From contig NZ_JAHSTY010000002.1 of the NCBI RefSeq assembly GCF_019145355.1, forward strand, positions 1-64,000: a stretch of DNA of 64,000 nt, given 5' to 3'. Positions 1 to 64,000 of the stretch are shown here, one piece after another. The notes beneath the pieces are model-generated. The model did no database searches, was not told the DNA's origin, and saw only the letters and a program-made list of their open reading frames with translations. The position numbers and the translations under genes were made by a program. Numbering within the stretch: position 1 is the stretch's first letter; the number at the start of each line of letters is the position of its first letter. The stretch comes from Pseudomonas azadiae (GTDB lineage Bacteria > Pseudomonadota > Gammaproteobacteria > Pseudomonadales > Pseudomonadaceae).

Positions 1-90
1 CAAGCGAGGTGCCGAGTGGTGGGGCAAGAGCCCTTTGGTTACTTTGGGGCTTTTCCAAAGTGACCCGCCGTAAGGGCGGAACCAATAGCC
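1..90. repeat. Probable dispersed intergenic repeat copy at the left edge
   Basis: The stretch containing CCCTTTGGTTACTTTGG, then TTTTCCAAAGTGACCCGCC and GTAAGGGCGGAACC, looks to me like a sequence that recurs between genes in fluorescens-group genomes. It could be translated in several frames, which produces spurious small proteins. No second copy occurs in this window, so the repeat status rests on memory of other genomes. From here to about 364 I see no confidently coding gene. Confidence 0.35.
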
Positions 91-242
91 GCCGTTACCG
101 CAGAAATGGATATGTACGCGGCCACCCCCAGCCACATGGTCGGCCTGAAGGCCGCCACGGCAGCAAGTCCCAAGGCAATACCACAGCCACACACCCAGCG
201 AGCTGCCAAAGAAATCGCAAACGCGCGTCTATTGAGCACCAA
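39..242 (-). CDS. Doubtful small hydrophobic protein (67 aa)
   Basis: The predicted peptide has a positively charged N-terminus and two hydrophobic stretches (about residues 17-32 and 36-60), so it could be a small two-helix inner-membrane protein. The only starts are TTG at 242 or GTG at 239, with no clear ribosome-binding site. Its last residues are read from the presumed repeat at the window edge. Both points argue for a fortuitous frame. I do not recognise a family and list it only because no other gene explains this stretch. Confidence 0.2.
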   Translation of the reverse strand: MVLNRRAFAISLAARWVCGCGIALGLAAVAAFRPTMWLGVAAYISISAVTAAIGSALTAGHFGKAPK

Positions 243-364
243 TCGTCAGAATCTGCCCCCGTTTTTAAACCTTTTTCAAATTATGTGTTCTAGTTATCAC
301 CAGAGCATTTGCGCGCAACGGAAGTCGCCACTAAAATGCCATCACTGATACCGAGTTCGCATAT

Positions 365-655
365 ATGCGTATAGATGGATTTTCTTCACCGTCCTACCCC
401 GTCAAGCGTAAGCCGCGAAAGGCCAACGTCACGGTAGACGAGTCCGTCGAGGATTCGCCGGACTTCATCGAAGTCCAATCCGAGGCGCAGGCCAACGCTC
501 AAGCACGTATCAGCGGTCTTCCCGCCCGTCAGCAAGACATGGTCTTCCCGCGCTCAATGAGCAAAAGCGTCGCCACCGCCCTGGCCAGCTACCTGACCAC
601 CGCCGGTTTTGTCGACTGGGATATGGAAGTGCTGGGTCTCGACATCCACATCTGA
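365..655 (+). CDS. Conserved hypothetical protein, 96 aa
   Basis: This is a short soluble protein with no signal peptide or membrane segment. The N-terminal third is basic and proline-rich (PSYPVKRKPRK), the middle is acidic (residues 24-36), and the C-terminal half looks globular. The ATG at 365 is the first in frame. The stop codon overlaps the ATG of the DUF72 gene by one base (TGATG), so the two are probably translationally coupled. I do not recognise a domain. Codon use matches the neighbours, which supports a real gene. Confidence 0.7.
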   Translation: MRIDGFSSPSYPVKRKPRKANVTVDESVEDSPDFIEVQSEAQANAQARISGLPARQQDMVFPRSMSKSVATALASYLTTAGFVDWDMEVLGLDIHI

Positions 656-1515
656 TGCGTTTGCCTTATTACCTCGGTTGCCCGTCCTGGAGTGAAAGCG
701 CCTGGCGCGAGTACCTGTACCCGGCCGATGCGCGCTCCACCGATTACCTCGCGCTGTATTCCCAAGTCTTCAATGCCGTTGAAGGCAACACCACGTTTTA
801 TGCCAGACCCTCGGCCGCCACCGTGCAGCGCTGGGCCGAGATCATGCCTGCAGATTTTCGCTTCACCGCCAAGTTCCCCGGTGATATCAGCCACAGTGGC
901 AACCTGATCGAGCAATTGCCGGCCGCCGAGAGCTTCGTCGGGTTGATGAGCCCACTGGGCGAGCGGGTTTCGCCGTTCTGGCTGCAACTGCCCGCGACAT
1001 TTACAGCGCAGCGCCTGGGGGAGTTGGCGGGCTTCATCGACGGGGTCGAGCGCCCGATGGCCGTCGAAGTGCGGCACTCGGAATTCTTCGCCAAGGGCGA
1101 TGCAGAACGCAAGCTCAACCGTTTGTTGCGTGACCGTGGCGTCGAGCGGATTTGCCTTGATCCACGTGCCTTGTTCAGTTGCACATCCACCGCGCCGGCG
1201 GTGTTGCATGCGCAGTCAAAAAAGCCCAAGGTGCCAACCCGCCCGGCCGCGCTGACGCAGTTTCCCCAAGTGCGTTTTATCGGCCATCCCGACCTGGACG
1301 CCAACGACCCGCTCCTCAAGCCCTGGGTGGAAAAGGTCGCGGGCTGGATCGAAGAAGGCCGTACCCCTTACGTGTTCCTGCATACCTCGGACAACCGTCT
1401 TGCCGCGCAACTGGCCCTGCGTTTCCACGACCAATTGATGGCACGCCTGCCCGGCCTGCCGCCACTGGCAACCCTGGATCGCGCTCCCGCAGGGGAGCAA
1501 CTGGGGTTACTCTAG
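655..1515 (+). CDS. DUF72 domain protein (YecE family)
   Basis: The 286-residue protein opens with the hallmark YYLGCPSWSESAWREYLYP of the DUF72/YecE family, a TIM-barrel-like fold of unknown function. Further family signatures are the VEGNTTFYARPS segment (about residues 42-53), FTAKFPGDISH (about 71-81) and VEVRHSEFF (about 138-146). Length is typical. No substrate is established for the family, so no reaction is assigned. It overlaps the preceding gene by one base and is followed after 27 bases by the PEP-mutase-like gene, suggesting one transcript. Confidence 0.9.
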   Translation: MRLPYYLGCPSWSESAWREYLYPADARSTDYLALYSQVFNAVEGNTTFYARPSAATVQRWAEIMPADFRFTAKFPGDISHSGNLIEQLPAAESFVGLMSPLGERVSPFWLQLPATFTAQRLGELAGFIDGVERPMAVEVRHSEFFAKGDAERKLNRLLRDRGVERICLDPRALFSCTSTAPAVLHAQSKKPKVPTRPAALTQFPQVRFIGHPDLDANDPLLKPWVEKVAGWIEEGRTPYVFLHTSDNRLAAQLALRFHDQLMARLPGLPPLATLDRAPAGEQLGLL

Positions 1516-1542
1516 GGCTCCTTTTCCGCCCAGGAGCCAGAC

Positions 1543-2370
1543 ATGGATGCCCAAACCCTTCGCGCCGATACCTTCAAGGCCTTGCATGAACGCGACCGTG
1601 CGTTCGTGATGCCCAACCCATGGGATGCAGGCTCCGCCGTGATGCTGGGCAGCCTGGGTTTTGAAGCATTGGCCACCACCAGTGCGGGCTACGCGTTCAG
1701 CTTGGCGCGGCCCGATGCGGAAGGAGCGTTGTCCCTGGAAGACACATTGATCAATGCCGCGATGATCGTCCAGGCCACTGCGTTGCCGGTGGCTGCCGAT
1801 CTGGAGAACGGCTTCAGCGACACGCCCGAAGGCTGCGCCCGGACCATCCTGCGTGCCGCTGCCACCGGTATCGTCGGCGGCTCCATCGAAGATGCCACGG
1901 GTATTGCCGCCGACCCGGTCTATTCCTTCGAGCTGTCCGTCGAGCGCGTGGAAGCCGCCGTTGCCGCCGCCCGCAGCCTGCCATTCGCCTTTACGTTGAC
2001 GGCCCGCGCGGAAAATCTCCTGCACGGTCGCCTGGATTTGCCTGACACCATCCGTCGCCTGCAGGCCTACGCCGAAGCCGGTGCCGACGTGTTGTATGCG
2101 CCGGGCCTAAGCACTGCCGAGGAGGTGCTCGCAGTGGTCAAGGCGGTGGCGCCCAAACCGGTGAATGTGTTGATGTCCGGCGGCCTGAACCTCAGCGTTG
2201 CGCAGCTCAGCGCGATGGGCGTACGGCGTATCAGTGTCGGCTCGGCGCTGGCGTTGGCCGCCTATGGCGAGTTCTACCGCGCGGCCCGGGAAGTCTCTGA
2301 GTTGGGCACATTCACCTTTACCGAGCGCAAGATGCCGTTCAGTCAGGCCAACCAGTTCTTCAAGGGGTAA
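1543..2370 (+). CDS. Isocitrate lyase/PEP mutase superfamily protein
   Basis: The 275-residue TIM-barrel enzyme belongs to the isocitrate lyase/phosphoenolpyruvate mutase superfamily. Visible signatures are the N-terminal MPNPWDAGSAVML, the metal-site region VAADLENGFSDTPEG and GGSIEDATG. The cysteine-containing KKCGH loop of true isocitrate lyases is absent, so it is not the glyoxylate-shunt enzyme. The family cleaves or rearranges C-C or P-C bonds of 2-oxo or carboxy acids; the substrate here is unknown. The gene sits between the DUF72 and extensin-like genes with short gaps, probably in one operon. Confidence 0.85.
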   Translation: MDAQTLRADTFKALHERDRAFVMPNPWDAGSAVMLGSLGFEALATTSAGYAFSLARPDAEGALSLEDTLINAAMIVQATALPVAADLENGFSDTPEGCARTILRAAATGIVGGSIEDATGIAADPVYSFELSVERVEAAVAAARSLPFAFTLTARAENLLHGRLDLPDTIRRLQAYAEAGADVLYAPGLSTAEEVLAVVKAVAPKPVNVLMSGGLNLSVAQLSAMGVRRISVGSALALAAYGEFYRAAREVSELGTFTFTERKMPFSQANQFFKG

Positions 2371-2373
2371 GCG

Positions 2374-3072
2374 GTGCGTTTGTTCAATGTGATCGGCGTG
2401 CTGCTGATCCTGGCTGGAGCTTTTGCCGTTGGCGTCTGGCGTGGCTGGGTGCCGCTGCCTGCGCAGTGGAACCCGTGGGCGCCGCTTGATGTGCGCGCCA
2501 ACCCGAATCTGCTGACGCGCTATAAGCTGGGGCGCCTGCAGGACGACCCGGCACTGTGCGACCAAGTGCTGAAAACGTCAGGCCTGCGCGTCAGCCACCA
2601 GGCCGATTCGCCTGCCGATGCCGCTTGCCCGCTGCGCAATACCTTGCGCGTACAGGGCGCGGCGGTTGGGCTAAGCAGCAGTTTTCTCGCCAGTTGCCCA
2701 CTGGCGGTGGCGTTTGCCCTGTTCGAGCGTCACAGCCTGCAACCGGCGGCCCAGGCGATCTTCAGCCAGGCGGTAACGCGGGTCGATCACCTCGGCAGCT
2801 TTGCCTGCCGCAATATGTATAACCGGGCCAGCGGGCGACTTAGCCAGCATGCCTCGGCGAACGCGTTGGACATCGCCGGTTTCCGCCTGGCGGATGGGCG
2901 CAGCATCAGTGTGCTCAAGGATTGGCCGGGGGAGGGCGATAGTGCGCGGTTCCTGCGCCAGGTGCGCGAGGGCGCCTGCGACAATTTCAACGTGGTGCTG
3001 GGCCCCGACTACAACGCGGCGCACCGCAATCATTTTCATCTGGACATGGGACGTTGGTGGGTGTGTCGCTGA
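2374..3072 (+). CDS. Extensin-like C-terminal domain protein
   Basis: The 232-residue protein has an N-terminal hydrophobic segment (residues 6-21) that may be a membrane anchor or uncleaved signal, so the rest is probably periplasmic. The C-terminal domain contains SQHASANALDIAGF (H159, D166) and HRNHFHLDMG (H220, H222), the histidine/aspartate pattern of the extensin-like/LAS peptidase group. A cell-wall peptidase role is inferred, not shown. Cysteines at 62, 85, 108, 145, 202 and 231 could form disulfides in the periplasm. The start is a GTG three bases after the preceding stop, consistent with cotranscription. Confidence 0.8.
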   Translation: MRLFNVIGVLLILAGAFAVGVWRGWVPLPAQWNPWAPLDVRANPNLLTRYKLGRLQDDPALCDQVLKTSGLRVSHQADSPADAACPLRNTLRVQGAAVGLSSSFLASCPLAVAFALFERHSLQPAAQAIFSQAVTRVDHLGSFACRNMYNRASGRLSQHASANALDIAGFRLADGRSISVLKDWPGEGDSARFLRQVREGACDNFNVVLGPDYNAAHRNHFHLDMGRWWVCR

Positions 3073-3075
3073 GGT

Positions 3076-3696
3076 TCAAGCGGCCAGGCGCAGGTTCTGA
3101 GCGACCAGCGGGCGCGCCCAGTAGCAATCGAAGTCCAGCGCCTTTTGTTGCGCGATCAGTTCTTCGGTCGGGTACGGCGTGGCGGCGGGAGGCAGCAGGT
3201 CCAGCTCGAATTCGGCGATGGGCAGGTGCAATGGGCGTGGCTGCGGCGCCGGGCCCGGTTCCGGCAATGGAAGGCCGGCGGTCAGTACGATTGGCCGTAC
3301 CCAGCCGCTTTCGAAGTTCTGCTGGCGTTGCTGGGCGACGATTTCTTCTGCCGGGAACGGCGTGGCGGCGGGTGGCAGCAGTTCGGTTTCGAACTCAGCG
3401 ATCGGCAGGAACAACGGCTCCGGCGGGGCGATCTCGGTGTCTTTTACGTCGCACTCACGCTGGGTGAGGATCTGCGACAGCACGTCGGCGCCTTCGCTGG
3501 GTTCCACCGCCGGGTCCACCGCAGCCGGTGCTTGAACCGCGAGCGCGTCCGGCGTATCGCCGAGCTGCTCGGCCAATGCCCGGGCGAAGAAGTCCTGCCA
3601 CACGTGACTCACCCCGGCCAGCGCTTGAGTATTGCGCAGGCCGTAGTGGTTGTGGGTCGGCAGTACACCGATGGTTAGGGGGAGAATGTCTGACAT
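3076..3696 (-). CDS. Hypothetical protein with internal 46-residue duplication
   Basis: I start the gene at ATG 3696 (MSDILPLTIGVLPTHNHYGL). The longer open frame extends into the rsmJ side and has no better start. The 206-residue protein has no signal peptide. Residues 95-140 and 156-201 are near-identical copies (LPIAEFETELLPPAATPFP versus LPIAEFELDLLPPAATPYP), linked by a proline-rich stretch around residues 142-155. The function is unknown to me; some pseudomonad relatives may be labelled TonB-like because of the proline content, but no TonB C-terminal domain is visible. It converges on the extensin-like gene and is divergent from rsmJ. Confidence 0.7.
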   Translation of the reverse strand: MSDILPLTIGVLPTHNHYGLRNTQALAGVSHVWQDFFARALAEQLGDTPDALAVQAPAAVDPAVEPSEGADVLSQILTQRECDVKDTEIAPPEPLFLPIAEFETELLPPAATPFPAEEIVAQQRQQNFESGWVRPIVLTAGLPLPEPGPAPQPRPLHLPIAEFELDLLPPAATPYPTEELIAQQKALDFDCYWARPLVAQNLRLAA

Positions 3697-3792
3697 TTTT
3701 CTCGGTCGACGCTCAGCTCTGGCAAAATACCTGACTGTTGTTTTTATCGGCCGGTATTGGCCGATCCTTAATATTTTTGAGCGTAGCGATTG

Positions 3793-4575
3793 ATGAGCGA
3801 ACAACCAGCGGCCAGCCGCATCCAGGTCGAGGCCTTGGGCGAAGGGTTCAAGCACCGTGCCGAGCAATGGGCGCAGCAGCTTGGCTTGCCGTTAGCGGTA
3901 GCGGATGCGGAGTTTTCGTTGCAGGTTGGCGAGCATGGACTGCAGTTGCAACAGCTCGGGCCGGATGCGCCCGGGCCCGTGCGTGTGGACTTCGTCGAAG
4001 GCGGCGCGGCGCATCGACGCCTGTATGGCGGCGGCAGCGGGCAGATGATCGCCAAGGCCGTGGGCATCGCCCAAGGCGTACGTCCACGGGTGCTGGACGC
4101 CACGGCCGGCCTGGGCAAGGACGCCTTTGTGCTCGCCAGCCTGGGCTGCGAGATGAGCCTGATCGAGCGCCAACCGCTGATCGGCGCCTTGCTCGAAGAC
4201 GGCTTGGCGCGCGGTGCCCGGGACAGTGAGGTGGCGCCCATCGTCGCGCGCATGAAGCTGCTCAAGGGCAACTCCATCGACGTGATGCGCAGCTGGGAAG
4301 GCGAGCCGCCCCAGGTGATCTACCTCGACCCGATGTTTCCACACCGTGAAAAAACCGCCCTGGTGAAGAAGGAAATGCGTCTGTTCCGGCCGCTGGTCGG
4401 CGATGATCCGGATGCCCCCGCGCTGCTCGCCGCCGCCCTGGCCCTGGCCAGCCACCGCGTGGTGGTCAAGCGCCCGCGCAAGGCGCCGTGCATTGAAGGG
4501 CCCAAGCCGAGCCATGCGCTGGATGGAAAGTCCAGCCGGTATGACATTTATCCCAGGAAAGCGCTCAAGCCTTGA
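3793..4575 (+). CDS. rsmJ: 16S rRNA (guanine1516-N2)-methyltransferase
   Basis: The 260-residue SAM-dependent enzyme of the RsmJ (YhiQ) family methylates G1516 of 16S rRNA on the small ribosomal subunit. The SAM-binding motif I is visible as [18 protein letters not shown], the catalytic-type motif as YLDPMFPHR, and the conserved tail as [13 protein letters not shown]. The ATG at 3793 is preferred over the in-frame TTG at 3790. The length matches the family. The divergent upstream gene shares the 96-base intergenic region. Confidence 0.93.
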
Positions 4576-4620
4576 GCCTTCACTGGTCTTGAGAAGGCCT
4601 GGGTATCTGCATAACTTTCT

Positions 4621-4753
4621 GTAGTGAGCGGGCTTGTCCCGCGCTGGGTGGCGAAGCCGCCCCAAAATTAGGCGCCTGAGTTCTACCTGGAAGAATGCGC
4701 CGGCCGGTTTGGGGCGGCTTCGCCACCCAGCGCGGGGCAAGCCCGCTGACTAC
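4621..4753. repeat. Long inverted repeat (REP-like doublet)
   Basis: Two 44-base arms (4621-4664 and 4710-4753) are reverse complements with about two mismatches and enclose a 45-base loop. The arms combine GAGCGGGCTTG with GGTGGCGAAGCCGCCCCA. This is longer than the other REP doublets in the window and belongs to a different sequence class. It lies between the convergent ends of rsmJ and the TetR gene, where it could also act as a bidirectional terminator. Confidence 0.75.
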
Positions 4754-4788
4754 AAATATTGTGTAGAAAGCTATGCTTATCGCGGGTT

Positions 4789-5424
4789 TCAAGGCCGGTA
4801 CGCCCGCATAAACAACCCCACCACCTCCCGCACATGCTCCTCGGCAGCTGCTTCACTCAGCTGCCCACCGCAGCCATACAGCAAGCAAAAGTTCGCCGTG
4901 CCCTTGAGCAGGCAGAAGAAGTGCTCGGCCGCCCTGAACGGTTTGTCGATGCTCAGCGCGCCGCTCTGGTCGATCTTGCCGAGCAGGCGCTCCATGCCCT
5001 GCAGCATGCGCATGGGCCCTGCCTCGAAGAAAATCTGGGAGAGTTTCACGTCCTGATTGCCGGTGGTCATCATCAGGCGATGCAGGTTGACCGACTCTTC
5101 GCTGTTGATCAGCCGGTGAAACCCCCGCGCGATATTCAACAACACGGCCTCTACGGGCATGCCTGCGGGCAGCTCGAAGTACATCACCGGCAGCTGTTCC
5201 TCGCACTTGGCCACCACCGCAGCGGTAAACAACGTTTCCTTGTCGTTGAAGTGGCTGTAGACCGTCAGTTTCGAGACGCCGGCCTCCAGTGCCACGGCAT
5301 CCATGCTGGTATTGGCATAGCCATTGCTCAAAAACAGGTTTTTTGCGGCTTCGAGGATAGCCTGGCGTTTTGCCATGTCCTTGGGGCGCCCGGGGCTATT
5401 GGTGTTTACGGGATTGTCGGACAT
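4789..5424 (-). CDS. TetR/AcrR-family transcriptional repressor
   Basis: The 211-residue protein starts at ATG 5424 (MSDNPVN). The N-terminal helix-turn-helix spans about residues 20-60, with the recognition part in MDAVALEAGVSKLTVYSHF. The C-terminal ligand-binding domain resembles that of AcrR-type regulators of efflux pumps. The gene is divergent from the RND adaptor and permease genes, the usual layout for a local repressor of a pump. The shared 93-base intergenic region contains nested palindromes over a near-consensus TATAAT, so derepression by a pump substrate is likely. The effector is unknown. Confidence 0.9.
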   Translation of the reverse strand: MSDNPVNTNSPGRPKDMAKRQAILEAAKNLFLSNGYANTSMDAVALEAGVSKLTVYSHFNDKETLFTAAVVAKCEEQLPVMYFELPAGMPVEAVLLNIARGFHRLINSEESVNLHRLMMTTGNQDVKLSQIFFEAGPMRMLQGMERLLGKIDQSGALSIDKPFRAAEHFFCLLKGTANFCLLYGCGGQLSEAAAEEHVREVVGLFMRAYRP

Positions 5425-5435
5425 TTTCACCTTTA

Positions 5436-5483
5436 ATACTGGACTGGCGAGTTTGGTATTAATAACATACCCGCCAGTATAAT
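5436..5483. promoter_or_regulatory. Promoter and probable TetR operator for the RND operon
   Basis: An outer inverted repeat (ATACTGG at 5436-5442, CCAGTAT at 5474-5480) encloses an inner one (GGTAT at 5455-5459, ATACC at 5467-5471). The TATAAT at 5478-5483 fits a -10 box for the rightward operon, with TTGGTA at 5453-5458 as a weak -35 (19-base spacer). A repressor bound across the palindromes would cover both boxes. This is inferred from the layout. Confidence 0.6.
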
Positions 5484-5517
5484 AATTCCTCGCTTCATTT
5501 GCGAAAGGTCCTCCAGC

Positions 5518-6618
5518 ATGCGCAGCACTTTCCTGCCCTTTGCTTTGCCTATCAGTCTGGTGTACCTGCTGGCCGGTTGCGGCCATGAAGAGGCGGTCCA
5601 GACCGCGGTTCGCCCGGCGATGGTGGTGCAGCCACAGCCTGCTTCGCAGTCGATGGACAGCTACCCCGGTGAAGTACGCGCACGCTATGAGCCGGACCTG
5701 GCCTTTCGCATCGGCGGCAAAGTCAGCAAGCGCCTGGTGGAGGAGGGTGAGCGGGTCAAGGCCAACCAGGCGTTGGCGGAGCTCGACCCGCAGGATGTGC
5801 GCCTGCAGTTGGAAGCGACTCGCGCCCAAGTCGCCGCCGCCGAGGCCAATCTGAGCCTGGTGCGTGCCGAGCGCGACCGCTACAAGACGCTGATGGACCG
5901 TCAGATGGTCAGCCGTTCCCAGTACGACAATTCCGAAAACCTCTACCGAGCAGGTGTTGCACGCCTCAAGCAGATCAAGGCGGAGTTCGACGTGGCCAGC
6001 AACCAGGCGGGCTACGCGGTACTGCGTGCGCCCCAGGACGGAGTGGTTGCCAAGCGCGCGGTGGAGGTCGGCCAAGTCGTGTCCGCTGGCCAGACCGTGT
6101 TCACGCTGGCGACCGATGGCGACCGCGAAGTGCTGATCAGTCTGCCGGAGCAGGGTTTCGGCCGCTTCGAGATCGGCCAGCCGGTATCGGTTGAACTGTG
6201 GAGCCAGCCCGACCAGCGCTTCAGCGGACGTATTCGTGAGCTGTCGCCGGCGGCCGATCCCAAGTCGCGTACGTTCGCTGCCCGCGTGGCGTTCACCGGC
6301 GGCAAGGTCCCGGCTGAGCTGGGCCAGAGCGCTCGCGTGTTCATACAGGCTGAAGGTGCTACCCCCCTGTCGGTGCCGCTGTCTGCCGTCAGCGCCGAGA
6401 ACGGTGCGTCCTATGTCTGGCGTGTGCAGCGAGGCAATACCCTCAAGCGCGTGCCGGTTCGCATCGGCGCCTTTGGTGAAAAAACCGTCCCGGTGCTCGA
6501 AGGCCTGACCCCGACGGATTGGGTCATCGCCGCCGGCGTGCATGTGCTCCACGAGGGCCAGCAAGTGCGCCCGGTGGATCGCTCCAACCGTGTGGTGAAT
6601 CTGGCGGCCAAGGAGTAG
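5518..6618 (+). CDS. RND efflux periplasmic adaptor subunit (lipoprotein)
   Basis: The 366-residue membrane-fusion protein has a lipoprotein signal peptide with lipobox LLAGC (Cys21), so it is probably lipidated and anchored to the inner membrane facing the periplasm. The split lipoyl-like domain (about residues 50-75 and 165-200) flanks an alpha-helical hairpin (about 95-150), followed by beta-barrel and membrane-proximal domains. It joins the RND permease to an outer-membrane channel. The permease gene starts five bases downstream. No outer-membrane factor is encoded here, so the pump probably borrows a TolC/OprM-like channel encoded elsewhere. Confidence 0.92.
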   Translation: MRSTFLPFALPISLVYLLAGCGHEEAVQTAVRPAMVVQPQPASQSMDSYPGEVRARYEPDLAFRIGGKVSKRLVEEGERVKANQALAELDPQDVRLQLEATRAQVAAAEANLSLVRAERDRYKTLMDRQMVSRSQYDNSENLYRAGVARLKQIKAEFDVASNQAGYAVLRAPQDGVVAKRAVEVGQVVSAGQTVFTLATDGDREVLISLPEQGFGRFEIGQPVSVELWSQPDQRFSGRIRELSPAADPKSRTFAARVAFTGGKVPAELGQSARVFIQAEGATPLSVPLSAVSAENGASYVWRVQRGNTLKRVPVRIGAFGEKTVPVLEGLTPTDWVIAAGVHVLHEGQQVRPVDRSNRVVNLAAKE

Positions 6619-6623
6619 TCCCC

Positions 6624-9600
6624 ATGGGTTTCAATCTTTCCGAATGGGCGTTGCGTAATCGCCAGATCGTACTGTTCCTGATGATTCTGCTGGCCGTCGT
6701 CGGCACCTTGTCCTACTCCAAACTGGGACAAAGTGAAGACCCGCCGTTCACCTTCAAGGCGATGGTGATCAAAACCAACTGGCCCGGCGCGACGGCCCAG
6801 GAAGTCTCGCGGCAAGTCACCGAACGCATCGAGAAAAAACTCATGGAGACCGGTGAGTACGAACGCATTGTTTCCTTCTCGCGCCCCGGTGAATCCCAGG
6901 TCACCTTTATGGCGCGTGACGCCATGCATTCGGCGCAGATCCCCGAGTTGTGGTACCAGGTGCGCAAGAAGATCGGCGACATCCGCCAGACCTTGCCGCC
7001 GGACATCCAGGGACCGTTTTTCAACGATGAATTCGGCACCACCTTTGGCAATATCTACGCCCTGACCGGCGAGGGTTTCGACTACGCCGTGCTCAAGGAC
7101 TACGCAGATCGTATCCAGATACAACTGCAGCGTGTAGCGGATGTGGGCAAGGTCGAGCTGCTTGGCCAGCAAGACGAAAAAATTTGGATCGAACTGTCCA
7201 ACCTCAAGCTCGCCACCCTCGGCTTGCCCTTGGCAGCGGTGCAACAGGCGTTACAGGAGCAGAATGCGGTCTCCACCGCCGGCTTCTTTGAAACGCCTAG
7301 CGAACGCGTGCAACTGCGCGTGTCGGGCAACTTCCAGAGCGTCGAAGAAATCCGCAACTTCCCGTTACGCGTCGGTGACCGAACCTTGCGCATCGGCGAT
7401 GTGGCCGACATCCACCGTGGTTTCAATGACCCACCGGCACCGCGCATGCGCTTCATGGGGGCGGACGCCATTGGCCTGGCCGTGGCCATGCGTGACGGCG
7501 GTGACATTCTGGTACTGGGCAAAGCGCTGGAAGGCGAATTCGCACGCCTGCAGAAGAATCTTCCGGCGGGCATGGAGCTGCGCAAGGTGTCGGACCAGCC
7601 GGCGGCGGTGAAAACCAGCGTCGGCGAATTCGTGCAAGTGTTGGCCGAAGCCTTGGCCATCGTGCTGCTGGTGAGTTTCTTCTCCCTCGGTGTTCGCACT
7701 GGCATGGTGGTGGCTTTGGCGATTCCGCTGGTGCTGGCGATGACGTTTGCCACCATGTATTACCTCGGCATCGGCCTGCACAAGATCTCGCTCGGGGCCC
7801 TGGTGTTGGCGTTGGGTTTGCTGGTGGATGATGCCATCATCGCCGTGGAAATGATGGCGATCAAAATGGAGCAAGGCTATGACCGGCTCAAGGCCGCCAG
7901 CTTCGCCTGGACCAGCACCGCGTTCCCGATGCTCACGGGAACGCTGATCACGGCGGCGGGCTTCCTGCCGATTGCCACCGCGCAGTCGAGCACCGGCGAG
8001 TACACCCGTTCGATTTTCCAGGTCGTGACCATTGCGTTGCTCGCTTCCTGGGTCGCCGCCGTGGTGTTCGTGCCTTACCTGGGCGAAAAACTCCTGCCGG
8101 ACCTGGCGAAAATTCATGCAGCCAAGCACGGCACCGATGGCCCGGATCCCTACGGCACACCCTTCTACCAGCGCGTCAGGCGCGTGGTGGAGTGGTGCGT
8201 GCGGCGGCGTAAAACCGTGATCGTGCTGACCTTGCTGCTGTTTATCGGTTCGGTCGCCCTGTTCCGTTTCGTACCGCAGCAGTTCTTCCCGGCGTCCGGT
8301 CGTCTGGAGCTGATGGTTGACCTGAAGCTGGCCGAAGGCACCTCGTTAAGCAACACCGCCGAGCAGGTCAAGCGCCTGGAAGGGCTGCTCAAGGGCCACG
8401 CCGGCATTGACAACTATGTGGCCTATGTCGGCACGGGTTCGCCGCGCTTTTACTTGCCGCTGGACCAGCAGTTGCCGGCCGCCAGTTTTGCCCAGTTGGT
8501 CGTAGTGGCTAAAACCATCGAGGAACGTGAAAGCCTGCGCACCTGGCTGATCGAAACCCTCAATGAACAATTCCCCGACCTGCGTTCACGCGTCACGCGG
8601 CTGGAAAACGGCCCGCCCGTGGGCTACCCGGTGCAGTTTCGCGTGACCGGCGAGCATATCGAAGAGGTGCGTGCCCTGGCACGCAAAGTGGCGGCCAGGG
8701 TTCGCGAGAATACCCACGTGGTCAATGTGCACCTGGACTGGGAAGAGCCCAGCAAGATCGTCTACCTCAATATCGACCAGGACCGCGCCCGTGCCCTCGG
8801 CGTGAGCACGGCCGACCTGTCGAAATTCCTGCAGCGTTCGTTGACCGGCTCCAGCGTCAGTCAATACCGGGAGGACAACGAGTTGATCGAGATTCTCCTG
8901 CGCGGCACCGTGCATGAGCGCACCGAACTGTCATTGCTGCCGAGCCTGGCAGTGCCCACCGACAATGGCAAAAGCGTGGCGCTGTCGCAGATCGCCACCC
9001 TCGAATACGGCTTCGAAGAGGGCATCATCTGGCACCGCAACCGCCTGCCAACGGTGACCGTCCGCGCGGATATCTATGGCAAGGAGCAACCGGCGACGTT
9101 GGTCCAGCAGATCCTGCCCACCCTCGAAGGCGTGCGTGCCGAGCTGCCGGACGGTTACCTGCTGGATGTTGGCGGTACGGTCGAGGACTCCGCCCGCGGC
9201 CAGAACTCGGTCAAGGCCGGCGTGCCGCTGTTTATCGTGGTGGTGTTGACCCTGTTGATGCTGCAACTGCGCAGTTTCTCCCGCACGGCGATGGTGTTTC
9301 TGACCGCGCCGCTGGGGCTGATCGGGGTGACGTTGTTCCTGCTGGTATTCCGTCAGCCTTTCGGCTTCGTGGCGATGTTGGGCACCATCGCGCTGTCGGG
9401 CATGATCATGCGTAATTCGGTGATCCTGGTGGACCAGATCGAACAGGACATCAAGGCCGGCCTGGCACCCTGGCAAGCGATCATCGAAGCCACCGTCCGA
9501 CGCTTCCGTCCGATTGTGCTGACCGCCCTGGCGGCGGTGCTGGCAATGATTCCGCTGTCGCGCAGTGTGTTCTTCGGGCCAATGGCCGTCGCGATCATGG

Positions 9601-9692
9601 GTGGGTTGATTGTGGCGACGGCGTTGACGTTGTTGTTTCTGCCGGCGCTGTATGCGGGATGGTTTCGCGTCAAGAACGAAACTCGGCCATAA
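6624..9692 (+). CDS. RND efflux transporter permease (HAE1-like)
   Basis: The 1022-residue inner-membrane proton/drug antiporter starts at ATG 6624 (MGFNLSEWALRNRQIV); upstream in-frame starts lie inside the adaptor gene. It has the RND layout: one N-terminal helix, a large periplasmic loop, five helices, a second periplasmic loop and a C-terminal helix bundle. The proton-relay aspartates D402-D403 are present in the fourth helix (GLLVDDAIIAVE). The pump substrate cannot be read from sequence. It is cotranscribed with the adaptor and controlled by the divergent TetR gene. Confidence 0.93.
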   Translation: MGFNLSEWALRNRQIVLFLMILLAVVGTLSYSKLGQSEDPPFTFKAMVIKTNWPGATAQEVSRQVTERIEKKLMETGEYERIVSFSRPGESQVTFMARDAMHSAQIPELWYQVRKKIGDIRQTLPPDIQGPFFNDEFGTTFGNIYALTGEGFDYAVLKDYADRIQIQLQRVADVGKVELLGQQDEKIWIELSNLKLATLGLPLAAVQQALQEQNAVSTAGFFETPSERVQLRVSGNFQSVEEIRNFPLRVGDRTLRIGDVADIHRGFNDPPAPRMRFMGADAIGLAVAMRDGGDILVLGKALEGEFARLQKNLPAGMELRKVSDQPAAVKTSVGEFVQVLAEALAIVLLVSFFSLGVRTGMVVALAIPLVLAMTFATMYYLGIGLHKISLGALVLALGLLVDDAIIAVEMMAIKMEQGYDRLKAASFAWTSTAFPMLTGTLITAAGFLPIATAQSSTGEYTRSIFQVVTIALLASWVAAVVFVPYLGEKLLPDLAKIHAAKHGTDGPDPYGTPFYQRVRRVVEWCVRRRKTVIVLTLLLFIGSVALFRFVPQQFFPASGRLELMVDLKLAEGTSLSNTAEQVKRLEGLLKGHAGIDNYVAYVGTGSPRFYLPLDQQLPAASFAQLVVVAKTIEERESLRTWLIETLNEQFPDLRSRVTRLENGPPVGYPVQFRVTGEHIEEVRALARKVAARVRENTHVVNVHLDWEEPSKIVYLNIDQDRARALGVSTADLSKFLQRSLTGSSVSQYREDNELIEILLRGTVHERTELSLLPSLAVPTDNGKSVALSQIATLEYGFEEGIIWHRNRLPTVTVRADIYGKEQPATLVQQILPTLEGVRAELPDGYLLDVGGTVEDSARGQNSVKAGVPLFIVVVLTLLMLQLRSFSRTAMVFLTAPLGLIGVTLFLLVFRQPFGFVAMLGTIALSGMIMRNSVILVDQIEQDIKAGLAPWQAIIEATVRRFRPIVLTALAAVLAMIPLSRSVFFGPMAVAIMGGLIVATALTLLFLPALYAGWFRVKNETRP

Positions 9693-9712
9693 CAAAGGGG
9701 TATTGGCTATGA

Positions 9713-9727
9713 GGCGTATGTAATACG
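9713..9727. other. Short palindrome downstream of the RND operon
   Basis: GCGTAT and ATACGC flank a three-base centre. There is no U-tract after it, so it is a weak candidate for transcript-end processing or a protein-binding site. The rest of the 9693-9815 gap shows nothing recognisable. Confidence 0.3.
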
Positions 9728-9815
9728 CATGCGCCTGATAAGCGTTGGGAAAAGTGGGAAATGCCTGAAATCCGATAACTGCTTATAAAGCCTGAATGAC
9801 GCCCACTCTAATTAT

Positions 9816-10271
9816 CTAGAAGTTGGGCAGCTTTTTGTCGACCGTTTTAATAATTGACGTATTGGTGTCGGCCAGTGGCGTGATTTTTTGCAGCGTCAGG
9901 TCCAAGTGTCCCACCGACTCTGTATAGAGATGGCAAACGAAACTGTCTTCTCCGGTTATTTTGTAGCACACCACGCATTCGCTCATGTTTGTAAGTAACT
10001 GTTCCACCTCCTGGAACTTTCCTGTCAAGGGTTTAACCCTGACTAGTGCTTGCAGTACATACCCCAATGCCTCGGCGCCCAGTTCGACGCTGAACCCGAC
10101 GATGATACCTGCCACCTCCAAACGCTTGAGGCGCTCGCTGCAACCTGGCGCGGACAGACCCACCTGACGACCCAGTGCGCGAATAGACGTGCGTGCGTTC
10201 TGATGGAGGGCAACAATCAGCGCGCTATCAATAGAGTCTAATTTATGGCCGCTCTTTGTAAGCTTTTTCAT
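9816..10271 (-). CDS. Lrp/AsnC-family transcriptional regulator
   Basis: The 151-residue protein starts at ATG 10271 (MKKLTKSGHKLDSIDSALIV); the longer open frame extends through the AT-rich intergenic region without a convincing start. The N-terminal winged helix-turn-helix spans about residues 12-60 (LGRQVGLSAPGCSERLKRLE). The C-terminal RAM/ACT-like domain (about residues 75-145) usually binds an amino acid. It is divergent from the halogenase gene by a 165-base AT-rich region. Lrp-type regulators beside LysE exporters commonly sense the exported amino acid, so it may respond to the product or substrate of this cluster. Confidence 0.9.
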   Translation of the reverse strand: MKKLTKSGHKLDSIDSALIVALHQNARTSIRALGRQVGLSAPGCSERLKRLEVAGIIVGFSVELGAEALGYVLQALVRVKPLTGKFQEVEQLLTNMSECVVCYKITGEDSFVCHLYTESVGHLDLTLQKITPLADTNTSIIKTVDKKLPNF

Positions 10272-10436
10272 TAGGGAGACCTTACGAACATTGATGAAAT
10301 AGCGTGAAATTATTACATACCACAGATCCCTAAAAAAAGAATGGATTTTTTTAAGTATCCTGCCTATGGTTTTTGTGCAGTCATGCGCAGTACTGTGCTG
10401 TTTTTTTTGACTTAATCTATTTATCGAGGAGTTCAA
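10272..10436. promoter_or_regulatory. AT-rich divergent control region of the halogenase block
   Basis: The region is clearly richer in A+T than its surroundings, with A-tracts around 10333-10340 and T-tracts around 10347-10353 and 10402-10409. These are typical of bendable DNA bound by Lrp-type proteins. GAGGAG at 10424-10429 is the ribosome-binding site for the halogenase. I cannot define single -35/-10 boxes with confidence. Confidence 0.5.
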
Positions 10437-11201
10437 ATGAACTACGTACTTGATGAGGCTCGTCTGCAACAATACCATGCCGATAATTTTTCCGAAAAAA
10501 GAGTGTTTGCGTTGCGTAATGAATTTTCGCGTAATGGCTTTATAAAATTGCGCGATATCGTCGATGACGCATTACGCGAAACAATAACTGCGGATGTCCA
10601 TAGTCTGATCGAGCGCCAACTCGAACGTCGTGACCTGCACTTGGCAACAACCGATAACACACCGCGCTACATGAGCGTGGTACGCAGTGAATTTATTGCT
10701 GAAAACAGCCCGTTGATCGGTGCGCTGTCCAAATCCGACGTGCTACTCGGCACGTTGTCTTTAATCGCCAACACGCGGATCGTCGCTTCCGTTTCCCAGG
10801 ATGAGGAGTTCCTGATCACAAAGCAGGAGCGCAAAGGCGATACCCATGGCTGGCATTGGGGTGACTACAGTTTCGCGTTGATCTGGATCATTGAGACACC
10901 TCCCATCGCCAAGGGCGGCATGTTGCAATGTGTGCCTCATACCTCATGGGATAAATCCGATCCCAGGATTCACGAACTGTTGTGCAGTAATCCGATTGCC
11001 ACTTATGGCTTCACGACAGGGGATATTTATTTCCTGCGCACGGATACCACGCTGCACCGCACAATTCCACTGAATGAAGATGCCACTCGCATCATCCTGA
11101 ACATGACATGGGCTGCTGAAAAAGATCTCTCCAGAAACCTGCACGGCAATGATCGTTGGTGGGAAGACCAACACGCAGAGGCTGCAAAAAGCCTGGCATA
11201 G
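10437..11201 (+). CDS. BesD/Hal-like Fe(II)/2-oxoglutarate amino-acid radical halogenase
   Basis: The 254-residue protein lacks carrier-protein features and has a non-haem iron/2-oxoglutarate fold. The iron site reads H140-W141-G142 with distal H207; glycine replaces the carboxylate of hydroxylases, which in known halogenases frees a site for chloride. R218 is placed to bind 2-oxoglutarate. Residues R77, E123, H137, D143, N222, T224, W241 and W242 match, at a constant +3 offset, the lysine-binding and iron-site residues I recall for BesD (R74, E120, H134, H137, G139, D140, H204, N219, T221, W238, W239). The likely reaction is chlorination of a free basic amino acid such as lysine or ornithine; position and substrate are inferred. 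It is first in a rightward operon after a strong ribosome-binding site. Confidence 0.82.
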   Translation: MNYVLDEARLQQYHADNFSEKRVFALRNEFSRNGFIKLRDIVDDALRETITADVHSLIERQLERRDLHLATTDNTPRYMSVVRSEFIAENSPLIGALSKSDVLLGTLSLIANTRIVASVSQDEEFLITKQERKGDTHGWHWGDYSFALIWIIETPPIAKGGMLQCVPHTSWDKSDPRIHELLCSNPIATYGFTTGDIYFLRTDTTLHRTIPLNEDATRIILNMTWAAEKDLSRNLHGNDRWWEDQHAEAAKSLA

Positions 11202-11233
11202 AGCACTAAAATTCCACCCACGGGATGACGATC

Positions 11234-12550
11234 ATGCACGATATCCGCTGCTTGCAGCACGCCAGTACCTTACTCAAACAGGCGCAGTCGCACGCGGCCA
11301 TGGCTGACCTGGTTCGCGCGGCGGTAGTTCGTAATGAACAATGGCGCGGGCAGCAGTGCATTAACCTTGTGGCCGCCGAGTCACCGACCAGCCCGTCCGT
11401 GCGCGCCTTGCTGTCCAGTGAGGTCGGCACGCGCGCTTCGGGCGGGCATATTGGACGTGACAACCGTTTTTTCTCCGGTATGAAGAATATCGACGAGCTG
11501 GAATCGCTTTGCGTGGAATTATTGAAAACCACGTTTCGCGTCCAGCACGCCGATCATCGGCTGATGGGGGGCATGGCAGCCGTTCTGGCGGCGTACACGG
11601 CTTTGACCCGTCCCGAAGACAATGTCATGACCGTACCGGTGATTAGGGGAGGCGATACCAGCAATCGGACCAATGGCCCGCCTGGTGTAAGGGGGCTCAA
11701 GGTTTGGGATGTTCCCTTTGTGCACAAGACCAGTGATATCGATCTCACGCGTTTCAGCGAAGTTGCCCAAACCCTCAAACCAGCCGTGATTGGCCTCGGC
11801 ATGACATTGACCCTGTTTCCCCTGCCGGTTTCTGACATCAAAGGCATCGTTTCACCCTGGGGTGGAAAGGTCTATTTCGACGCCGCCCACCAATTGGGCT
11901 TGATCAGTGCCGGCCTGTTTCAGGACCCGCTGGCGGAAGGTGCGGACCTGATGACCGGTTCTTCCGGAAAAACGTTCAGCGGCCCCCAGGGCGGTGTGAT
12001 CGTGTGGAATGAGACGGCGTTGACGGCACCTGTGCATGAGGCGATTTTCCCCACGCTGACCGGCAGTCACCAGATCAACCGGGTGGCGGCACTCGCGGTG
12101 GCTGCCACCGAGATGCTGGAGTACGGGCAGGCCTACATGAAGCAAGTCGTGAGTAACGCACAGGCGCTGGCCACGCACTTGGATCTTAGGGGCGTGACCG
12201 CTTTTTATAGAGAGCAGGGTTACACCCGTACTCATCAGATTGTGATCGATTCAAAGCCTTTTGCCAGCGGTCGTGAGGCCGTGGAACGCCTGGAGGCGGC
12301 CAACATCATCACCAACGAAATGCCACTGCCGTGGGATACGGACCCCTACAAGGAATCGGGTATTCGCCTCGGTACTGTGGAAGTGACTCGGCTGGGCATG
12401 AAAGAGCGGGAGATGGCATGGATAGCCGACCAGATTGTCAGCGTATTGCTGCATAAAGAGGACCCGATGGCAGTTGCCAACGGTGTGATCGATTTCATGA
12501 AGAACTACAGAACTGTCTATTACTGCCATGAGAACGGACTACCCCGCTAG
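11234..12550 (+). CDS. SHMT-fold PLP enzyme with altered active site
   Basis: The 438-residue fold-type I PLP enzyme resembles serine hydroxymethyltransferase: NLVAAESPTSPSV near the N-terminus, FDAAHQLG (D216, H219) for the cofactor ring, SSGKTFSGPQGG with the Schiff-base lysine K246, and SGIRLG with the carboxylate-binding R378. The SHMT segment KYAEGYPGKRYYGG is replaced by TRASGGHIGRDNRFFSG, so the catalytic Glu and three of its Tyr are lost. It is therefore unlikely to be the folate-dependent housekeeping enzyme. Aldol-, transaldol- or elimination-type chemistry on the halogenated amino acid is inferred. I chose ATG 11234, nine bases after CGGGA, over ATG 11225, which lacks a ribosome-binding site. 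Confidence 0.8.
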   Translation: MHDIRCLQHASTLLKQAQSHAAMADLVRAAVVRNEQWRGQQCINLVAAESPTSPSVRALLSSEVGTRASGGHIGRDNRFFSGMKNIDELESLCVELLKTTFRVQHADHRLMGGMAAVLAAYTALTRPEDNVMTVPVIRGGDTSNRTNGPPGVRGLKVWDVPFVHKTSDIDLTRFSEVAQTLKPAVIGLGMTLTLFPLPVSDIKGIVSPWGGKVYFDAAHQLGLISAGLFQDPLAEGADLMTGSSGKTFSGPQGGVIVWNETALTAPVHEAIFPTLTGSHQINRVAALAVAATEMLEYGQAYMKQVVSNAQALATHLDLRGVTAFYREQGYTRTHQIVIDSKPFASGREAVERLEAANIITNEMPLPWDTDPYKESGIRLGTVEVTRLGMKEREMAWIADQIVSVLLHKEDPMAVANGVIDFMKNYRTVYYCHENGLPR

Positions 12551-12571
12551 TCATTCTCAAAGGAGGCTCAT

Positions 12572-13189
12572 ATGCCCGACACCGTCGTTTCCGTTTATCA
12601 GGCCACGTTGACCTTTGCCGTCGCTGCCATCGCGTTGCTCGCCAGTCCCGGTCCGGCAACATTGGCACTGGCGGCAAGTGGCGCCGCTTATGGCCTGAAA
12701 CGTTCGGTTGGGTTTTTTGCCGGGATTACGCTGGGCTTGGTGATTGCCATGACATTGGTTGCCACGGGCCTGTATGTGGTATTGCACAGCTTTCCGATAA
12801 TGGCGACGGTGCTGACCGTCCTCTCCATCTTTTATATGGTTTGGCTGGCTTATCGCATTGGAACTGCGCCGCCCATCAAGGATGAACAAGCCGTCGTCAC
12901 GCCAGGCTGGGGAGCCGGTTTTTTTCTGGGAGCCGCCAACGTCAAGGCCTATGCCGCGTTTGCGGCGCTGCTGGGCAGTTTTACCCTGGGTACGGCGCCA
13001 GCCTGGGAACAAGCGATGAAGGCTTTGATTTGTCTGTTGGTTTGCGTGGTGTTCGATTTCCTATGGTTATTTGCGGGGAGCAAGTTGCGCCGATTATTCA
13101 TCCATCCCACTTGGAGCCGAGTACTCAACGTCAGCTTTGCGATTTTAATGATAGCGACGGTCGCCTGGTCCTTCACGCTGACGCAATAG
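12572..13189 (+). CDS. LysE-family amino-acid exporter (first copy)
   Basis: The 205-residue inner-membrane protein has about six hydrophobic segments and the LysE/RhtB signature LLASPGPATLALAASGAAYG in the first helix region. The family exports amino acids such as lysine, homoserine or threonine by proton antiport. A strong AGGAGG at 12561-12566 precedes the ATG. It follows the SHMT-like gene by 21 bases, so it is in the same operon. Export of the halogenated product or an intermediate is inferred from context. Confidence 0.88.
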   Translation: MPDTVVSVYQATLTFAVAAIALLASPGPATLALAASGAAYGLKRSVGFFAGITLGLVIAMTLVATGLYVVLHSFPIMATVLTVLSIFYMVWLAYRIGTAPPIKDEQAVVTPGWGAGFFLGAANVKAYAAFAALLGSFTLGTAPAWEQAMKALICLLVCVVFDFLWLFAGSKLRRLFIHPTWSRVLNVSFAILMIATVAWSFTLTQ

Positions 13190-13237
13190 CGCTATCGGTG
13201 GAAAAACGCTATATCATTTCCCGCCGAGGATTTACCC

Positions 13238-13831
13238 ATGCTTGGAACCGTTTCTGCATTGGCGCTGCTGTTGGTGGTGCCTGGCCCGACCAACACGCTG
13301 TTGCTGCGCGCAGGGGTGTTGTTTGGCTTCATGGCGTCCTGGCGGCTGGCGTTCATCGAGTGCGTGGCGTATCTGATACAGGTATCGGTGTGGGGTGGCT
13401 CGCTGTTCTACCTGTCAGCCTGGTCGCCGTGGGTGGTTAGAGCGACGCAACTGGCCGCTGCATGCTATCTGCTCTTTCTCTCCTGCTCGTTGTGGCAGCG
13501 CAAGAATGGCGGAGGCAATCCTGACCGCGATCGCTTTTCAGGGCCGTCTTTCTTTTTGCTGACGGTGATGAATCCCAAGGGCTTACTGATCGTTTCATTC
13601 ATCGCGCCGATGGATGCCTTCGTTACCCTGCACGGGTATGCCGCCTTCATGAGCACCCTGGCGTTGGTCATCATACCGGTGGGCTCCACGTGGATTCTGT
13701 TTGGCAGCCGAATCACCGGTACAAACAAGACTTGGCTGACGCCCCTGAAGATTAACCGGGCAACCTCCATTGCAATCGGGTGCTTTGCGACACTGATGAT
13801 AGGGCGTCTGGCTGGTTCGGTCCTGCATTAG
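13238..13831 (+). CDS. LysE-family transporter (second copy)
   Basis: The 197-residue membrane protein carries the family signature VVPGPTNTLLLRAGVLFG right after the start and the second-half motif VMNPKGLLIV, with about six hydrophobic segments. It is only distantly similar to the preceding LysE copy, so this is not a recent tandem duplication. It begins 48 bases after that gene on the same strand. Two distinct exporters may serve different products or act as a pair. Confidence 0.83.
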   Translation: MLGTVSALALLLVVPGPTNTLLLRAGVLFGFMASWRLAFIECVAYLIQVSVWGGSLFYLSAWSPWVVRATQLAAACYLLFLSCSLWQRKNGGGNPDRDRFSGPSFFLLTVMNPKGLLIVSFIAPMDAFVTLHGYAAFMSTLALVIIPVGSTWILFGSRITGTNKTWLTPLKINRATSIAIGCFATLMIGRLAGSVLH

Positions 13832-13859
13832 GAGCGCTCCCGGTTACGGGGAACGCTCC
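13831..13859. terminator. Hairpin between convergent genes
   Basis: GGAGCG (13831-13836) pairs with CGCTCC (13854-13859), and inside it CCCG pairs with CGGG around GTTA. There is no long U-tract. Its place between the convergent LysE-like and DUF4197 genes suits a bidirectional terminator. Confidence 0.5.
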
Positions 13860-13868
13860 GCTCGGGGT

Positions 13869-14558
13869 TTACAGCGCCCCGAAGACCTTCTTCGCCAAAC
13901 TGGTCGCGGCAGCCGCAGGGTTCTCGCGAATGGTTTCTTCCTGCTTGGCGATCATCTTGAACAACCCATCCAGCGCCTGCTCGGTCACGTAGTTTTCGAC
14001 GTTGGCACTCTTGGCGTCCAGCGCGCCAAAGGCTGCGGCCTTGCCGGCCAGGGCGTTGTACTGCTGGGCGACGCCGACCTTGTCGGTGGCGGCCTTGACG
14101 ATCGGCAGGAACTTGGCGCGGATCTGGTCGCGGCTGCTTTTGTTCAGGTACTGGGTGGCGGAGTCCTGACCACCACTGAGGATGCCCTTGGCGTCGGTCA
14201 CGCTCATGTTCTTGACGGCGTTGACCAGGATCGGCTGTGCCTGGGTGACGGCGGTTTCCGCCGCCTTGTTCATGCTGGTTTCCAACTGCGTGACCTGGTC
14301 ACCCATGCCGAACATTTTCAGCTTGTCGGCGACCTTTCCCAACTTGCCAGGCAGGCCGATCTTCACCTCCGGGTTATTGCTGAAACCGCCGGGTGTGCCC
14401 AGTTGTTTCACTGCGATCTGCGCGCCTTGGGTCAATGCGTCCTTGAGGCCGCCGCTGGCGTCACCCTGGGACAGGCTGCTCAAGTCCAGGGCCATGGCGT
14501 TGGCGCCGAACAGCAGGCTGGCACACAGGGCAGTGAGGCGAAGGGATTTACGGAGCAT
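13869..14558 (-). CDS. DUF4197 domain protein, exported
   Basis: The 229-residue protein begins with a signal peptide ending near residue 23 (LLFGANAMA), so it is probably periplasmic. The mature part is alpha-helical and contains the DUF4197 features KIGLPGKLGKVADKLKMFG and SGGQDSATQYLNKSS. The family is common in proteobacteria and has no known role. It stands alone, convergent with the exporter operon on one side and just downstream of the YbaY-like lipoprotein gene on the other. Confidence 0.88.
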   Translation of the reverse strand: MLRKSLRLTALCASLLFGANAMALDLSSLSQGDASGGLKDALTQGAQIAVKQLGTPGGFSNNPEVKIGLPGKLGKVADKLKMFGMGDQVTQLETSMNKAAETAVTQAQPILVNAVKNMSVTDAKGILSGGQDSATQYLNKSSRDQIRAKFLPIVKAATDKVGVAQQYNALAGKAAAFGALDAKSANVENYVTEQALDGLFKMIAKQEETIRENPAAAATSLAKKVFGAL

Positions 14559-14597
14559 GGGTGCTTCCTTTTGATATGGCTTTTGTTCTAGAGGCTA

Positions 14598-14999
14598 TCA
14601 GTGGGTCACAGCGTCAACGCGCACGCGCAACGGTTGTGGATCCTGGCCGTTGAGCTGCACCGCGTGCCGTTCGGTGGTGATGAACATTAGCTTGCCGTCC
14701 ACTTCGATGCGAGCGCTGACCGAATAACGGTGGCCGGGCTTGACCTGCGCCGGGTCGTAGCTCAGGTGAAACGGCAGCGGCACCTGGCCTGTGACCGGGC
14801 CTTTCTGCTCGGCCAGGGTGACGGCCGGGGCGTCCATCACAGACACGTCTTGCAGGCTGACGCTCAAGGTCGCAGTCGGTGGCAAGGCGATGCGTTGCAG
14901 GTAGAACACTTCGCCGTCGAGGCTGGACTTGGGTATAGGGCTCATGGACTGGCAGGCTCCAAGCAGGGCAGTGAGGCCCAGGAGAATGATCTTTTTCAT
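14598..14999 (-). CDS. YbaY-family lipoprotein
   Basis: The 133-residue lipoprotein starts at ATG 14999 behind AAAAGGAG; an upstream in-frame start at 15029 is weaker. The signal peptide MKKIILLGLTALLGAC ends in a lipobox with Cys16. The mature domain is beta-rich (FYLQRIALPPTATLSVSLQ), as in the YbaY/type III secretion pilotin-like family. A role in the outer-membrane envelope is likely but unknown. It lies between plsB and the DUF4197 gene on the same strand. Confidence 0.85.
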   Translation of the reverse strand: MKKIILLGLTALLGACQSMSPIPKSSLDGEVFYLQRIALPPTATLSVSLQDVSVMDAPAVTLAEQKGPVTGQVPLPFHLSYDPAQVKPGHRYSVSARIEVDGKLMFITTERHAVQLNGQDPQPLRVRVDAVTH

Positions 15000-15018
15000 G
15001 GTGCAGCTCCTTTTCAAC

Positions 15019-15046
15019 GGCGCCGGCATCCCACCGGCGCCTTTTT
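15019..15046. terminator. GC-rich hairpin between plsB and the YbaY-like gene
   Basis: GGCGCCGG (15019-15026) pairs with CCGGCGCC (15034-15041), followed by five T on the plus strand. Both flanking genes are on the minus strand, where the hairpin is preceded by A and not followed by T. It would be an imperfect terminator for plsB, so its direction of action is unclear. Confidence 0.45.
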
Positions 15047-15050
15047 AAAT

Positions 15051-17570
15051 CTAGCGGGTTTGTTCAGGATCTGGCGTTTGCGCTTCCTCGGGCGCTTCGG
15101 CTGCACCATCTACCCGGTGCAGGGCTACCTGGCGAATCGACAGGCGAATCTCCGCCGGCAACACACGCTTGGCGGCGCCTTCCGCCAGCTCGCCCAACAG
15201 ATCGTGGTAGCTCAATTTGCCGGCCTCATCGCGGCGGAGCACATCTTGCTCCAGCAAGGTCTGGATGAAATGTCGGAAAAGGCTCTTGTCGAAGAATTCC
15301 GGGGCGTTGAGGCCATGCAGGATCGACAGGCGCTGGGCCATGATCGTGCACAGGTCTTCCAGCTCCTCGGCGCTGATGCTGTTCTGGCCGCTGTTGAGCA
15401 GCAGCGAGATCGCCATGTAGAAGCGTTGCAGCGTCTGGGCGATGCTCTTGGACAGCAGCGTCAATAATACAAAGTGCCGGGAGCTCGGCGCCGGGCGCAG
15501 GTAGACGTTGTTCTCGAAACGCAGCAGGCCTTGTTCGACAAAGGCGTCCAGCCACTGGTCGATCACGGTGTCCAGCTCTTCCAGCGACCAGCGGATAAAC
15601 AGCTCCGATTGCAGATACGGATACAGCGCGTGGCTGTAGCGCAGAATCTGATCGCGGCTCATCCGCGAGCTGCTCTGGAAAAAGCTCGCCAGCAAGGCCG
15701 GCAGCGCAAAGATGTGCAGCACGTTATTGCGGTAGTAGGTCATCAGGACGGCGTTTTGCTCGTCCAGGTACAGAATCTTGCCCAGGGCATCACTCTGTTC
15801 CGACAACAGGCCCATGTCTTTCACATGCTTGATCAGCGCCAGGCCATCGCCATCGGGCAGGGTGGTGTGGGGCGAGTAAGGCACGCGGCGCAGCAAGGCC
15901 AGGTACAGGTCCAACTGGCGCGCCATGGCTTGCTCGTCCAGCGCCATGCGCGTGGTGGACAGCAGTGCCAGCGCCACCAGGTTCACCGGGTTCACCGCCG
16001 CGGCTTCGTTCAAATGGCGCGCCACTTGTTCGCTGAGGCGGTGGGTGGCTTGGTTGAGCCAGGCGGGCTTGTAGTTCGGGCCCAGCTCCTGCGTGCGCCA
16101 GTCCGGTTGCTCGGCGTCGAGGAATTCGGCCAGCTTGATCGGCTCGCCGAAGTTGACCGCGACCTGGCCAAAGCGCTGCTTGAGCGCGCCGACCACTTTG
16201 AAAATATCGAAGATCGACTCTTTCTTCTTGCTCGCGCCGCGCAGCTCACCCAGGTAGGTGCGGCCTTCGAGCACGCGTTCATAGCCGATATACACCGGCA
16301 CAAACACGATGGGCATGCGCGAGGAGCGCAAGAAACTGCGCAGGGTAATCGCCAGCATGCCGGTCTTCGGTTGCAGCATGCGCCCGGTGCGCGAGCGGCC
16401 GCCTTCGACGAAGTACTCCACCGGAAAGCCCTTGGTGAACAGGGTGTGCAGGTATTCGTTGAACACCGAGGTGTACAACGGGTTGCCCTTGAAGGTGCGG
16501 CGCATGAAAAACGCACCACCACGGCGCAGCAGGCTGCCGATCACCGGCATGTTCAGGTTGATCCCGGCGGCGATATGCGGCGGCGTCAGGCCATTCTTGA
16601 ACAGCAGGTAGGACAGCAACAAGTAGTCGATATGACTGCGGTGGCACGGTACGTAGATCACCTCGTACCCCTGGGCAACCTGTTGCACACCTTCGATGTT
16701 ATTGACCTTGATCCCGTCGTAGATCTTGTTCCAGAACCAGCTCAGCACCACTTCCAGGAAGCGGATCGCCGTGTAGGTGTAGTCCGAAGCGATCTCATTG
16801 CCGTAGCGCAGGGCCTGGGCCTTGGCTTTTTCCGGGGAGATTTTCTCCCGCTCGGCTTCGTCGGCAATGGCCTGGCGCACCAGTGGCATGTTGACCAGGC
16901 CCTTCACCAGGTTACGCCGGTGGGACAGGTCGGGGCCGATCACCGCGGTCTTCAGGTTACGAAAGTGCACACGCAGGATGCGCTGGGCCATGCGCACGGT
17001 GCGTTCGTGACCTTTATTGTGCTCGATCAATTCACGCAGGTTGATAGGCGCGGAGAATTGCACGCGGGTCTTGCGCCCCAGGATCAGGATGCTCAACAAC
17101 CGGCGTAGGCGCCCGGTGACCGCCCAGCTGTCGGCAAACAACAGCTTCCACGGGCTGGACTCGCTCTCGGGAGATTGGCCCCAAAACACGCTGACGGGAA
17201 TGATTTGTGCATTCTCTTCGGCGTGCTCGGCCAGGGTGTTGACCAGACGGGTCAGGGTTGGCGGTGCGCCGCGCTTGTCCTGGCGGCCGAGCCAGTCCGG
17301 CTCCGGTGTGAGGTAGAAGAACGCCGCCGCCTCCATCAGCGGACCGACCGATACCGGCAGCACCGGGCGCGGCAGGCCGGCCTTGGTGCATTCGGCATCG
17401 ACCACGGCCAATTCGCTGAGGGAGGGCGATTGCAGGACGTAGAACACCGGCCGGCTGCGGTCCAGGTTGAGGGTTAGGGACGACTGGTTGATCGTCTCTG
17501 AGCGGACCCAGAGGTACAACAGTCGGCGCAAGGTGCCAAACACTAGACGGCGGAACGGAGAGCGGGTCAT
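15051..17570 (-). CDS. plsB: Glycerol-3-phosphate 1-O-acyltransferase
   Basis: The 839-residue inner-membrane-associated enzyme adds the first acyl chain to sn-glycerol-3-phosphate, opening phospholipid synthesis. The acyltransferase motif H-x4-D is visible as [12 protein letters not shown] near residue 310, followed by [11 protein letters not shown] and the substrate-binding [10 protein letters not shown]. The length matches PlsB of gamma-proteobacteria. The C-terminal tail (about residues 815-839) is acidic and proline-rich. It is divergent from the cold-shock gene. Confidence 0.95.
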
Positions 17571-17670
17571 AGGCGTGCTGCTTCAAGTGGAGAAAACCGA
17601 GCAGGCGCTCGGGCGCGTAGTGTGCCGTATTCGCCGAAAATCGGCAAAAAAGCAGCGATGTAAACTTGAG

Positions 17671-17752
17671 TTGATCGTTTTTGAGCCTGTCATATACTCG
17701 GCAGTTCAACACCGCTCACTCAACAATAAAAATGCATGTGGGAGTAAGACAG
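17671..17752 (+). promoter_or_regulatory. Promoter and leader of the cold-shock gene
   Basis: TTGATC (17671-17676) and TATACT (17693-17698) are separated by 16 bases and form a good sigma-70-type promoter. It leaves an untranslated leader of about 50 bases, CA-rich and ending in GGGAGTAAGACAG before the ATG. Cold-shock genes often have longer regulatory leaders; this one is short. Confidence 0.6.
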
Positions 17753-17962
17753 ATGGCAGAGCGCGAAACCGGTAACGTGAAGTGGTTCAACGATGCAAAG
17801 GGCTATGGGTTTATCCAGCGCGACGACGGCAAGGATGTGTTCGTACACTACCGCGCCATTCGCGGTGAGGGCCATCGCTCCCTGGCGGAGGGTCAGCAGG
17901 TGGAATACGCCGTGGTGACCGGCGAGAAGGGCTTGCAGGCGGAGGATGTGGTGGGTCTGTAA
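17753..17962 (+). CDS. Cold-shock domain protein (CspA family)
   Basis: The 69-residue single cold-shock domain protein binds single-stranded RNA/DNA. RNP-1 (KGYGFI) and RNP-2 (DVFVHY) are intact, and the N-terminus [11 protein letters not shown] is canonical. The start at ATG 17753 gives the standard length; earlier in-frame starts lie upstream of or within the promoter. It is monocistronic, followed by a REP doublet. Which cold-shock paralogue this is, and whether it responds to cold, cannot be told from sequence. Confidence 0.94.
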
Positions 17963-17987
17963 AAACCTTGGTTTGGTAACCCAACCC

Positions 17988-18076
17988 ATGTGGGAGCTGG
18001 CTTGCCTGCGATAGCATCACTGCGGTCTTACTGACAGACCGAGGTGTCTGCATCGCAGGCAAGCCAGCTCCCACAT
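17988..18076. repeat. REP doublet (REPIN-like)
   Basis: Perfect 25-base arms (17988-18012 and 18052-18076) begin ATGTGGGAGCTGGCTTGCCT and face each other around a 39-base spacer. The same arm sequence recurs in other gaps of this window. It lies downstream of the cold-shock gene. Confidence 0.9.
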
Positions 18077-18100
18077 TTTGATTGGGTTAGCAGGTTTGGA

Positions 18101-18478
18101 TCAGGCGGTTTTCCAAGTGATCTCTTCTTCACCGTCCGCGCTGATGCGCATCCAGCGATCAGCGCTTTCTTCACCTTCTTCCTCAACCCAGGTCCCCGGT
18201 GCGCAACGCACTTCCACGTTCAGCGCGGCAAACGCGGCGCGGGCGCAGGCGATGTCGTCGTCCCATGGGGTCTGGTCGCTTTCCAGGTACAGGCTGTTCC
18301 ATTTGCCTACCGCTTTGGGCAACCAGGTCACCGGCACGGTGCCAGCCTTGCACTTGTAGGTCTGGCCCTTCTGGACCCAGTCGGTGCACGGGCCCAAGGC
18401 GGCGCCCAGCCAGGCGGCGATCGCTTTGTGGTCGACGTCGGTGTCCTTCAGGTAAATCTCGATATCGGGTTGGCGCAT
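18101..18478 (-). CDS. Conserved hypothetical protein, 125 aa
   Basis: The start at ATG 18478 (MRQPDIEIYLKDTDVD) follows GAGG at a good distance; an upstream in-frame start is less likely. The protein is acidic and tryptophan-rich, with no signal or membrane segment. A homologous gene sits in the same place between the cold-shock gene and rlmA in other pseudomonads, which supports it being real. I cannot assign a function. Confidence 0.8.
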   Translation of the reverse strand: MRQPDIEIYLKDTDVDHKAIAAWLGAALGPCTDWVQKGQTYKCKAGTVPVTWLPKAVGKWNSLYLESDQTPWDDDIACARAAFAALNVEVRCAPGTWVEEEGEESADRWMRISADGEEEITWKTA

Positions 18479-18526
18479 GGATGTTCCTCGTTGCGGGATT
18501 CGAAAATCCATTCGCGGAAAAGTCGG

Positions 18527-19336
18527 TTATTGAAGCACGAAATAGTCGTAGCGCATCGACACAGTGACCAGCAGCGGTTCGGCCGCCTCGATCACCTGGT
18601 TGCGGCGCTCGGCACTGGCGCGCCAGCCGTGGGGCGTCATCGCCAGCAGGTTGGCGCGGTCCTGGGGTTTGGCCAGGCTCAGCGTGAATGCCAGGGTTTC
18701 GCTGTGCGCCAGGCTCATGCCGTCCGGTACCAGGGCCAGGTGCTTGTCGTCGGTGTACTCACGCACTTCGTCGTACAGGCGTTCGCGCAGTTCCATCAGG
18801 TGGCCGCTGGTCGGCCCGACCTTCATCAAGCCGCCGCCCGGGCTGAGCAGTCGCTTGGCCTCCTGCCAGTCCAGCGGGCTGAACACGCTGGCCAGGAACT
18901 GGCAGCTGGCATCGGCCAAGGGCACGCGGGCCATGCTGGCGATCAACCAGGTCAGCGCCGGGTTGCGCTTGCAGGCGCGCTTGACCGCTTCCCTGGAGAT
19001 GTCCAGCGCATAGCCGTCGGCGTGGGGCAGGGCCTCGGCAAGCTGTGCGGTGTAGTAACCCTCGCCACAACCGATGTCGACCCAGCGCGCCGGGGCACGC
19101 TCGGCGGCCAGCTCGGCCAGGCGCCTGGCCACCGGGGCGTAGTGCCCGGCGTTGAGAAAGTCGCGGCGCGCCTCGACCATCGCCAGGTTATCGCCCGGGT
19201 CGCGGCTGTTCTTGTGCTGCACCGGCAACAGGTTCAGATAACCCTGGCGCGCGCGGTCGAAACGGTGCCCGGCAGGGCAGGCCACGCCATTGTCCACCGC
19301 GTTGAGCGGTGCGCTGCAAATGGGGCAGGCGAGCAT
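18527..19336 (-). CDS. rlmA: 23S rRNA (guanine745-N1)-methyltransferase-like protein
   Basis: The 269-residue protein has an N-terminal zinc-finger with C4, C7, C20 and H24 (CPICSAPL, CPAGHRF), followed by a SAM-binding Rossmann fold (WVDIGCGEGYYTAQLAE). This is the RlmA (RrmA) layout, an enzyme that methylates G745 of 23S rRNA. The ATG overlaps the dapE stop by one base, so the pair is translationally coupled. Pseudomonads place this gene directly after dapE. Confidence 0.9.
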   Translation of the reverse strand: MLACPICSAPLNAVDNGVACPAGHRFDRARQGYLNLLPVQHKNSRDPGDNLAMVEARRDFLNAGHYAPVARRLAELAAERAPARWVDIGCGEGYYTAQLAEALPHADGYALDISREAVKRACKRNPALTWLIASMARVPLADASCQFLASVFSPLDWQEAKRLLSPGGGLMKVGPTSGHLMELRERLYDEVREYTDDKHLALVPDGMSLAHSETLAFTLSLAKPQDRANLLAMTPHGWRASAERRNQVIEAAEPLLVTVSMRYDYFVLQ

Positions 19337-20487
19337 CAGGCGAGCAACTTGATCAGGGTCTGGTAATAGATTTCGGTCAACACATCGAGGTCACTGGCGA
19401 GAATGCGCTCGTTGACCTGGTGGATCGTCGCGTTGACCGGGCCCAGCTCGACCACCTGGGTGCCAAGGGTCGCGATGAAACGCCCATCGGAGGTGCCACC
19501 GCTGGTGGAGGCCTTGGTCTCACGCCCGGTGATGGCCTTGATGCTCGATGACACCGCATCCAGCAGCGCACCCGGTTCGGTGAGGAACGGCAGGCCCGAC
19601 AGCGCCCACTCCACGTGCCAGTCCAGGCCATGCTTGTCGAGAATTGCCGCAACGCGTTGTTGCAGGCCTTCGACGGTCGATTCGGTCGAGAAGCGGAAGT
19701 TGAACACCGCGGTCAGGTCACCGGGGATCACGTTGGTCGCGCCGGTGCCGGAATTGAGGTTGGAGATCTGGAAGCTGGTCGGCGGGAAAAACGTGTTGCC
19801 GTCATCCCAATGCTCGGCGGCCAGTTCCGCCAAGGCCGGCGCCGCCAGGTGGATCGGGTTCTTCGCCAGGTGCGGGTAGGCCACGTGACCTTGCACACCG
19901 CGTACGGTCAGGGTCGCGCCGAGGGAGCCGCGCCGGCCGTTCTTGACCACATCGCCCACCAGCGTGGTGCTCGAGGGTTCGCCGACGATGCACCAGTCCA
20001 GGCGCTCCTTGCGCGCGGCCAGGCGTTCGATCACGGCCTTGGTGCCGTGATGCGCCGGGCCTTCTTCATCGCTGGTGATCAGGAACGCCACCGAACCCTT
20101 GTGGTCGGGATAGTCGCTGACGAAACGCTCCGCAGCGACCAGCATCGCCGCCAGGCTGCCTTTCATGTCCGCCGCGCCACGCCCGCAGAGCATGCCGTGT
20201 TCATCGATCAGTGCGTCGAACGGGTCGTTCTGCCACGCCTGCACCGGGCCGGTCGGCACCACGTCGGTGTGGCCGGCAAAACACAGCACCGGGCCGTCGT
20301 GTTTGCCATGGGTGGCCCAGAAGTTGTCCACCTCGACGATGCGCATCGGCTCGAGCGCAAACCCGGCATCGCCCAGGCGCTGCATCATCAGCTTCTGGCA
20401 ATCGGCGTCGATCGGCGTGACCGACGGGCGACGGATCAGGTCGATGGCAAGTTGAAGGGTCGGCGAAAGGTCGGCATGGGCCGTCAT
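19336..20487 (-). CDS. dapE: Succinyl-diaminopimelate desuccinylase
   Basis: The 383-residue M20-family zinc hydrolase converts N-succinyl-LL-diaminopimelate to LL-diaminopimelate and succinate in lysine and peptidoglycan precursor synthesis. Metal-site motifs are [26 protein letters not shown] and ITSDEEGPA. The start at ATG 20487 gives the usual length. It is coupled to rlmA downstream. The same pathway is represented by dapD and dapC elsewhere in the window. Confidence 0.96.
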
Positions 20488-20556
20488 GGGGAAACTCCGG
20501 GAAGCATTGTATGGGCGCTGGACGAATGTACAGAATCTGAAACGACGCAGGTCCAC

Positions 20557-20645
20557 TGTGGGAGCGGGCTTGCTCGCGAATGCGGTGGTTCAGTTAAAAC
20601 ATCTGTGACTGACACACCGCATTCGCGAGCAAGCCCGCTCCCACA
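20557..20645. repeat. REP doublet, GAGCGGGC variant
   Basis: Perfect 31-base arms (20557-20587 and 20615-20645) start TGTGGGAGCGGGCTTGCTCG and are separated by 27 bases. The arm sequence differs from the GAGCTGGC class found elsewhere in the window. It lies between dapE and ndvB. Confidence 0.9.
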
Positions 20646-20695
20646 AGGGAACTCAGCGCCTGCCAGGTCTCACAAACGGCCGTTATCTTATAGCA

Positions 20696-20720
20696 AAACG
20701 GCGGCCACAGGCCGCCGTTT
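20696..20720 (-). terminator. Terminator hairpin of ndvB
   Basis: AAACGGCGGCC (20696-20706) pairs with GGCCGCCGTTT (20710-20720) around ACA. It lies 19 bases past the ndvB stop and gives a stable stem ending in T on the minus strand. Confidence 0.7.
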
Positions 20721-20738
20721 AGTGCATTGCGCAAGTTT

Positions 20739-23330
20739 TTACAGCGGCGTAACAGGCTCAACCTTCACCGAAGGTTTCGGCAGCGAAGACAGGAAAGCCA
20801 TGATCAGCGCCGCCACATACGGCAGCGACTGCACCAGCAACATCACCACCCAGAAGCGCATGTCATTGCTTGGCAGGCCCTGCACCAGGTAGATCCCCAG
20901 CGCCGCGCCCCACAACAGCAGCATGATGAACATTTCCTCACGGGCTTCGGAAATCGCCACCCAGAAACCGTGGTTATCCGCGTTTTTCGGTGTACGAAAG
21001 AACGGAATGCTGGTGGTGAAGAAACCATACAGCACCGCCTTGGCGATGGTGTGCGACAACGCCAGGCCGGCCAGGGCCGCGCAGAACGCGTCCTTGAGAT
21101 TCACGCCGACGGCGCGGCGGTACAGGAAGATGATCTTGCCCACCTTGAACACGAACAGCGCCAATGGCGGGATCGCGAAAATCAGCAGCGGCGGATCAAC
21201 CCGCGTCGGCACGATGATCATCGCCGCCGACCACAACAGAGCGCCGACGGTGAAGAAGATGTTCATGCCATCCGCCACCCACGGCAACCAGCCCGCAAGG
21301 AAGTGGTAGCGCTGGCCACGGGTCAGTTCGGTGTCCTTGCCGCGCAACAGGCTGGCGGTGTGGCGCTTGATGATCTGGATCGCGCCGTAGGCCCAGCGGA
21401 AACGCTGTTTCTTGAAGTCGATGAACGTATCCGGCATCAAGCCCTTGCCGTAGCTGTCGTGGTAATACGCCGCCGACAGACCTTTCTCGAATACGCGCAG
21501 GCCCAGTTCGGCGTCTTCGCAGATACACCAATCGGCCCAGCCCAGTTCTTCGAGCACCGAGCGGCGGGTCATGGTCATGGTGCCGTGCTGGATGATCGCG
21601 TCGCGGTCGTTGCGGGTGACCATGCCGATGTGGAAGAAGCCCTTGTATTCGGCGTAGCAGAGCTTCTTGAAGGTGCTTTCGTTCTGGTCGCGATAATCCT
21701 GGGGCGATTGCACCACGGCGATTTTCGGGTCGGCGAAATGCGGCACCATGTGCTTGAGCCAGTTCGGTGACACGCAGTAGTCGGAGTCGATCACCGCGAT
21801 CACTTCGGCGTCCTTGGCGGTATGCGGGATCAGGTAGTTCAGCGCGCCACCCTTGAAACCGGCCAGGGGCGCGACGTGGAAGAACTTGAAGCGCGGGCCG
21901 AGGGTTTCGCAGTAGTCGCGCACCGGCTCCCACACCGCCGGGTCCTTGGTGTTGTTGTCGATGATCAGGACTTCATAGTCCGGATAATCAAGAGCAGCAA
22001 GAGCGTCAAGAGTCTGTTTGACCATGTCCGGCGGTTCGTTGTAGCACGGCACATGGATCGATACTTTCGGGCGGTAGTCCGAATCACCCTCTACCGGCAG
22101 GAATTCACGCCGGCGCTTGTGGGTCCATACCGCTTCCGCCAGTTCGTGAGCTTCGGTCAGCAACACGATAAACACGCCCAGAGCGCCGAGGGCCAAGAGG
22201 ATGCCCACGGTGACGCTGAACCAGGTGCTGTATTGCTGGCTGTAGTCGTAGCCGATCCACACCAGCACCGAACCGCACAGGAACGCGATAAAGGTGAGGA
22301 AGGTCCGGCCACGCTGGCGCAGTGCCGAGCCGTCAATCATCAACAGCGTCAGGGACAGCAGCGCGAGCACCACCGAACCGATGGCCAGTACGCGCCATTG
22401 CGGGATCGCGACCACCGGCCCTTCAAAGTTGAATTTCTGCTGGCGCGCGGCGTTGAACACGCCCCAGTAAGCGCCCGCCGAGCCTTCGTCGCTGACCTTC
22501 CAGGGCTGGTCGAAGGCCTCGATCACGAAGTAGTTGAAGCCCTGGCGGTTGAGCTTGTTCACCAGGGTGCGCAGGTAAATGGCCTGGTCTGCCGGCGACG
22601 TTTCATTCCCACCGCGCATGCGTCCGTTACTCGGCCAGCCAATTTCCGACAGCAGCAGCGGCTTTTTCGGGAACAGTTTCTTCAGGTCCCTGGCGCGGTC
22701 GAGCACGTACTGGCCGGCCTTGTCCATCGGGATGTATTCCCAGAACGGCAGGATGTGCGCGGCGATCAGGTCGACGTGCTTGGCCAGCTGTGGGTTCTTT
22801 TCCCAGATGTGCCATTGCTCGGACGTCGTCACCGGTACTTTCACGGCGGCGCGCACCCGGTCCAGCAGCACGATCAGCGCCTCGGGAGTAATCTCTTCAC
22901 GGAACAGGGCTTCGTTACCGACCACCACGCGCACGACACTGCGCGAGCTGTTGGCGATTTCGATGGCGCGCTGGATTTCCCGCTCGTTGCGTTCAAGGTC
23001 CGGGCTGATCCAGATCCCCAGCGTCACGCGCAAACCGAATTCTTCCGCCAGCTTGGGAATATCGCCCAGCGTACCGTCGACCGAGTAGGTACGGATGTTG
23101 TCCGTCAGCTTGCTCATGATCTCGAGGTCGCGACGCATCTCGTCGTCGCTCGGGTACTGGGCTTTTTGTGGGTACTGGCCCTGCTGGAACGGCGAGTAGG
23201 AGAACCCGGAGATCTGCTCAGGCCAGTTAGGGGCGGTGACCGGGCGGTTGATCAACGCCCAGAAACCGGTGAACAGCGCGGCAATTGCCAGCACGATCAC
23301 CAGGTTGAGTCCAAATTTACGCGATGCCAT
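20739..23330 (-). CDS. ndvB: Membrane glucosyltransferase with GH17-like domain (cyclic glucan)
   Basis: The 863-residue protein starts at ATG 23330 (MASRKFGLNLVIVL). An N-terminal membrane segment is followed by a periplasmic glycoside hydrolase family 17-like domain (about residues 35-310), then several membrane helices and a GT2 glycosyltransferase (about 420-690) with VIDSDYCVSPNW and QRFRWAYG. This matches the pseudomonad NdvB type, tied to periplasmic (1,3)-beta-glucans and biofilm antibiotic tolerance in P. aeruginosa. The position beside dapE agrees. The GH17-like part may act as a transglucosidase closing or branching the glucan. Confidence 0.85.
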   Translation of the reverse strand: MASRKFGLNLVIVLAIAALFTGFWALINRPVTAPNWPEQISGFSYSPFQQGQYPQKAQYPSDDEMRRDLEIMSKLTDNIRTYSVDGTLGDIPKLAEEFGLRVTLGIWISPDLERNEREIQRAIEIANSSRSVVRVVVGNEALFREEITPEALIVLLDRVRAAVKVPVTTSEQWHIWEKNPQLAKHVDLIAAHILPFWEYIPMDKAGQYVLDRARDLKKLFPKKPLLLSEIGWPSNGRMRGGNETSPADQAIYLRTLVNKLNRQGFNYFVIEAFDQPWKVSDEGSAGAYWGVFNAARQQKFNFEGPVVAIPQWRVLAIGSVVLALLSLTLLMIDGSALRQRGRTFLTFIAFLCGSVLVWIGYDYSQQYSTWFSVTVGILLALGALGVFIVLLTEAHELAEAVWTHKRRREFLPVEGDSDYRPKVSIHVPCYNEPPDMVKQTLDALAALDYPDYEVLIIDNNTKDPAVWEPVRDYCETLGPRFKFFHVAPLAGFKGGALNYLIPHTAKDAEVIAVIDSDYCVSPNWLKHMVPHFADPKIAVVQSPQDYRDQNESTFKKLCYAEYKGFFHIGMVTRNDRDAIIQHGTMTMTRRSVLEELGWADWCICEDAELGLRVFEKGLSAAYYHDSYGKGLMPDTFIDFKKQRFRWAYGAIQIIKRHTASLLRGKDTELTRGQRYHFLAGWLPWVADGMNIFFTVGALLWSAAMIIVPTRVDPPLLIFAIPPLALFVFKVGKIIFLYRRAVGVNLKDAFCAALAGLALSHTIAKAVLYGFFTTSIPFFRTPKNADNHGFWVAISEAREEMFIMLLLWGAALGIYLVQGLPSNDMRFWVVMLLVQSLPYVAALIMAFLSSLPKPSVKVEPVTPL

Positions 23331-23547
23331 GGCTATTTCGGGTTCCAAAGGGTGTGGAACGAAAAGAGGTGTCGGCCTGCGCCAACCGGCGCGCATCCTA
23401 CACCGGCCTTTCCCTGAGCGTACAGCAGACAGAGAAAAACCGGACGTTAGTCCGCGAATGTTTATCTAAGTTCTCAACTTGTCACTTGTCGCTTAAAACT
23501 TGCCGCTGCGTAGCCCATAATGCGCGCCGGTTTTTAGGGTAATGGTC

Positions 23548-24357
23548 ATGAGCACAGAAGATCCGCGGTTTGCAGGCGTCGCCCGCTTGTATGGCATTGA
23601 AGGCCTGGAACGCTTGAAAGCGGCCCATGTGGCGATCGTCGGCGTTGGCGGGGTAGGCTCGTGGGCGGCGGAAGCGATGGCCCGTTGCGGGGTGGGCGAG
23701 ATTTCGCTGTTCGACCTGGACGACGTCTGCGTGAGCAACAGCAACCGCCAGTTGCACGCGCTGGACAGCACCGTCGGCAAGCCCAAGGTCGACGTGATGG
23801 CCGAGCGCCTGCGCGGCATCAACCCGGATTGCACGGTGCATGCGGTGGCGGACTTCGTGACCCGCGACACCATGGCCGAGTACATCACCCCCGATATCGA
23901 CTGCCTAATCGACTGCATCGACGCCGTCAACGCCAAGGCGGCGCTGATCGCCTGGTGCAAGCGGCGCAAGATCCAGATCATCACTACCGGCGGTGCTGGC
24001 GGGCAGATCGACCCGACGCTGATCCAGGTGTGCGACCTGAACCGTACGTTCAATGACCCGCTGGCGTCGAAAGTGCGCTCCACCCTGCGCCGTGATTACG
24101 GCTTCTCGCGCACCGTCACCCGCCATTACAGCGTGCCCTGCGTGTTTTCCACCGAGCAGCTGCGTTATCCGAAACCCGATGGCAGCATTTGTTTGCAGAA
24201 GAGTTTTGTCGGGGACGGGGTGAAGCTGGACTGCGCCGGTGGGTTTGGTGCGGTGATGATGGTGACCGCCACGTTCGGCATGGTGGCGGCGACCAAGGCA
24301 GTGGACAAGATCGTGGCCGGGGTGCGCAGGCCGTCGGAGCGGGTCAAACCCACTTAA
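23548..24357 (+). CDS. tcdA: tRNA threonylcarbamoyladenosine dehydratase
   Basis: The 269-residue E1/ThiF-like ATP-dependent enzyme cyclises t6A37 to ct6A37 in tRNA. The nucleotide-binding motif is VGVGGVGSWAAEAMARCG, followed by the family signatures DLDDVCVSNSNRQ and ITTGGAGGQIDPT. I take ATG 23548 because AGGG at 23536-23539 is correctly spaced, unlike for ATG 23542. It is convergent with the csdE/csdA pair. TcdA (CsdL) is known to work with CsdA and CsdE in E. coli, so the neighbourhood makes functional sense. Confidence 0.93.
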   Translation: MSTEDPRFAGVARLYGIEGLERLKAAHVAIVGVGGVGSWAAEAMARCGVGEISLFDLDDVCVSNSNRQLHALDSTVGKPKVDVMAERLRGINPDCTVHAVADFVTRDTMAEYITPDIDCLIDCIDAVNAKAALIAWCKRRKIQIITTGGAGGQIDPTLIQVCDLNRTFNDPLASKVRSTLRRDYGFSRTVTRHYSVPCVFSTEQLRYPKPDGSICLQKSFVGDGVKLDCAGGFGAVMMVTATFGMVAATKAVDKIVAGVRRPSERVKPT

Positions 24358-24382
24358 ACCTTAGATATCTACACCGCCCAAA

Positions 24383-24473
24383 ATGTGGGAGCTGGCTTGC
24401 CTGCGATAGCGGTCTATCAGTCACAGTAGTAGTGACTGACCCACCGCTATCGCAGGCAAGCCAGCTCCCACAT
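24383..24473. repeat. REP doublet between tcdA and csdE
   Basis: ATGTGGGAGCTGGCTTGCCT at the left end and its inverted copy at the right end enclose a loop that also has internal pairing (CAGTCAC with GTGACTG). It touches the csdE stop codon and lies between convergent genes. Confidence 0.9.
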
Positions 24474-24887
24474 TCAGTTTTGTGTAAGGCTCAATTCGCG
24501 CATACGTTGCAGCACCGCATTCAGGCCATTGCTGCGCGACGGTGACAATTGGCGGGCAAGCCCCAGTTGTGCAAACCACTGCGGCAAATCAACCGCCTGC
24601 AACTCAGCCGCCGACAAGCCATTGACCCGCGCCAGCAACAACGCCACCAACCCGCGAATCATCCGCGCGTCGCTGCTCGCGGCGAACTGCCAATGGCCAT
24701 CGTGCAGGCGACCCACCAGCCACACCAGGCTTTCACAGCCCTGTACCCGATTGGCCTCGACCTTCTCCTCATCGGCCAAGGCGGGCAAGCGTTCGCCCCA
24801 TTGCATCAGCATGCGTGCGCGCTGTTCCCAACTGCCGACGGCTTGAAAAGCCTCCAGCGCGTTGGCGGCTTCACTGGGCAAACTCAT
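24474..24887 (-). CDS. csdE: SufE-family sulfur acceptor (CsdE)
   Basis: The 137-residue protein belongs to the SufE/CsdE family that accepts persulfide sulfur from a cysteine desulfurase. The acceptor cysteine is C51 in VQGCESLVWL. It overlaps the csdA gene by four bases (ATGA), so the two are co-translated. Together with tcdA across the REP doublet they form the Csd sulfur-relay set. The assignment as CsdE rather than SufE rests on this context and the lack of other suf genes. Confidence 0.88.
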   Translation of the reverse strand: MSLPSEAANALEAFQAVGSWEQRARMLMQWGERLPALADEEKVEANRVQGCESLVWLVGRLHDGHWQFAASSDARMIRGLVALLLARVNGLSAAELQAVDLPQWFAQLGLARQLSPSRSNGLNAVLQRMRELSLTQN

Positions 24888-26089
24888 CGCAGCATGTCCA
24901 AGGCCTGGTCCAGCGCTTCAAAGAAACGTTCCAGGTCATCGGAGTCGTTATACAGCGCCAGGGACACACGGATCGCCCCCGACAACTGCATCGCCTTGAG
25001 CAGCGGCATTGCGCAGTGATGGCCGGCGCGTACGGCAATGCCTTGCTCGGTAAGCAAGTGCGCAAGATCGGCGTTATGCACGCCATCGACGACAAAGCTG
25101 ACCAAGGCCACCTCGGGCGACCCGAGCACGTGCACGCCATTGCGCGCTTTCAGGCCGCGCAGCAGATAGTCGTGCAGGGACGCTTCATGGGCGATCACCG
25201 CCTGCTGATCCAGTGAACTGAGATAGTCCAGGCTGGCACCCAGGCCGATCACGCCGGCAATCGGCGGCGTGCCCGCTTCAAAGCCCAGCGGCGCCGGGCG
25301 AAAGCTGGCGCTTTGGTAGTCCGCCTGTTGCACCATCTCGCCGCCAAACTGCCAGTGGCGCAGGTGGTGCAGGGCTTCGTTGCGGCCGAACAACGCGCCG
25401 ACGCCGTCCGGGCCGTACAGTTTGTGGCTGGAAAACACATAAAAGTCGCAGCCCAGGGCCTGTACGTCATGGCGGCCGTGGACAACGCCTTGGGCGCCGT
25501 CGACTACCGTCAGTGCGCCGTGTGGCTGGGCCAGTGCCAGCAAGGCCGGCAGCGGCTGCCAGGCGCCGAGCACGTTGGACAATTGGCTCACCGCCAACAG
25601 GCGGGTGCGTGGGCCGATCAGCTCGGCCGCCGCTTGCAGGTCGATCACGCCGTCATCATCCAGTGGCAGTACCACCAGCGTCAGCGCGCGACGTTTGGCC
25701 AGTTGCTGCCAGGGCAACAGGTTGGCGTGGTGCTCCAGGGCGCTGATGACAATTTCATCGCCCGCATTGAATAAGTGCTCAAGGCCGTAGGCCAAGAGGT
25801 TCAGCGCAGAGGTCGCGCCATGGGTGAACACAATTTGCCCGCTGTCACCTGCGTTCAACCATTGCGCGACCTTGCTGCGGCTGTCTTCGAACGCCTGGGT
25901 CGCATGGGCACCTGGCAAATGCTGGGCACGGTGCACATTGGCTGCGCCATTGGCGTAGTAATGGCTGATGGCATCCAGCAGGGGCTGGGGCTTTTGCGTG
26001 GTGGCGGCGTTGTCCAGGTAAGTCTGGTCTTGCCGTTGCAGGGTGGCGATGGCCGGGAAATCGGCGCGCCAGGGGGAGGGCACTCGCAT
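24884..26089 (-). CDS. csdA: Cysteine desulfurase (CsdA/SufS family)
   Basis: The 401-residue fold-type I PLP enzyme removes sulfur from L-cysteine as a persulfide. The PLP lysine is K223 in FSSHKLYGPDGVGALFG, and the catalytic cysteine is C359 in RAGHHCAMPLLKAM, typical of the CsdA/SufS group. The start is ATG 26089; the in-frame TTG at 26098 is less likely. It is followed directly by csdE and lies downstream of dapD. Confidence 0.92.
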   Translation of the reverse strand: MRVPSPWRADFPAIATLQRQDQTYLDNAATTQKPQPLLDAISHYYANGAANVHRAQHLPGAHATQAFEDSRSKVAQWLNAGDSGQIVFTHGATSALNLLAYGLEHLFNAGDEIVISALEHHANLLPWQQLAKRRALTLVVLPLDDDGVIDLQAAAELIGPRTRLLAVSQLSNVLGAWQPLPALLALAQPHGALTVVDGAQGVVHGRHDVQALGCDFYVFSSHKLYGPDGVGALFGRNEALHHLRHWQFGGEMVQQADYQSASFRPAPLGFEAGTPPIAGVIGLGASLDYLSSLDQQAVIAHEASLHDYLLRGLKARNGVHVLGSPEVALVSFVVDGVHNADLAHLLTEQGIAVRAGHHCAMPLLKAMQLSGAIRVSLALYNDSDDLERFFEALDQALDMLR

Positions 26090-26153
26090 GGTGTTCAAGA
26101 CTCGTATAAGCGAGCCCCAGGGTCGGGGCCCGCTAGTGGCATCGAGTGGCTGC

Positions 26154-27188
26154 TTAGTTGTGAGCGTGCAGCGCTTCGTTCAGTTCGATGGCCGATTTGT
26201 GGGTTTTGCATTCCACGGCACCGGTCTCGGAGTTGCGGCGGAACAGCAGGTCCGGCTGGCCGGCCAGTTCGCGCGCCTTGACCACCTTGACCAGTTGATT
26301 CTGCTCGTCCAGCAGCGCGACCTTGGTGCCAGCCGTGACATACAGGCCCGACTCCACGGTGTTGCGGTCGCCCAGCGGGATACCGATACCGGCATTGGCG
26401 CCGATCAGGCAGCCTTCGCCGACCTTGATCACGATGTTGCCGCCGCCCGACAGGGTGCCCATGGTGGAGCAGCCGCCGCCCAGGTCCGAACCCTTGCCCA
26501 CGAACACGCCAGCCGACACACGGCCTTCGATCATGCCCGGGCCTTCGGTGCCGGCGTTGAAGTTGACGAAACCTTCGTGCATCACGGTGGTGCCCTCGCC
26601 CACATACGCACCCAGGCGGATACGCGCGGCGTCAGCGATACGCACGCCGCTCGGCACCACGTAGTCGGTCATTTTCGGGAACTTGTCCACCGAGAACACT
26701 TCCAGCAGTTCGCCACGCAGGCGTGCTTCCAACTGGCGCTCGGCCAGTTCGTTGATGTCGATTGCGCCCTGGCTGGTCCAGGCCACGTTCGGCAGCTGTG
26801 GGAACACACCGGCCAGGCTCAGGCCGTGGGGCTTGACCAAACGGTGGGACAGCAAGTGCAGCTTGAGGTAGGCCTCGGGCGTGGACGTCAGCGCGGCGTC
26901 TTCGGCCAGCAAGGTCGCGACCAGCGGCGTGTGGCTTTCAGCCAGGCGGCTGAGCAGGGCGGCTTGGGCGGTGTCGACGCCCTTGAGTGCGTCAGCCAGT
27001 TGCAGGGCCTGGGTCACGGTAAAGGTGATGGCCTGGTTGCCTGCGGTGTAGCCAAGGATTGGCGCGATGGCCGCGACGATTTCAGCCGATGGGTTGAGCA
27101 ACGGTTGTGCGTAAAACACTTCCAGCCAAGCACCTTGGCGGTTCTGAGTGCCGACGCCGAAGCCCAGGCTGAACAGGGAATTGGACAT
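26154..27188 (-). CDS. dapD: Tetrahydrodipicolinate N-succinyltransferase
   Basis: The 344-residue hexapeptide-repeat enzyme transfers succinyl from succinyl-CoA to tetrahydrodipicolinate in lysine/diaminopimelate synthesis. The left-handed beta-helix is visible in repeats such as ARIRLGAYVGEGTTVMHEG and GRVSAGVFVGKGSDLGGG. This longer form, with an N-terminal extension of about 170 residues, is usual in pseudomonads. It lies 33 bases after yffB, probably in one transcript. Confidence 0.95.
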   Translation of the reverse strand: MSNSLFSLGFGVGTQNRQGAWLEVFYAQPLLNPSAEIVAAIAPILGYTAGNQAITFTVTQALQLADALKGVDTAQAALLSRLAESHTPLVATLLAEDAALTSTPEAYLKLHLLSHRLVKPHGLSLAGVFPQLPNVAWTSQGAIDINELAERQLEARLRGELLEVFSVDKFPKMTDYVVPSGVRIADAARIRLGAYVGEGTTVMHEGFVNFNAGTEGPGMIEGRVSAGVFVGKGSDLGGGCSTMGTLSGGGNIVIKVGEGCLIGANAGIGIPLGDRNTVESGLYVTAGTKVALLDEQNQLVKVVKARELAGQPDLLFRRNSETGAVECKTHKSAIELNEALHAHN

Positions 27189-27221
27189 GCTGTTACCTCT
27201 ACAAAAATGGTAAGGGCTGGC

Positions 27222-27584
27222 CTACTTGAGGGCCGCCGAATAACTATCTGGCTTGAAGCCAATCAGGGTTCTGTCACCGAGGTCAAGCACCGGGCGCTTG
27301 ATCATCGAGGGTTGCGCCAGCATCAATTCAATGGCTTTCGACTGATCGAGATCGGCTTTGCGTTCGTCTTCGAGTTTGCGAAAGGTGGTGCCCGCACGGT
27401 TCAAAACCACCTGCCAACCGTGCTCGTTGCACCATTGGGTCAAGTGTTCGCGGTCGATACCGGCCGTTTTGTAGTCGTGGAACGCGTAGCTCACCGCGTG
27501 CTCATCGAGCCAGGTGCGCGCCTTTTTCATGGTGTCGCACGCTTTGATGCCGAAAAGGTGCAACGTTTTGCTTGAAGCGGTCAA
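27222..27584 (-). CDS. yffB: ArsC/Spx-family reductase (YffB-like)
   Basis: The 120-residue thioredoxin-fold protein shows the ArsC/Spx signature LFGIKACDTMKKARTWL with C14, and RPVLDLGD near the C-terminus. YffB-type proteins look like arsenate reductases but may be glutathione-dependent thiol reductases; no ars genes are nearby. I chose TTG 27584 because AGGGGG lies seven bases upstream and the length fits the family; a GTG at 27623 falls inside a 24-bp direct repeat. Confidence 0.85.
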   Translation of the reverse strand: MTASSKTLHLFGIKACDTMKKARTWLDEHAVSYAFHDYKTAGIDREHLTQWCNEHGWQVVLNRAGTTFRKLEDERKADLDQSKAIELMLAQPSMIKRPVLDLGDRTLIGFKPDSYSAALK

Positions 27585-27612
27585 GGAATTGCCCCCTTTG
27601 AGCGAATGAAAA

Positions 27613-27636
27613 CGAAAGGTCACGGATTATGCCACG
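27613..27636. repeat. Left 24-bp direct repeat of the HipA/DUF3037 insertion
   Basis: The 24 bases starting CGAAAGGTCACGG and ending TTATGCCACG are identical to those at 29411-29434. The copy lies in the upstream region of yffB. Confidence 0.85.
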
Positions 27637-27735
27637 TCAATTCGCTCGGTGGCGCGACAGTCTGTATACGGGCACGTTATGACGATTGCACTAGGTAAGG
27701 AGGGAGCATCTTAGAAAGCTTGAGAGATGCAGGCA

Positions 27736-27767
27736 GAAAAAGCCCGGCGCTTGGCCGGGCTGTTTCT
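27736..27767 (-). terminator. Terminator-like hairpin after the DUF3037 gene
   Basis: AGCCCGGC (27741-27748) pairs with GCCGGGCT (27754-27761), flanked by AAAAA on the left, which reads as a U-tract on the minus strand. It follows the DUF3037 stop at 27766 and ends the two-gene transcript. Confidence 0.8.
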
Positions 27768-28602
27768 AGTGAGGCATCTCGGGGACGCCTATCTCTATTT
27801 CTTGGAGTTTTTGTGCGTTGGGGATATGCGCGCTGATAACCCTTACACCGTCGAACTCAGCCAGTGCCCGGGTAACCTCGTTATAAGCTTTTAAAAGCTT
27901 TGTTTTTCCTGGAGCAGGCGGTTCGGCAATGAAAAGGGTGTCTTTGGCCAATTTTTCAGCCTTATTAAGACGCATGATTTTTGAAAGCCAAGCGTCACCA
28001 TGCTCAAGTATTTTTGCGGACTCAGCTTGGCCAAAAAAAATCGGTTTTATGGCTTGCTCGACGATTTGGTCGGTGAGCATGACAAATGGAAACCTGACAT
28101 CGTAATCTTTCGTACCCAAGCGCTGTTCTTTGTAGCGCTGTTTGAGGTTCGACGAAGCCAAAAGATTGCCAAGCTGTCGCTCCAGCACTTTTTCCTGGTA
28201 TTCCTTGTTAGCAAAACTGTGATTTACATAATGCTCGAACAGTTCGTCCAAAGCCCGCCCAGCGTTTTCGGTCGCCATAGACCCTGGTTGACTGAAGCGC
28301 ATCATCGTTTCACGTGGATGGATGAGGTGCTTGAAAGTGCTAGTTAGCAGGCTTGTCTCATTTTCATGGCGCGCGAAGAAATCGACCAGACGGTTGAGCT
28401 CGTCTTCAACTTCACCCTTGGCGCGTAGATAAACCTTATGCTCAAGGGTCTCGAAAAATCGGGTTACTCGCTGGCGCTTGGCAGCAATTTTGAACTTGAA
28501 CTCCCCGGTATTTGCGAGCAGCACGACTCCGATATTCACGAACTCACCCGTTTCCGGGTAAGGCTGGAACCTGAGAATCGAGTAGTTACAGATAAGTTTC
28601 AT
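27766..28602 (-). CDS. DUF3037 domain protein
   Basis: The 278-residue protein opens with the DUF3037 signature CNYSILRFQPYPETGEFVNIG. It is lysine- and charge-rich, with no membrane segment, and less G+C-rich than its neighbours. Its ATG overlaps the stop of the HipA-like kinase gene (ATGA), so the two are made together. HipA-like kinase/DUF3037 pairs recur in unrelated bacteria, but I know of no demonstrated function. A toxin-antitoxin-like or defence role is only a guess. Confidence 0.85.
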   Translation of the reverse strand: MKLICNYSILRFQPYPETGEFVNIGVVLLANTGEFKFKIAAKRQRVTRFFETLEHKVYLRAKGEVEDELNRLVDFFARHENETSLLTSTFKHLIHPRETMMRFSQPGSMATENAGRALDELFEHYVNHSFANKEYQEKVLERQLGNLLASSNLKQRYKEQRLGTKDYDVRFPFVMLTDQIVEQAIKPIFFGQAESAKILEHGDAWLSKIMRLNKAEKLAKDTLFIAEPPAPGKTKLLKAYNEVTRALAEFDGVRVISAHIPNAQKLQEIEIGVPEMPH

Positions 28603-29345
28603 AGTTGCCCCCAGAACTGCTCGTCCTTGAACCTTTCCAGTATTTGAAGTCTTTGCTGAAGGGTTGGTTCGTACTCGTCGTCGGCGTCATGGTCGCGACA
28701 AATCCATTCCTCCGGTAGAAGGGAGATGATCCTACCCCAGTCCGCGAGGGCGGCGTCAAGCATTGGCAGGTAATCCAGACGAGCGAGCAGGTTTCCCTCG
28801 AACGAGCCGAGTTGGTCTCTGAAGACGTGATACGTCCGAAATTCCTCAAAACTAAGATTCGGATCAAACGCTACATTGTGGTCAATCACGACGAGTTTGC
28901 CTTTCGGATCAAGAATCAGGTTGACGTTCCCACCAGCCTCCCCTAGGCCGCGGTCACCGTTGAGAATCCACCAGTCAAAAAGCAAGACAGTTCTTTTTAG
29001 ATCGTCGGGCAGCGCGTTGAGGTTTGCCCACATGAGATCAGATGCATTTTCGACATGAAGTGACGCGAATGCGGGGCCGCCACTCAGATCTTCTACCCCG
29101 TCGATAACGCTGAAGTCGATCAAGGCCTGAGGAATGTCAATTACTCTCCATGGAGGTATGGGTAACCCGAGATGCTTACCTAGTTCTGCACTTATTGCCT
29201 CTGAAACCAGACCATTACCAAGCGCTCTGGAGAGTCCTTTCACAAAGTAGGTTTGATCGTCCTCCGCCCTTATGAGGAATGGCTGAACAGAGATGCCTTG
29301 CTGACTCTGCCTTATGATTTCCTTCGCGGTAATGCGTCCTAGCAT
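28599..29345 (-). CDS. HipA-like kinase domain protein
   Basis: The 248-residue protein resembles the HipA-like/PI3-4-kinase-like fold: a substrate-binding N-lobe (RAEDDQTYFVKGL), the catalytic-loop-like segment DWWILNGDRGLGEAGGNVNL and a metal-site-like VVIDHNVAFD. It lacks the N-terminal region of full HipA and no HipB antitoxin is adjacent. I chose ATG 29345 because CCAGGA is six bases upstream of the second ATG. It lies upstream of, and is coupled to, DUF3037 inside a segment bounded by direct repeats. Confidence 0.8.
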   Translation of the reverse strand: MLGRITAKEIIRQSQQGISVQPFLIRAEDDQTYFVKGLSRALGNGLVSEAISAELGKHLGLPIPPWRVIDIPQALIDFSVIDGVEDLSGGPAFASLHVENASDLMWANLNALPDDLKRTVLLFDWWILNGDRGLGEAGGNVNLILDPKGKLVVIDHNVAFDPNLSFEEFRTYHVFRDQLGSFEGNLLARLDYLPMLDAALADWGRIISLLPEEWICRDHDADDEYEPTLQQRLQILERFKDEQFWGQL

Positions 29346-29410
29346 GTGCATTCCTGGCTGATTACATGGTCGCGACAGTTGGATGGACGAAGAGGTCTGG
29401 TTGCTTGAGG

Positions 29411-29434
29411 CGAAAGGTCACGGATTATGCCACG
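29411..29434. repeat. Right 24-bp direct repeat of the HipA/DUF3037 insertion
   Basis: This is a perfect copy of 27613-27636. The segment between the copies holds only the HipA-like and DUF3037 genes. The remaining 29346-29593 shows no other gene and should carry the antiporter promoter. Confidence 0.85.
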
Positions 29435-29593
29435 ACCAGCGCGTTTTGTTGCCGCTTGTCAGCGCTGTGCGACTTCTGTGCAGAAGCCAGCACGTAGCAT
29501 AGACGAGTAGCATGGCCGGGCAATATGGCACTTCAACAGCCAGTTGTTGCCTGATGTGTGTCGTAGTTTGTTGATTGTCCGGGAACCTGCGTT

Positions 29594-31237
29594 ATGCAAA
29601 CCGCCTATACCGTGCTTATCCTGCTGATGCTCGTCAGCGTCTCGCGTCTGGTCGGACGTGTCATTCCTCTGCCGTTACCCCTGGTGCAGATCGCAGCAGG
29701 TGCCTTGCTGGCCTGGCCTACACTGGGTTTGCATGTCGCGCTGGACCCGGAGCTGTTTCTCTTTCTGTTCCTGCCGCCGCTGTTGTTTTCCGATGGTTGG
29801 CGCATGCCCAAGCGTGAGTTATGGCGCCTGCGCGGGCCGATCCTGACGCTGGCGGTGGGGCTCGTGCTCTTTACCGTCGTCGGTGCCGGTTACTTTATCC
29901 ATTGGATAGTGCCCACGATCCCCCTGCCGGTGGCCTTCGCTTTGGCGGCGGTGTTGTCGCCGACGGATGCCGTGGCCGTGTCGGCGATTTCCCAGAACCG
30001 CTTGCCCAAGCCGCTGATGCACATGCTCCAGGGCGAGGCGTTGATGAATGACGCCTCGGGCCTGGTGACGTTCAAGTTTGCCCTGGCGGCCGCGTTGACC
30101 GGGGTATTTTCCCTGGCCGATGCGAGCCTTACGTTCGTCCTCGTGGCCGTCGGTGGCCTGGCGGTCGGCGTGGCACTGAGCTGGTTGGTCGGGCGCTTGC
30201 GTGCCTGGATGATTGCGCGGGGCTGGGATGACCCGGCGACTCACGTGGTGTTTATGTTGCTGCTGCCGTTCGCCGCGTATGTGCTGGCCGAGCGTTTGGG
30301 CGCATCGGGTATTTTGTCGGCAGTGGCGGCGGGCATGATGCAAAGCTGGCTCGATCTGCTGCCGCGCCAGACCAGCACGCGCTTGCTCAACCGCAGCGTG
30401 TGGGCGTTGCTGGAGTTTGCCTTCAACGGCTTGATCTTCCTGCTGCTGGGCTTGCAATTGCCGGACATCATCAAGGCGGTGGTGAGCCATGAACCGACGT
30501 TGTGGCCAGCGTTGTTCTACCGCTGCCTGGATGTGATCGCGATCTTCCTGGTGCTGGTGGTGTTGCGGTTTATCTGGGTGCAAAGCATCTGGCGATTGTC
30601 TGGGCTGCTGCGCAGGTTGCGCGGCAAGAGTGAGTTGACGCTGGTACCGACGGCCCGTTCCTGCTGGTTGTTGACGGTAGGCGGCGTGCGCGGTGCAGTG
30701 ACCTTGGCCGGTGTGATGTCGGTGCCGTTGCTGTTGGCGCCGGGCCAGGATTTCCCCGAGCGCGACCTGCTGATTTTCATTGCTGCCGGGGTGATCCTGT
30801 TGTCGTTGGTCGCCGCCTGTATTGCCTTGCCGCTGTTGTTGCGTGGTATCGAAAAAAGTCCGGACGAAAAGCGCGATAACGAAGTCCGCGAAGCCTGGAA
30901 GAAAACGGCCGTGGCCGCCATCCATGCCCTGGAGGCCGAGGAGTCTGCGCAGACCGAAACCCAGGACGCCGCCCAGGCCGCGCTGGCGACCGAGCTCAAG
31001 GCACGATTGATGTCGGAATATCGCCATCAGTTGGACGTGTTCAACGACTCGGCCGAAGCCCAGGCGCTGGCGCAGCAGATGGACCTTCTTGAGCGCAAGC
31101 TGCGGCTGAAGGCCCTGCGGGCGCAACGATTGGCGTTGTACAGCCTGAGCCGTCACCACCAGATTGGTGATGACGTGCTGCGTGAGGTGCTGGCGGAACT
31201 GGATATGAGCGAGGCGAACCTGGGACTCAAGAAGTAG
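29594..31237 (+). CDS. Na+/H+ antiporter (CPA1 family)
   Basis: The 547-residue protein has about 12 hydrophobic helices in the first 410 residues, then a soluble, alanine/glutamate-rich and probably coiled-coil cytoplasmic tail. The ion-binding core motif of CPA1 exchangers is visible as LSPTDAVAVS, and NDASGLVTFKFAL is also typical. It exchanges Na+ (or K+) for protons across the inner membrane. The same position near dapC is occupied by a predicted antiporter in P. aeruginosa. Its 3' end overlaps the convergent metallopeptidase gene by 11 bases. Confidence 0.92.
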   Translation: MQTAYTVLILLMLVSVSRLVGRVIPLPLPLVQIAAGALLAWPTLGLHVALDPELFLFLFLPPLLFSDGWRMPKRELWRLRGPILTLAVGLVLFTVVGAGYFIHWIVPTIPLPVAFALAAVLSPTDAVAVSAISQNRLPKPLMHMLQGEALMNDASGLVTFKFALAAALTGVFSLADASLTFVLVAVGGLAVGVALSWLVGRLRAWMIARGWDDPATHVVFMLLLPFAAYVLAERLGASGILSAVAAGMMQSWLDLLPRQTSTRLLNRSVWALLEFAFNGLIFLLLGLQLPDIIKAVVSHEPTLWPALFYRCLDVIAIFLVLVVLRFIWVQSIWRLSGLLRRLRGKSELTLVPTARSCWLLTVGGVRGAVTLAGVMSVPLLLAPGQDFPERDLLIFIAAGVILLSLVAACIALPLLLRGIEKSPDEKRDNEVREAWKKTAVAAIHALEAEESAQTETQDAAQAALATELKARLMSEYRHQLDVFNDSAEAQALAQQMDLLERKLRLKALRAQRLALYSLSRHHQIGDDVLREVLAELDMSEANLGLKK

Positions 31238-31961
31238 CGGGTACGGCCTTGGGGTAAGCTTTTTTTGCCCAGGCGATGTCGCCATCGCTCAGGGACCAGG
31301 ATTCCGATTGACCCCAGCTTCCGTCAGTCAGACGGGGATCGATTTCATAGTGCATGACCGAGTCGCCATCGTAGGGCATGAAGTCGTATTGGCTGGAACG
31401 GGGCAGGGGTAGCACGTTATTTTGCACCCTTTGCCGGTCCCAGCCATCCGTATGCCTGTACCCCTCATACACCTTGCTCATATCCCACGGAATGTTGGCA
31501 TCCGGGTGTTGATGAGCGTGATGCGCACCGAGCATGTGTCCGAATTCGTGCATCACCATGTACGCGAATCTGGGGTGCTTGTGGTCTCTTGGCAGTGACA
31601 TGGTTGGGTGTGAGGCAGGGGCGTCGAGCGCTTCTGTGCCTACTGCGGATGAGCCACCCTTGTCGTCGCTTATATTCTGCGTGATGCGCACGTCGCCGGC
31701 CTCTCCAGATACAAACTCGAACTTGAGATTGATGTGGGGCAGCCATTCGCTGGCGGCTTTTTTGACGGACTGCACGTATTCGTCGTCCAGGTCGTAGTCA
31801 TACATGGCGATTTTAATCGTGCTGTTCTGCGGCCAATATCTGGCGGGTTCGCCGATGTTGCGCCGGCTTCTGGAAAGGCGCTCCGCCGAGTCGGCCGTAT
31901 CGTCGACGGGTGAGGCCGCGGGCGTGTACTGGAAGGGAGTTGGCGATGTGGCGCTTATCAT
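31227..31961 (-). CDS. Astacin-like (M12-type) zinc metallopeptidase
   Basis: The 244-residue protein starts at ATG 31961 behind AGGAG. It contains the extended zinc motif HEFGHMLGAHHAHQHP (HExxHxxGxxH) and a Met-turn-like SVMHYEIDP, which define a metzincin. No signal peptide is visible: the N-terminus is Ser/Thr/Pro-rich, so secretion by another route, autoinhibition by the N-terminus or a cytoplasmic role are possible. There is no neighbouring secretion gene. It looks like an accessory gene inserted between the antiporter and dapC. Confidence 0.85.
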   Translation of the reverse strand: MISATSPTPFQYTPAASPVDDTADSAERLSRSRRNIGEPARYWPQNSTIKIAMYDYDLDDEYVQSVKKAASEWLPHINLKFEFVSGEAGDVRITQNISDDKGGSSAVGTEALDAPASHPTMSLPRDHKHPRFAYMVMHEFGHMLGAHHAHQHPDANIPWDMSKVYEGYRHTDGWDRQRVQNNVLPLPRSSQYDFMPYDGDSVMHYEIDPRLTDGSWGQSESWSLSDGDIAWAKKAYPKAVPATS

Positions 31962-32082
31962 GGGACTCTCCTGCGACGGGGGTACGAATATGAACTTATT
32001 CGTCCAGGTCGCAGCAAAGTTCCGATCGTATTGCCTGGTCATGTAAGCCCGCGTTACCTGAGGATAACGAGGGCCCGCGTGC

Positions 32083-33282
32083 TCAGCGGCGGCGCAGAAT
32101 GAAATCCCGGATCCGCTGCGCGGCTTCCACGCATTCCGCCAATGGGGCAACCAGCGCCAGGCGCACACGCCCGGCGCCAGGGTTGATCCCATCCACGTCC
32201 CGCGACAGGTACGAACCCGGCACCACGGTCACGTGCTCTTCCACGAACAAGTCGCGGCAGAACGCGGCGTCGTCGCCATTCACCTTCGGCCACAGGTAAA
32301 AGCCGCCATCCGGGCTCTGCACGTCCATTACCGGTTTGAGGATCGCCAGCACGGCGTCGAATTTTTCGCGGTACAGATCACGGTTAGCCAATACATGGGC
32401 TTCATCCTGCCAGGCCGCGATGCTGGCCAGCTGGGTTTGCACCGGCATCGCGCAGCCGTGGTAAGTGCGGTAGAGCAGGAAGGCTTTGAGTATATCGGCA
32501 TCGCCCGCCACGAAGCCGGAGCGCAGGCCCGGCAGGTTGGAGCGCTTGGACAGGCTGTGGAACACCACGCAACGCTTGAAGTCCTGACGGCCCAGTTCCA
32601 CACAGGCGCTCAGCAGGCCCGGCGGCGGGGTGTGTTCGTCGAAGTACAGTTCGCTGTAGCACTCGTCGGCGGCGATCACAAAATCGTACTCATCAGCCAG
32701 GCCGATGAGTTTTTTCAGGGTGTCGACCGGGATCAGCGCGCCGGTCGGGTTGCCGGGCGAGCACAGGAACAGGATCTGGCAGCGTTTCCAGATGTCCGGC
32801 GTGACCGCATCGAAATCCGGGTTGAAGCCATTGGCGTCCAGGCACGGCAGGTAGTGCGGCTTGGCTCCGGCGAGGAAAGCGGCGCCTTCGTAGATCTGGT
32901 AGAACGGGTTCGGGCTGACCACCAGTGCGTCGTCGCCACGGTTGACCACGGTCTGGGTGAAGGCGAACAGCGCTTCACGGGTGCCGTTGACCGGCAAAAT
33001 ATTACGCGCCGGATCGAGCCAGCCCTTGGGCACATTGAAGCGGCGTTCGCACCAGGCGCCGATGGCCTCGCGCAATGCAGGAATGCCCAGGGTTGTCGGG
33101 TAGACGGCCATCTGGTCGAGATTGTTGCTCAGTGCTTCTGCCACGAAGGTCGGAGATTTATGCTTGGGTTCGCCGATAGACAGTGCAATCGGGCGTCTCT
33201 CCGGGTTCGGCGTGACACTGCCGAGCAGGGCGCGCAGTTTCTCGAAGGGGTAGGGCTGCAGTTGGTTCAGGGCGTTGTTCAT
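32083..33282 (-). CDS. dapC: Succinyldiaminopimelate transaminase
   Basis: The 399-residue class I/II aminotransferase interconverts N-succinyl-2-amino-6-oxopimelate and N-succinyl-LL-diaminopimelate. PLP-site motifs are LCSPGNPTGALI, AADECYSELYF and the lysine-containing FHSLSKRSNLPGLRSGFVAG. I take ATG 33282 (MNNALNQLQPYPFEKL). Position directly next to glnD and map matches P. aeruginosa dapC. The 121-base gap to the metallopeptidase gene shows nothing else. Confidence 0.93.
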   Translation of the reverse strand: MNNALNQLQPYPFEKLRALLGSVTPNPERRPIALSIGEPKHKSPTFVAEALSNNLDQMAVYPTTLGIPALREAIGAWCERRFNVPKGWLDPARNILPVNGTREALFAFTQTVVNRGDDALVVSPNPFYQIYEGAAFLAGAKPHYLPCLDANGFNPDFDAVTPDIWKRCQILFLCSPGNPTGALIPVDTLKKLIGLADEYDFVIAADECYSELYFDEHTPPPGLLSACVELGRQDFKRCVVFHSLSKRSNLPGLRSGFVAGDADILKAFLLYRTYHGCAMPVQTQLASIAAWQDEAHVLANRDLYREKFDAVLAILKPVMDVQSPDGGFYLWPKVNGDDAAFCRDLFVEEHVTVVPGSYLSRDVDGINPGAGRVRLALVAPLAECVEAAQRIRDFILRRR

Positions 33283-33312
33283 GTAAACCTCTATTAGGGT
33301 AAACACAGACCT

Positions 33313-33402
33313 TGTGGGAGCTGGCTTGCCTGCGATTGCGTTGTGTCAGTCATTGGAGATGTTGACTGATCCACCGCTATCGCAGGCAAGCCAGCTCCCA
33401 CA
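33313..33402. repeat. REP doublet between dapC and glnD
   Basis: TGTGGGAGCTGGCTTGCCTG on the left faces its inverted copy on the right. The spacer includes GTCAGTCA and TTGACTGAT, which partly pair. Same class as at 17988 and 24383. Confidence 0.9.
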
Positions 33403-33416
33403 GGGATCGCGTTCAA

Positions 33417-36119
33417 TCAAATGGTCAGGCGCGTCAGTTCGACGCCAGGTTCCAGGGTCACGCTCAGTTGCTGCACGATGGCGTCCTGCAGGCGGCGACA
33501 CAGTTCCGGGTCGGACAACGGCTGGTTGTCGGCATCGGTGATGAAGAACACGTCTTCGACGCGCTCGCCGAGGGTGGCGATCTTGGCGTTCTGCAACGAC
33601 AGGTCGAACTCCAGGAAAATCCCACCAATGCGCGCCAGCAGGCCGGGGCGATCCGGGGCGCTGAGCTCCAGCACCGTCACCGGACGCTGGGCGTCATTGG
33701 AAATGGTCACCTGAGGCGCAAACGCAAAATGCTTGAGCTGGCGCGGCACCCGGCGCTGGATGATGGTCGGGTAGTCGTCAGGGTTGCGCAGAGCCTCGGT
33801 CAGGCCTTCGCGGATCTTTTTTACACGCGCCGGGTTGTCGCCAATCGACTCGCCCTCGGTGTCGAGCACGATGTAGGTGTCGAGGGTGAACTGGCTGCTG
33901 GAGGTGATGACCCGAGCGTCGTGAATGTTCAGGTTGAGCTGGTCCATGGCAGCCACGGTCACGGCGAAGAAGTCATGCTGGTCGGGCGCATAGATGAAGA
34001 TCTGCGTACCGCCCTCGAACTCGCGCTGCGTGGTTTCCTTGATCAGTACCAGCGGGCCGCCATCGGCTGGCTGTTGCAGGATCGCGTCGGTGTGCCAGGC
34101 CACATCGCCGGCGGTGTGGCGCAGGAAGTAATCATCACCCAACTGCGACCACAGCTGTTCGACATCGTCCGGGTCGTTGCCGCCGCGCACCAATATATCC
34201 AGGGCCGCGCTTTGGGTGCGGCGGATCTGCTCTTCGCGGTCCACCGGGTTTTCCAGGCCGCGGCGCAGGGCGCGCTTGGTCTCGGTGTACAGCTGGCGCA
34301 GCAAGCTGGCGCGCCAGGAATTCCACAGCGTCGGGTTGGTGGCGTTGATGTCGGAGACGGTCAGCACGTAGAGATAGTCGAGGTGGGTTTCATCGCCGAC
34401 GATCTGCGCGAAGTCGTGGATCACCTGCGGATCGGACAAGTCCTTGCGCTGGGCGGTGGTCGACATCACCAGGTGGTTCTGCACCAGCCAGACGATCAGG
34501 CGGCTGTCCCACAACGGCAACTGATGGCGCTGGCAGAAGGCCTCGGCATCCACCGCGCCAATTTCGGAGTGATCACCGTGCCGCCCTTTACCAATGTCGT
34601 GGTATAGACCGGCCAGGTAGATCAGCTCGGGCTTGGGCAGCTTGGCCATCAGCTTGCTGGCCAGCGGGAATTTCTCTGACACCTGGGTGTATTGCAGCTT
34701 ACGCAGGTGCTTGATCAGGTTCAGCGTGTGGGCGTCCACGGTATAAATGTGGAACAGGTCATGCTGCATCTGCCCGACGATAAAACCGAACTCCGGCAGG
34801 TAGCGCCCGAGAATGCCGTAACGGTTCATGCGCCGCAGGTTGCGGTGGATGCCGATCTTGCACTTGAACAGCTCGATAAACAGGCTGGTGTTACGGATGT
34901 CGTTGCGAAAATCATCGTCGATCAGGTGTCGGTTTTCCCGCAGCAGGCGAATGGTGTCGGCGCGCACGCCTTTGATCTCCGGCTGCTGGGCCATCAGCAC
35001 AAAGATTTCCAGCATGGCGAACGGTGTGCGGCGGAACACGTTGTCGTTGCGTGCCTCGATATAGCCGTCGTGCAGTTGGAAGCGCGCATTGATCGGTTGT
35101 GGCGGCGCTTCGTCTTCGGGAGCGAGGATCACTTCTTCGAAGTGCTGGATGATCAGGTCACTGAGCTGGGCAATGCTCATCACCACCCGGTAATACTGCT
35201 GCATGAAGCTTTCGATGCTGGTCTTCGCGTCTTCGCCTTCAAAACCCAGCAACGTGGCGATGGAGCGCTGGTGGTCGAACAGCAGGCGGTCTTCGGAGCG
35301 CCCGGCAAGCATGTGCAGGGCGTAGCGCACTTTCCAGAGGAATTCCTGGGACGAGGCCAGCAGGGCGTTTTCACTCTCGACCAAAAAGCCTTCGCCGGCC
35401 AAAGCGCGCAGGTTAAGGGTGCCGTACTGGCGCCTTGCGACCCACAGAATCGTCTGGATATCCCGCAGCCCGCCCGGTGAGCCTTTGACGTTGGGTTCCA
35501 GGTTGTACTCGGTGTCGTTGTACTTGTGGTGCCGGGCCTTTTGCTCGGCACGCTTGGCCAGGAAAAAGTCCTTGCTCGGCCACATGTGCGCGGTGCTGGT
35601 GACTTCGAGCATGCGCTGGCGCAGGCGCTCGGGGCCGGCAATGGTGCGGCTTTCCATCAGGTTGGTAATGATCGTCAGGTCGGCGCGGGCCTCCTGGGCG
35701 CACTCGTCGACCGAGCGCACGCTCTGGCCGACTTCCAGGCCGATGTCCCACAACAGCGTGAGAAAACGCTCAATGGAATCGCGAAAAATTTCATGGTCGG
35801 CGCTTTCCAGCAGGATCAGCAAGTCGATGTCGGAGTAGGGGTGCAACTCACCGCGACCGTAGCCGCCGACCGCGACCAGCGCGATGTCGGCGTCTTCGCT
35901 CCAACTGAACTGCTCCCAGGCCTTCTGCAGGATATTGTCGACGAACCAGGCGCGGTCCTCGATCAGCCGGCGGATGTCCCGGCCGCTGCGAAAGCGCGCA
36001 TCGAGTACCTCGCGGGCCTGGCGGATAGCCTTCTTGAAGGCGGCGATGGGGCTTGCCTTCAAGGCCAGCTCGGCCTGGAATTGGCCACGGTCGAAGAGTT
36101 CGGGATCCACCTGGGGCAT
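33417..36119 (-). CDS. glnD: [Protein-PII] uridylyltransferase/uridylyl-removing enzyme
   Basis: The 900-residue bifunctional sensor uridylylates PII when nitrogen is limiting and deuridylylates it when glutamine is high. The nucleotidyltransferase domain shows [17 protein letters not shown] (about residues 87-103), the HD domain [14 protein letters not shown] (about 505-518), and two ACT domains occupy the last 200 residues. The length is standard. It is followed on the same strand by dapC across the REP doublet and preceded by map. Confidence 0.97.
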
Positions 36120-36181
36120 TGATCGGCTTTCCTTTCTATCTGTCAGTCAGTCATTACACCGTGGGAAAACCTTTGCTGCCG

Positions 36182-36964
36182 TTACGCCGATACGCGTGGG
36201 ATCGTGTCGTCGGCGCGCAGGGTGAAGATTTCATAGCCGGTTTCGGTCACGAGCAGGGTGTGTTCCCACTGGGCCGAGAGCTTGCGGTCCTTGGTGATGG
36301 CGGTCCAGCCGTCGCCCAGCACCTTGGTGTCGGCCTTGCCCTGGTTGATCATCGGCTCGATGGTGAAGGTCATGCCTGCCTTGAGCTCCATGCCGGTGCC
36401 GGCGCGGCCGTAGTGCAGGATCTGCGGCTCTTCATGGAACACGGTGCCGATGCCGTGGCCGCAGAATTCGCGTACCACCGAGAAACCGTTCTTTTCCGCG
36501 TGCTTCTGGATCACTTCGCCGATGTCGCCCAGCCGGCAGCCGGGCTTGACGATTTCGATGGCTTTGTACATGCATTCCTGGGTGACCTGGGACAGGCGCT
36601 CGGCCCACGGCGCCACGGTGCCGACATGGAACATGCGGCTGGTGTCACCGAAGTAGCGGTCCTTGATCACGGTGACGTCGATGTTCAAGGTGTCGCCGTC
36701 CTTCAGCGGTTTGTCACCTGGAATTCCGTGGCAGACCACGTGGTTGACCGAGGTGCAGATCGATTTGGGGAAGCCCTTGTAGTTCAGCGGAGCAGGGATG
36801 GCGCCTTGCACGTTGACTATATAGTCGTGGCAGATCTGGTTCAGGGTTTCGGTGGTGACGCCGGGCTTGACGTGCTCGGCAATCATTTCCAGCACGTCGG
36901 CGGCCAGTTTGCCGGCAATGCGCATGCCGGCGATGTCTTCGGCGGTTTTCAAACTTACGGTCAT
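36182..36964 (-). CDS. map: Methionine aminopeptidase type I
   Basis: The 260-residue enzyme removes the initiator methionine from nascent proteins. The pita-bread fold metal ligands lie in DVTVIKDRYFGDTSRMF, REFCGHGIGTVFHEEPQI and MTFTIEPM. The gene is divergent from rpsB, the classic arrangement in gamma-proteobacteria, and lies 62 bases before glnD. Confidence 0.96.
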   Translation of the reverse strand: MTVSLKTAEDIAGMRIAGKLAADVLEMIAEHVKPGVTTETLNQICHDYIVNVQGAIPAPLNYKGFPKSICTSVNHVVCHGIPGDKPLKDGDTLNIDVTVIKDRYFGDTSRMFHVGTVAPWAERLSQVTQECMYKAIEIVKPGCRLGDIGEVIQKHAEKNGFSVVREFCGHGIGTVFHEEPQILHYGRAGTGMELKAGMTFTIEPMINQGKADTKVLGDGWTAITKDRKLSAQWEHTLLVTETGYEIFTLRADDTIPRVSA

Positions 36965-37181
36965 ACAGGCTCTCTCTGGCGTAATACGCCGAAATCAATT
37001 CGGTTTACGGGCGTGCGACAAAAGGTTGCAGAGTTCGCACAAGCCACAAAAAACGCGATTCTAACAGACGATGGCGTCAAATTATGAGCCTGCGATGATC
37101 GCTTCTCTCTATGAGGTAGGGGTATGTCGGCTCTATTCAAGGGGTTGCATGAAAGCCACCGGCGGCAAATGTGATTGCGTG

Positions 37182-37210
37182 TTCCGTTTTTGCCGATGCT
37201 GTGGTATAAA
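37182..37210 (+). promoter_or_regulatory. rpsB promoter
   Basis: TTCCGT (37182-37187) and TATAAA (37205-37210, in GGTATAAAAT) are 17 bases apart and resemble a sigma-70 promoter. In the 386-base map-rpsB gap I otherwise see only the leader described next and, presumably, the map promoter nearer 36980. Confidence 0.6.
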
Positions 37211-37215
37211 ATGCG

Positions 37216-37350
37216 CCGCTTTCCGGGGATACCCCGCAGAGCTTAAATCCACACACGTGTCGACACGATGACCTGGGTGCCGGAGGCTTGAAGCCGCTGG
37301 TTGGTCATTGGGATACGTGGAGGCCAAACCCGACTTATTAAGGAACTATC
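37216..37350 (+). promoter_or_regulatory. rpsB 5' leader, probable S2 autoregulatory element
   Basis: The transcript leader is about 135 bases long and rich in short inverted repeats (CGGGGATACCCCG near 37223, ACGTGTCGACACG near 37255, and GGAGGCTTGAAGCC). Leaders of rpsB in gamma-proteobacteria contain a structure bound by free S2 to repress rpsB-tsf. I infer the same here from position and the hairpins. Confidence 0.5.
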
Positions 37351-38088
37351 ATGTCCCAAGTCAACATGCGCGATATGCTGAAGGCCGGTGTGCACTTCGG
37401 CCACCAGACCCGTTACTGGAACCCGAAAATGGGCAAGTACATTTTCGGCGCACGTAACAAGATCCACATCATCAACCTTGAAAAAACCCTGCCGATGTTC
37501 AACGAAGCTTTGACTTTCGTAGAGCGCCTGGCCCAGGGCAAAAACAAGATTCTGTTCGTCGGCACCAAGCGTTCCGCTGGCAAGATCGTTGCTGAAGAAG
37601 CAGCACGTTGCGGCTCGCCGTACGTCGATCACCGCTGGTTGGGCGGCATGCTGACCAACTTCAAAACCATCCGTGCTTCCATCAAGCGTCTGCGTGACCT
37701 TGAAGTGCAAGCCGAAGACGGTACCTTCGCCAAGCTGACCAAGAAAGAGGCGCTGATGCGCACTCGCGACCTGGAAAAGCTCGATCGTTCCCTGGGTGGT
37801 ATCAAGGACATGGGCGGTCTGCCTGACGCACTGTTCGTTATCGACGTTGATCACGAGCGCATCGCGATCACCGAAGCCAACAAGCTGGGCATCCCTGTTA
37901 TCGGCGTAGTCGATACCAACAGCAGCCCGGAAGGCGTTGACTACATCATCCCAGGCAACGATGACGCCATCCGCGCTATCCAGCTGTACATGGGTTCGAT
38001 GGCTGACGCTGTAATCCGTGGTCGCAACCACGTTGCTGGTGGTACCGAGCAGTTCGTTGAAGAAGCTCCGGTAGCTGCCGCTGAGTAA
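37351..38088 (+). CDS. rpsB: 30S ribosomal protein S2
   Basis: The 245-residue protein binds the small-subunit neck between head and body. [20 protein letters not shown] and [24 protein letters not shown] motifs (here [20 protein letters not shown]) are canonical. GGAA lies before the ATG. It is followed by a hairpin and then tsf, the usual order. Confidence 0.98.
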
Positions 38089-38116
38089 CTGACGCCCTGG
38101 CGTTGACTCAGTAAGC

Positions 38117-38141
38117 AAAAAGGGGGCTTGGCCCCCTTTTT
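38117..38141 (+). terminator. Hairpin with U-tract after rpsB
   Basis: AAAAAGGGGGC pairs with GCCCCCTTTTT around TTG. It is a textbook intrinsic terminator, probably partial, reducing tsf relative to rpsB as in other gamma-proteobacteria. Confidence 0.85.
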
Positions 38142-38279
38142 GCCACCTCGAAAACCATTTGTCGGCAGCGCAGCTACACCATCTGTAACGTGCAGCGGCC
38201 TACAAGGGTGATTCGGGAAGAATTGATCGCCCGTTTGATCGGGTGGAATGGTTGAAAACCTATCCAAGAGGATTTTGAA

Positions 38280-39143
38280 ATGGCAGAGATTACTGCAGCG
38301 TTGGTTAAAGAACTGCGTGAGCGTACCGGCGAAGGCATGATGGATTGCAAAAAGGCCTTGACCAAGGCCGGCGGCGACATCGAAAAAGCCATCGACGACA
38401 TGCGTGCTTCCGGCGCCATCAAGGCTGCCAAGAAAGCAGGCAACGTAGCTGCTGAAGGCGCTATCGCTCTGAAAGAGGACGGCAAATCCGCCGTTCTGCT
38501 GGAAGTGAACTCCCAGACCGACTTCCTGGCTCTGCAGGACGACTTCAAGGCATTTGTTGCTGCCAGCGTTGAAAAAGCGTTTGCCGACAAACTGACTGAC
38601 GCCGCTCCGCTGATCGAAGCTCAAGAAGCGGATCGCCTGGTACTGGTCGGCAAGGTTGGCGAAAACGTCAACATCCGCCGCCTGGTTCGCGTTGAGGGTG
38701 ATGTGGTCGGTGGTTACCTGCACGGCAACAAGATCGGTGTGGCGGTTGTTCTCAAGGGCGGCACCGTTGAGCTTGCCAAAGACATCGCTATGCACGTAGC
38801 GGCCAGCAACCCTGAGTTCCTGCTGCCTTCGGAAGTGTCCGCTGACGCAATCGAACGTGAAAAAGCTGTGTTCCTGAGCCTGAACGCCGACAAGATCGCC
38901 GGCAAGCCAGAGAACATCGTTGAAAACATGATCAAGGGCCGTATCAGCAAGTTTCTGGCTGAAGCCAGCCTGGTTGAGCAGGCGTTCGTCAAGAACCCTG
39001 AAATCAAGGTCGGCGAACTGGCCAAGAAAGCCGGTGCTGAAATCGTTTCCTTCACTTACTTCAAAGTAGGCGAAGGCATCGAGAAGCCGGTCGACAACTT
39101 CGCTGAAGAAGTTGCCGCCCAGCTGGCTGCCGCCAAGCAATAA
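38280..39143 (+). CDS. tsf: Elongation factor Ts
   Basis: The 287-residue nucleotide exchange factor recycles EF-Tu-GDP. It has the N-terminal ELRERTGEGMMDCKKAL signature, EVNSQTDFLA and the C-terminal dimerisation region. AAGAGGA precedes the ATG. It lies 191 bases after rpsB and ends in its own terminator, followed by pyrH. Confidence 0.98.
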   Translation: MAEITAALVKELRERTGEGMMDCKKALTKAGGDIEKAIDDMRASGAIKAAKKAGNVAAEGAIALKEDGKSAVLLEVNSQTDFLALQDDFKAFVAASVEKAFADKLTDAAPLIEAQEADRLVLVGKVGENVNIRRLVRVEGDVVGGYLHGNKIGVAVVLKGGTVELAKDIAMHVAASNPEFLLPSEVSADAIEREKAVFLSLNADKIAGKPENIVENMIKGRISKFLAEASLVEQAFVKNPEIKVGELAKKAGAEIVSFTYFKVGEGIEKPVDNFAEEVAAQLAAAKQ

Positions 39144-39165
39144 GACAGTTTTCAACTGTCGCCCG

Positions 39166-39200
39166 AAAGAGGCTGCCCGCTCACGCGCGCAGCCTCTTTT
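39166..39200 (+). terminator. Terminator after tsf
   Basis: AAAGAGGCTGC pairs with GCAGCCTCTTT, followed by T. It separates the rpsB-tsf unit from the pyrH operon. The remaining 39201-39352 is the pyrH upstream region. Confidence 0.85.
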
Positions 39201-39352
39201 CAAATGGGAAGGCCGATTTTGATTGGCTTCCCTTCGGAACTGGCTTACAAAGCCGTGTTCCGATGGCGCTGTAGCAGCGTCTGCTGGAGTGAACGCAAGC
39301 CGTAAACGGCTCGCCATGAATTTTTTAAAATACGCCGCAGGAGAGATTCGCA

Positions 39353-40096
39353 ATGGCTCAGCAGGGCAGTGGTTATCAGGCTCGCTATAAACGCATTCTA
39401 CTCAAGCTTAGCGGCGAGGCCCTGATGGGCTCGGAAGAGTTCGGGATCGATCCCAAGGTACTCGACCGCATGGCGCTGGAAGTCGGCCAACTGGTCGGCA
39501 TCGGCGTACAGGTCGGGCTGGTGATCGGCGGCGGCAACCTGTTCCGTGGCGCGGCACTGAGTGCGGCCGGTATGGATCGGGTTACCGGCGACCACATGGG
39601 CATGCTGGCCACTGTGATGAACGCCCTGGCCATGCGCGACGCCCTGGAGCGTGCCAATATCTCGGCTATCGTGATGTCGGCTATTTCCATGGTCGGTGTG
39701 ACCGATCACTATGATCGCCGCAAAGCCATGCGCCACCTGAACTCGAAGGAAGTGGTGATATTCGCCGCCGGCACGGGTAATCCGTTCTTCACTACCGATT
39801 CGGCGGCGTGCCTGCGCGCCATCGAAATCGACGCCGACGTGGTGCTCAAGGCCACCAAGGTGGATGGCGTATACACCGCAGATCCGTTCAAAGACCCGCA
39901 TGCCGAGAAGTTCGATCATCTGACCTACGATGAAGTACTGGATCGCAAGCTGGGCGTGATGGACCTGACGGCTATTTGCCTATGCCGCGACCACAAGATG
40001 CCGTTGCGCGTATTTAACATGAACAAGCCCGGCGCCCTGCTGAATATCGTACACGGCGGCGCAGAAGGGACTCTGATCGAGGAAGGCCAACAATGA
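39353..40096 (+). CDS. pyrH: Uridylate kinase
   Basis: The 247-residue hexameric amino-acid-kinase-fold enzyme makes UDP from UMP for nucleotide and cell-wall precursor supply. [18 protein letters not shown] and [13 protein letters not shown] are characteristic. Its stop overlaps the frr start by four bases. Bacterial PyrH is commonly regulated by GTP and UTP. Confidence 0.97.
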
Positions 40097-40650
40097 TCAA
40101 CGAAATCAAGAAAGACGCTCAAGAGCGTATGCAGAAATCCCTGGACTCCCTGAACCATGCATTTGGTCAGATTCGTACGGGCAAGGCTCACCCAAGCATC
40201 CTGGGTAGCGTGATGGTGCCGTACTACGGCGCGGATACGTCCATCACCCAAGTGGCCAACATCACCGTAAAAGACTCGCGCACCCTGCAGGTCGTGGCCT
40301 TCGAGCGCAACATGCTCGGCGCCGTCGACAAGGCTATCCAGAGCGCCGGGCTGAACCTCAACCCGACCAACCTGGGCGAGTTGCTGCTGATCTCCATGCC
40401 GGCGCTGACGGAAGAAACCCGCAAGGGCTTCACCAAGCAGGCGCGCAGTGCCGCCGAAGACGCGCGCGTTGCCGTGCGCAACATCCGTCGCGATGCGCTG
40501 GGTGACCTGAAGAAGCTGGTCAAGGACAAGGAAATCAGCGAAGACGAAGAGCGTCGTGCCGTTGCTGATATCGACAAGCTGACCAAGGATGCCGAGGCCC
40601 AGATCACCAAGGCCACGGAAGAAAAAGAAAAGGACCTGATGGCCGTATAA
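40093..40650 (+). CDS. frr: Ribosome recycling factor
   Basis: The 185-residue tRNA-mimic works with EF-G to split post-termination ribosomes. RIRR-type conserved stretches are visible: [23 protein letters not shown] and [13 protein letters not shown]. It overlaps pyrH (ATGA) and precedes uppS by 17 bases. Confidence 0.97.
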
Positions 40651-40667
40651 GGGGTCAGGACGCCTTC

Positions 40668-41423
40668 ATGGAAAAGACCAAGCAGACTGTACCCTCCGTG
40701 GTGCCGCGCCATGTCGCGATCATCATGGATGGGAATAATCGCTGGGCGAAGAAACGCTTCATGCCGGGCGTCGCCGGGCATAAAGCGGGTGTCGATGCGG
40801 TACGGGCTGTGATCGAGGTATGTGCCGAGGCCAAGGTCGAAGTGTTGACCTTGTTTGCCTTCTCCAGTGAAAACTGGCAACGGCCCGCCGAAGAAGTCAG
40901 TGCCTTGATGGACCTGTTCTTCAAGGCGTTGCGTCGTGAGGCCAAGCGCCTCAACGACAACAACATCAGCCTGCGCATCATTGGCGACCGCTCGCGCTTC
41001 CACCCGGAACTGCAGGCCGCCATGCGCGAAGCCGAGGCGATCACTGCCGGTGCCAATCGTTTTGTGCTGCAGATCGCAGCCAATTACGGTGGTCAGTGGG
41101 ATATCGCCCAGGCCGCACAGCGGCTGGCCCGTGAAGTGCAAGCCGGTCATCTGCGACCCGACGACATCACGCCCGAACTGTTGCAAACCTGCCTGGTCAC
41201 CGGCGACCTGCCGCTGCCGGACTTGTGCATCCGTACCGGTGGTGAGCACCGCATCAGCAATTTCCTGTTGTGGCAGCTGGCCTACACTGAGCTGTACTTC
41301 TCCGACCTGTTCTGGCCGGACTTCAAACACGATGCCATGCGTAAAGCACTGGCCGATTTCGCTTCCCGTCAGCGTCGCTTCGGTAAAACGAGCGAGCAGA
41401 TCGAAGCTGGAGCCCGGGTTTAA
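40668..41423 (+). CDS. uppS: Isoprenyl (undecaprenyl diphosphate) transferase
   Basis: The 251-residue cis-prenyltransferase makes undecaprenyl diphosphate, the lipid carrier for peptidoglycan and O-antigen. IIMDGNNRWAKKR carries the catalytic Asp, and RTGGEHRISNFLLWQLAYTE the diphosphate-binding Arg and Glu. It is followed without a gap by cdsA. Confidence 0.97.
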   Translation: MEKTKQTVPSVVPRHVAIIMDGNNRWAKKRFMPGVAGHKAGVDAVRAVIEVCAEAKVEVLTLFAFSSENWQRPAEEVSALMDLFFKALRREAKRLNDNNISLRIIGDRSRFHPELQAAMREAEAITAGANRFVLQIAANYGGQWDIAQAAQRLAREVQAGHLRPDDITPELLQTCLVTGDLPLPDLCIRTGGEHRISNFLLWQLAYTELYFSDLFWPDFKHDAMRKALADFASRQRRFGKTSEQIEAGARV

Positions 41424-42230
41424 ATGCTTAAACAACGAATCATTACAGCCCTGATCCTGTTGCCGATCGCCTTGTGTGGGTTTTTCCTGCTCGAGGGTTC
41501 CGGCTTTGCGCTGTTTATCGGCCTGGTCGTCACCCTGGGTGCCTGGGAATGGGCGCGCCTGGCAGGTTTCAGTGCCCAGTTGCCGCGCGTGGTGTACGCC
41601 GCTGTCGTGGCGGCCCTGGCGTTTCTCTTGTACATCCTGCCGGACATTGCGCCGTGGGTGTTGGGGGCGGCAGTCCTGTGGTGGGCGCTGGCAACCTTCC
41701 TGGTGCTGACCTATCCGCGCACCAGCGGCAAGTGGTCCAGTGTGGCCTGCAAGTTGGTAATCGGGCTGTTGATCCTGTTGCCGGCTTGGCAAGGGCTGGT
41801 GGAGATCAAGCGTTATCCGATGGGTAACTGGCTGATCCTGGCTGTCATGGTGCTGGTCTGGGGGGCCGACATTGGCGCGTACTTCTCCGGCCGGGCGTTC
41901 GGCAAGCGTAAGCTGGCGCCCTCGGTCAGTCCGGGCAAGAGCTGGGAAGGCGTCTATGGCGGCCTGGCGTTGACGCTTGTGATCGCGCTGGTGGTCGGTG
42001 TTGTGCGTGGCTGGTCAGTGAAGGATATCCTCCTGGCGCTGGTGGCCACGGCCATTGTCGTCTTCATCTCGGTGGTGGGTGACCTCACCGAAAGCATGTT
42101 CAAGCGCCAGGCCGGGATCAAGGACAGCAGCAACCTGTTGCCGGGCCATGGCGGCGTGCTGGATCGTATCGATAGCCTGACGGCTGCGATCCCGATCTTT
42201 GCCGTGCTGCTCTGGATGACTGCCTCGTGA
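41424..42230 (+). CDS. cdsA: Phosphatidate cytidylyltransferase
   Basis: The 268-residue integral membrane enzyme turns phosphatidate and CTP into CDP-diacylglycerol. It has multiple helices and the CDS signature in the C-terminal part ([18 protein letters not shown], then LDRIDSL). Its stop overlaps the GTG start of ispC by three bases. It supplies the phospholipid pathway that plsB, at 15-17.5 kb, begins. Confidence 0.96.
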
Positions 42231-43417
42231 GCCGCCTGCAACAAGTGACCGTGCTGGGTGCAACCGGCTCGGTGGGGCTGAGCACCCTGGACGTGATTGC
42301 TCGTCATCCTGATCGCTATCAAGTTTTCGCCCTCACCGGTTTCAGCCGTTTGAGCGAGTTGCTGGCGTTGTGCGTGCGACATGTACCGCGTTTCGCCGTC
42401 GTGCCTGAAGCCATTGCTGCGCGGGGGCTGCAGGACGATCTGCGGGCTGCCGGGCTGGCCACTCAGGTACTGGTGGGGGAGGCGGGGCTGTGCCAGGTAT
42501 CCGCTGATGCCGAAGTCGATACCGTGGTCGCCGCCATTGTGGGTGCTGCGGGCTTGCGTCCTACCTTGGCTGCCGTTGATGCGGGCAAGAAAATTCTGCT
42601 GGCCAATAAGGAAGCGCTGGTCATGTCCGGCGCGCTTTTCATGCAGGCGGTGCGCAACAGCGGCGCCGTGCTGTTGCCTCTCGATAGCGAGCACAACGCA
42701 ATCTTCCAGTGCATGCCCGGTGACTACGCCCGCGGCTTGAGCCAGGTTGGCGTGCGTCGGATCCTGCTGACCGCCTCCGGTGGGCCGTTTCGGCAAACCC
42801 CGCTGGCGGAGCTTGAGCATGTATCGCCTGACCAGGCGTGCGCCCACCCGAACTGGTCCATGGGGCGCAAGATTTCGGTCGACTCGGCCAGCATGATGAA
42901 CAAGGGGCTGGAGCTGATCGAGGCGTGCTGGTTGTTCGATGCGCGTGCGGAGCAGGTCGAAGTGGTGATTCATCCGCAGAGTGTGATTCATTCTCTGGTC
43001 GACTACGTGGACGGTTCGGTGCTGGCGCAGTTGGGCAACCCCGATATGCGCACACCGATCGCCAATGCGCTGGCCTGGCCGGAGCGGATCGACTCCGGCG
43101 TCGCGCCCCTGGACCTGTTTGCGGTGGCCCGTCTGGACTTCGAAGCGCCGGACGAACAGCGCTTCCCTTGTTTGCGCCTGGCGCGGCAAGCTGCGCAAGC
43201 GGGTAACAGTGCGCCGGCGATGCTCAATGCGGCGAATGAGGTGGCGGTGGCGGCGTTTCTTGAACGGCGCATCTGCTTTCCGCAGATCGCGAGTATCATC
43301 GAGGACGTCCTGGCACTTGAGCCAGTCGTCCCGGTGAGTGATCTGGGGGCGGTGTTCGAAGCTGATACCAAGGCCCGAGCCCTGGCACAGCAATGGTTGA
43401 ACCGCAACGCGCGTTAG
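42227..43417 (+). CDS. ispC: 1-deoxy-D-xylulose-5-phosphate reductoisomerase
   Basis: The 396-residue NADPH enzyme makes 2-C-methyl-D-erythritol 4-phosphate in the MEP isoprenoid pathway. The nucleotide-binding motif [40 protein letters not shown] and [13 protein letters not shown] are canonical. It starts with GTG overlapping the cdsA stop. The pathway is continued by ispD at the right end of the window. Confidence 0.97.
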
Positions 43418-43470
43418 CCTGCAGGCGGGTTTGAGTCTTCAGGCACTGGATTGGAATGCGGAGAAATTAG

Positions 43471-44823
43471 ATGAGTGCGCTTTACATGATTGTCGGCACC
43501 CTGGTTGCTCTGGGCGTGCTGGTTACCTTCCACGAATTCGGCCACTTCTGGGTGGCGCGGCGTTGCGGCGTCAAGGTATTGCGCTTTTCCGTCGGTTTCG
43601 GCATGCCGCTGTTGCGCTGGCATGACCGCCGTGGCACCGAGTTCGTGATTGCGGCCATCCCGTTGGGCGGCTACGTCAAGATGCTCGATGAGCGCGAAGG
43701 CGAAGTGCCGGCAGACCAGTTGGACCAGTCTTTCAATCGCAAGACCGTTCGTCAGCGTATCGCCATTGTCGCCGCCGGCCCGATCGCCAACTTCCTGTTG
43801 GCGATGGTGTTCTTCTGGGTCTTGGCCATGCTGGGCAGCGAGCAGGTGCGTCCGGTCATCGGCGCGGTCGAGTCGGACAGTATCGCCGCCAAGGCCGGGC
43901 TGGTGGCCGGGCAGGAAATTGTATCCATTGATGGCGAACCCACCACGGGCTGGGGCGCGGTCAATTTGCAGCTGGTGCGTCGTCTCGGCGAAAGCGGCAC
44001 GGTCAAGGTCGTGGTGCGCGAGCAGGATTCCACCACCGAAACCCCGCGTGAGCTGGCTCTTGATCAGTGGCTCAAAGGCGCTGACGAGCCTGATCCGATC
44101 AAATCCCTGGGCATTCGACCGTGGCGTCCGGCCCTGCCACCGGTGCTGGCCGAGCTTGACCCCAAAGGTCCGGCCCAGGCCGCTGGTCTCAAGACCGGCG
44201 ATCGCCTGCTGGCCCTCGATGGCCAGGCATTGGGTGACTGGCAGCAGGTGGTCGACCTGGTCCGTGTACGTCCTGATACCAAAATTGTGCTGAAAGTTGA
44301 GCGCGACGGTGCTCAAATCGACGTCCCCGTCACCCTGTCGGTGCGTGGGGAGGCCAAGGCGGCCGGGGGTTACCTGGGTGCCGGGGTCAAAGGAGTCGAG
44401 TGGCCGCCATCGATGGTGCGCGAGGTCAGTTACGGGCCGTTGGCAGCGATTGGCGAGGGTGCAAAACGCACCTGGACCATGAGTGTGCTGACCCTCGACT
44501 CCCTCAAGAAAATGTTGTTCGGCGAGCTCTCGGTAAAAAACTTGAGTGGACCGATAACCATTGCTAAAGTGGCGGGCGCTTCTGCCCAGTCGGGTGTCGC
44601 GGATTTCCTGAATTTCCTGGCTTATCTGAGTATCAGCCTGGGTGTTCTGAATTTGTTGCCCATTCCAGTATTGGATGGGGGGCATCTGTTGTTTTATCTG
44701 GTCGAGTGGGCGCGTGGTCGCCCCTTGTCGGATCGGGTGCAGGGTTGGGGGATACAGATCGGTATCAGTTTGGTGGTCGGGGTGATGTTATTAGCCTTGG
44801 TCAACGATCTGGGTCGACTGTAA
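43471..44823 (+). CDS. rseP: Site-2 intramembrane metalloprotease RseP
   Basis: The 450-residue inner-membrane protease performs the second cut of the anti-sigma factor in the envelope-stress (sigma-E/AlgU) response. It has the HEFGH zinc motif near residue 22 in the first helix, two PDZ-like domains between helices (about residues 115-310), and the second metal site LPIPVLDGGHLLF near the C-terminus. It lies 53 bases after ispC and 74 before bamA. Confidence 0.96.
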   Translation: MSALYMIVGTLVALGVLVTFHEFGHFWVARRCGVKVLRFSVGFGMPLLRWHDRRGTEFVIAAIPLGGYVKMLDEREGEVPADQLDQSFNRKTVRQRIAIVAAGPIANFLLAMVFFWVLAMLGSEQVRPVIGAVESDSIAAKAGLVAGQEIVSIDGEPTTGWGAVNLQLVRRLGESGTVKVVVREQDSTTETPRELALDQWLKGADEPDPIKSLGIRPWRPALPPVLAELDPKGPAQAAGLKTGDRLLALDGQALGDWQQVVDLVRVRPDTKIVLKVERDGAQIDVPVTLSVRGEAKAAGGYLGAGVKGVEWPPSMVREVSYGPLAAIGEGAKRTWTMSVLTLDSLKKMLFGELSVKNLSGPITIAKVAGASAQSGVADFLNFLAYLSISLGVLNLLPIPVLDGGHLLFYLVEWARGRPLSDRVQGWGIQIGISLVVGVMLLALVNDLGRL

Positions 44824-44843
44824 CGCTTCGCTGAATTGCGAAT

Positions 44844-44862
44844 CTGCCGCATTTTGCGGCAG
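44844..44862 (+). other. Hairpin between rseP and bamA
   Basis: CTGCCGCA pairs with TGCGGCAG around TTT, with a short T-rich stretch after it. It may attenuate transcription or stabilise mRNA between rseP and bamA. Confidence 0.5.
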
Positions 44863-44897
44863 TTTGTTTATTGCCAGTTGGAATAAGAAAGGACTTC

Positions 44898-47285
44898 ATG
44901 AAACGTCTGCTGCTAACTGCGGTTCTCACCGTATTGATGATCGCCGAAGTTCACGCCGAGTCCTTCACCATCTCCGATATTCGTGTCAACGGCCTCCAGC
45001 GGGTTTCCGCCGGTAGCGTCTTTGGTGCCTTACCGTTGAACGTCGGTGAACAGGCTGATGACCGTCGCCTGGTGGAATCCACTCGTGCGCTGTTCAAAAC
45101 CGGTTTCTTTCAAGACATCCAACTGGGTCGCGAAGGCAACGTCCTGGTCATTACTGTCGTCGAGCGACCTTCCGTCGCCAGTATCGAGATCGAGGGCAAC
45201 AAGGCGATCTCTACTGAAGACCTCATGAAGGGGCTGAAACAATCCGGCCTGGCCGAGGGCGAGATCTTCCAGCGCGCCACCCTCGAAGGTGTGCGTAACG
45301 AGTTGCAACGTCAGTACGTTGCCCAGGGCCGTTATTCCGCCACCGTGGAAACGGAAGTGGTGCCGCAGCCACGCAACCGTGTCGGTCTCAAGGTCAACAT
45401 CAACGAAGGCACCGTGGCGGCGATCCAGCACATCAACGTGGTGGGCAATACCAAATTCGCCGACGAAGACCTGATCGACCTCTTCGAACTCAAGACCACC
45501 AACTGGCTGTCGTTCTTCAAGAACGATGACAAGTACGCCCGTGAGAAACTCTCCGGTGACCTGGAGCGCCTGCGCTCCTACTACCTGGATCGTGGCTATA
45601 TCAACATGGATATCGCTTCGACCCAGGTGTCCATCACCCCGGACAAGAAGCACGTCTACATCACGGTCAACGTCAACGAAGGCGAGAAGTACAAGGTTCG
45701 TGACGTGAAGCTCAGCGGCGACCTGAAAGTGCCTGAAGACCAGGTCAAGGCGCTGCTGCTGGTGCAGAAGGACCAGGTGTTCTCGCGCAAGCTGATGACC
45801 ACCACGTCCGAACTGATCACCCGCCGCCTGGGTAACGAAGGCTATACCTTCGCTAACGTCAACGGCGTGCCGACCCCGCACGATGATGATCACACCGTGG
45901 ACATCACCTTCGTGGTCGATCCTGGTAAGCGTGCCTACGTGAACCGCATCAACTTCCGTGGCAACACCAAGTCTTCGGACGAAGTGCTGCGTCGGGAAAT
46001 GCGCCAGATGGAAGGTGGCTGGGCATCGACCTACCTGATCGACCAGTCCAAGACGCGTCTTGAGCGCCTGGGCTTCTTCAAGGAAGTCAACGTCGAAACC
46101 CCGGCCGTGCCGGGTGTGGATGACCAGGTTGACGTGAACTACGCCGTGGAAGAGCAGGCGTCGGGCTCGATCACCGCCAGCGTGGGCTTCGCACAAAGTG
46201 CCGGCCTGATCCTCGGTGGTTCGATCACCCAGAACAACTTCCTGGGTACCGGTAACCGAGTGTCTATCGGCCTGACCCGAAGCGAATACCAGAGCCGATA
46301 CAACTTTGGTTATACCGACCCCTACTGGACTGCCGACGGTGTGAGCCTGGGCTACAACGCCTTCTACCGCACCACCGACTACAAAGACCTCGACGTTGAC
46401 GTTGCAAGCTATGCGATCGACAGCCTGGGTGCCGGTGTCAACGTGGGTTACCCGATCAGCGAGACCTCGCGCCTGACCTTTGGCCTCACTGCGCAACAGG
46501 ATGAGATCAAGACCGGTGTTTACACCGTGGACGAAATCTTTGATTTCACCCGCCGTGAAGGTGACAAGTTCCTGAACTTCAAGGCGTCTGCCGGCTGGTC
46601 CGAGTCGACCCTGAACAAAGGTGTACTGGCGACCCGTGGTCACTCCCAGAGCCTGACCCTGGAAACCACCACGCCGGGCAGCGACCTGTCGTTCTTCAAG
46701 CTCGACTACCGTGGCCAGTTGTTCACGCCGTTGAGCGATAACTACACCATGCGCCTGCACACTGAGCTGGGCTATGGCGACGGTTACGGTTCGACCGATG
46801 GCCTGCCATTCTATGAAAACTACTATGCCGGTGGTTTCAACTCGGTTCGTGGTTTCAAGGACAGCACCCTGGGCCCGCGCGGTACGCCAAGCCGTGGGGT
46901 GGACCGGACCGGCAACGTCGGGACGCGACTTGATTCGGACAATGACCCGCTGCCATTTGGTGGTAACGTGCTGATTCAAGGTGGCGCAGAGATTCTTTTC
47001 CCTCTGCCGTTCGTCAAGGATCAGCGTTCCCTGCGTACTTCGGTTTTCTGGGATGTGGGTAATGTATTCGACTCCAAGTGCGAACAGATCACTAACCCGA
47101 GTGGCTTGAAATCCGACACCAAGTGCAACGACGTGAGTCTCAGCAACCTGGCAAGCTCCGTGGGTGTGGGTGTGACCTGGGTGACCGCGCTTGGCCCATT
47201 GAGCTTTGCTCTGGCCATGCCGATCAAGAAACCGGATAACGCTGAAACCCAGATTTTCCAATTCTCCCTCGGCCAGACGTTCTAA
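44898..47285 (+). CDS. bamA: Outer-membrane protein assembly factor BamA
   Basis: The 795-residue Omp85 protein inserts beta-barrel proteins into the outer membrane. I start at ATG 44898 (MKRLLLTAVLTVLMIAEVHA), which gives a signal peptide; the longer frame starts upstream without one. Five POTRA domains cover about residues 22-420, followed by the 16-stranded barrel with VRGF motif (GFNSVRGFKDS) in the L6 loop and a C-terminal phenylalanine (FSLGQTF). It is followed by skp. Confidence 0.97.
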   Translation: MKRLLLTAVLTVLMIAEVHAESFTISDIRVNGLQRVSAGSVFGALPLNVGEQADDRRLVESTRALFKTGFFQDIQLGREGNVLVITVVERPSVASIEIEGNKAISTEDLMKGLKQSGLAEGEIFQRATLEGVRNELQRQYVAQGRYSATVETEVVPQPRNRVGLKVNINEGTVAAIQHINVVGNTKFADEDLIDLFELKTTNWLSFFKNDDKYAREKLSGDLERLRSYYLDRGYINMDIASTQVSITPDKKHVYITVNVNEGEKYKVRDVKLSGDLKVPEDQVKALLLVQKDQVFSRKLMTTTSELITRRLGNEGYTFANVNGVPTPHDDDHTVDITFVVDPGKRAYVNRINFRGNTKSSDEVLRREMRQMEGGWASTYLIDQSKTRLERLGFFKEVNVETPAVPGVDDQVDVNYAVEEQASGSITASVGFAQSAGLILGGSITQNNFLGTGNRVSIGLTRSEYQSRYNFGYTDPYWTADGVSLGYNAFYRTTDYKDLDVDVASYAIDSLGAGVNVGYPISETSRLTFGLTAQQDEIKTGVYTVDEIFDFTRREGDKFLNFKASAGWSESTLNKGVLATRGHSQSLTLETTTPGSDLSFFKLDYRGQLFTPLSDNYTMRLHTELGYGDGYGSTDGLPFYENYYAGGFNSVRGFKDSTLGPRGTPSRGVDRTGNVGTRLDSDNDPLPFGGNVLIQGGAEILFPLPFVKDQRSLRTSVFWDVGNVFDSKCEQITNPSGLKSDTKCNDVSLSNLASSVGVGVTWVTALGPLSFALAMPIKKPDNAETQIFQFSLGQTF

Positions 47286-47330
47286 GCGTCTGACCCAAGA
47301 TAACGACAACGGATTCTGTAGGAGTACATC

Positions 47331-47834
47331 GTGCGTAAGTTGACTCAATTGGTTCTGCTGGCAACCGTGCTGGTAGCGACCCCGGCCTTCGCCGAAATGA
47401 AAATCGCCGTGCTGAACTATCAGATGGCTCTTCTGGAGTCCGACGCGGCCAAGCGTTATGCGGTGGATGCCGAGAAGAAATTTGGTCCGCAACTGACCAA
47501 GCTCAAGACGCTGGAAAGCAGCGCCAAGGGCATCCAGGATCGTCTGGTAGCCGGTGGCGACAAGATGCAGCAAGGCGAACGCGAGCGTCTGGAGCTTGAG
47601 TTCAAGCAAAAGGCCCGTGACTACCAGTTCCAGTCCAAGGAACTGAACGAAGCCAAAGCTGTTGCCGACCGTGAAATGCTGAAACAGCTGAAGCCGAAAC
47701 TCGACAGTGCTGTGGAAGAAGTCATCAAGAAGGGTGCCTTTGACCTGGTGTTCGAGCGTGGCGCTGTGATCGACGTCAAGCCTCAATACGACATCACCCG
47801 TCAGGTGATCGAGCGCATGAACCAGCTGAAGTAA
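47331..47834 (+). CDS. skp: Periplasmic chaperone Skp (OmpH)
   Basis: The 167-residue protein has a signal peptide ending near residue 21 (VLVATPAFA) and a long helical, charged mature part, the tentacles of the Skp trimer. It holds unfolded outer-membrane proteins in the periplasm for delivery to BamA. The start is GTG with GTAGGAG upstream. It is three bases upstream of lpxD. Confidence 0.94.
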   Translation: MRKLTQLVLLATVLVATPAFAEMKIAVLNYQMALLESDAAKRYAVDAEKKFGPQLTKLKTLESSAKGIQDRLVAGGDKMQQGERERLELEFKQKARDYQFQSKELNEAKAVADREMLKQLKPKLDSAVEEVIKKGAFDLVFERGAVIDVKPQYDITRQVIERMNQLK

Positions 47835-47837
47835 GCC

Positions 47838-48893
47838 ATGACCGCGACTATCAAGCTCGGCGAGTTGGCCGAGTTCCTGGGGGCCACGTTGCATGGCTCC
47901 CCGGAGAAGGAAATTACTGGGCTAGCCACCTTGCAGGAGGCTGGCCCAGCTCAGTTGAGCTTCCTCGCAAATCCTCAATACCGTAAATACCTGGTCGACA
48001 GCAGAGCCGCAGCCGTGTTGCTCAAAGCCGCTGACGCCGAGGGGTTTGCCGGGGAGGCGCTGGTGGTGGACGACCCGTACCTGGCTTATGCGCGGGTGTC
48101 GCACCTGTTCGATCCGAAACCCAAGGCAGCCGGCGGTATTCATCCGTCTGCGGTGATTGCCGATGATGCCCAGGTTGACCCCGCAGCCAGCATCGGTGCC
48201 TTTGCGGTGATCGAGAGCGGTGCGCGCATTGCTGCAGGTGTCACGGTCGGTGCTCATTGCTTTATCGGTGCGCGCTGTGAAATCGGCGCCGACGGTTGGC
48301 TCGCACCGCGCGTAACCCTGTATCACGATGTGCGTATCGGTAAGCGTGTGGTCATCCAGTCGGGTGCCGTGATTGGTGGCGAAGGCTTCGGCTTTGCCAA
48401 CGCCAAGGGCATCTGGAACAAGATTGCCCAGGTTGGCGGCGTAGTGATCGGCGACGACGTGGAGATTGGCGTGAACACTGCTGTCGATCGGGGGGCCCTG
48501 GCCGATACCGTGATCGGCAACGGCGTGAAGCTCGATAACCAGATCCAGATCGCCCACAACGTGCAGATTGGCGATCACACCGCCATGGCCGCTTGTGTGG
48601 GGATCTCCGGCAGCACCCGGATCGGCAAGCATTGCATGCTCGCCGGCGGTGTAGGGCTGGTGGGGCATATCGATATTTGCGACAACGTCTTCATCACTGG
48701 CATGACCATGGTCACCCACTCGATTACCGAGCCCGGGGCCTATTCTTCCGGTACCGCCATGCAGCCCGCGGCTGAATGGCGCAAGAGTGCAGCGCGGTTG
48801 AGGCAGCTCGACGACATGGCTCGACGTCTCAAACAGCTGGAAAAGCGTGTTGGGGACGTGACCCCTGGCGGTAATGCTTCATCAGAAGGCTGA
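47838..48893 (+). CDS. lpxD: UDP-3-O-acylglucosamine N-acyltransferase
   Basis: The 351-residue hexapeptide-repeat enzyme adds the second hydroxyacyl chain in lipid A synthesis. An N-terminal uridine-binding domain (about 1-100) is followed by left-handed beta-helix repeats (about 105-290) with the catalytic His in [17 protein letters not shown]. The C-terminal helices bind acyl carrier protein. Confidence 0.96.
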
Positions 48894-49004
48894 TACCATT
48901 TCCATATCAAGTGTGCACAGCCGCTAGACTGCCTCCTTGATTTGCTAGCGGGGCGTGCGCTTAGTTCGCCCGCCCCCAATCTTTATTACAGGCTTCCCCC
49001 CGAA

Positions 49005-49445
49005 ATGATGGACATCAACGAGATTCGCGAATACCTGCCTCACCGTTACCCGTTCCTGCTGGTGGATCGCGTAGTGGACCTCAACGTCGAGGAAAAGCGC
49101 ATTCGTGCCTACAAGAATGTCAGCATCAACGAACCGTTCTTCAATGGTCACTTTCCCGCGCATCCCATCATGCCGGGCGTGTTGATCATCGAGGCGATGG
49201 CCCAGGCTGCCGGTATCCTTGGTTTCAAAATGCTCGACCTCAAGCCTGCCGATGGCACGCTCTACTATTTCGTGGGCTCCGACAAGCTGCGTTTCCGCAA
49301 CCCGGTCACCCCGGGTGACCAGTTGATCCTGGAAGCCAAGTTCATCAGTTGCAAGCGCCAGATCTGGAAGTTCGAATGCCAGGCCTCGGTGGACGGCAAG
49401 CCGGTGTGCTCCGCCGAGATCATCTGTGCGGAACGCAAACTATGA
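49005..49445 (+). CDS. fabZ: 3-hydroxyacyl-ACP dehydratase FabZ
   Basis: The 146-residue hot-dog-fold enzyme dehydrates 3-hydroxyacyl-ACP in fatty-acid elongation. The catalytic pair is H49 ([13 protein letters not shown]) and E63 (IIEAMAQ). I start at ATG 49005 because upstream in-frame residues lack family similarity. It shares its substrate pool with lpxA, whose ATG overlaps the fabZ stop by four bases. The 111-base gap before it may hold a promoter. Confidence 0.96.
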
Positions 49446-50218
49446 GTTTGATTGACCCTCGCGCAATCATCGATCCGTCGGCCGTACTGGCCGCCGACGT
49501 TGAGGTCGGCCCCTGGTCGATCATCGGCGCAGGTGTGGAAATCGGCGAGGGGACTGTCATCGGGCCGCACGTGATCCTCAAAGGTCCGACCCGCATTGGC
49601 AAACACAATCGCATCTACCAGTTCTCCTCGGTAGGCGAAGACACCCCGGACATGAAGTACAAGGGTGAAGAAACGCGCCTGGTAATCGGTGATCACAACA
49701 TCATCCGTGAAGGTGTGACCATTCACCGTGGCACCGTGCAGGACCGGGCCGAGACCACCCTGGGCGATCACAATCTGGTGATGGCCTACGCGCATATCGG
49801 CCATGACAGCGTGATCGGCAACCATTGCATCCTGGTCAATAACACCGCGCTGGCGGGCCATGTGCACGTTGATGACTGGGCGATCCTGTCCGGGTTCACC
49901 CTGGTGCATCAGTACTGCCATATCGGTGCCCACAGCTTTTCCGGCATGGGCACCGCCATCGGCAAGGACGTTCCTGCGTTCGTGACGGTCTTTGGCAACC
50001 CGGCCGAAGCGCGCAGCATGAACTTCGAGGGCATGCGCCGTCGCGGGTTCAGCGAAGAGGCCATCCATGCGCTGCGCCGTGCCTACAAGGTGGTTTACCG
50101 TCAGGGGCTCACCGTGGACCAGGCGTTGATCCAACTGGCCGAGCCGGCAGCGGCGTTCCCGGAAGTCGCTGTGTTCCGTGACTCGATCCAGTCGTCGACT
50201 CGCGGCATCACCCGCTGA
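49442..50218 (+). CDS. lpxA: UDP-N-acetylglucosamine O-acyltransferase
   Basis: The 258-residue enzyme catalyses the first step of lipid A synthesis. It consists of hexapeptide repeats ([19 protein letters not shown] units) and a C-terminal helical domain, with the catalytic His in [18 protein letters not shown]. The start is ATG 49442, overlapping the fabZ stop. lpxB follows after two bases. Confidence 0.96.
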
Positions 50219-50220
50219 TC

Positions 50221-51360
50221 ATGGCTAATCTGCGTATCGCGCTGGTGGCCGGAGAAGCTTCCGGTGACATTTTGGGCGCAGGTCTTATGCGGGCCCTCAA
50301 GGCCCAGCATCCGGCGGTGGAATTCATGGGGGTCGGCGGCCCGCTGATGCAGGCCGAAGGGCTCGTTTCCTATTTCCCCATGGAGCGCTTGTCGGTCATG
50401 GGGCTGGTGGAAGTACTGGGCCGTCTGCGCGAGCTGCTCGCGCGGCGCAAACTGCTGATCCAGACCCTGATTGAAGAAAAGCCCGACGTGTTTATCGGAA
50501 TCGACGCGCCGGACTTCACCCTCACTATCGAACTCAAGTTGCGTCAGGCCGGGATCAAGACTGTGCACTACGTCAGCCCGTCCGTGTGGGCGTGGCGGCA
50601 GAAGCGCGTGCTCAAGATCCGCGAAGGCTGCGACTTGATGCTGACCCTGCTGCCATTCGAAGCCAGGTTCTACGAAGAGAAGGGCGTGCCGGTGCGGTTT
50701 GTCGGGCATACCCTGGCCGACACCATTCCATTGGAGGCTGACCGCGCCGCGGCGCGCGCCGAGCTCGGCTTGGCAGCCGGCCCGCTGGTCGCGCTGATGC
50801 CCGGCAGTCGTGGCGGCGAAGTCGGGCGCCTGGCTTCGGTATTCTTTGACGCTGCCGAGCGCCTGCAAGCCTTGAAGCCAGGCGTACGTTTCGTACTGCC
50901 CTGCGCGAGTCCGCAACGTCGTGCACAGATCGAAACGCTGCTTGAAGGCCGCAACCTGCCGTTGACCTTGCTCGACGGCCAATCGCACCTGGCGCTCGCG
51001 GCCTGTGATGCGGTGCTGATCGCTTCGGGTACGGCCACTCTGGAGGCCTTGCTGTACAAGCGACCGATGGTCGTGGCGTACCGCCTGGCGCCATTGACGT
51101 TCTGGATCCTCAAGCGCATGGTCAAAAGCCCTTACATCTCCTTGCCGAACCTGTTGGCCCAGCGCCTGTTGGTGCCGGAGTTGTTGCAGGACGATGCAAC
51201 ACCCGAAGCCCTCGCGAAAACCCTACTACCCTTGATTGACGGCGGTGAAGAACAGACCCGCGGTTTCGACGACATCCACCGCACCCTGCGCCGTGATGCG
51301 TCGAATCAGGCGGCGGACGCCGTGTTGACCTTGATCGGCAAAAAACAGGACGCTTTATGA
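50221..51360 (+). CDS. lpxB: Lipid-A-disaccharide synthase
   Basis: The 379-residue peripheral-membrane GT-B glycosyltransferase (family 19) joins UDP-2,3-diacylglucosamine and lipid [17 protein letters not shown] and [12 protein letters not shown] are family signatures. Its stop overlaps the rnhB start by four bases. Confidence 0.96.
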
Positions 51361-51989
51361 CGACGCAAATGGGCCTGGATTTCAGTCTGGTTGCCGAAGC
51401 CCACGAGCTGGTGGCCGGGGTTGACGAAGTCGGCCGCGGGCCTTTGTGCGGCGCCGTCGTCACGGCGGCGGTGATCCTCGATCCGAACCGTCCGATTCTC
51501 GGCCTCAACGACTCGAAAAAACTCACCGAAGCGCGCCGCGAAAAGCTCTACGACGAAATTTGTGAGAAGGCCCTGAGCTGGCACATCGCCCGCGCCGAAG
51601 TCGAAGAGATCGACGAGCTGAACATCCTCCACGCAACCATGCTTGCCATGCAGCGCGCGGTGGAAGGCCTGCATATTACCCCCAAGCTGGCGAAGATCGA
51701 CGGCAACCGCTGTCCGAAACTGGCAATGCCGGCCGAGGCGGTGATTCAAGGCGACGGCAAGGTACCTGCCATCGCTGCTGCGTCGATCCTGGCCAAGGTC
51801 AGCCGCGACCGTGAAATGGCCGCGTTTGAACTGATCTACCCGGGCTACGGCATCGGTGGGCATAAAGGCTACCCGACGCCCGTTCATCTGGAAGCCCTGG
51901 CTCGCCTCGGGCCGACGCCGATCCATCGCCGCTCCTTCGCCCCGGTGCGCCAGGCTTACGAGCTGCGCGAGAGCCTCATCGAGGTATAG
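51357..51989 (+). CDS. rnhB: Ribonuclease HII
   Basis: The 210-residue enzyme cuts RNA in RNA/DNA hybrids and removes single ribonucleotides from DNA. The acidic active site appears in [15 protein letters not shown], and IDGNRCPKL and [13 protein letters not shown] are conserved. It is cotranscribed with lpxB; dnaE begins 106 bases downstream. Confidence 0.96.
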
Positions 51990-52095
51990 CCGCAAGGCTG
52001 ATGTTTTTGCCAGGGCCCGGTACAATCCGGGCCTTGCTGTCTTCAAATATAGTTGTCTTCACATAGTTGTCCCCTCGTATAAGAACAGGATCATC

Positions 52096-55617
<3,522 letters not shown>

Positions 55618-55768
55618 TGGCCAGGCGCTTTCTTTTTTATACGGAAAATCGCCTGATCTCGACGAAACATTTAATCTCGACCTGGACGCGCCTCTCCCTT
55701 AAGGTAGGGCGCGAACAGACAACCGGCTGGCCAGGCACCCCCTGGCCGTCGACCCAAGACGGACGCTT

Positions 55769-56716
55769 ATGAACCCGAATTTTCTTGATTTCGAACAGCC
55801 GATCGCTGACCTGCAAGCCAAGATCGAAGAACTGCGCCTGGTCGGCAATGACAATTCGCTGAACATCGGCGATGAGATCGCTCGCCTGCAAGACAAGAGC
55901 AGCACGCTCACCGAAGACATCTTCGGCAAGCTGACCAGCTGGCAGATCGCGCGCCTGGCTCGCCACCCGCGCCGTCCGTACACCTTGGACTACATCCAGC
56001 ACATCTTTACCGAGTTCGACGAGCTGCATGGCGACCGCCACTTCTCCGATGACGCGGCCATCGTGGGCGGTATCGCTCGCCTGGACGACCAGCCGGTGAT
56101 GGTGATCGGTCACCAGAAAGGCCGCGAAGTGCGCGAGAAAGTGCGGCGCAACTTCGGTATGCCGCGTCCGGAAGGCTACCGCAAGGCGTGCCGCCTGATG
56201 GAAATGGCCGAGCGCTTCAAGATGCCGATCCTGACCTTTATCGACACGCCGGGTGCCTACCCAGGTATCGACGCCGAAGAGCGCAACCAGAGCGAAGCGA
56301 TCGCCTGGAACCTGCGTGTCATGTCGCGCCTGAAAACCCCGATCATTGCCACCGTGATTGGTGAAGGTGGTTCCGGCGGTGCACTGGCTATTGGCGTCTG
56401 TGACCAACTGAACATGCTGCAATATTCGACCTACGCGGTGATCTCGCCGGAAGGTTGCGCCTCGATCCTGTGGAAAACCGCCGAAAAGGCGCCAGACGCT
56501 GCCGAAGCCATGGGCATCACTGCTGATCGCCTCAAAGGCCTGGGCATTGTCGACAAAGTGATCGCCGAGCCACTGGGCGGCGCCCACCGCGACCCGGCTG
56601 CGGCTGCCGCGACCATCCGTGGTGAGCTGGCTTCGCAACTGGCGATGCTCAAGAAGCTGGATAACGAAGCGCTGTTGGCCCGTCGTTATGAGCGTCTGAT
56701 GAGCTACGGTCTCTAA
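55769..56716 (+). CDS. accA: Acetyl-CoA carboxylase carboxyltransferase subunit alpha
   Basis: The 315-residue subunit transfers the carboxyl group from carboxybiotin to acetyl-CoA, the committed step of fatty-acid synthesis, together with Acc[21 protein letters not shown] and [15 protein letters not shown] are canonical. The 151-base gap after dnaE may contain a promoter. A REP doublet follows the gene. Confidence 0.97.
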
Positions 56717-56734
56717 GACCAGCGCAGGACCCAA

Positions 56735-56823
56735 ATGTGGGAGCTGGCTTGCCTGCGATAGCATCACCTCGGTGCAGTTGATAGACCGAGGTACCTGCAT
56801 CGCGGGCAAGCCCGCTCCCACAT
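56735..56823. repeat. REP doublet with unlike arms
   Basis: The left arm is ATGTGGGAGCTGGCTTGCCT-type, while the right arm is the GCGGGCAAGCCCGCTCCCAC type. The doublet is a hybrid of the two classes seen in this window. It lies between accA and tilS. Confidence 0.88.
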
Positions 56824-56875
56824 TTGCTTGCGTATGCTGGGATAGTGCATTCCAGATGGATGGCGGTACTTTGCT

Positions 56876-58195
56876 ATGAAGCCCACCTTAATCGCCCAAC
56901 TCCTGCAAACCCTGGCCCCCTGGCGCTCTGCCCCGGCCTGGCACATCGCGTTCTCTGGCGGACTTGATTCCACCGTCCTCCTGCATCTTCTCGTTACCCT
57001 GGCAAAAACCGAAACCCTGCCGCCCCTCAACGCCGTGCATGTCCATCATGGCCTGCAAGCCGCCGCCGATGCCTGGCCAAGTCATTGCCAGTCAGTGTGT
57101 GACAGCCTGGGTGTGCCCCTGCGCATCCTGCGTGTGCAAGTGCAACCCGGCGCCAGTCTTGAGCGTGCCGCCCGTGAGGCGCGTTACCAGGCGTTTGCCG
57201 AGGTGACTGGGGTAGGGGAGGTGTTGTTCACCGGCCAGCATCGCGATGACCAGGCTGAAACCCTGTTGTTCCGCCTGCTGCGCGGGGCTGGCGTGCGAGG
57301 GGTGGCGGCAATGCCGGCACAGCGGCCATTGGCGGGTGGTTATCTGGTGCGGCCTTTACTGGAAGTGCCACGGGTCGAGCTGGAGGCCTACGCTCAGGAG
57401 CACCCGCTCAAGTGGATCGAGGACCCGTCCAACGCCGATTCACGCTTCTCGCGCAACTACCTGCGCCACAAAGTGTTCCCTGCGCTGACGCAGCGGTGGC
57501 CGCAAGCGGTATCGAGCCTGGCACGTACTGCCGAGCACTTGAACGAAGCTCAGGGCCTGCTGGACGAATTGGCCCGCATGGACCTGCACGCCGCCGATCG
57601 ACCTTCCCCGTTTCCCTGGCTGCACGTGCCGTCCCTGGCGCTGGCGCCACTGCGCGAGCTTTCCGACGCCCGTCAGCGCAACGCCCTGCGCCATTGGCTG
57701 ACGCCGCTGACACGTCTGCCCGACAGCGACCATTGGGCCAGTTGGCTTTCCCTGCGTGATGCCAAGCGCGACGCACAGCCTGTATGGCGCCTGGCCGACG
57801 GCGAGTTGCACCGTAGCGGCGAGCGTCTCTGGTGGTTGCCCGCCACTTGGTCGGAATTTTCCGACGCAACGGTGAGCTGGCCTGATCAGCAAAACCCACT
57901 AGAGTTACCCGGCAATGGTCAGTTGAAGCTCATGGGCAACGCGCTCGAAGGTCCGTTGCAGGTCCGTTACCGTCAGGGCGGTGAAGTCATCGAAGTGCCA
58001 GGTCGCGGTCGGCGCGACCTGAAGCGGCTGCTTAACGAAAGCGGGCTGCCGGGCTTCGTGCGTGGCAGATTGCCGCTGCTGTATCGGGGCGAGCAATTGC
58101 TGGGCGTGCCCAGCATCGCTGGGCGCTGGGCGGTGCCGAGTGAGGGTTGGCAATTACATTGGATGCCACAGAGCTGCGATCAAGGTTTGAGCTGA
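56876..58195 (+). CDS. tilS: tRNA(Ile)-lysidine synthetase
   Basis: The 439-residue ATP-pyrophosphatase adds lysine to C34 of tRNA-Ile(CAU), converting its specificity. The PP-loop is FSGGLDSTVLLHLL near residue 25; the N-terminal catalytic domain ends near residue 215 and a C-terminal tRNA-recognition domain follows. The length is typical. The gene is essential in most bacteria. Confidence 0.95.
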   Translation: MKPTLIAQLLQTLAPWRSAPAWHIAFSGGLDSTVLLHLLVTLAKTETLPPLNAVHVHHGLQAAADAWPSHCQSVCDSLGVPLRILRVQVQPGASLERAAREARYQAFAEVTGVGEVLFTGQHRDDQAETLLFRLLRGAGVRGVAAMPAQRPLAGGYLVRPLLEVPRVELEAYAQEHPLKWIEDPSNADSRFSRNYLRHKVFPALTQRWPQAVSSLARTAEHLNEAQGLLDELARMDLHAADRPSPFPWLHVPSLALAPLRELSDARQRNALRHWLTPLTRLPDSDHWASWLSLRDAKRDAQPVWRLADGELHRSGERLWWLPATWSEFSDATVSWPDQQNPLELPGNGQLKLMGNALEGPLQVRYRQGGEVIEVPGRGRRDLKRLLNESGLPGFVRGRLPLLYRGEQLLGVPSIAGRWAVPSEGWQLHWMPQSCDQGLS

Positions 58196-62398
<4,203 letters not shown>

Positions 62399-62569
62399 TC
62401 GATAAGTGATAAAAAGTCGGCGGATTGCGTCGTAAAACTCACGAGAGTGTGGGTTTTGGCGCTAATCTGAGGACTATCATGCACAAGCCTGGTTCTTCCA
62501 GGCTTCGTGCTATCAGTTGCTTTGAAAGTTTTGCATGGCTGTCTTTTTTCACTGGATACCCGATATTCG

Positions 62570-62848
62570 ATGCGCAGTCCCAATTGGTTGTTCCTCGTCT
62601 TGCTCTTGTTGCTGGCTGGCCTGCAATACCGCCTATGGGTGGGTAATGGCAGCTTTGCGCAGGTAAAAGACCTGACCGAGCAAATTGCTGCACAGCACGC
62701 CGAAAACGAAGTCCTGCTGGAGCGTAACCGCGTCCTCGATGCCGAAGTGCTTGAGCTGAAAAAAGGTACGGAGACCGTTGAAGAGCGGGCTCGTCATGAA
62801 TTGGGCATGGTCAAGGAGGGCGAAACCCTCTACCAGTTGGCCCAATGA
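62570..62848 (+). CDS. ftsB: Cell division protein FtsB
   Basis: The 92-residue bitopic protein has one membrane helix (LFLVLLLLLAGLQYRL) and a periplasmic coiled coil (about residues 28-65) that joins FtsL and FtsQ at the divisome. I start at ATG 62570, which places the helix at the N-terminus as in the family. It overlaps ispD by four bases, the standard pairing. Confidence 0.93.
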   Translation: MRSPNWLFLVLLLLLAGLQYRLWVGNGSFAQVKDLTEQIAAQHAENEVLLERNRVLDAEVLELKKGTETVEERARHELGMVKEGETLYQLAQ

Positions 62849-63552
62849 GCAACAGCTTGCCGGCCTTCTGGGCCGTGATTCCTGCCGCGGGCGTCGGTGC
62901 CCGTATGGCGGCGGACCGTCCCAAGCAATATTTGCAACTGGGCGGGCGCACTATTCTCGAACACAGCCTTGGCTGTTTTCTCGATCATCCATCGCTCAAG
63001 GGCCTGGTGCTCAGCCTGGCTGGCGATGATCCCTATTGGCCTACCCTGGCATGTGCCACAGACCCGCGCATCCAGCGTGCAGACGGCGGTTCGGAGCGTT
63101 CAGGCTCTGTGCTCAACGCGTTGTTGCACCTGCACGGGCAGGGTGCAAGCGATGACGATTGGGTGCTGGTGCATGATGCTGCACGGCCCAACCTCAGTCG
63201 GGATGACCTGGACAAGCTACTAAGCGAACTGGCCAACGACCCGGTCGGTGGCCTGCTGGCCGTGCCGGCCCGCGATACCCTCAAGCGCGTCGACAAGCAT
63301 GGCCGGGTCGTCGAGACCGTCGACCGCAGCTTGATCTGGCAGGCTTACACGCCGCAGATGTTCCGGCTCGGCGCATTGCATCGGGCCTTGGCCGACAGCC
63401 TGGTGGCGGACGCGGTGATCACCGATGAAGCGTCGGCCATGGAATGGTCCGGCCAGGCGCCGCGCCTGATTGAAGGGCGCTCGGACAATATCAAGGTGAC
63501 CCGGCCGGAGGATCTGGAGTGGCTCAGGTTGCGGTGGGCTAACCGGCGGTAG
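62845..63552 (+). CDS. ispD: 2-C-methyl-D-erythritol 4-phosphate cytidylyltransferase
   Basis: The 235-residue MEP-pathway enzyme makes CDP-methylerythritol from the product of ispC. The nucleotide-binding IPAAGVGARMAADRPKQYL and the conserved VHDAARPNLS are present. It is cotranscribed with ftsB. Confidence 0.95.
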   Translation: MSNSLPAFWAVIPAAGVGARMAADRPKQYLQLGGRTILEHSLGCFLDHPSLKGLVLSLAGDDPYWPTLACATDPRIQRADGGSERSGSVLNALLHLHGQGASDDDWVLVHDAARPNLSRDDLDKLLSELANDPVGGLLAVPARDTLKRVDKHGRVVETVDRSLIWQAYTPQMFRLGALHRALADSLVADAVITDEASAMEWSGQAPRLIEGRSDNIKVTRPEDLEWLRLRWANRR

Positions 63553-63574
63553 CCAGTTGCACCGCGTCGACTTC

Positions 63575-63657
63575 ATCGCAGGCAAGCCAGCTCCCACCTT
63601 CGATCACCTTTTCCTCAGATAACTCGGTCAACTGTGGGAGTCGGGCTTGCCCGCGAT
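63575..63657. repeat. Pair of REP units in reversed arrangement
   Basis: ATCGCAGGCAAGCCAGCTCC (from 63575) comes first and TGTGGGAGTCGGGCTTGCCC (63633-63657) second, so the two units are ordered opposite to the other doublets. The arms are also diverged. They lie between ispD and the LysR gene, which are convergent. Confidence 0.8.
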
Positions 63658-63681
63658 GGGGCCGGTACAGGCAACCCATGA

Positions 63682-64000
63682 TCAACCGCTGTACTCCGGC
63701 CGCCCAGCCAACCCCTCCTTCAAGAAATCCACCAGCTTCCTGACCTTCGGCGACAAATGCCGCTGTTGCGGATACAGCGCCCACACCGCCGTATTCGGCG
63801 GCTGATGCGCCTGCAGCAACGACACCAGCGCGCCACTGTGCAGATGCTCCAGCACGTAATAATCCGGCAACTGGCACAACCCGACACCTTGCAACGCTGC
63901 GTCGAGCACCGCTTGCCCGCTGTTGCAGCGCCAGTTTCCTTGCACGCGCTGGGAAAATTCGCGCCCGTCCTGGGCCAGTTGCCAGATATCCGAGCTGCCG
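63682..64000 (-). CDS. LysR-family transcriptional regulator, C-terminal part
   Basis: The gene enters from beyond position 64000 and ends at 63682; about 106 C-terminal codons are visible. GNWRCNSGQAVLDAALQGVG, LPDYYVLEHLHSG and VWALYPQQRHLSPKVRKLVD are typical of the LysR substrate-binding domain. The DNA-binding domain is outside the window, so the regulated genes and ligand are unknown. Confidence 0.88.
   Translation of the reverse strand, partial: GSSDIWQLAQDGREFSQRVQGNWRCNSGQAVLDAALQGVGLCQLPDYYVLEHLHSGALVSLLQAHQPPNTAVWALYPQQRHLSPKVRKLVDFLKEGLAGRPEYSG

What the first reader, a model, noticed from the sequence alone, without database searches (positions are those of the whole stretch)
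9816..13831. Compact block for making, modifying and exporting a chlorinated amino acid
A BesD/Hal-like radical halogenase, an SHMT-fold PLP enzyme and two LysE-type exporters lie in one rightward operon, divergent from an Lrp/AsnC-type regulator. BesD-type halogenases act on free amino acids without a carrier protein, so a four-gene operon could suffice to make and release a small halogenated metabolite. Known BesD context uses other partner enzymes, so a halogenase/SHMT-like pair would be a different route. The end product is inference.
Basis: partly seen in the sequence, partly recalled or inferred. Interest (0 to 1): 0.93.

Follow-up and report, generated by a model that had tools for sequence, protein, structure and literature searches.

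The report
Lysine-chlorinating, ring-forming amino acid gene cassette
Four neighbouring Pseudomonas genes most likely put a chlorine on lysine only to knock it off again, closing a small three-carbon ring, and then pump the unusual amino acid out; this looks like the published pazamine route rather than a new pathway, and the fifth gene of the block is probably a bystander.

Summary
The genes are real and placed as described: Lrp/AsnC regulator (9816-10271, -), BesD/HalA-type halogenase (10437-11201), SHMT-fold PLP enzyme (11225-12550), LysE1 (12572-13189), LysE2 (13238-13831). The halogenase keeps all 11 BesD active-site positions checked. The SHMT-like enzyme keeps the PLP core but has Gly for Glu57 and Asp for His126; of 398 Pseudomonas genomes, exactly the 7 with a full-length close halogenase have it. 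The pair plus a LysE exporter recurs in Paraburkholderia and six Legionella loci; BesD itself and cyanobacterial relatives sit beside a haem-oxygenase-like gene. Best reading: the pazamine route (PazA/PazB, Sosa et al. 2024; primary paper not held, details recalled): lysine, 4-chlorolysine, chloride-expelling cyclopropane closure, export. Chlorine would be cryptic, so 'a chlorinated amino acid' is probably wrong for the product. The mobile unit is Lrp-Hal-SHMT-LysE1; LysE2 is a resident of the neighbouring RND operon. Not seen in the papers I could search: four loci have lost both enzymes yet keep regulator and exporter (one cut by its contig end), which suggests self-protection. A known kind of pathway, useful in its details.

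The parts
9816..10271 (-). Lrp/AsnC-type regulator, 151 aa; part of the mobile four-gene unit
   Evidence: PF13404, PF13412, PF01037; ATG at 10271 as likely start; conserved in L001-L007, L023, L024 and in loci that lost the enzymes
10272..10436 (.). divergent promoter spacer, 35% GC, with a conserved block around CTTACGAA and CTTACATACC
   Evidence: alignment of the window with nine Pseudomonas loci, one of them the decayed L054; GC; operator role is inference
10437..11201 (+). BesD/HalA-type Fe(II)/2OG lysine halogenase (likely lysine 4-chlorinase, PazA-like)
   Evidence: PF23169 3.6e-90; aligned without gaps to BesD 6NIE over residues 25-253; R77, E123, H137, H140, G142, D143, H207, R218, N222, D239, W241 all present (roles from passages)
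11225..12550 (+). SHMT-fold PLP enzyme, likely ring-closing (PazB-like)
   Evidence: PF00464 9.4e-42; PLP Lys249 kept, Glu57->Gly73, His126->Asp144, His228->Gly248 (GlyA numbering checked); co-occurs with and follows the halogenase in 7 of 7 genomes
12572..13189 (+). LysE1, LysE-type exporter of the mobile unit
   Evidence: PF01810 6.7e-14; in all 7 intact Pseudomonas genomes; a LysE gene also follows the pair in the Paraburkholderia locus and in 6 of 6 Legionella loci
13238..13831 (+). LysE2, LysE-like gene of the insertion site (resident beside the RND gene), not part of the conserved unit
   Evidence: 46 of 398 genomes have it at E<=1e-40, among them 6 of the 7 halogenase genomes; lies 11 bases from the end of the RND match with no cassette in 6 of 6 genomes that I picked at 69-75% identity

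Best explanation
A horizontally spread four-gene cassette (lrp - hal - shmt-like - lysE1) that makes and exports a cyclopropane amino acid by cryptic chlorination. Step 1: the halogenase, with iron(II), 2-oxoglutarate, oxygen and chloride, chlorinates free L-lysine at C4. Step 2: the SHMT-fold PLP enzyme binds 4-chlorolysine as the external aldimine, removes the alpha proton and lets the alpha carbanion displace the C4 chloride, closing a C2-C3-C4 cyclopropane: pazamine, an analogue of the plant ethylene precursor ACC. Loss of the SHMT Glu57 and replacement of the PLP-stacking His126 by Asp fit an enzyme that no longer does folate or serine chemistry; the Asp may hold the lysine-derived ammonium group. 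Step 3: LysE1 exports the amino acid, under control of the divergent Lrp-type regulator that senses lysine or the product. Shown here by sequence: gene content, active-site residues, obligate pairing, mobility. Inferred: substrate, both reactions, product, export, regulation. Recalled and not read here: that PazA chlorinates lysine C4 and PazB makes the cyclopropane in P. azotoformans, and the roles of SHMT Glu57 and His126.
For: Halogenase: 11 of 11 BesD positions kept in the window and in 25 of 25 loci of its branch (L001-L024, L029); none of the other 26 rows has both D239 and W241. HalB is named a lysine 5-chlorinase in a passage seen. Partner: the same 7 of 398 Pseudomonas genomes carry both genes, adjacent; 15 of the 56 loci have the SHMT-like gene next to the halogenase: 8 Pseudomonas, 1 Paraburkholderia, 6 Legionella. 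Active-site pair: among 220 database homologues 159 have Glu/His, 60 Gly-or-Ser/Asp, 1 gap/Asp, none mixed; all 15 halogenase-linked loci and the window have Asp. Contig lengths shared with the listed halogenases: 11 of 61 Asp-type, 0 of 156 His-type (a proxy for same contig). Exporter in the same unit. Mobility: L005 and L023 share with each other and with the window only the lrp-lysE1 block; lower GC than flanks. Literature: Sosa et al. [quoted passage not shown] pazamine named in a passage of PMC12514951; PfHalA makes chlorolysine, passage of PMC8407142.
Against: The PazA/PazB paper and sequences could not be read, so identity of the SHMT-like gene with PazB is inferred from its being the only PLP gene found always beside this halogenase. 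The halogenase is below NCBI's BesD equivalog cut-off (325.8 of 450 bits). The Asp-type SHMT-likes are not one clade: the His-type group nests inside them on a tree rooted on GlyA with a long branch. The SHMT-paired halogenases form two well-supported clades (Legionella; Pseudomonas plus Paraburkholderia); one clade is not rejected (AU p 0.142) but not shown.
Confidence: 0.83

Rival explanations
1. The SHMT-like enzyme acts on 4-chlorolysine but by another reaction (gamma elimination to an unsaturated amino acid, gamma substitution by an outside nucleophile, or aldol chemistry), so the exported compound is a different non-protein amino acid.
For: Sequence cannot distinguish these; the enzyme is only family-level similar to solved SHMTs (best 4uqv) and no PazB sequence was available. 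SHMT folds do take up other chemistry: the fluorothreonine transaldolase of S. cattleya (1207 bits over a cut-off of 650) matches the window protein at 32%.
Against: A halogenase plus PLP enzyme route to strained amino acids is already published (title seen; organism and cyclopropane outcome recalled); the transaldolase keeps the His at position 126 and the His before the PLP lysine, both lost here.
Confidence: 0.1
2. 4-chlorolysine itself is the released product and the SHMT-like enzyme works on something else.
For: LysE-type exporters often carry lysine-like amino acids (general knowledge); the halogenase alone can make chlorolysine (PfHalA, passage).
Against: In Pseudomonas the SHMT-like gene is in 7 of 7 genomes with a full-length close halogenase and 0 of the other 391, and no decayed locus that I opened keeps an intact copy of one of the two, so they behave as one pathway.
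Confidence: 0.05
3. The iron enzyme is a lysine hydroxylase and the operon makes a hydroxylysine derivative.
For: Related lysine hydroxylases exist (7jsd, 9oet).
Against: Gly142 replaces the Asp iron ligand and N222 is present as in BesD, while the aligned hydroxylase 9oet has Asp and Val there.
Confidence: 0.02

Closest known systems
PazA/PazB pazamine pathway of Pseudomonas azotoformans (Sosa et al. 2024, Angew. Chem. e202319344; not readable here, organism and outcome recalled)
   Same: Pseudomonas; BesD-family lysine halogenase plus one PLP enzyme; chlorine used and lost
   Different: sequence identity and gene order of the published cluster could not be compared; whether it includes the Lrp and LysE1 genes is unknown to me
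BesD pathway (beta-ethynylserine) of Streptomyces cattleya
   Same: same halogenase family, 55.7% identity, aligned without gaps over residues 25-253
   Different: the S. cattleya locus (L088) has a haem-oxygenase-like gene after the halogenase and no SHMT-like match within 8 kb either side; that this gene is BesC is recalled
Other branches of the BesD family (HalB, HalD, HalE types; which locus is which type is recalled, not tested)
   Same: Fe/2OG amino acid halogenases, several in Pseudomonas
   Different: none of the 26 other rows has both D239 and W241; L025, L026, L039, L041 and L044-L046 have a haem-oxygenase-like gene beside the halogenase
Serine hydroxymethyltransferase (GlyA) and fluorothreonine transaldolase
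   Same: fold and PLP-binding core
   Different: Glu57, His126 and His228 of GlyA are Gly, Asp and Gly here; the genome has two GlyA genes elsewhere

Membership tests
BesD/HalD halogenase family (PF23169) | score over Pfam cut-off | tested here: met
   301.8 bits against 26
BesD/HalD halogenase family (PF23169) | HxG in place of HxD at iron, second His, Asn222 | tested here: met
   H140, G142, H207, N222
BesD equivalog (NF042920, L-lysine 4-chlorinase BesD) | NCBI equivalog cut-off 450 bits | tested here: not met
   325.8 bits; so not filed as BesD itself
BesD equivalog (NF042920, L-lysine 4-chlorinase BesD) | lysine-binding residues R77, E123, H137, D143, D239, W241 | tested here: met
   all present; roles from passages of PMC13244439
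BesD pathway | haem-oxygenase-like partner next to the halogenase | tested here: not met
   no such gene among the five; present in L088 and seven cyanobacterial loci
Pazamine (PazA/PazB) pathway | lysine halogenase adjacent to a dedicated PLP enzyme in Pseudomonas | tested here: met
Pazamine (PazA/PazB) pathway | sequence orthology to P. azotoformans PazA and PazB | not testable with these tools
   paper and sequences not held; no P. azotoformans name stands in the rows listed
Pazamine (PazA/PazB) pathway | C4 chlorination of lysine and cyclopropane closure | not testable with these tools
   needs enzyme assay
Serine hydroxymethyltransferase | NCBI subfamily cut-off (NF000586, 335 bits) | tested here: not met
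   302.7 bits
Serine hydroxymethyltransferase | Glu57 and His126 of the active site | tested here: not met
   Gly73 and Asp144; catalytic roles of these two residues recalled
Fluorothreonine transaldolase (TIGR04506) | NCBI equivalog cut-off 650 bits | tested here: not met
   214 bits
LysE exporter family, LysE1 | PF01810 over cut-off | tested here: met
   52.2 bits against 25.6
LysE exporter family, LysE2 | PF01810 over cut-off | tested here: not met
   19.7 bits against 25.6

The most novel reading that the evidence does not exclude
The SHMT-like enzyme is not PazB: a Glu57-to-Gly, His126-to-Asp SHMT turned into a 4-chlorolysine-processing enzyme gives an undescribed amino acid, with its own regulated exporter as self-immunity, spread among Pseudomonas, Burkholderiaceae and Legionella. 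A milder form that I think more likely (about 0.35): the product is pazamine, but its ecological role includes poisoning neighbouring bacteria, since strains that lose the two enzymes keep the Lrp regulator and LysE1 as intact genes.
Probability: 0.1. Interest if true: 0.75.

Novelty: new member of a known kind. Interest (0 to 1): 0.42.

Why it matters
It gives a compact, mobile, four-gene route to a strained amino acid and a two-residue sequence signature (Gly73/Asp144) that separates these enzymes from true SHMTs, so proteins annotated 'glycine hydroxymethyltransferase' that carry it can be re-examined. Loci that kept exporter and regulator after losing the enzymes make the question of what the compound is for directly testable.

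Tried and rejected
Considered the block as a five-gene pathway unit: rejected for LysE2. Considered BesC-like oxidative cleavage: no such gene among the five. Looked for an ACC deaminase that might open the ring: only a below-cut-off homologue in the genome (232.7 of 392 bits). Looked for the pathway on plasmids: 35 records matched, the best the S. cattleya megaplasmid at 55.7%, none at 60% or more. Literature searches for pazamine, PazA, PazB, BesD with SHMT and cryptic halogenation listed no held paper that I recognised as describing this operon; most listed papers were not opened, and the library lacks most subscription journals. LysE1 against LysE2 shows no significant similarity (best E 2.1). 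A structure prediction was not run because the fold is clear from sequence and the tool's description promises no coordinates.

Errors of mine, not used in any count: the second GlyA was read on the wrong strand (put right); BesD positions were first read with a numbering three off (put right after the passages); the Lrp cut of L002 was out of frame and left unused.

Rows dropped: the halogenase table holds 52 rows; L031 and L056 fell to my length filter, as their matched stretches hold in-frame stops, and L049, L054 and L055 were never entered as partial. The halogenase tree further left out L032, L047, L048, L050 as short. The SHMT tree used 75 rows, thinned by hand from 238 aligned. The contig-length comparison used 119 of 120 listed halogenases (one has no contig), all 61 Asp-type and 156 of 159 His-type proteins. 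Protein lists were capped at 120 rows of 2920, 492 and 688 matches.
Full report
WHAT IS THERE. Pfam assigns the divergent gene to Lrp/AsnC, the first rightward gene to HalD (the BesD family), the second to SHMT and the third to LysE; the fourth reaches LysE only weakly, 19.7 bits against a cut-off of 25.6. The regulator most likely starts at 10271, giving a 165-bp spacer of 35% GC with a block conserved between the window and nine Pseudomonas loci, one of them decayed. The gaps between the rightward genes are 23, 21 and 48 bp.

THE HALOGENASE. It aligns without gaps to BesD (6NIE) over residues 25-253. In the numbering used in PMC13244439 (passages read) the iron ligands H140 and H207, the Gly142 that leaves room for chloride, the succinate contacts R218 and N222 and the lysine contacts R77, E123, H137, D143, D239 and W241 are all present; the same 11 letters stand in 25 of 25 loci of its branch (L001-L024, L029), and none of the other 26 rows has both D239 and W241. 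BesD is a lysine 4-chlorinase (title) and HalB a lysine 5-chlorinase (passage) in PMC10187165; PfHalA makes chlorolysine (passage of PMC8407142). So free lysine, C4, is the best guess for substrate and site. NCBI's BesD equivalog cut-off is not reached (325.8 of 450 bits), so it is a family member and not BesD.

THE SHMT-LIKE PARTNER. The genome has two GlyA genes elsewhere. Against them the window protein keeps the PLP lysine (K229 of GlyA), D200, H203 and the arginine of the GxRxGT stretch, but Tyr55, Glu57, Tyr65, His126 and His228 have become Ala, Gly, Phe, Asp and Gly (main GlyA numbers checked). That Glu57 and His126 serve SHMT catalysis and PLP stacking is recalled. In 220 database homologues the two positions change together: 159 Glu/His, 60 Gly-or-Ser/Asp, 1 gap/Asp, none mixed (the lists behind it are capped at 120 rows each). 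The window and all 15 halogenase-linked loci are Asp-type; L018 has Ser and not Gly at position 57, and L019 Arg at 228. The fluorothreonine transaldolase of S. cattleya keeps the His. Halogenase contig lengths recur among 11 of 61 Asp-type and 0 of 156 His-type proteins (a proxy, since contigs themselves were not opened). On a tree with the two columns masked, the His-type group lies inside the Asp-type, so the Asp-type is not one clade, or the long GlyA root misleads.

THE PAIR IS OBLIGATE. In the same 398 Pseudomonas genomes, 22 have any BesD-family match, 7 of them full length at 82% or more; the SHMT-like gene at E<=1e-60 is in 7, the same 7, directly downstream on the same strand (one search scored at most 4 candidates per genome). 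Of the 56 named loci, 15 have the pair: 8 Pseudomonas, 1 Paraburkholderia, 6 Legionella. A LysE gene follows the pair in the Paraburkholderia locus and in 6 of 6 Legionella loci, all 6 of which have a divergent LysR-type regulator in place of Lrp. Seven cyanobacterial loci and a gammaproteobacterial MAG have a haem-oxygenase-like gene by the halogenase instead (domain confirmed for L008, L015 and L022), as does the S. cattleya BesD locus. On the halogenase tree the SHMT-paired rows and these eight rows separate with one change (98/90), but against all rows the SHMT-paired ones need two, the Legionella and Pseudomonas/Paraburkholderia clades being split by two actinobacterial rows with weak support; one clade is not rejected (AU p 0.142). 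The haem-oxygenase-like neighbour also occurs in seven loci of another branch (L025, L026, L039, L041, L044-L046), so that pairing is not one clade.

THE UNIT IS FOUR GENES, INSERTED. L005 and L023 carry the genes at other places and share with each other and with the window only the stretch from lrp to the end of lysE1 (blastn E<=1e-10). Around 20 DUF4197 genes of relatives, the RND gene ends within 350 bp of the DUF4197 gene in 9, lies farther off or behind a LysE2 in 2, and is outside the fetched stretch in 9, two of which carry LysE1 and LysE2 there. LysE2 (E<=1e-40) is in 46 of 398 genomes, 40 of them without the full unit, and absent from 1 of the 7 with it; in 6 of 6 genomes that I picked at 69-75% identity (L116-L121) it lies 11 bases from the end of the RND match with no cassette. 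A seventh picked genome (L122, 50%) has it elsewhere, and G004 (59%) has it at this site without the cassette. The simplest reading is that the cassette landed between the RND gene and its neighbour LysE2. Halogenase GC 0.50 against flanks of 0.61 fits arrival by transfer.

DECAYED COPIES. LysE1 (E<=1e-40) is in 11 of 398 genomes: the 7 with the full unit and 4 without it. Of these four, G222 (by its coordinates the P. reactans locus L054) keeps Lrp, a halogenase fragment, LysE1 and LysE2 and has lost the SHMT gene; G199 and G219 keep Lrp and LysE1 with no significant trace of the enzymes (G219's contig ends inside LysE1); G290, at another place, keeps Lrp at 50%, two short SHMT-like vestiges (21 residues, E 1.7e-4; 35 residues, E 0.009; against 921 bases only) and LysE1 at 54%. 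A fifth genome, G362 (by its coordinates L049), keeps scraps of halogenase and LysE1 and an intact LysE2. LysE1 in the three complete remnants is an open frame with pairwise dN/dS of 0.06-0.19 where it could be computed, though some synonymous distances exceed 2. Pairwise values include the time before the loss, so this is suggestive only. Keeping a regulated exporter after losing the enzymes is what one expects if the compound harms cells that take it up.

HOW IT MOST LIKELY WORKS. Lysine is chlorinated at C4; the PLP enzyme deprotonates the alpha carbon and the carbanion displaces chloride, closing a cyclopropane; LysE1 exports the product; Lrp controls the unit. [quoted passage not shown] 2024, seen in reference lists) and the name pazamine (one passage of PMC12514951). 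That the organism is P. azotoformans, that PazA is a lysine C4 halogenase, PazB the ring-closing PLP enzyme, and that the compound may affect plant ethylene are recalled from the abstract and were not read here. That the window's SHMT-like gene is PazB is inferred from its being the only PLP gene found always next to this halogenase.

NOVELTY AND VERDICT. What I did not see described in the searches (an open-licence library, most listed papers not opened) is the four-gene mobile unit with its exporter, the Gly/Asp signature, the Legionella and Paraburkholderia relatives, and the regulator-plus-exporter remnants. Overall interest 0.42.

Noticed in passing
L054, L113, L115, L114 (and L049): Pseudomonas loci where the halogenase and SHMT-like genes are deleted or decayed while the Lrp regulator and LysE1 remain (LysE1 cut by the contig end in L115; only LysE2 intact in L049); possible self-protection module.
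   Followed up: partly
L014, L016, L017, L018, L019, L029: Six Legionella loci carry halogenase, SHMT-like gene and LysE exporter in the same order, with a LysR-type regulator; these are not known to me as plant bacteria, which makes a purely ethylene-related role of the product less likely.
   Followed up: partly
His-type proteins among P0039-P0120 and P0258-P0340: A large group of SHMT-like proteins, 53-56% identical to the window's where compared with it, keeps Glu57 and His126 but has Gly for His228; the few named ones include Chloroflexota; real function unclear.
   Followed up: no
L008-L013, L015, L022: Cyanobacterial and one gammaproteobacterial BesD-like halogenases sit beside haem-oxygenase-like genes, suggesting alkene or alkyne amino acid pathways; L008 also has an arginase-family gene nearby.
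   Followed up: partly
L020: Catenulispora halogenase with the 4-chlorinase-type residues lies in a region with an ATP-grasp ligase domain, 6-pyruvoyl-tetrahydropterin synthase and GTP cyclohydrolase genes, a third kind of context.
   Followed up: no
L031 8001-8693: P. frederiksbergensis AS1 halogenase-like gene of another branch has an in-frame stop near its start and looks broken.
   Followed up: no
window 5518-9692: RND efflux genes (HlyD-type adaptor and AcrB-type pump; domains) directly left of the cassette, the likely original neighbours of LysE2.
   Followed up: partly
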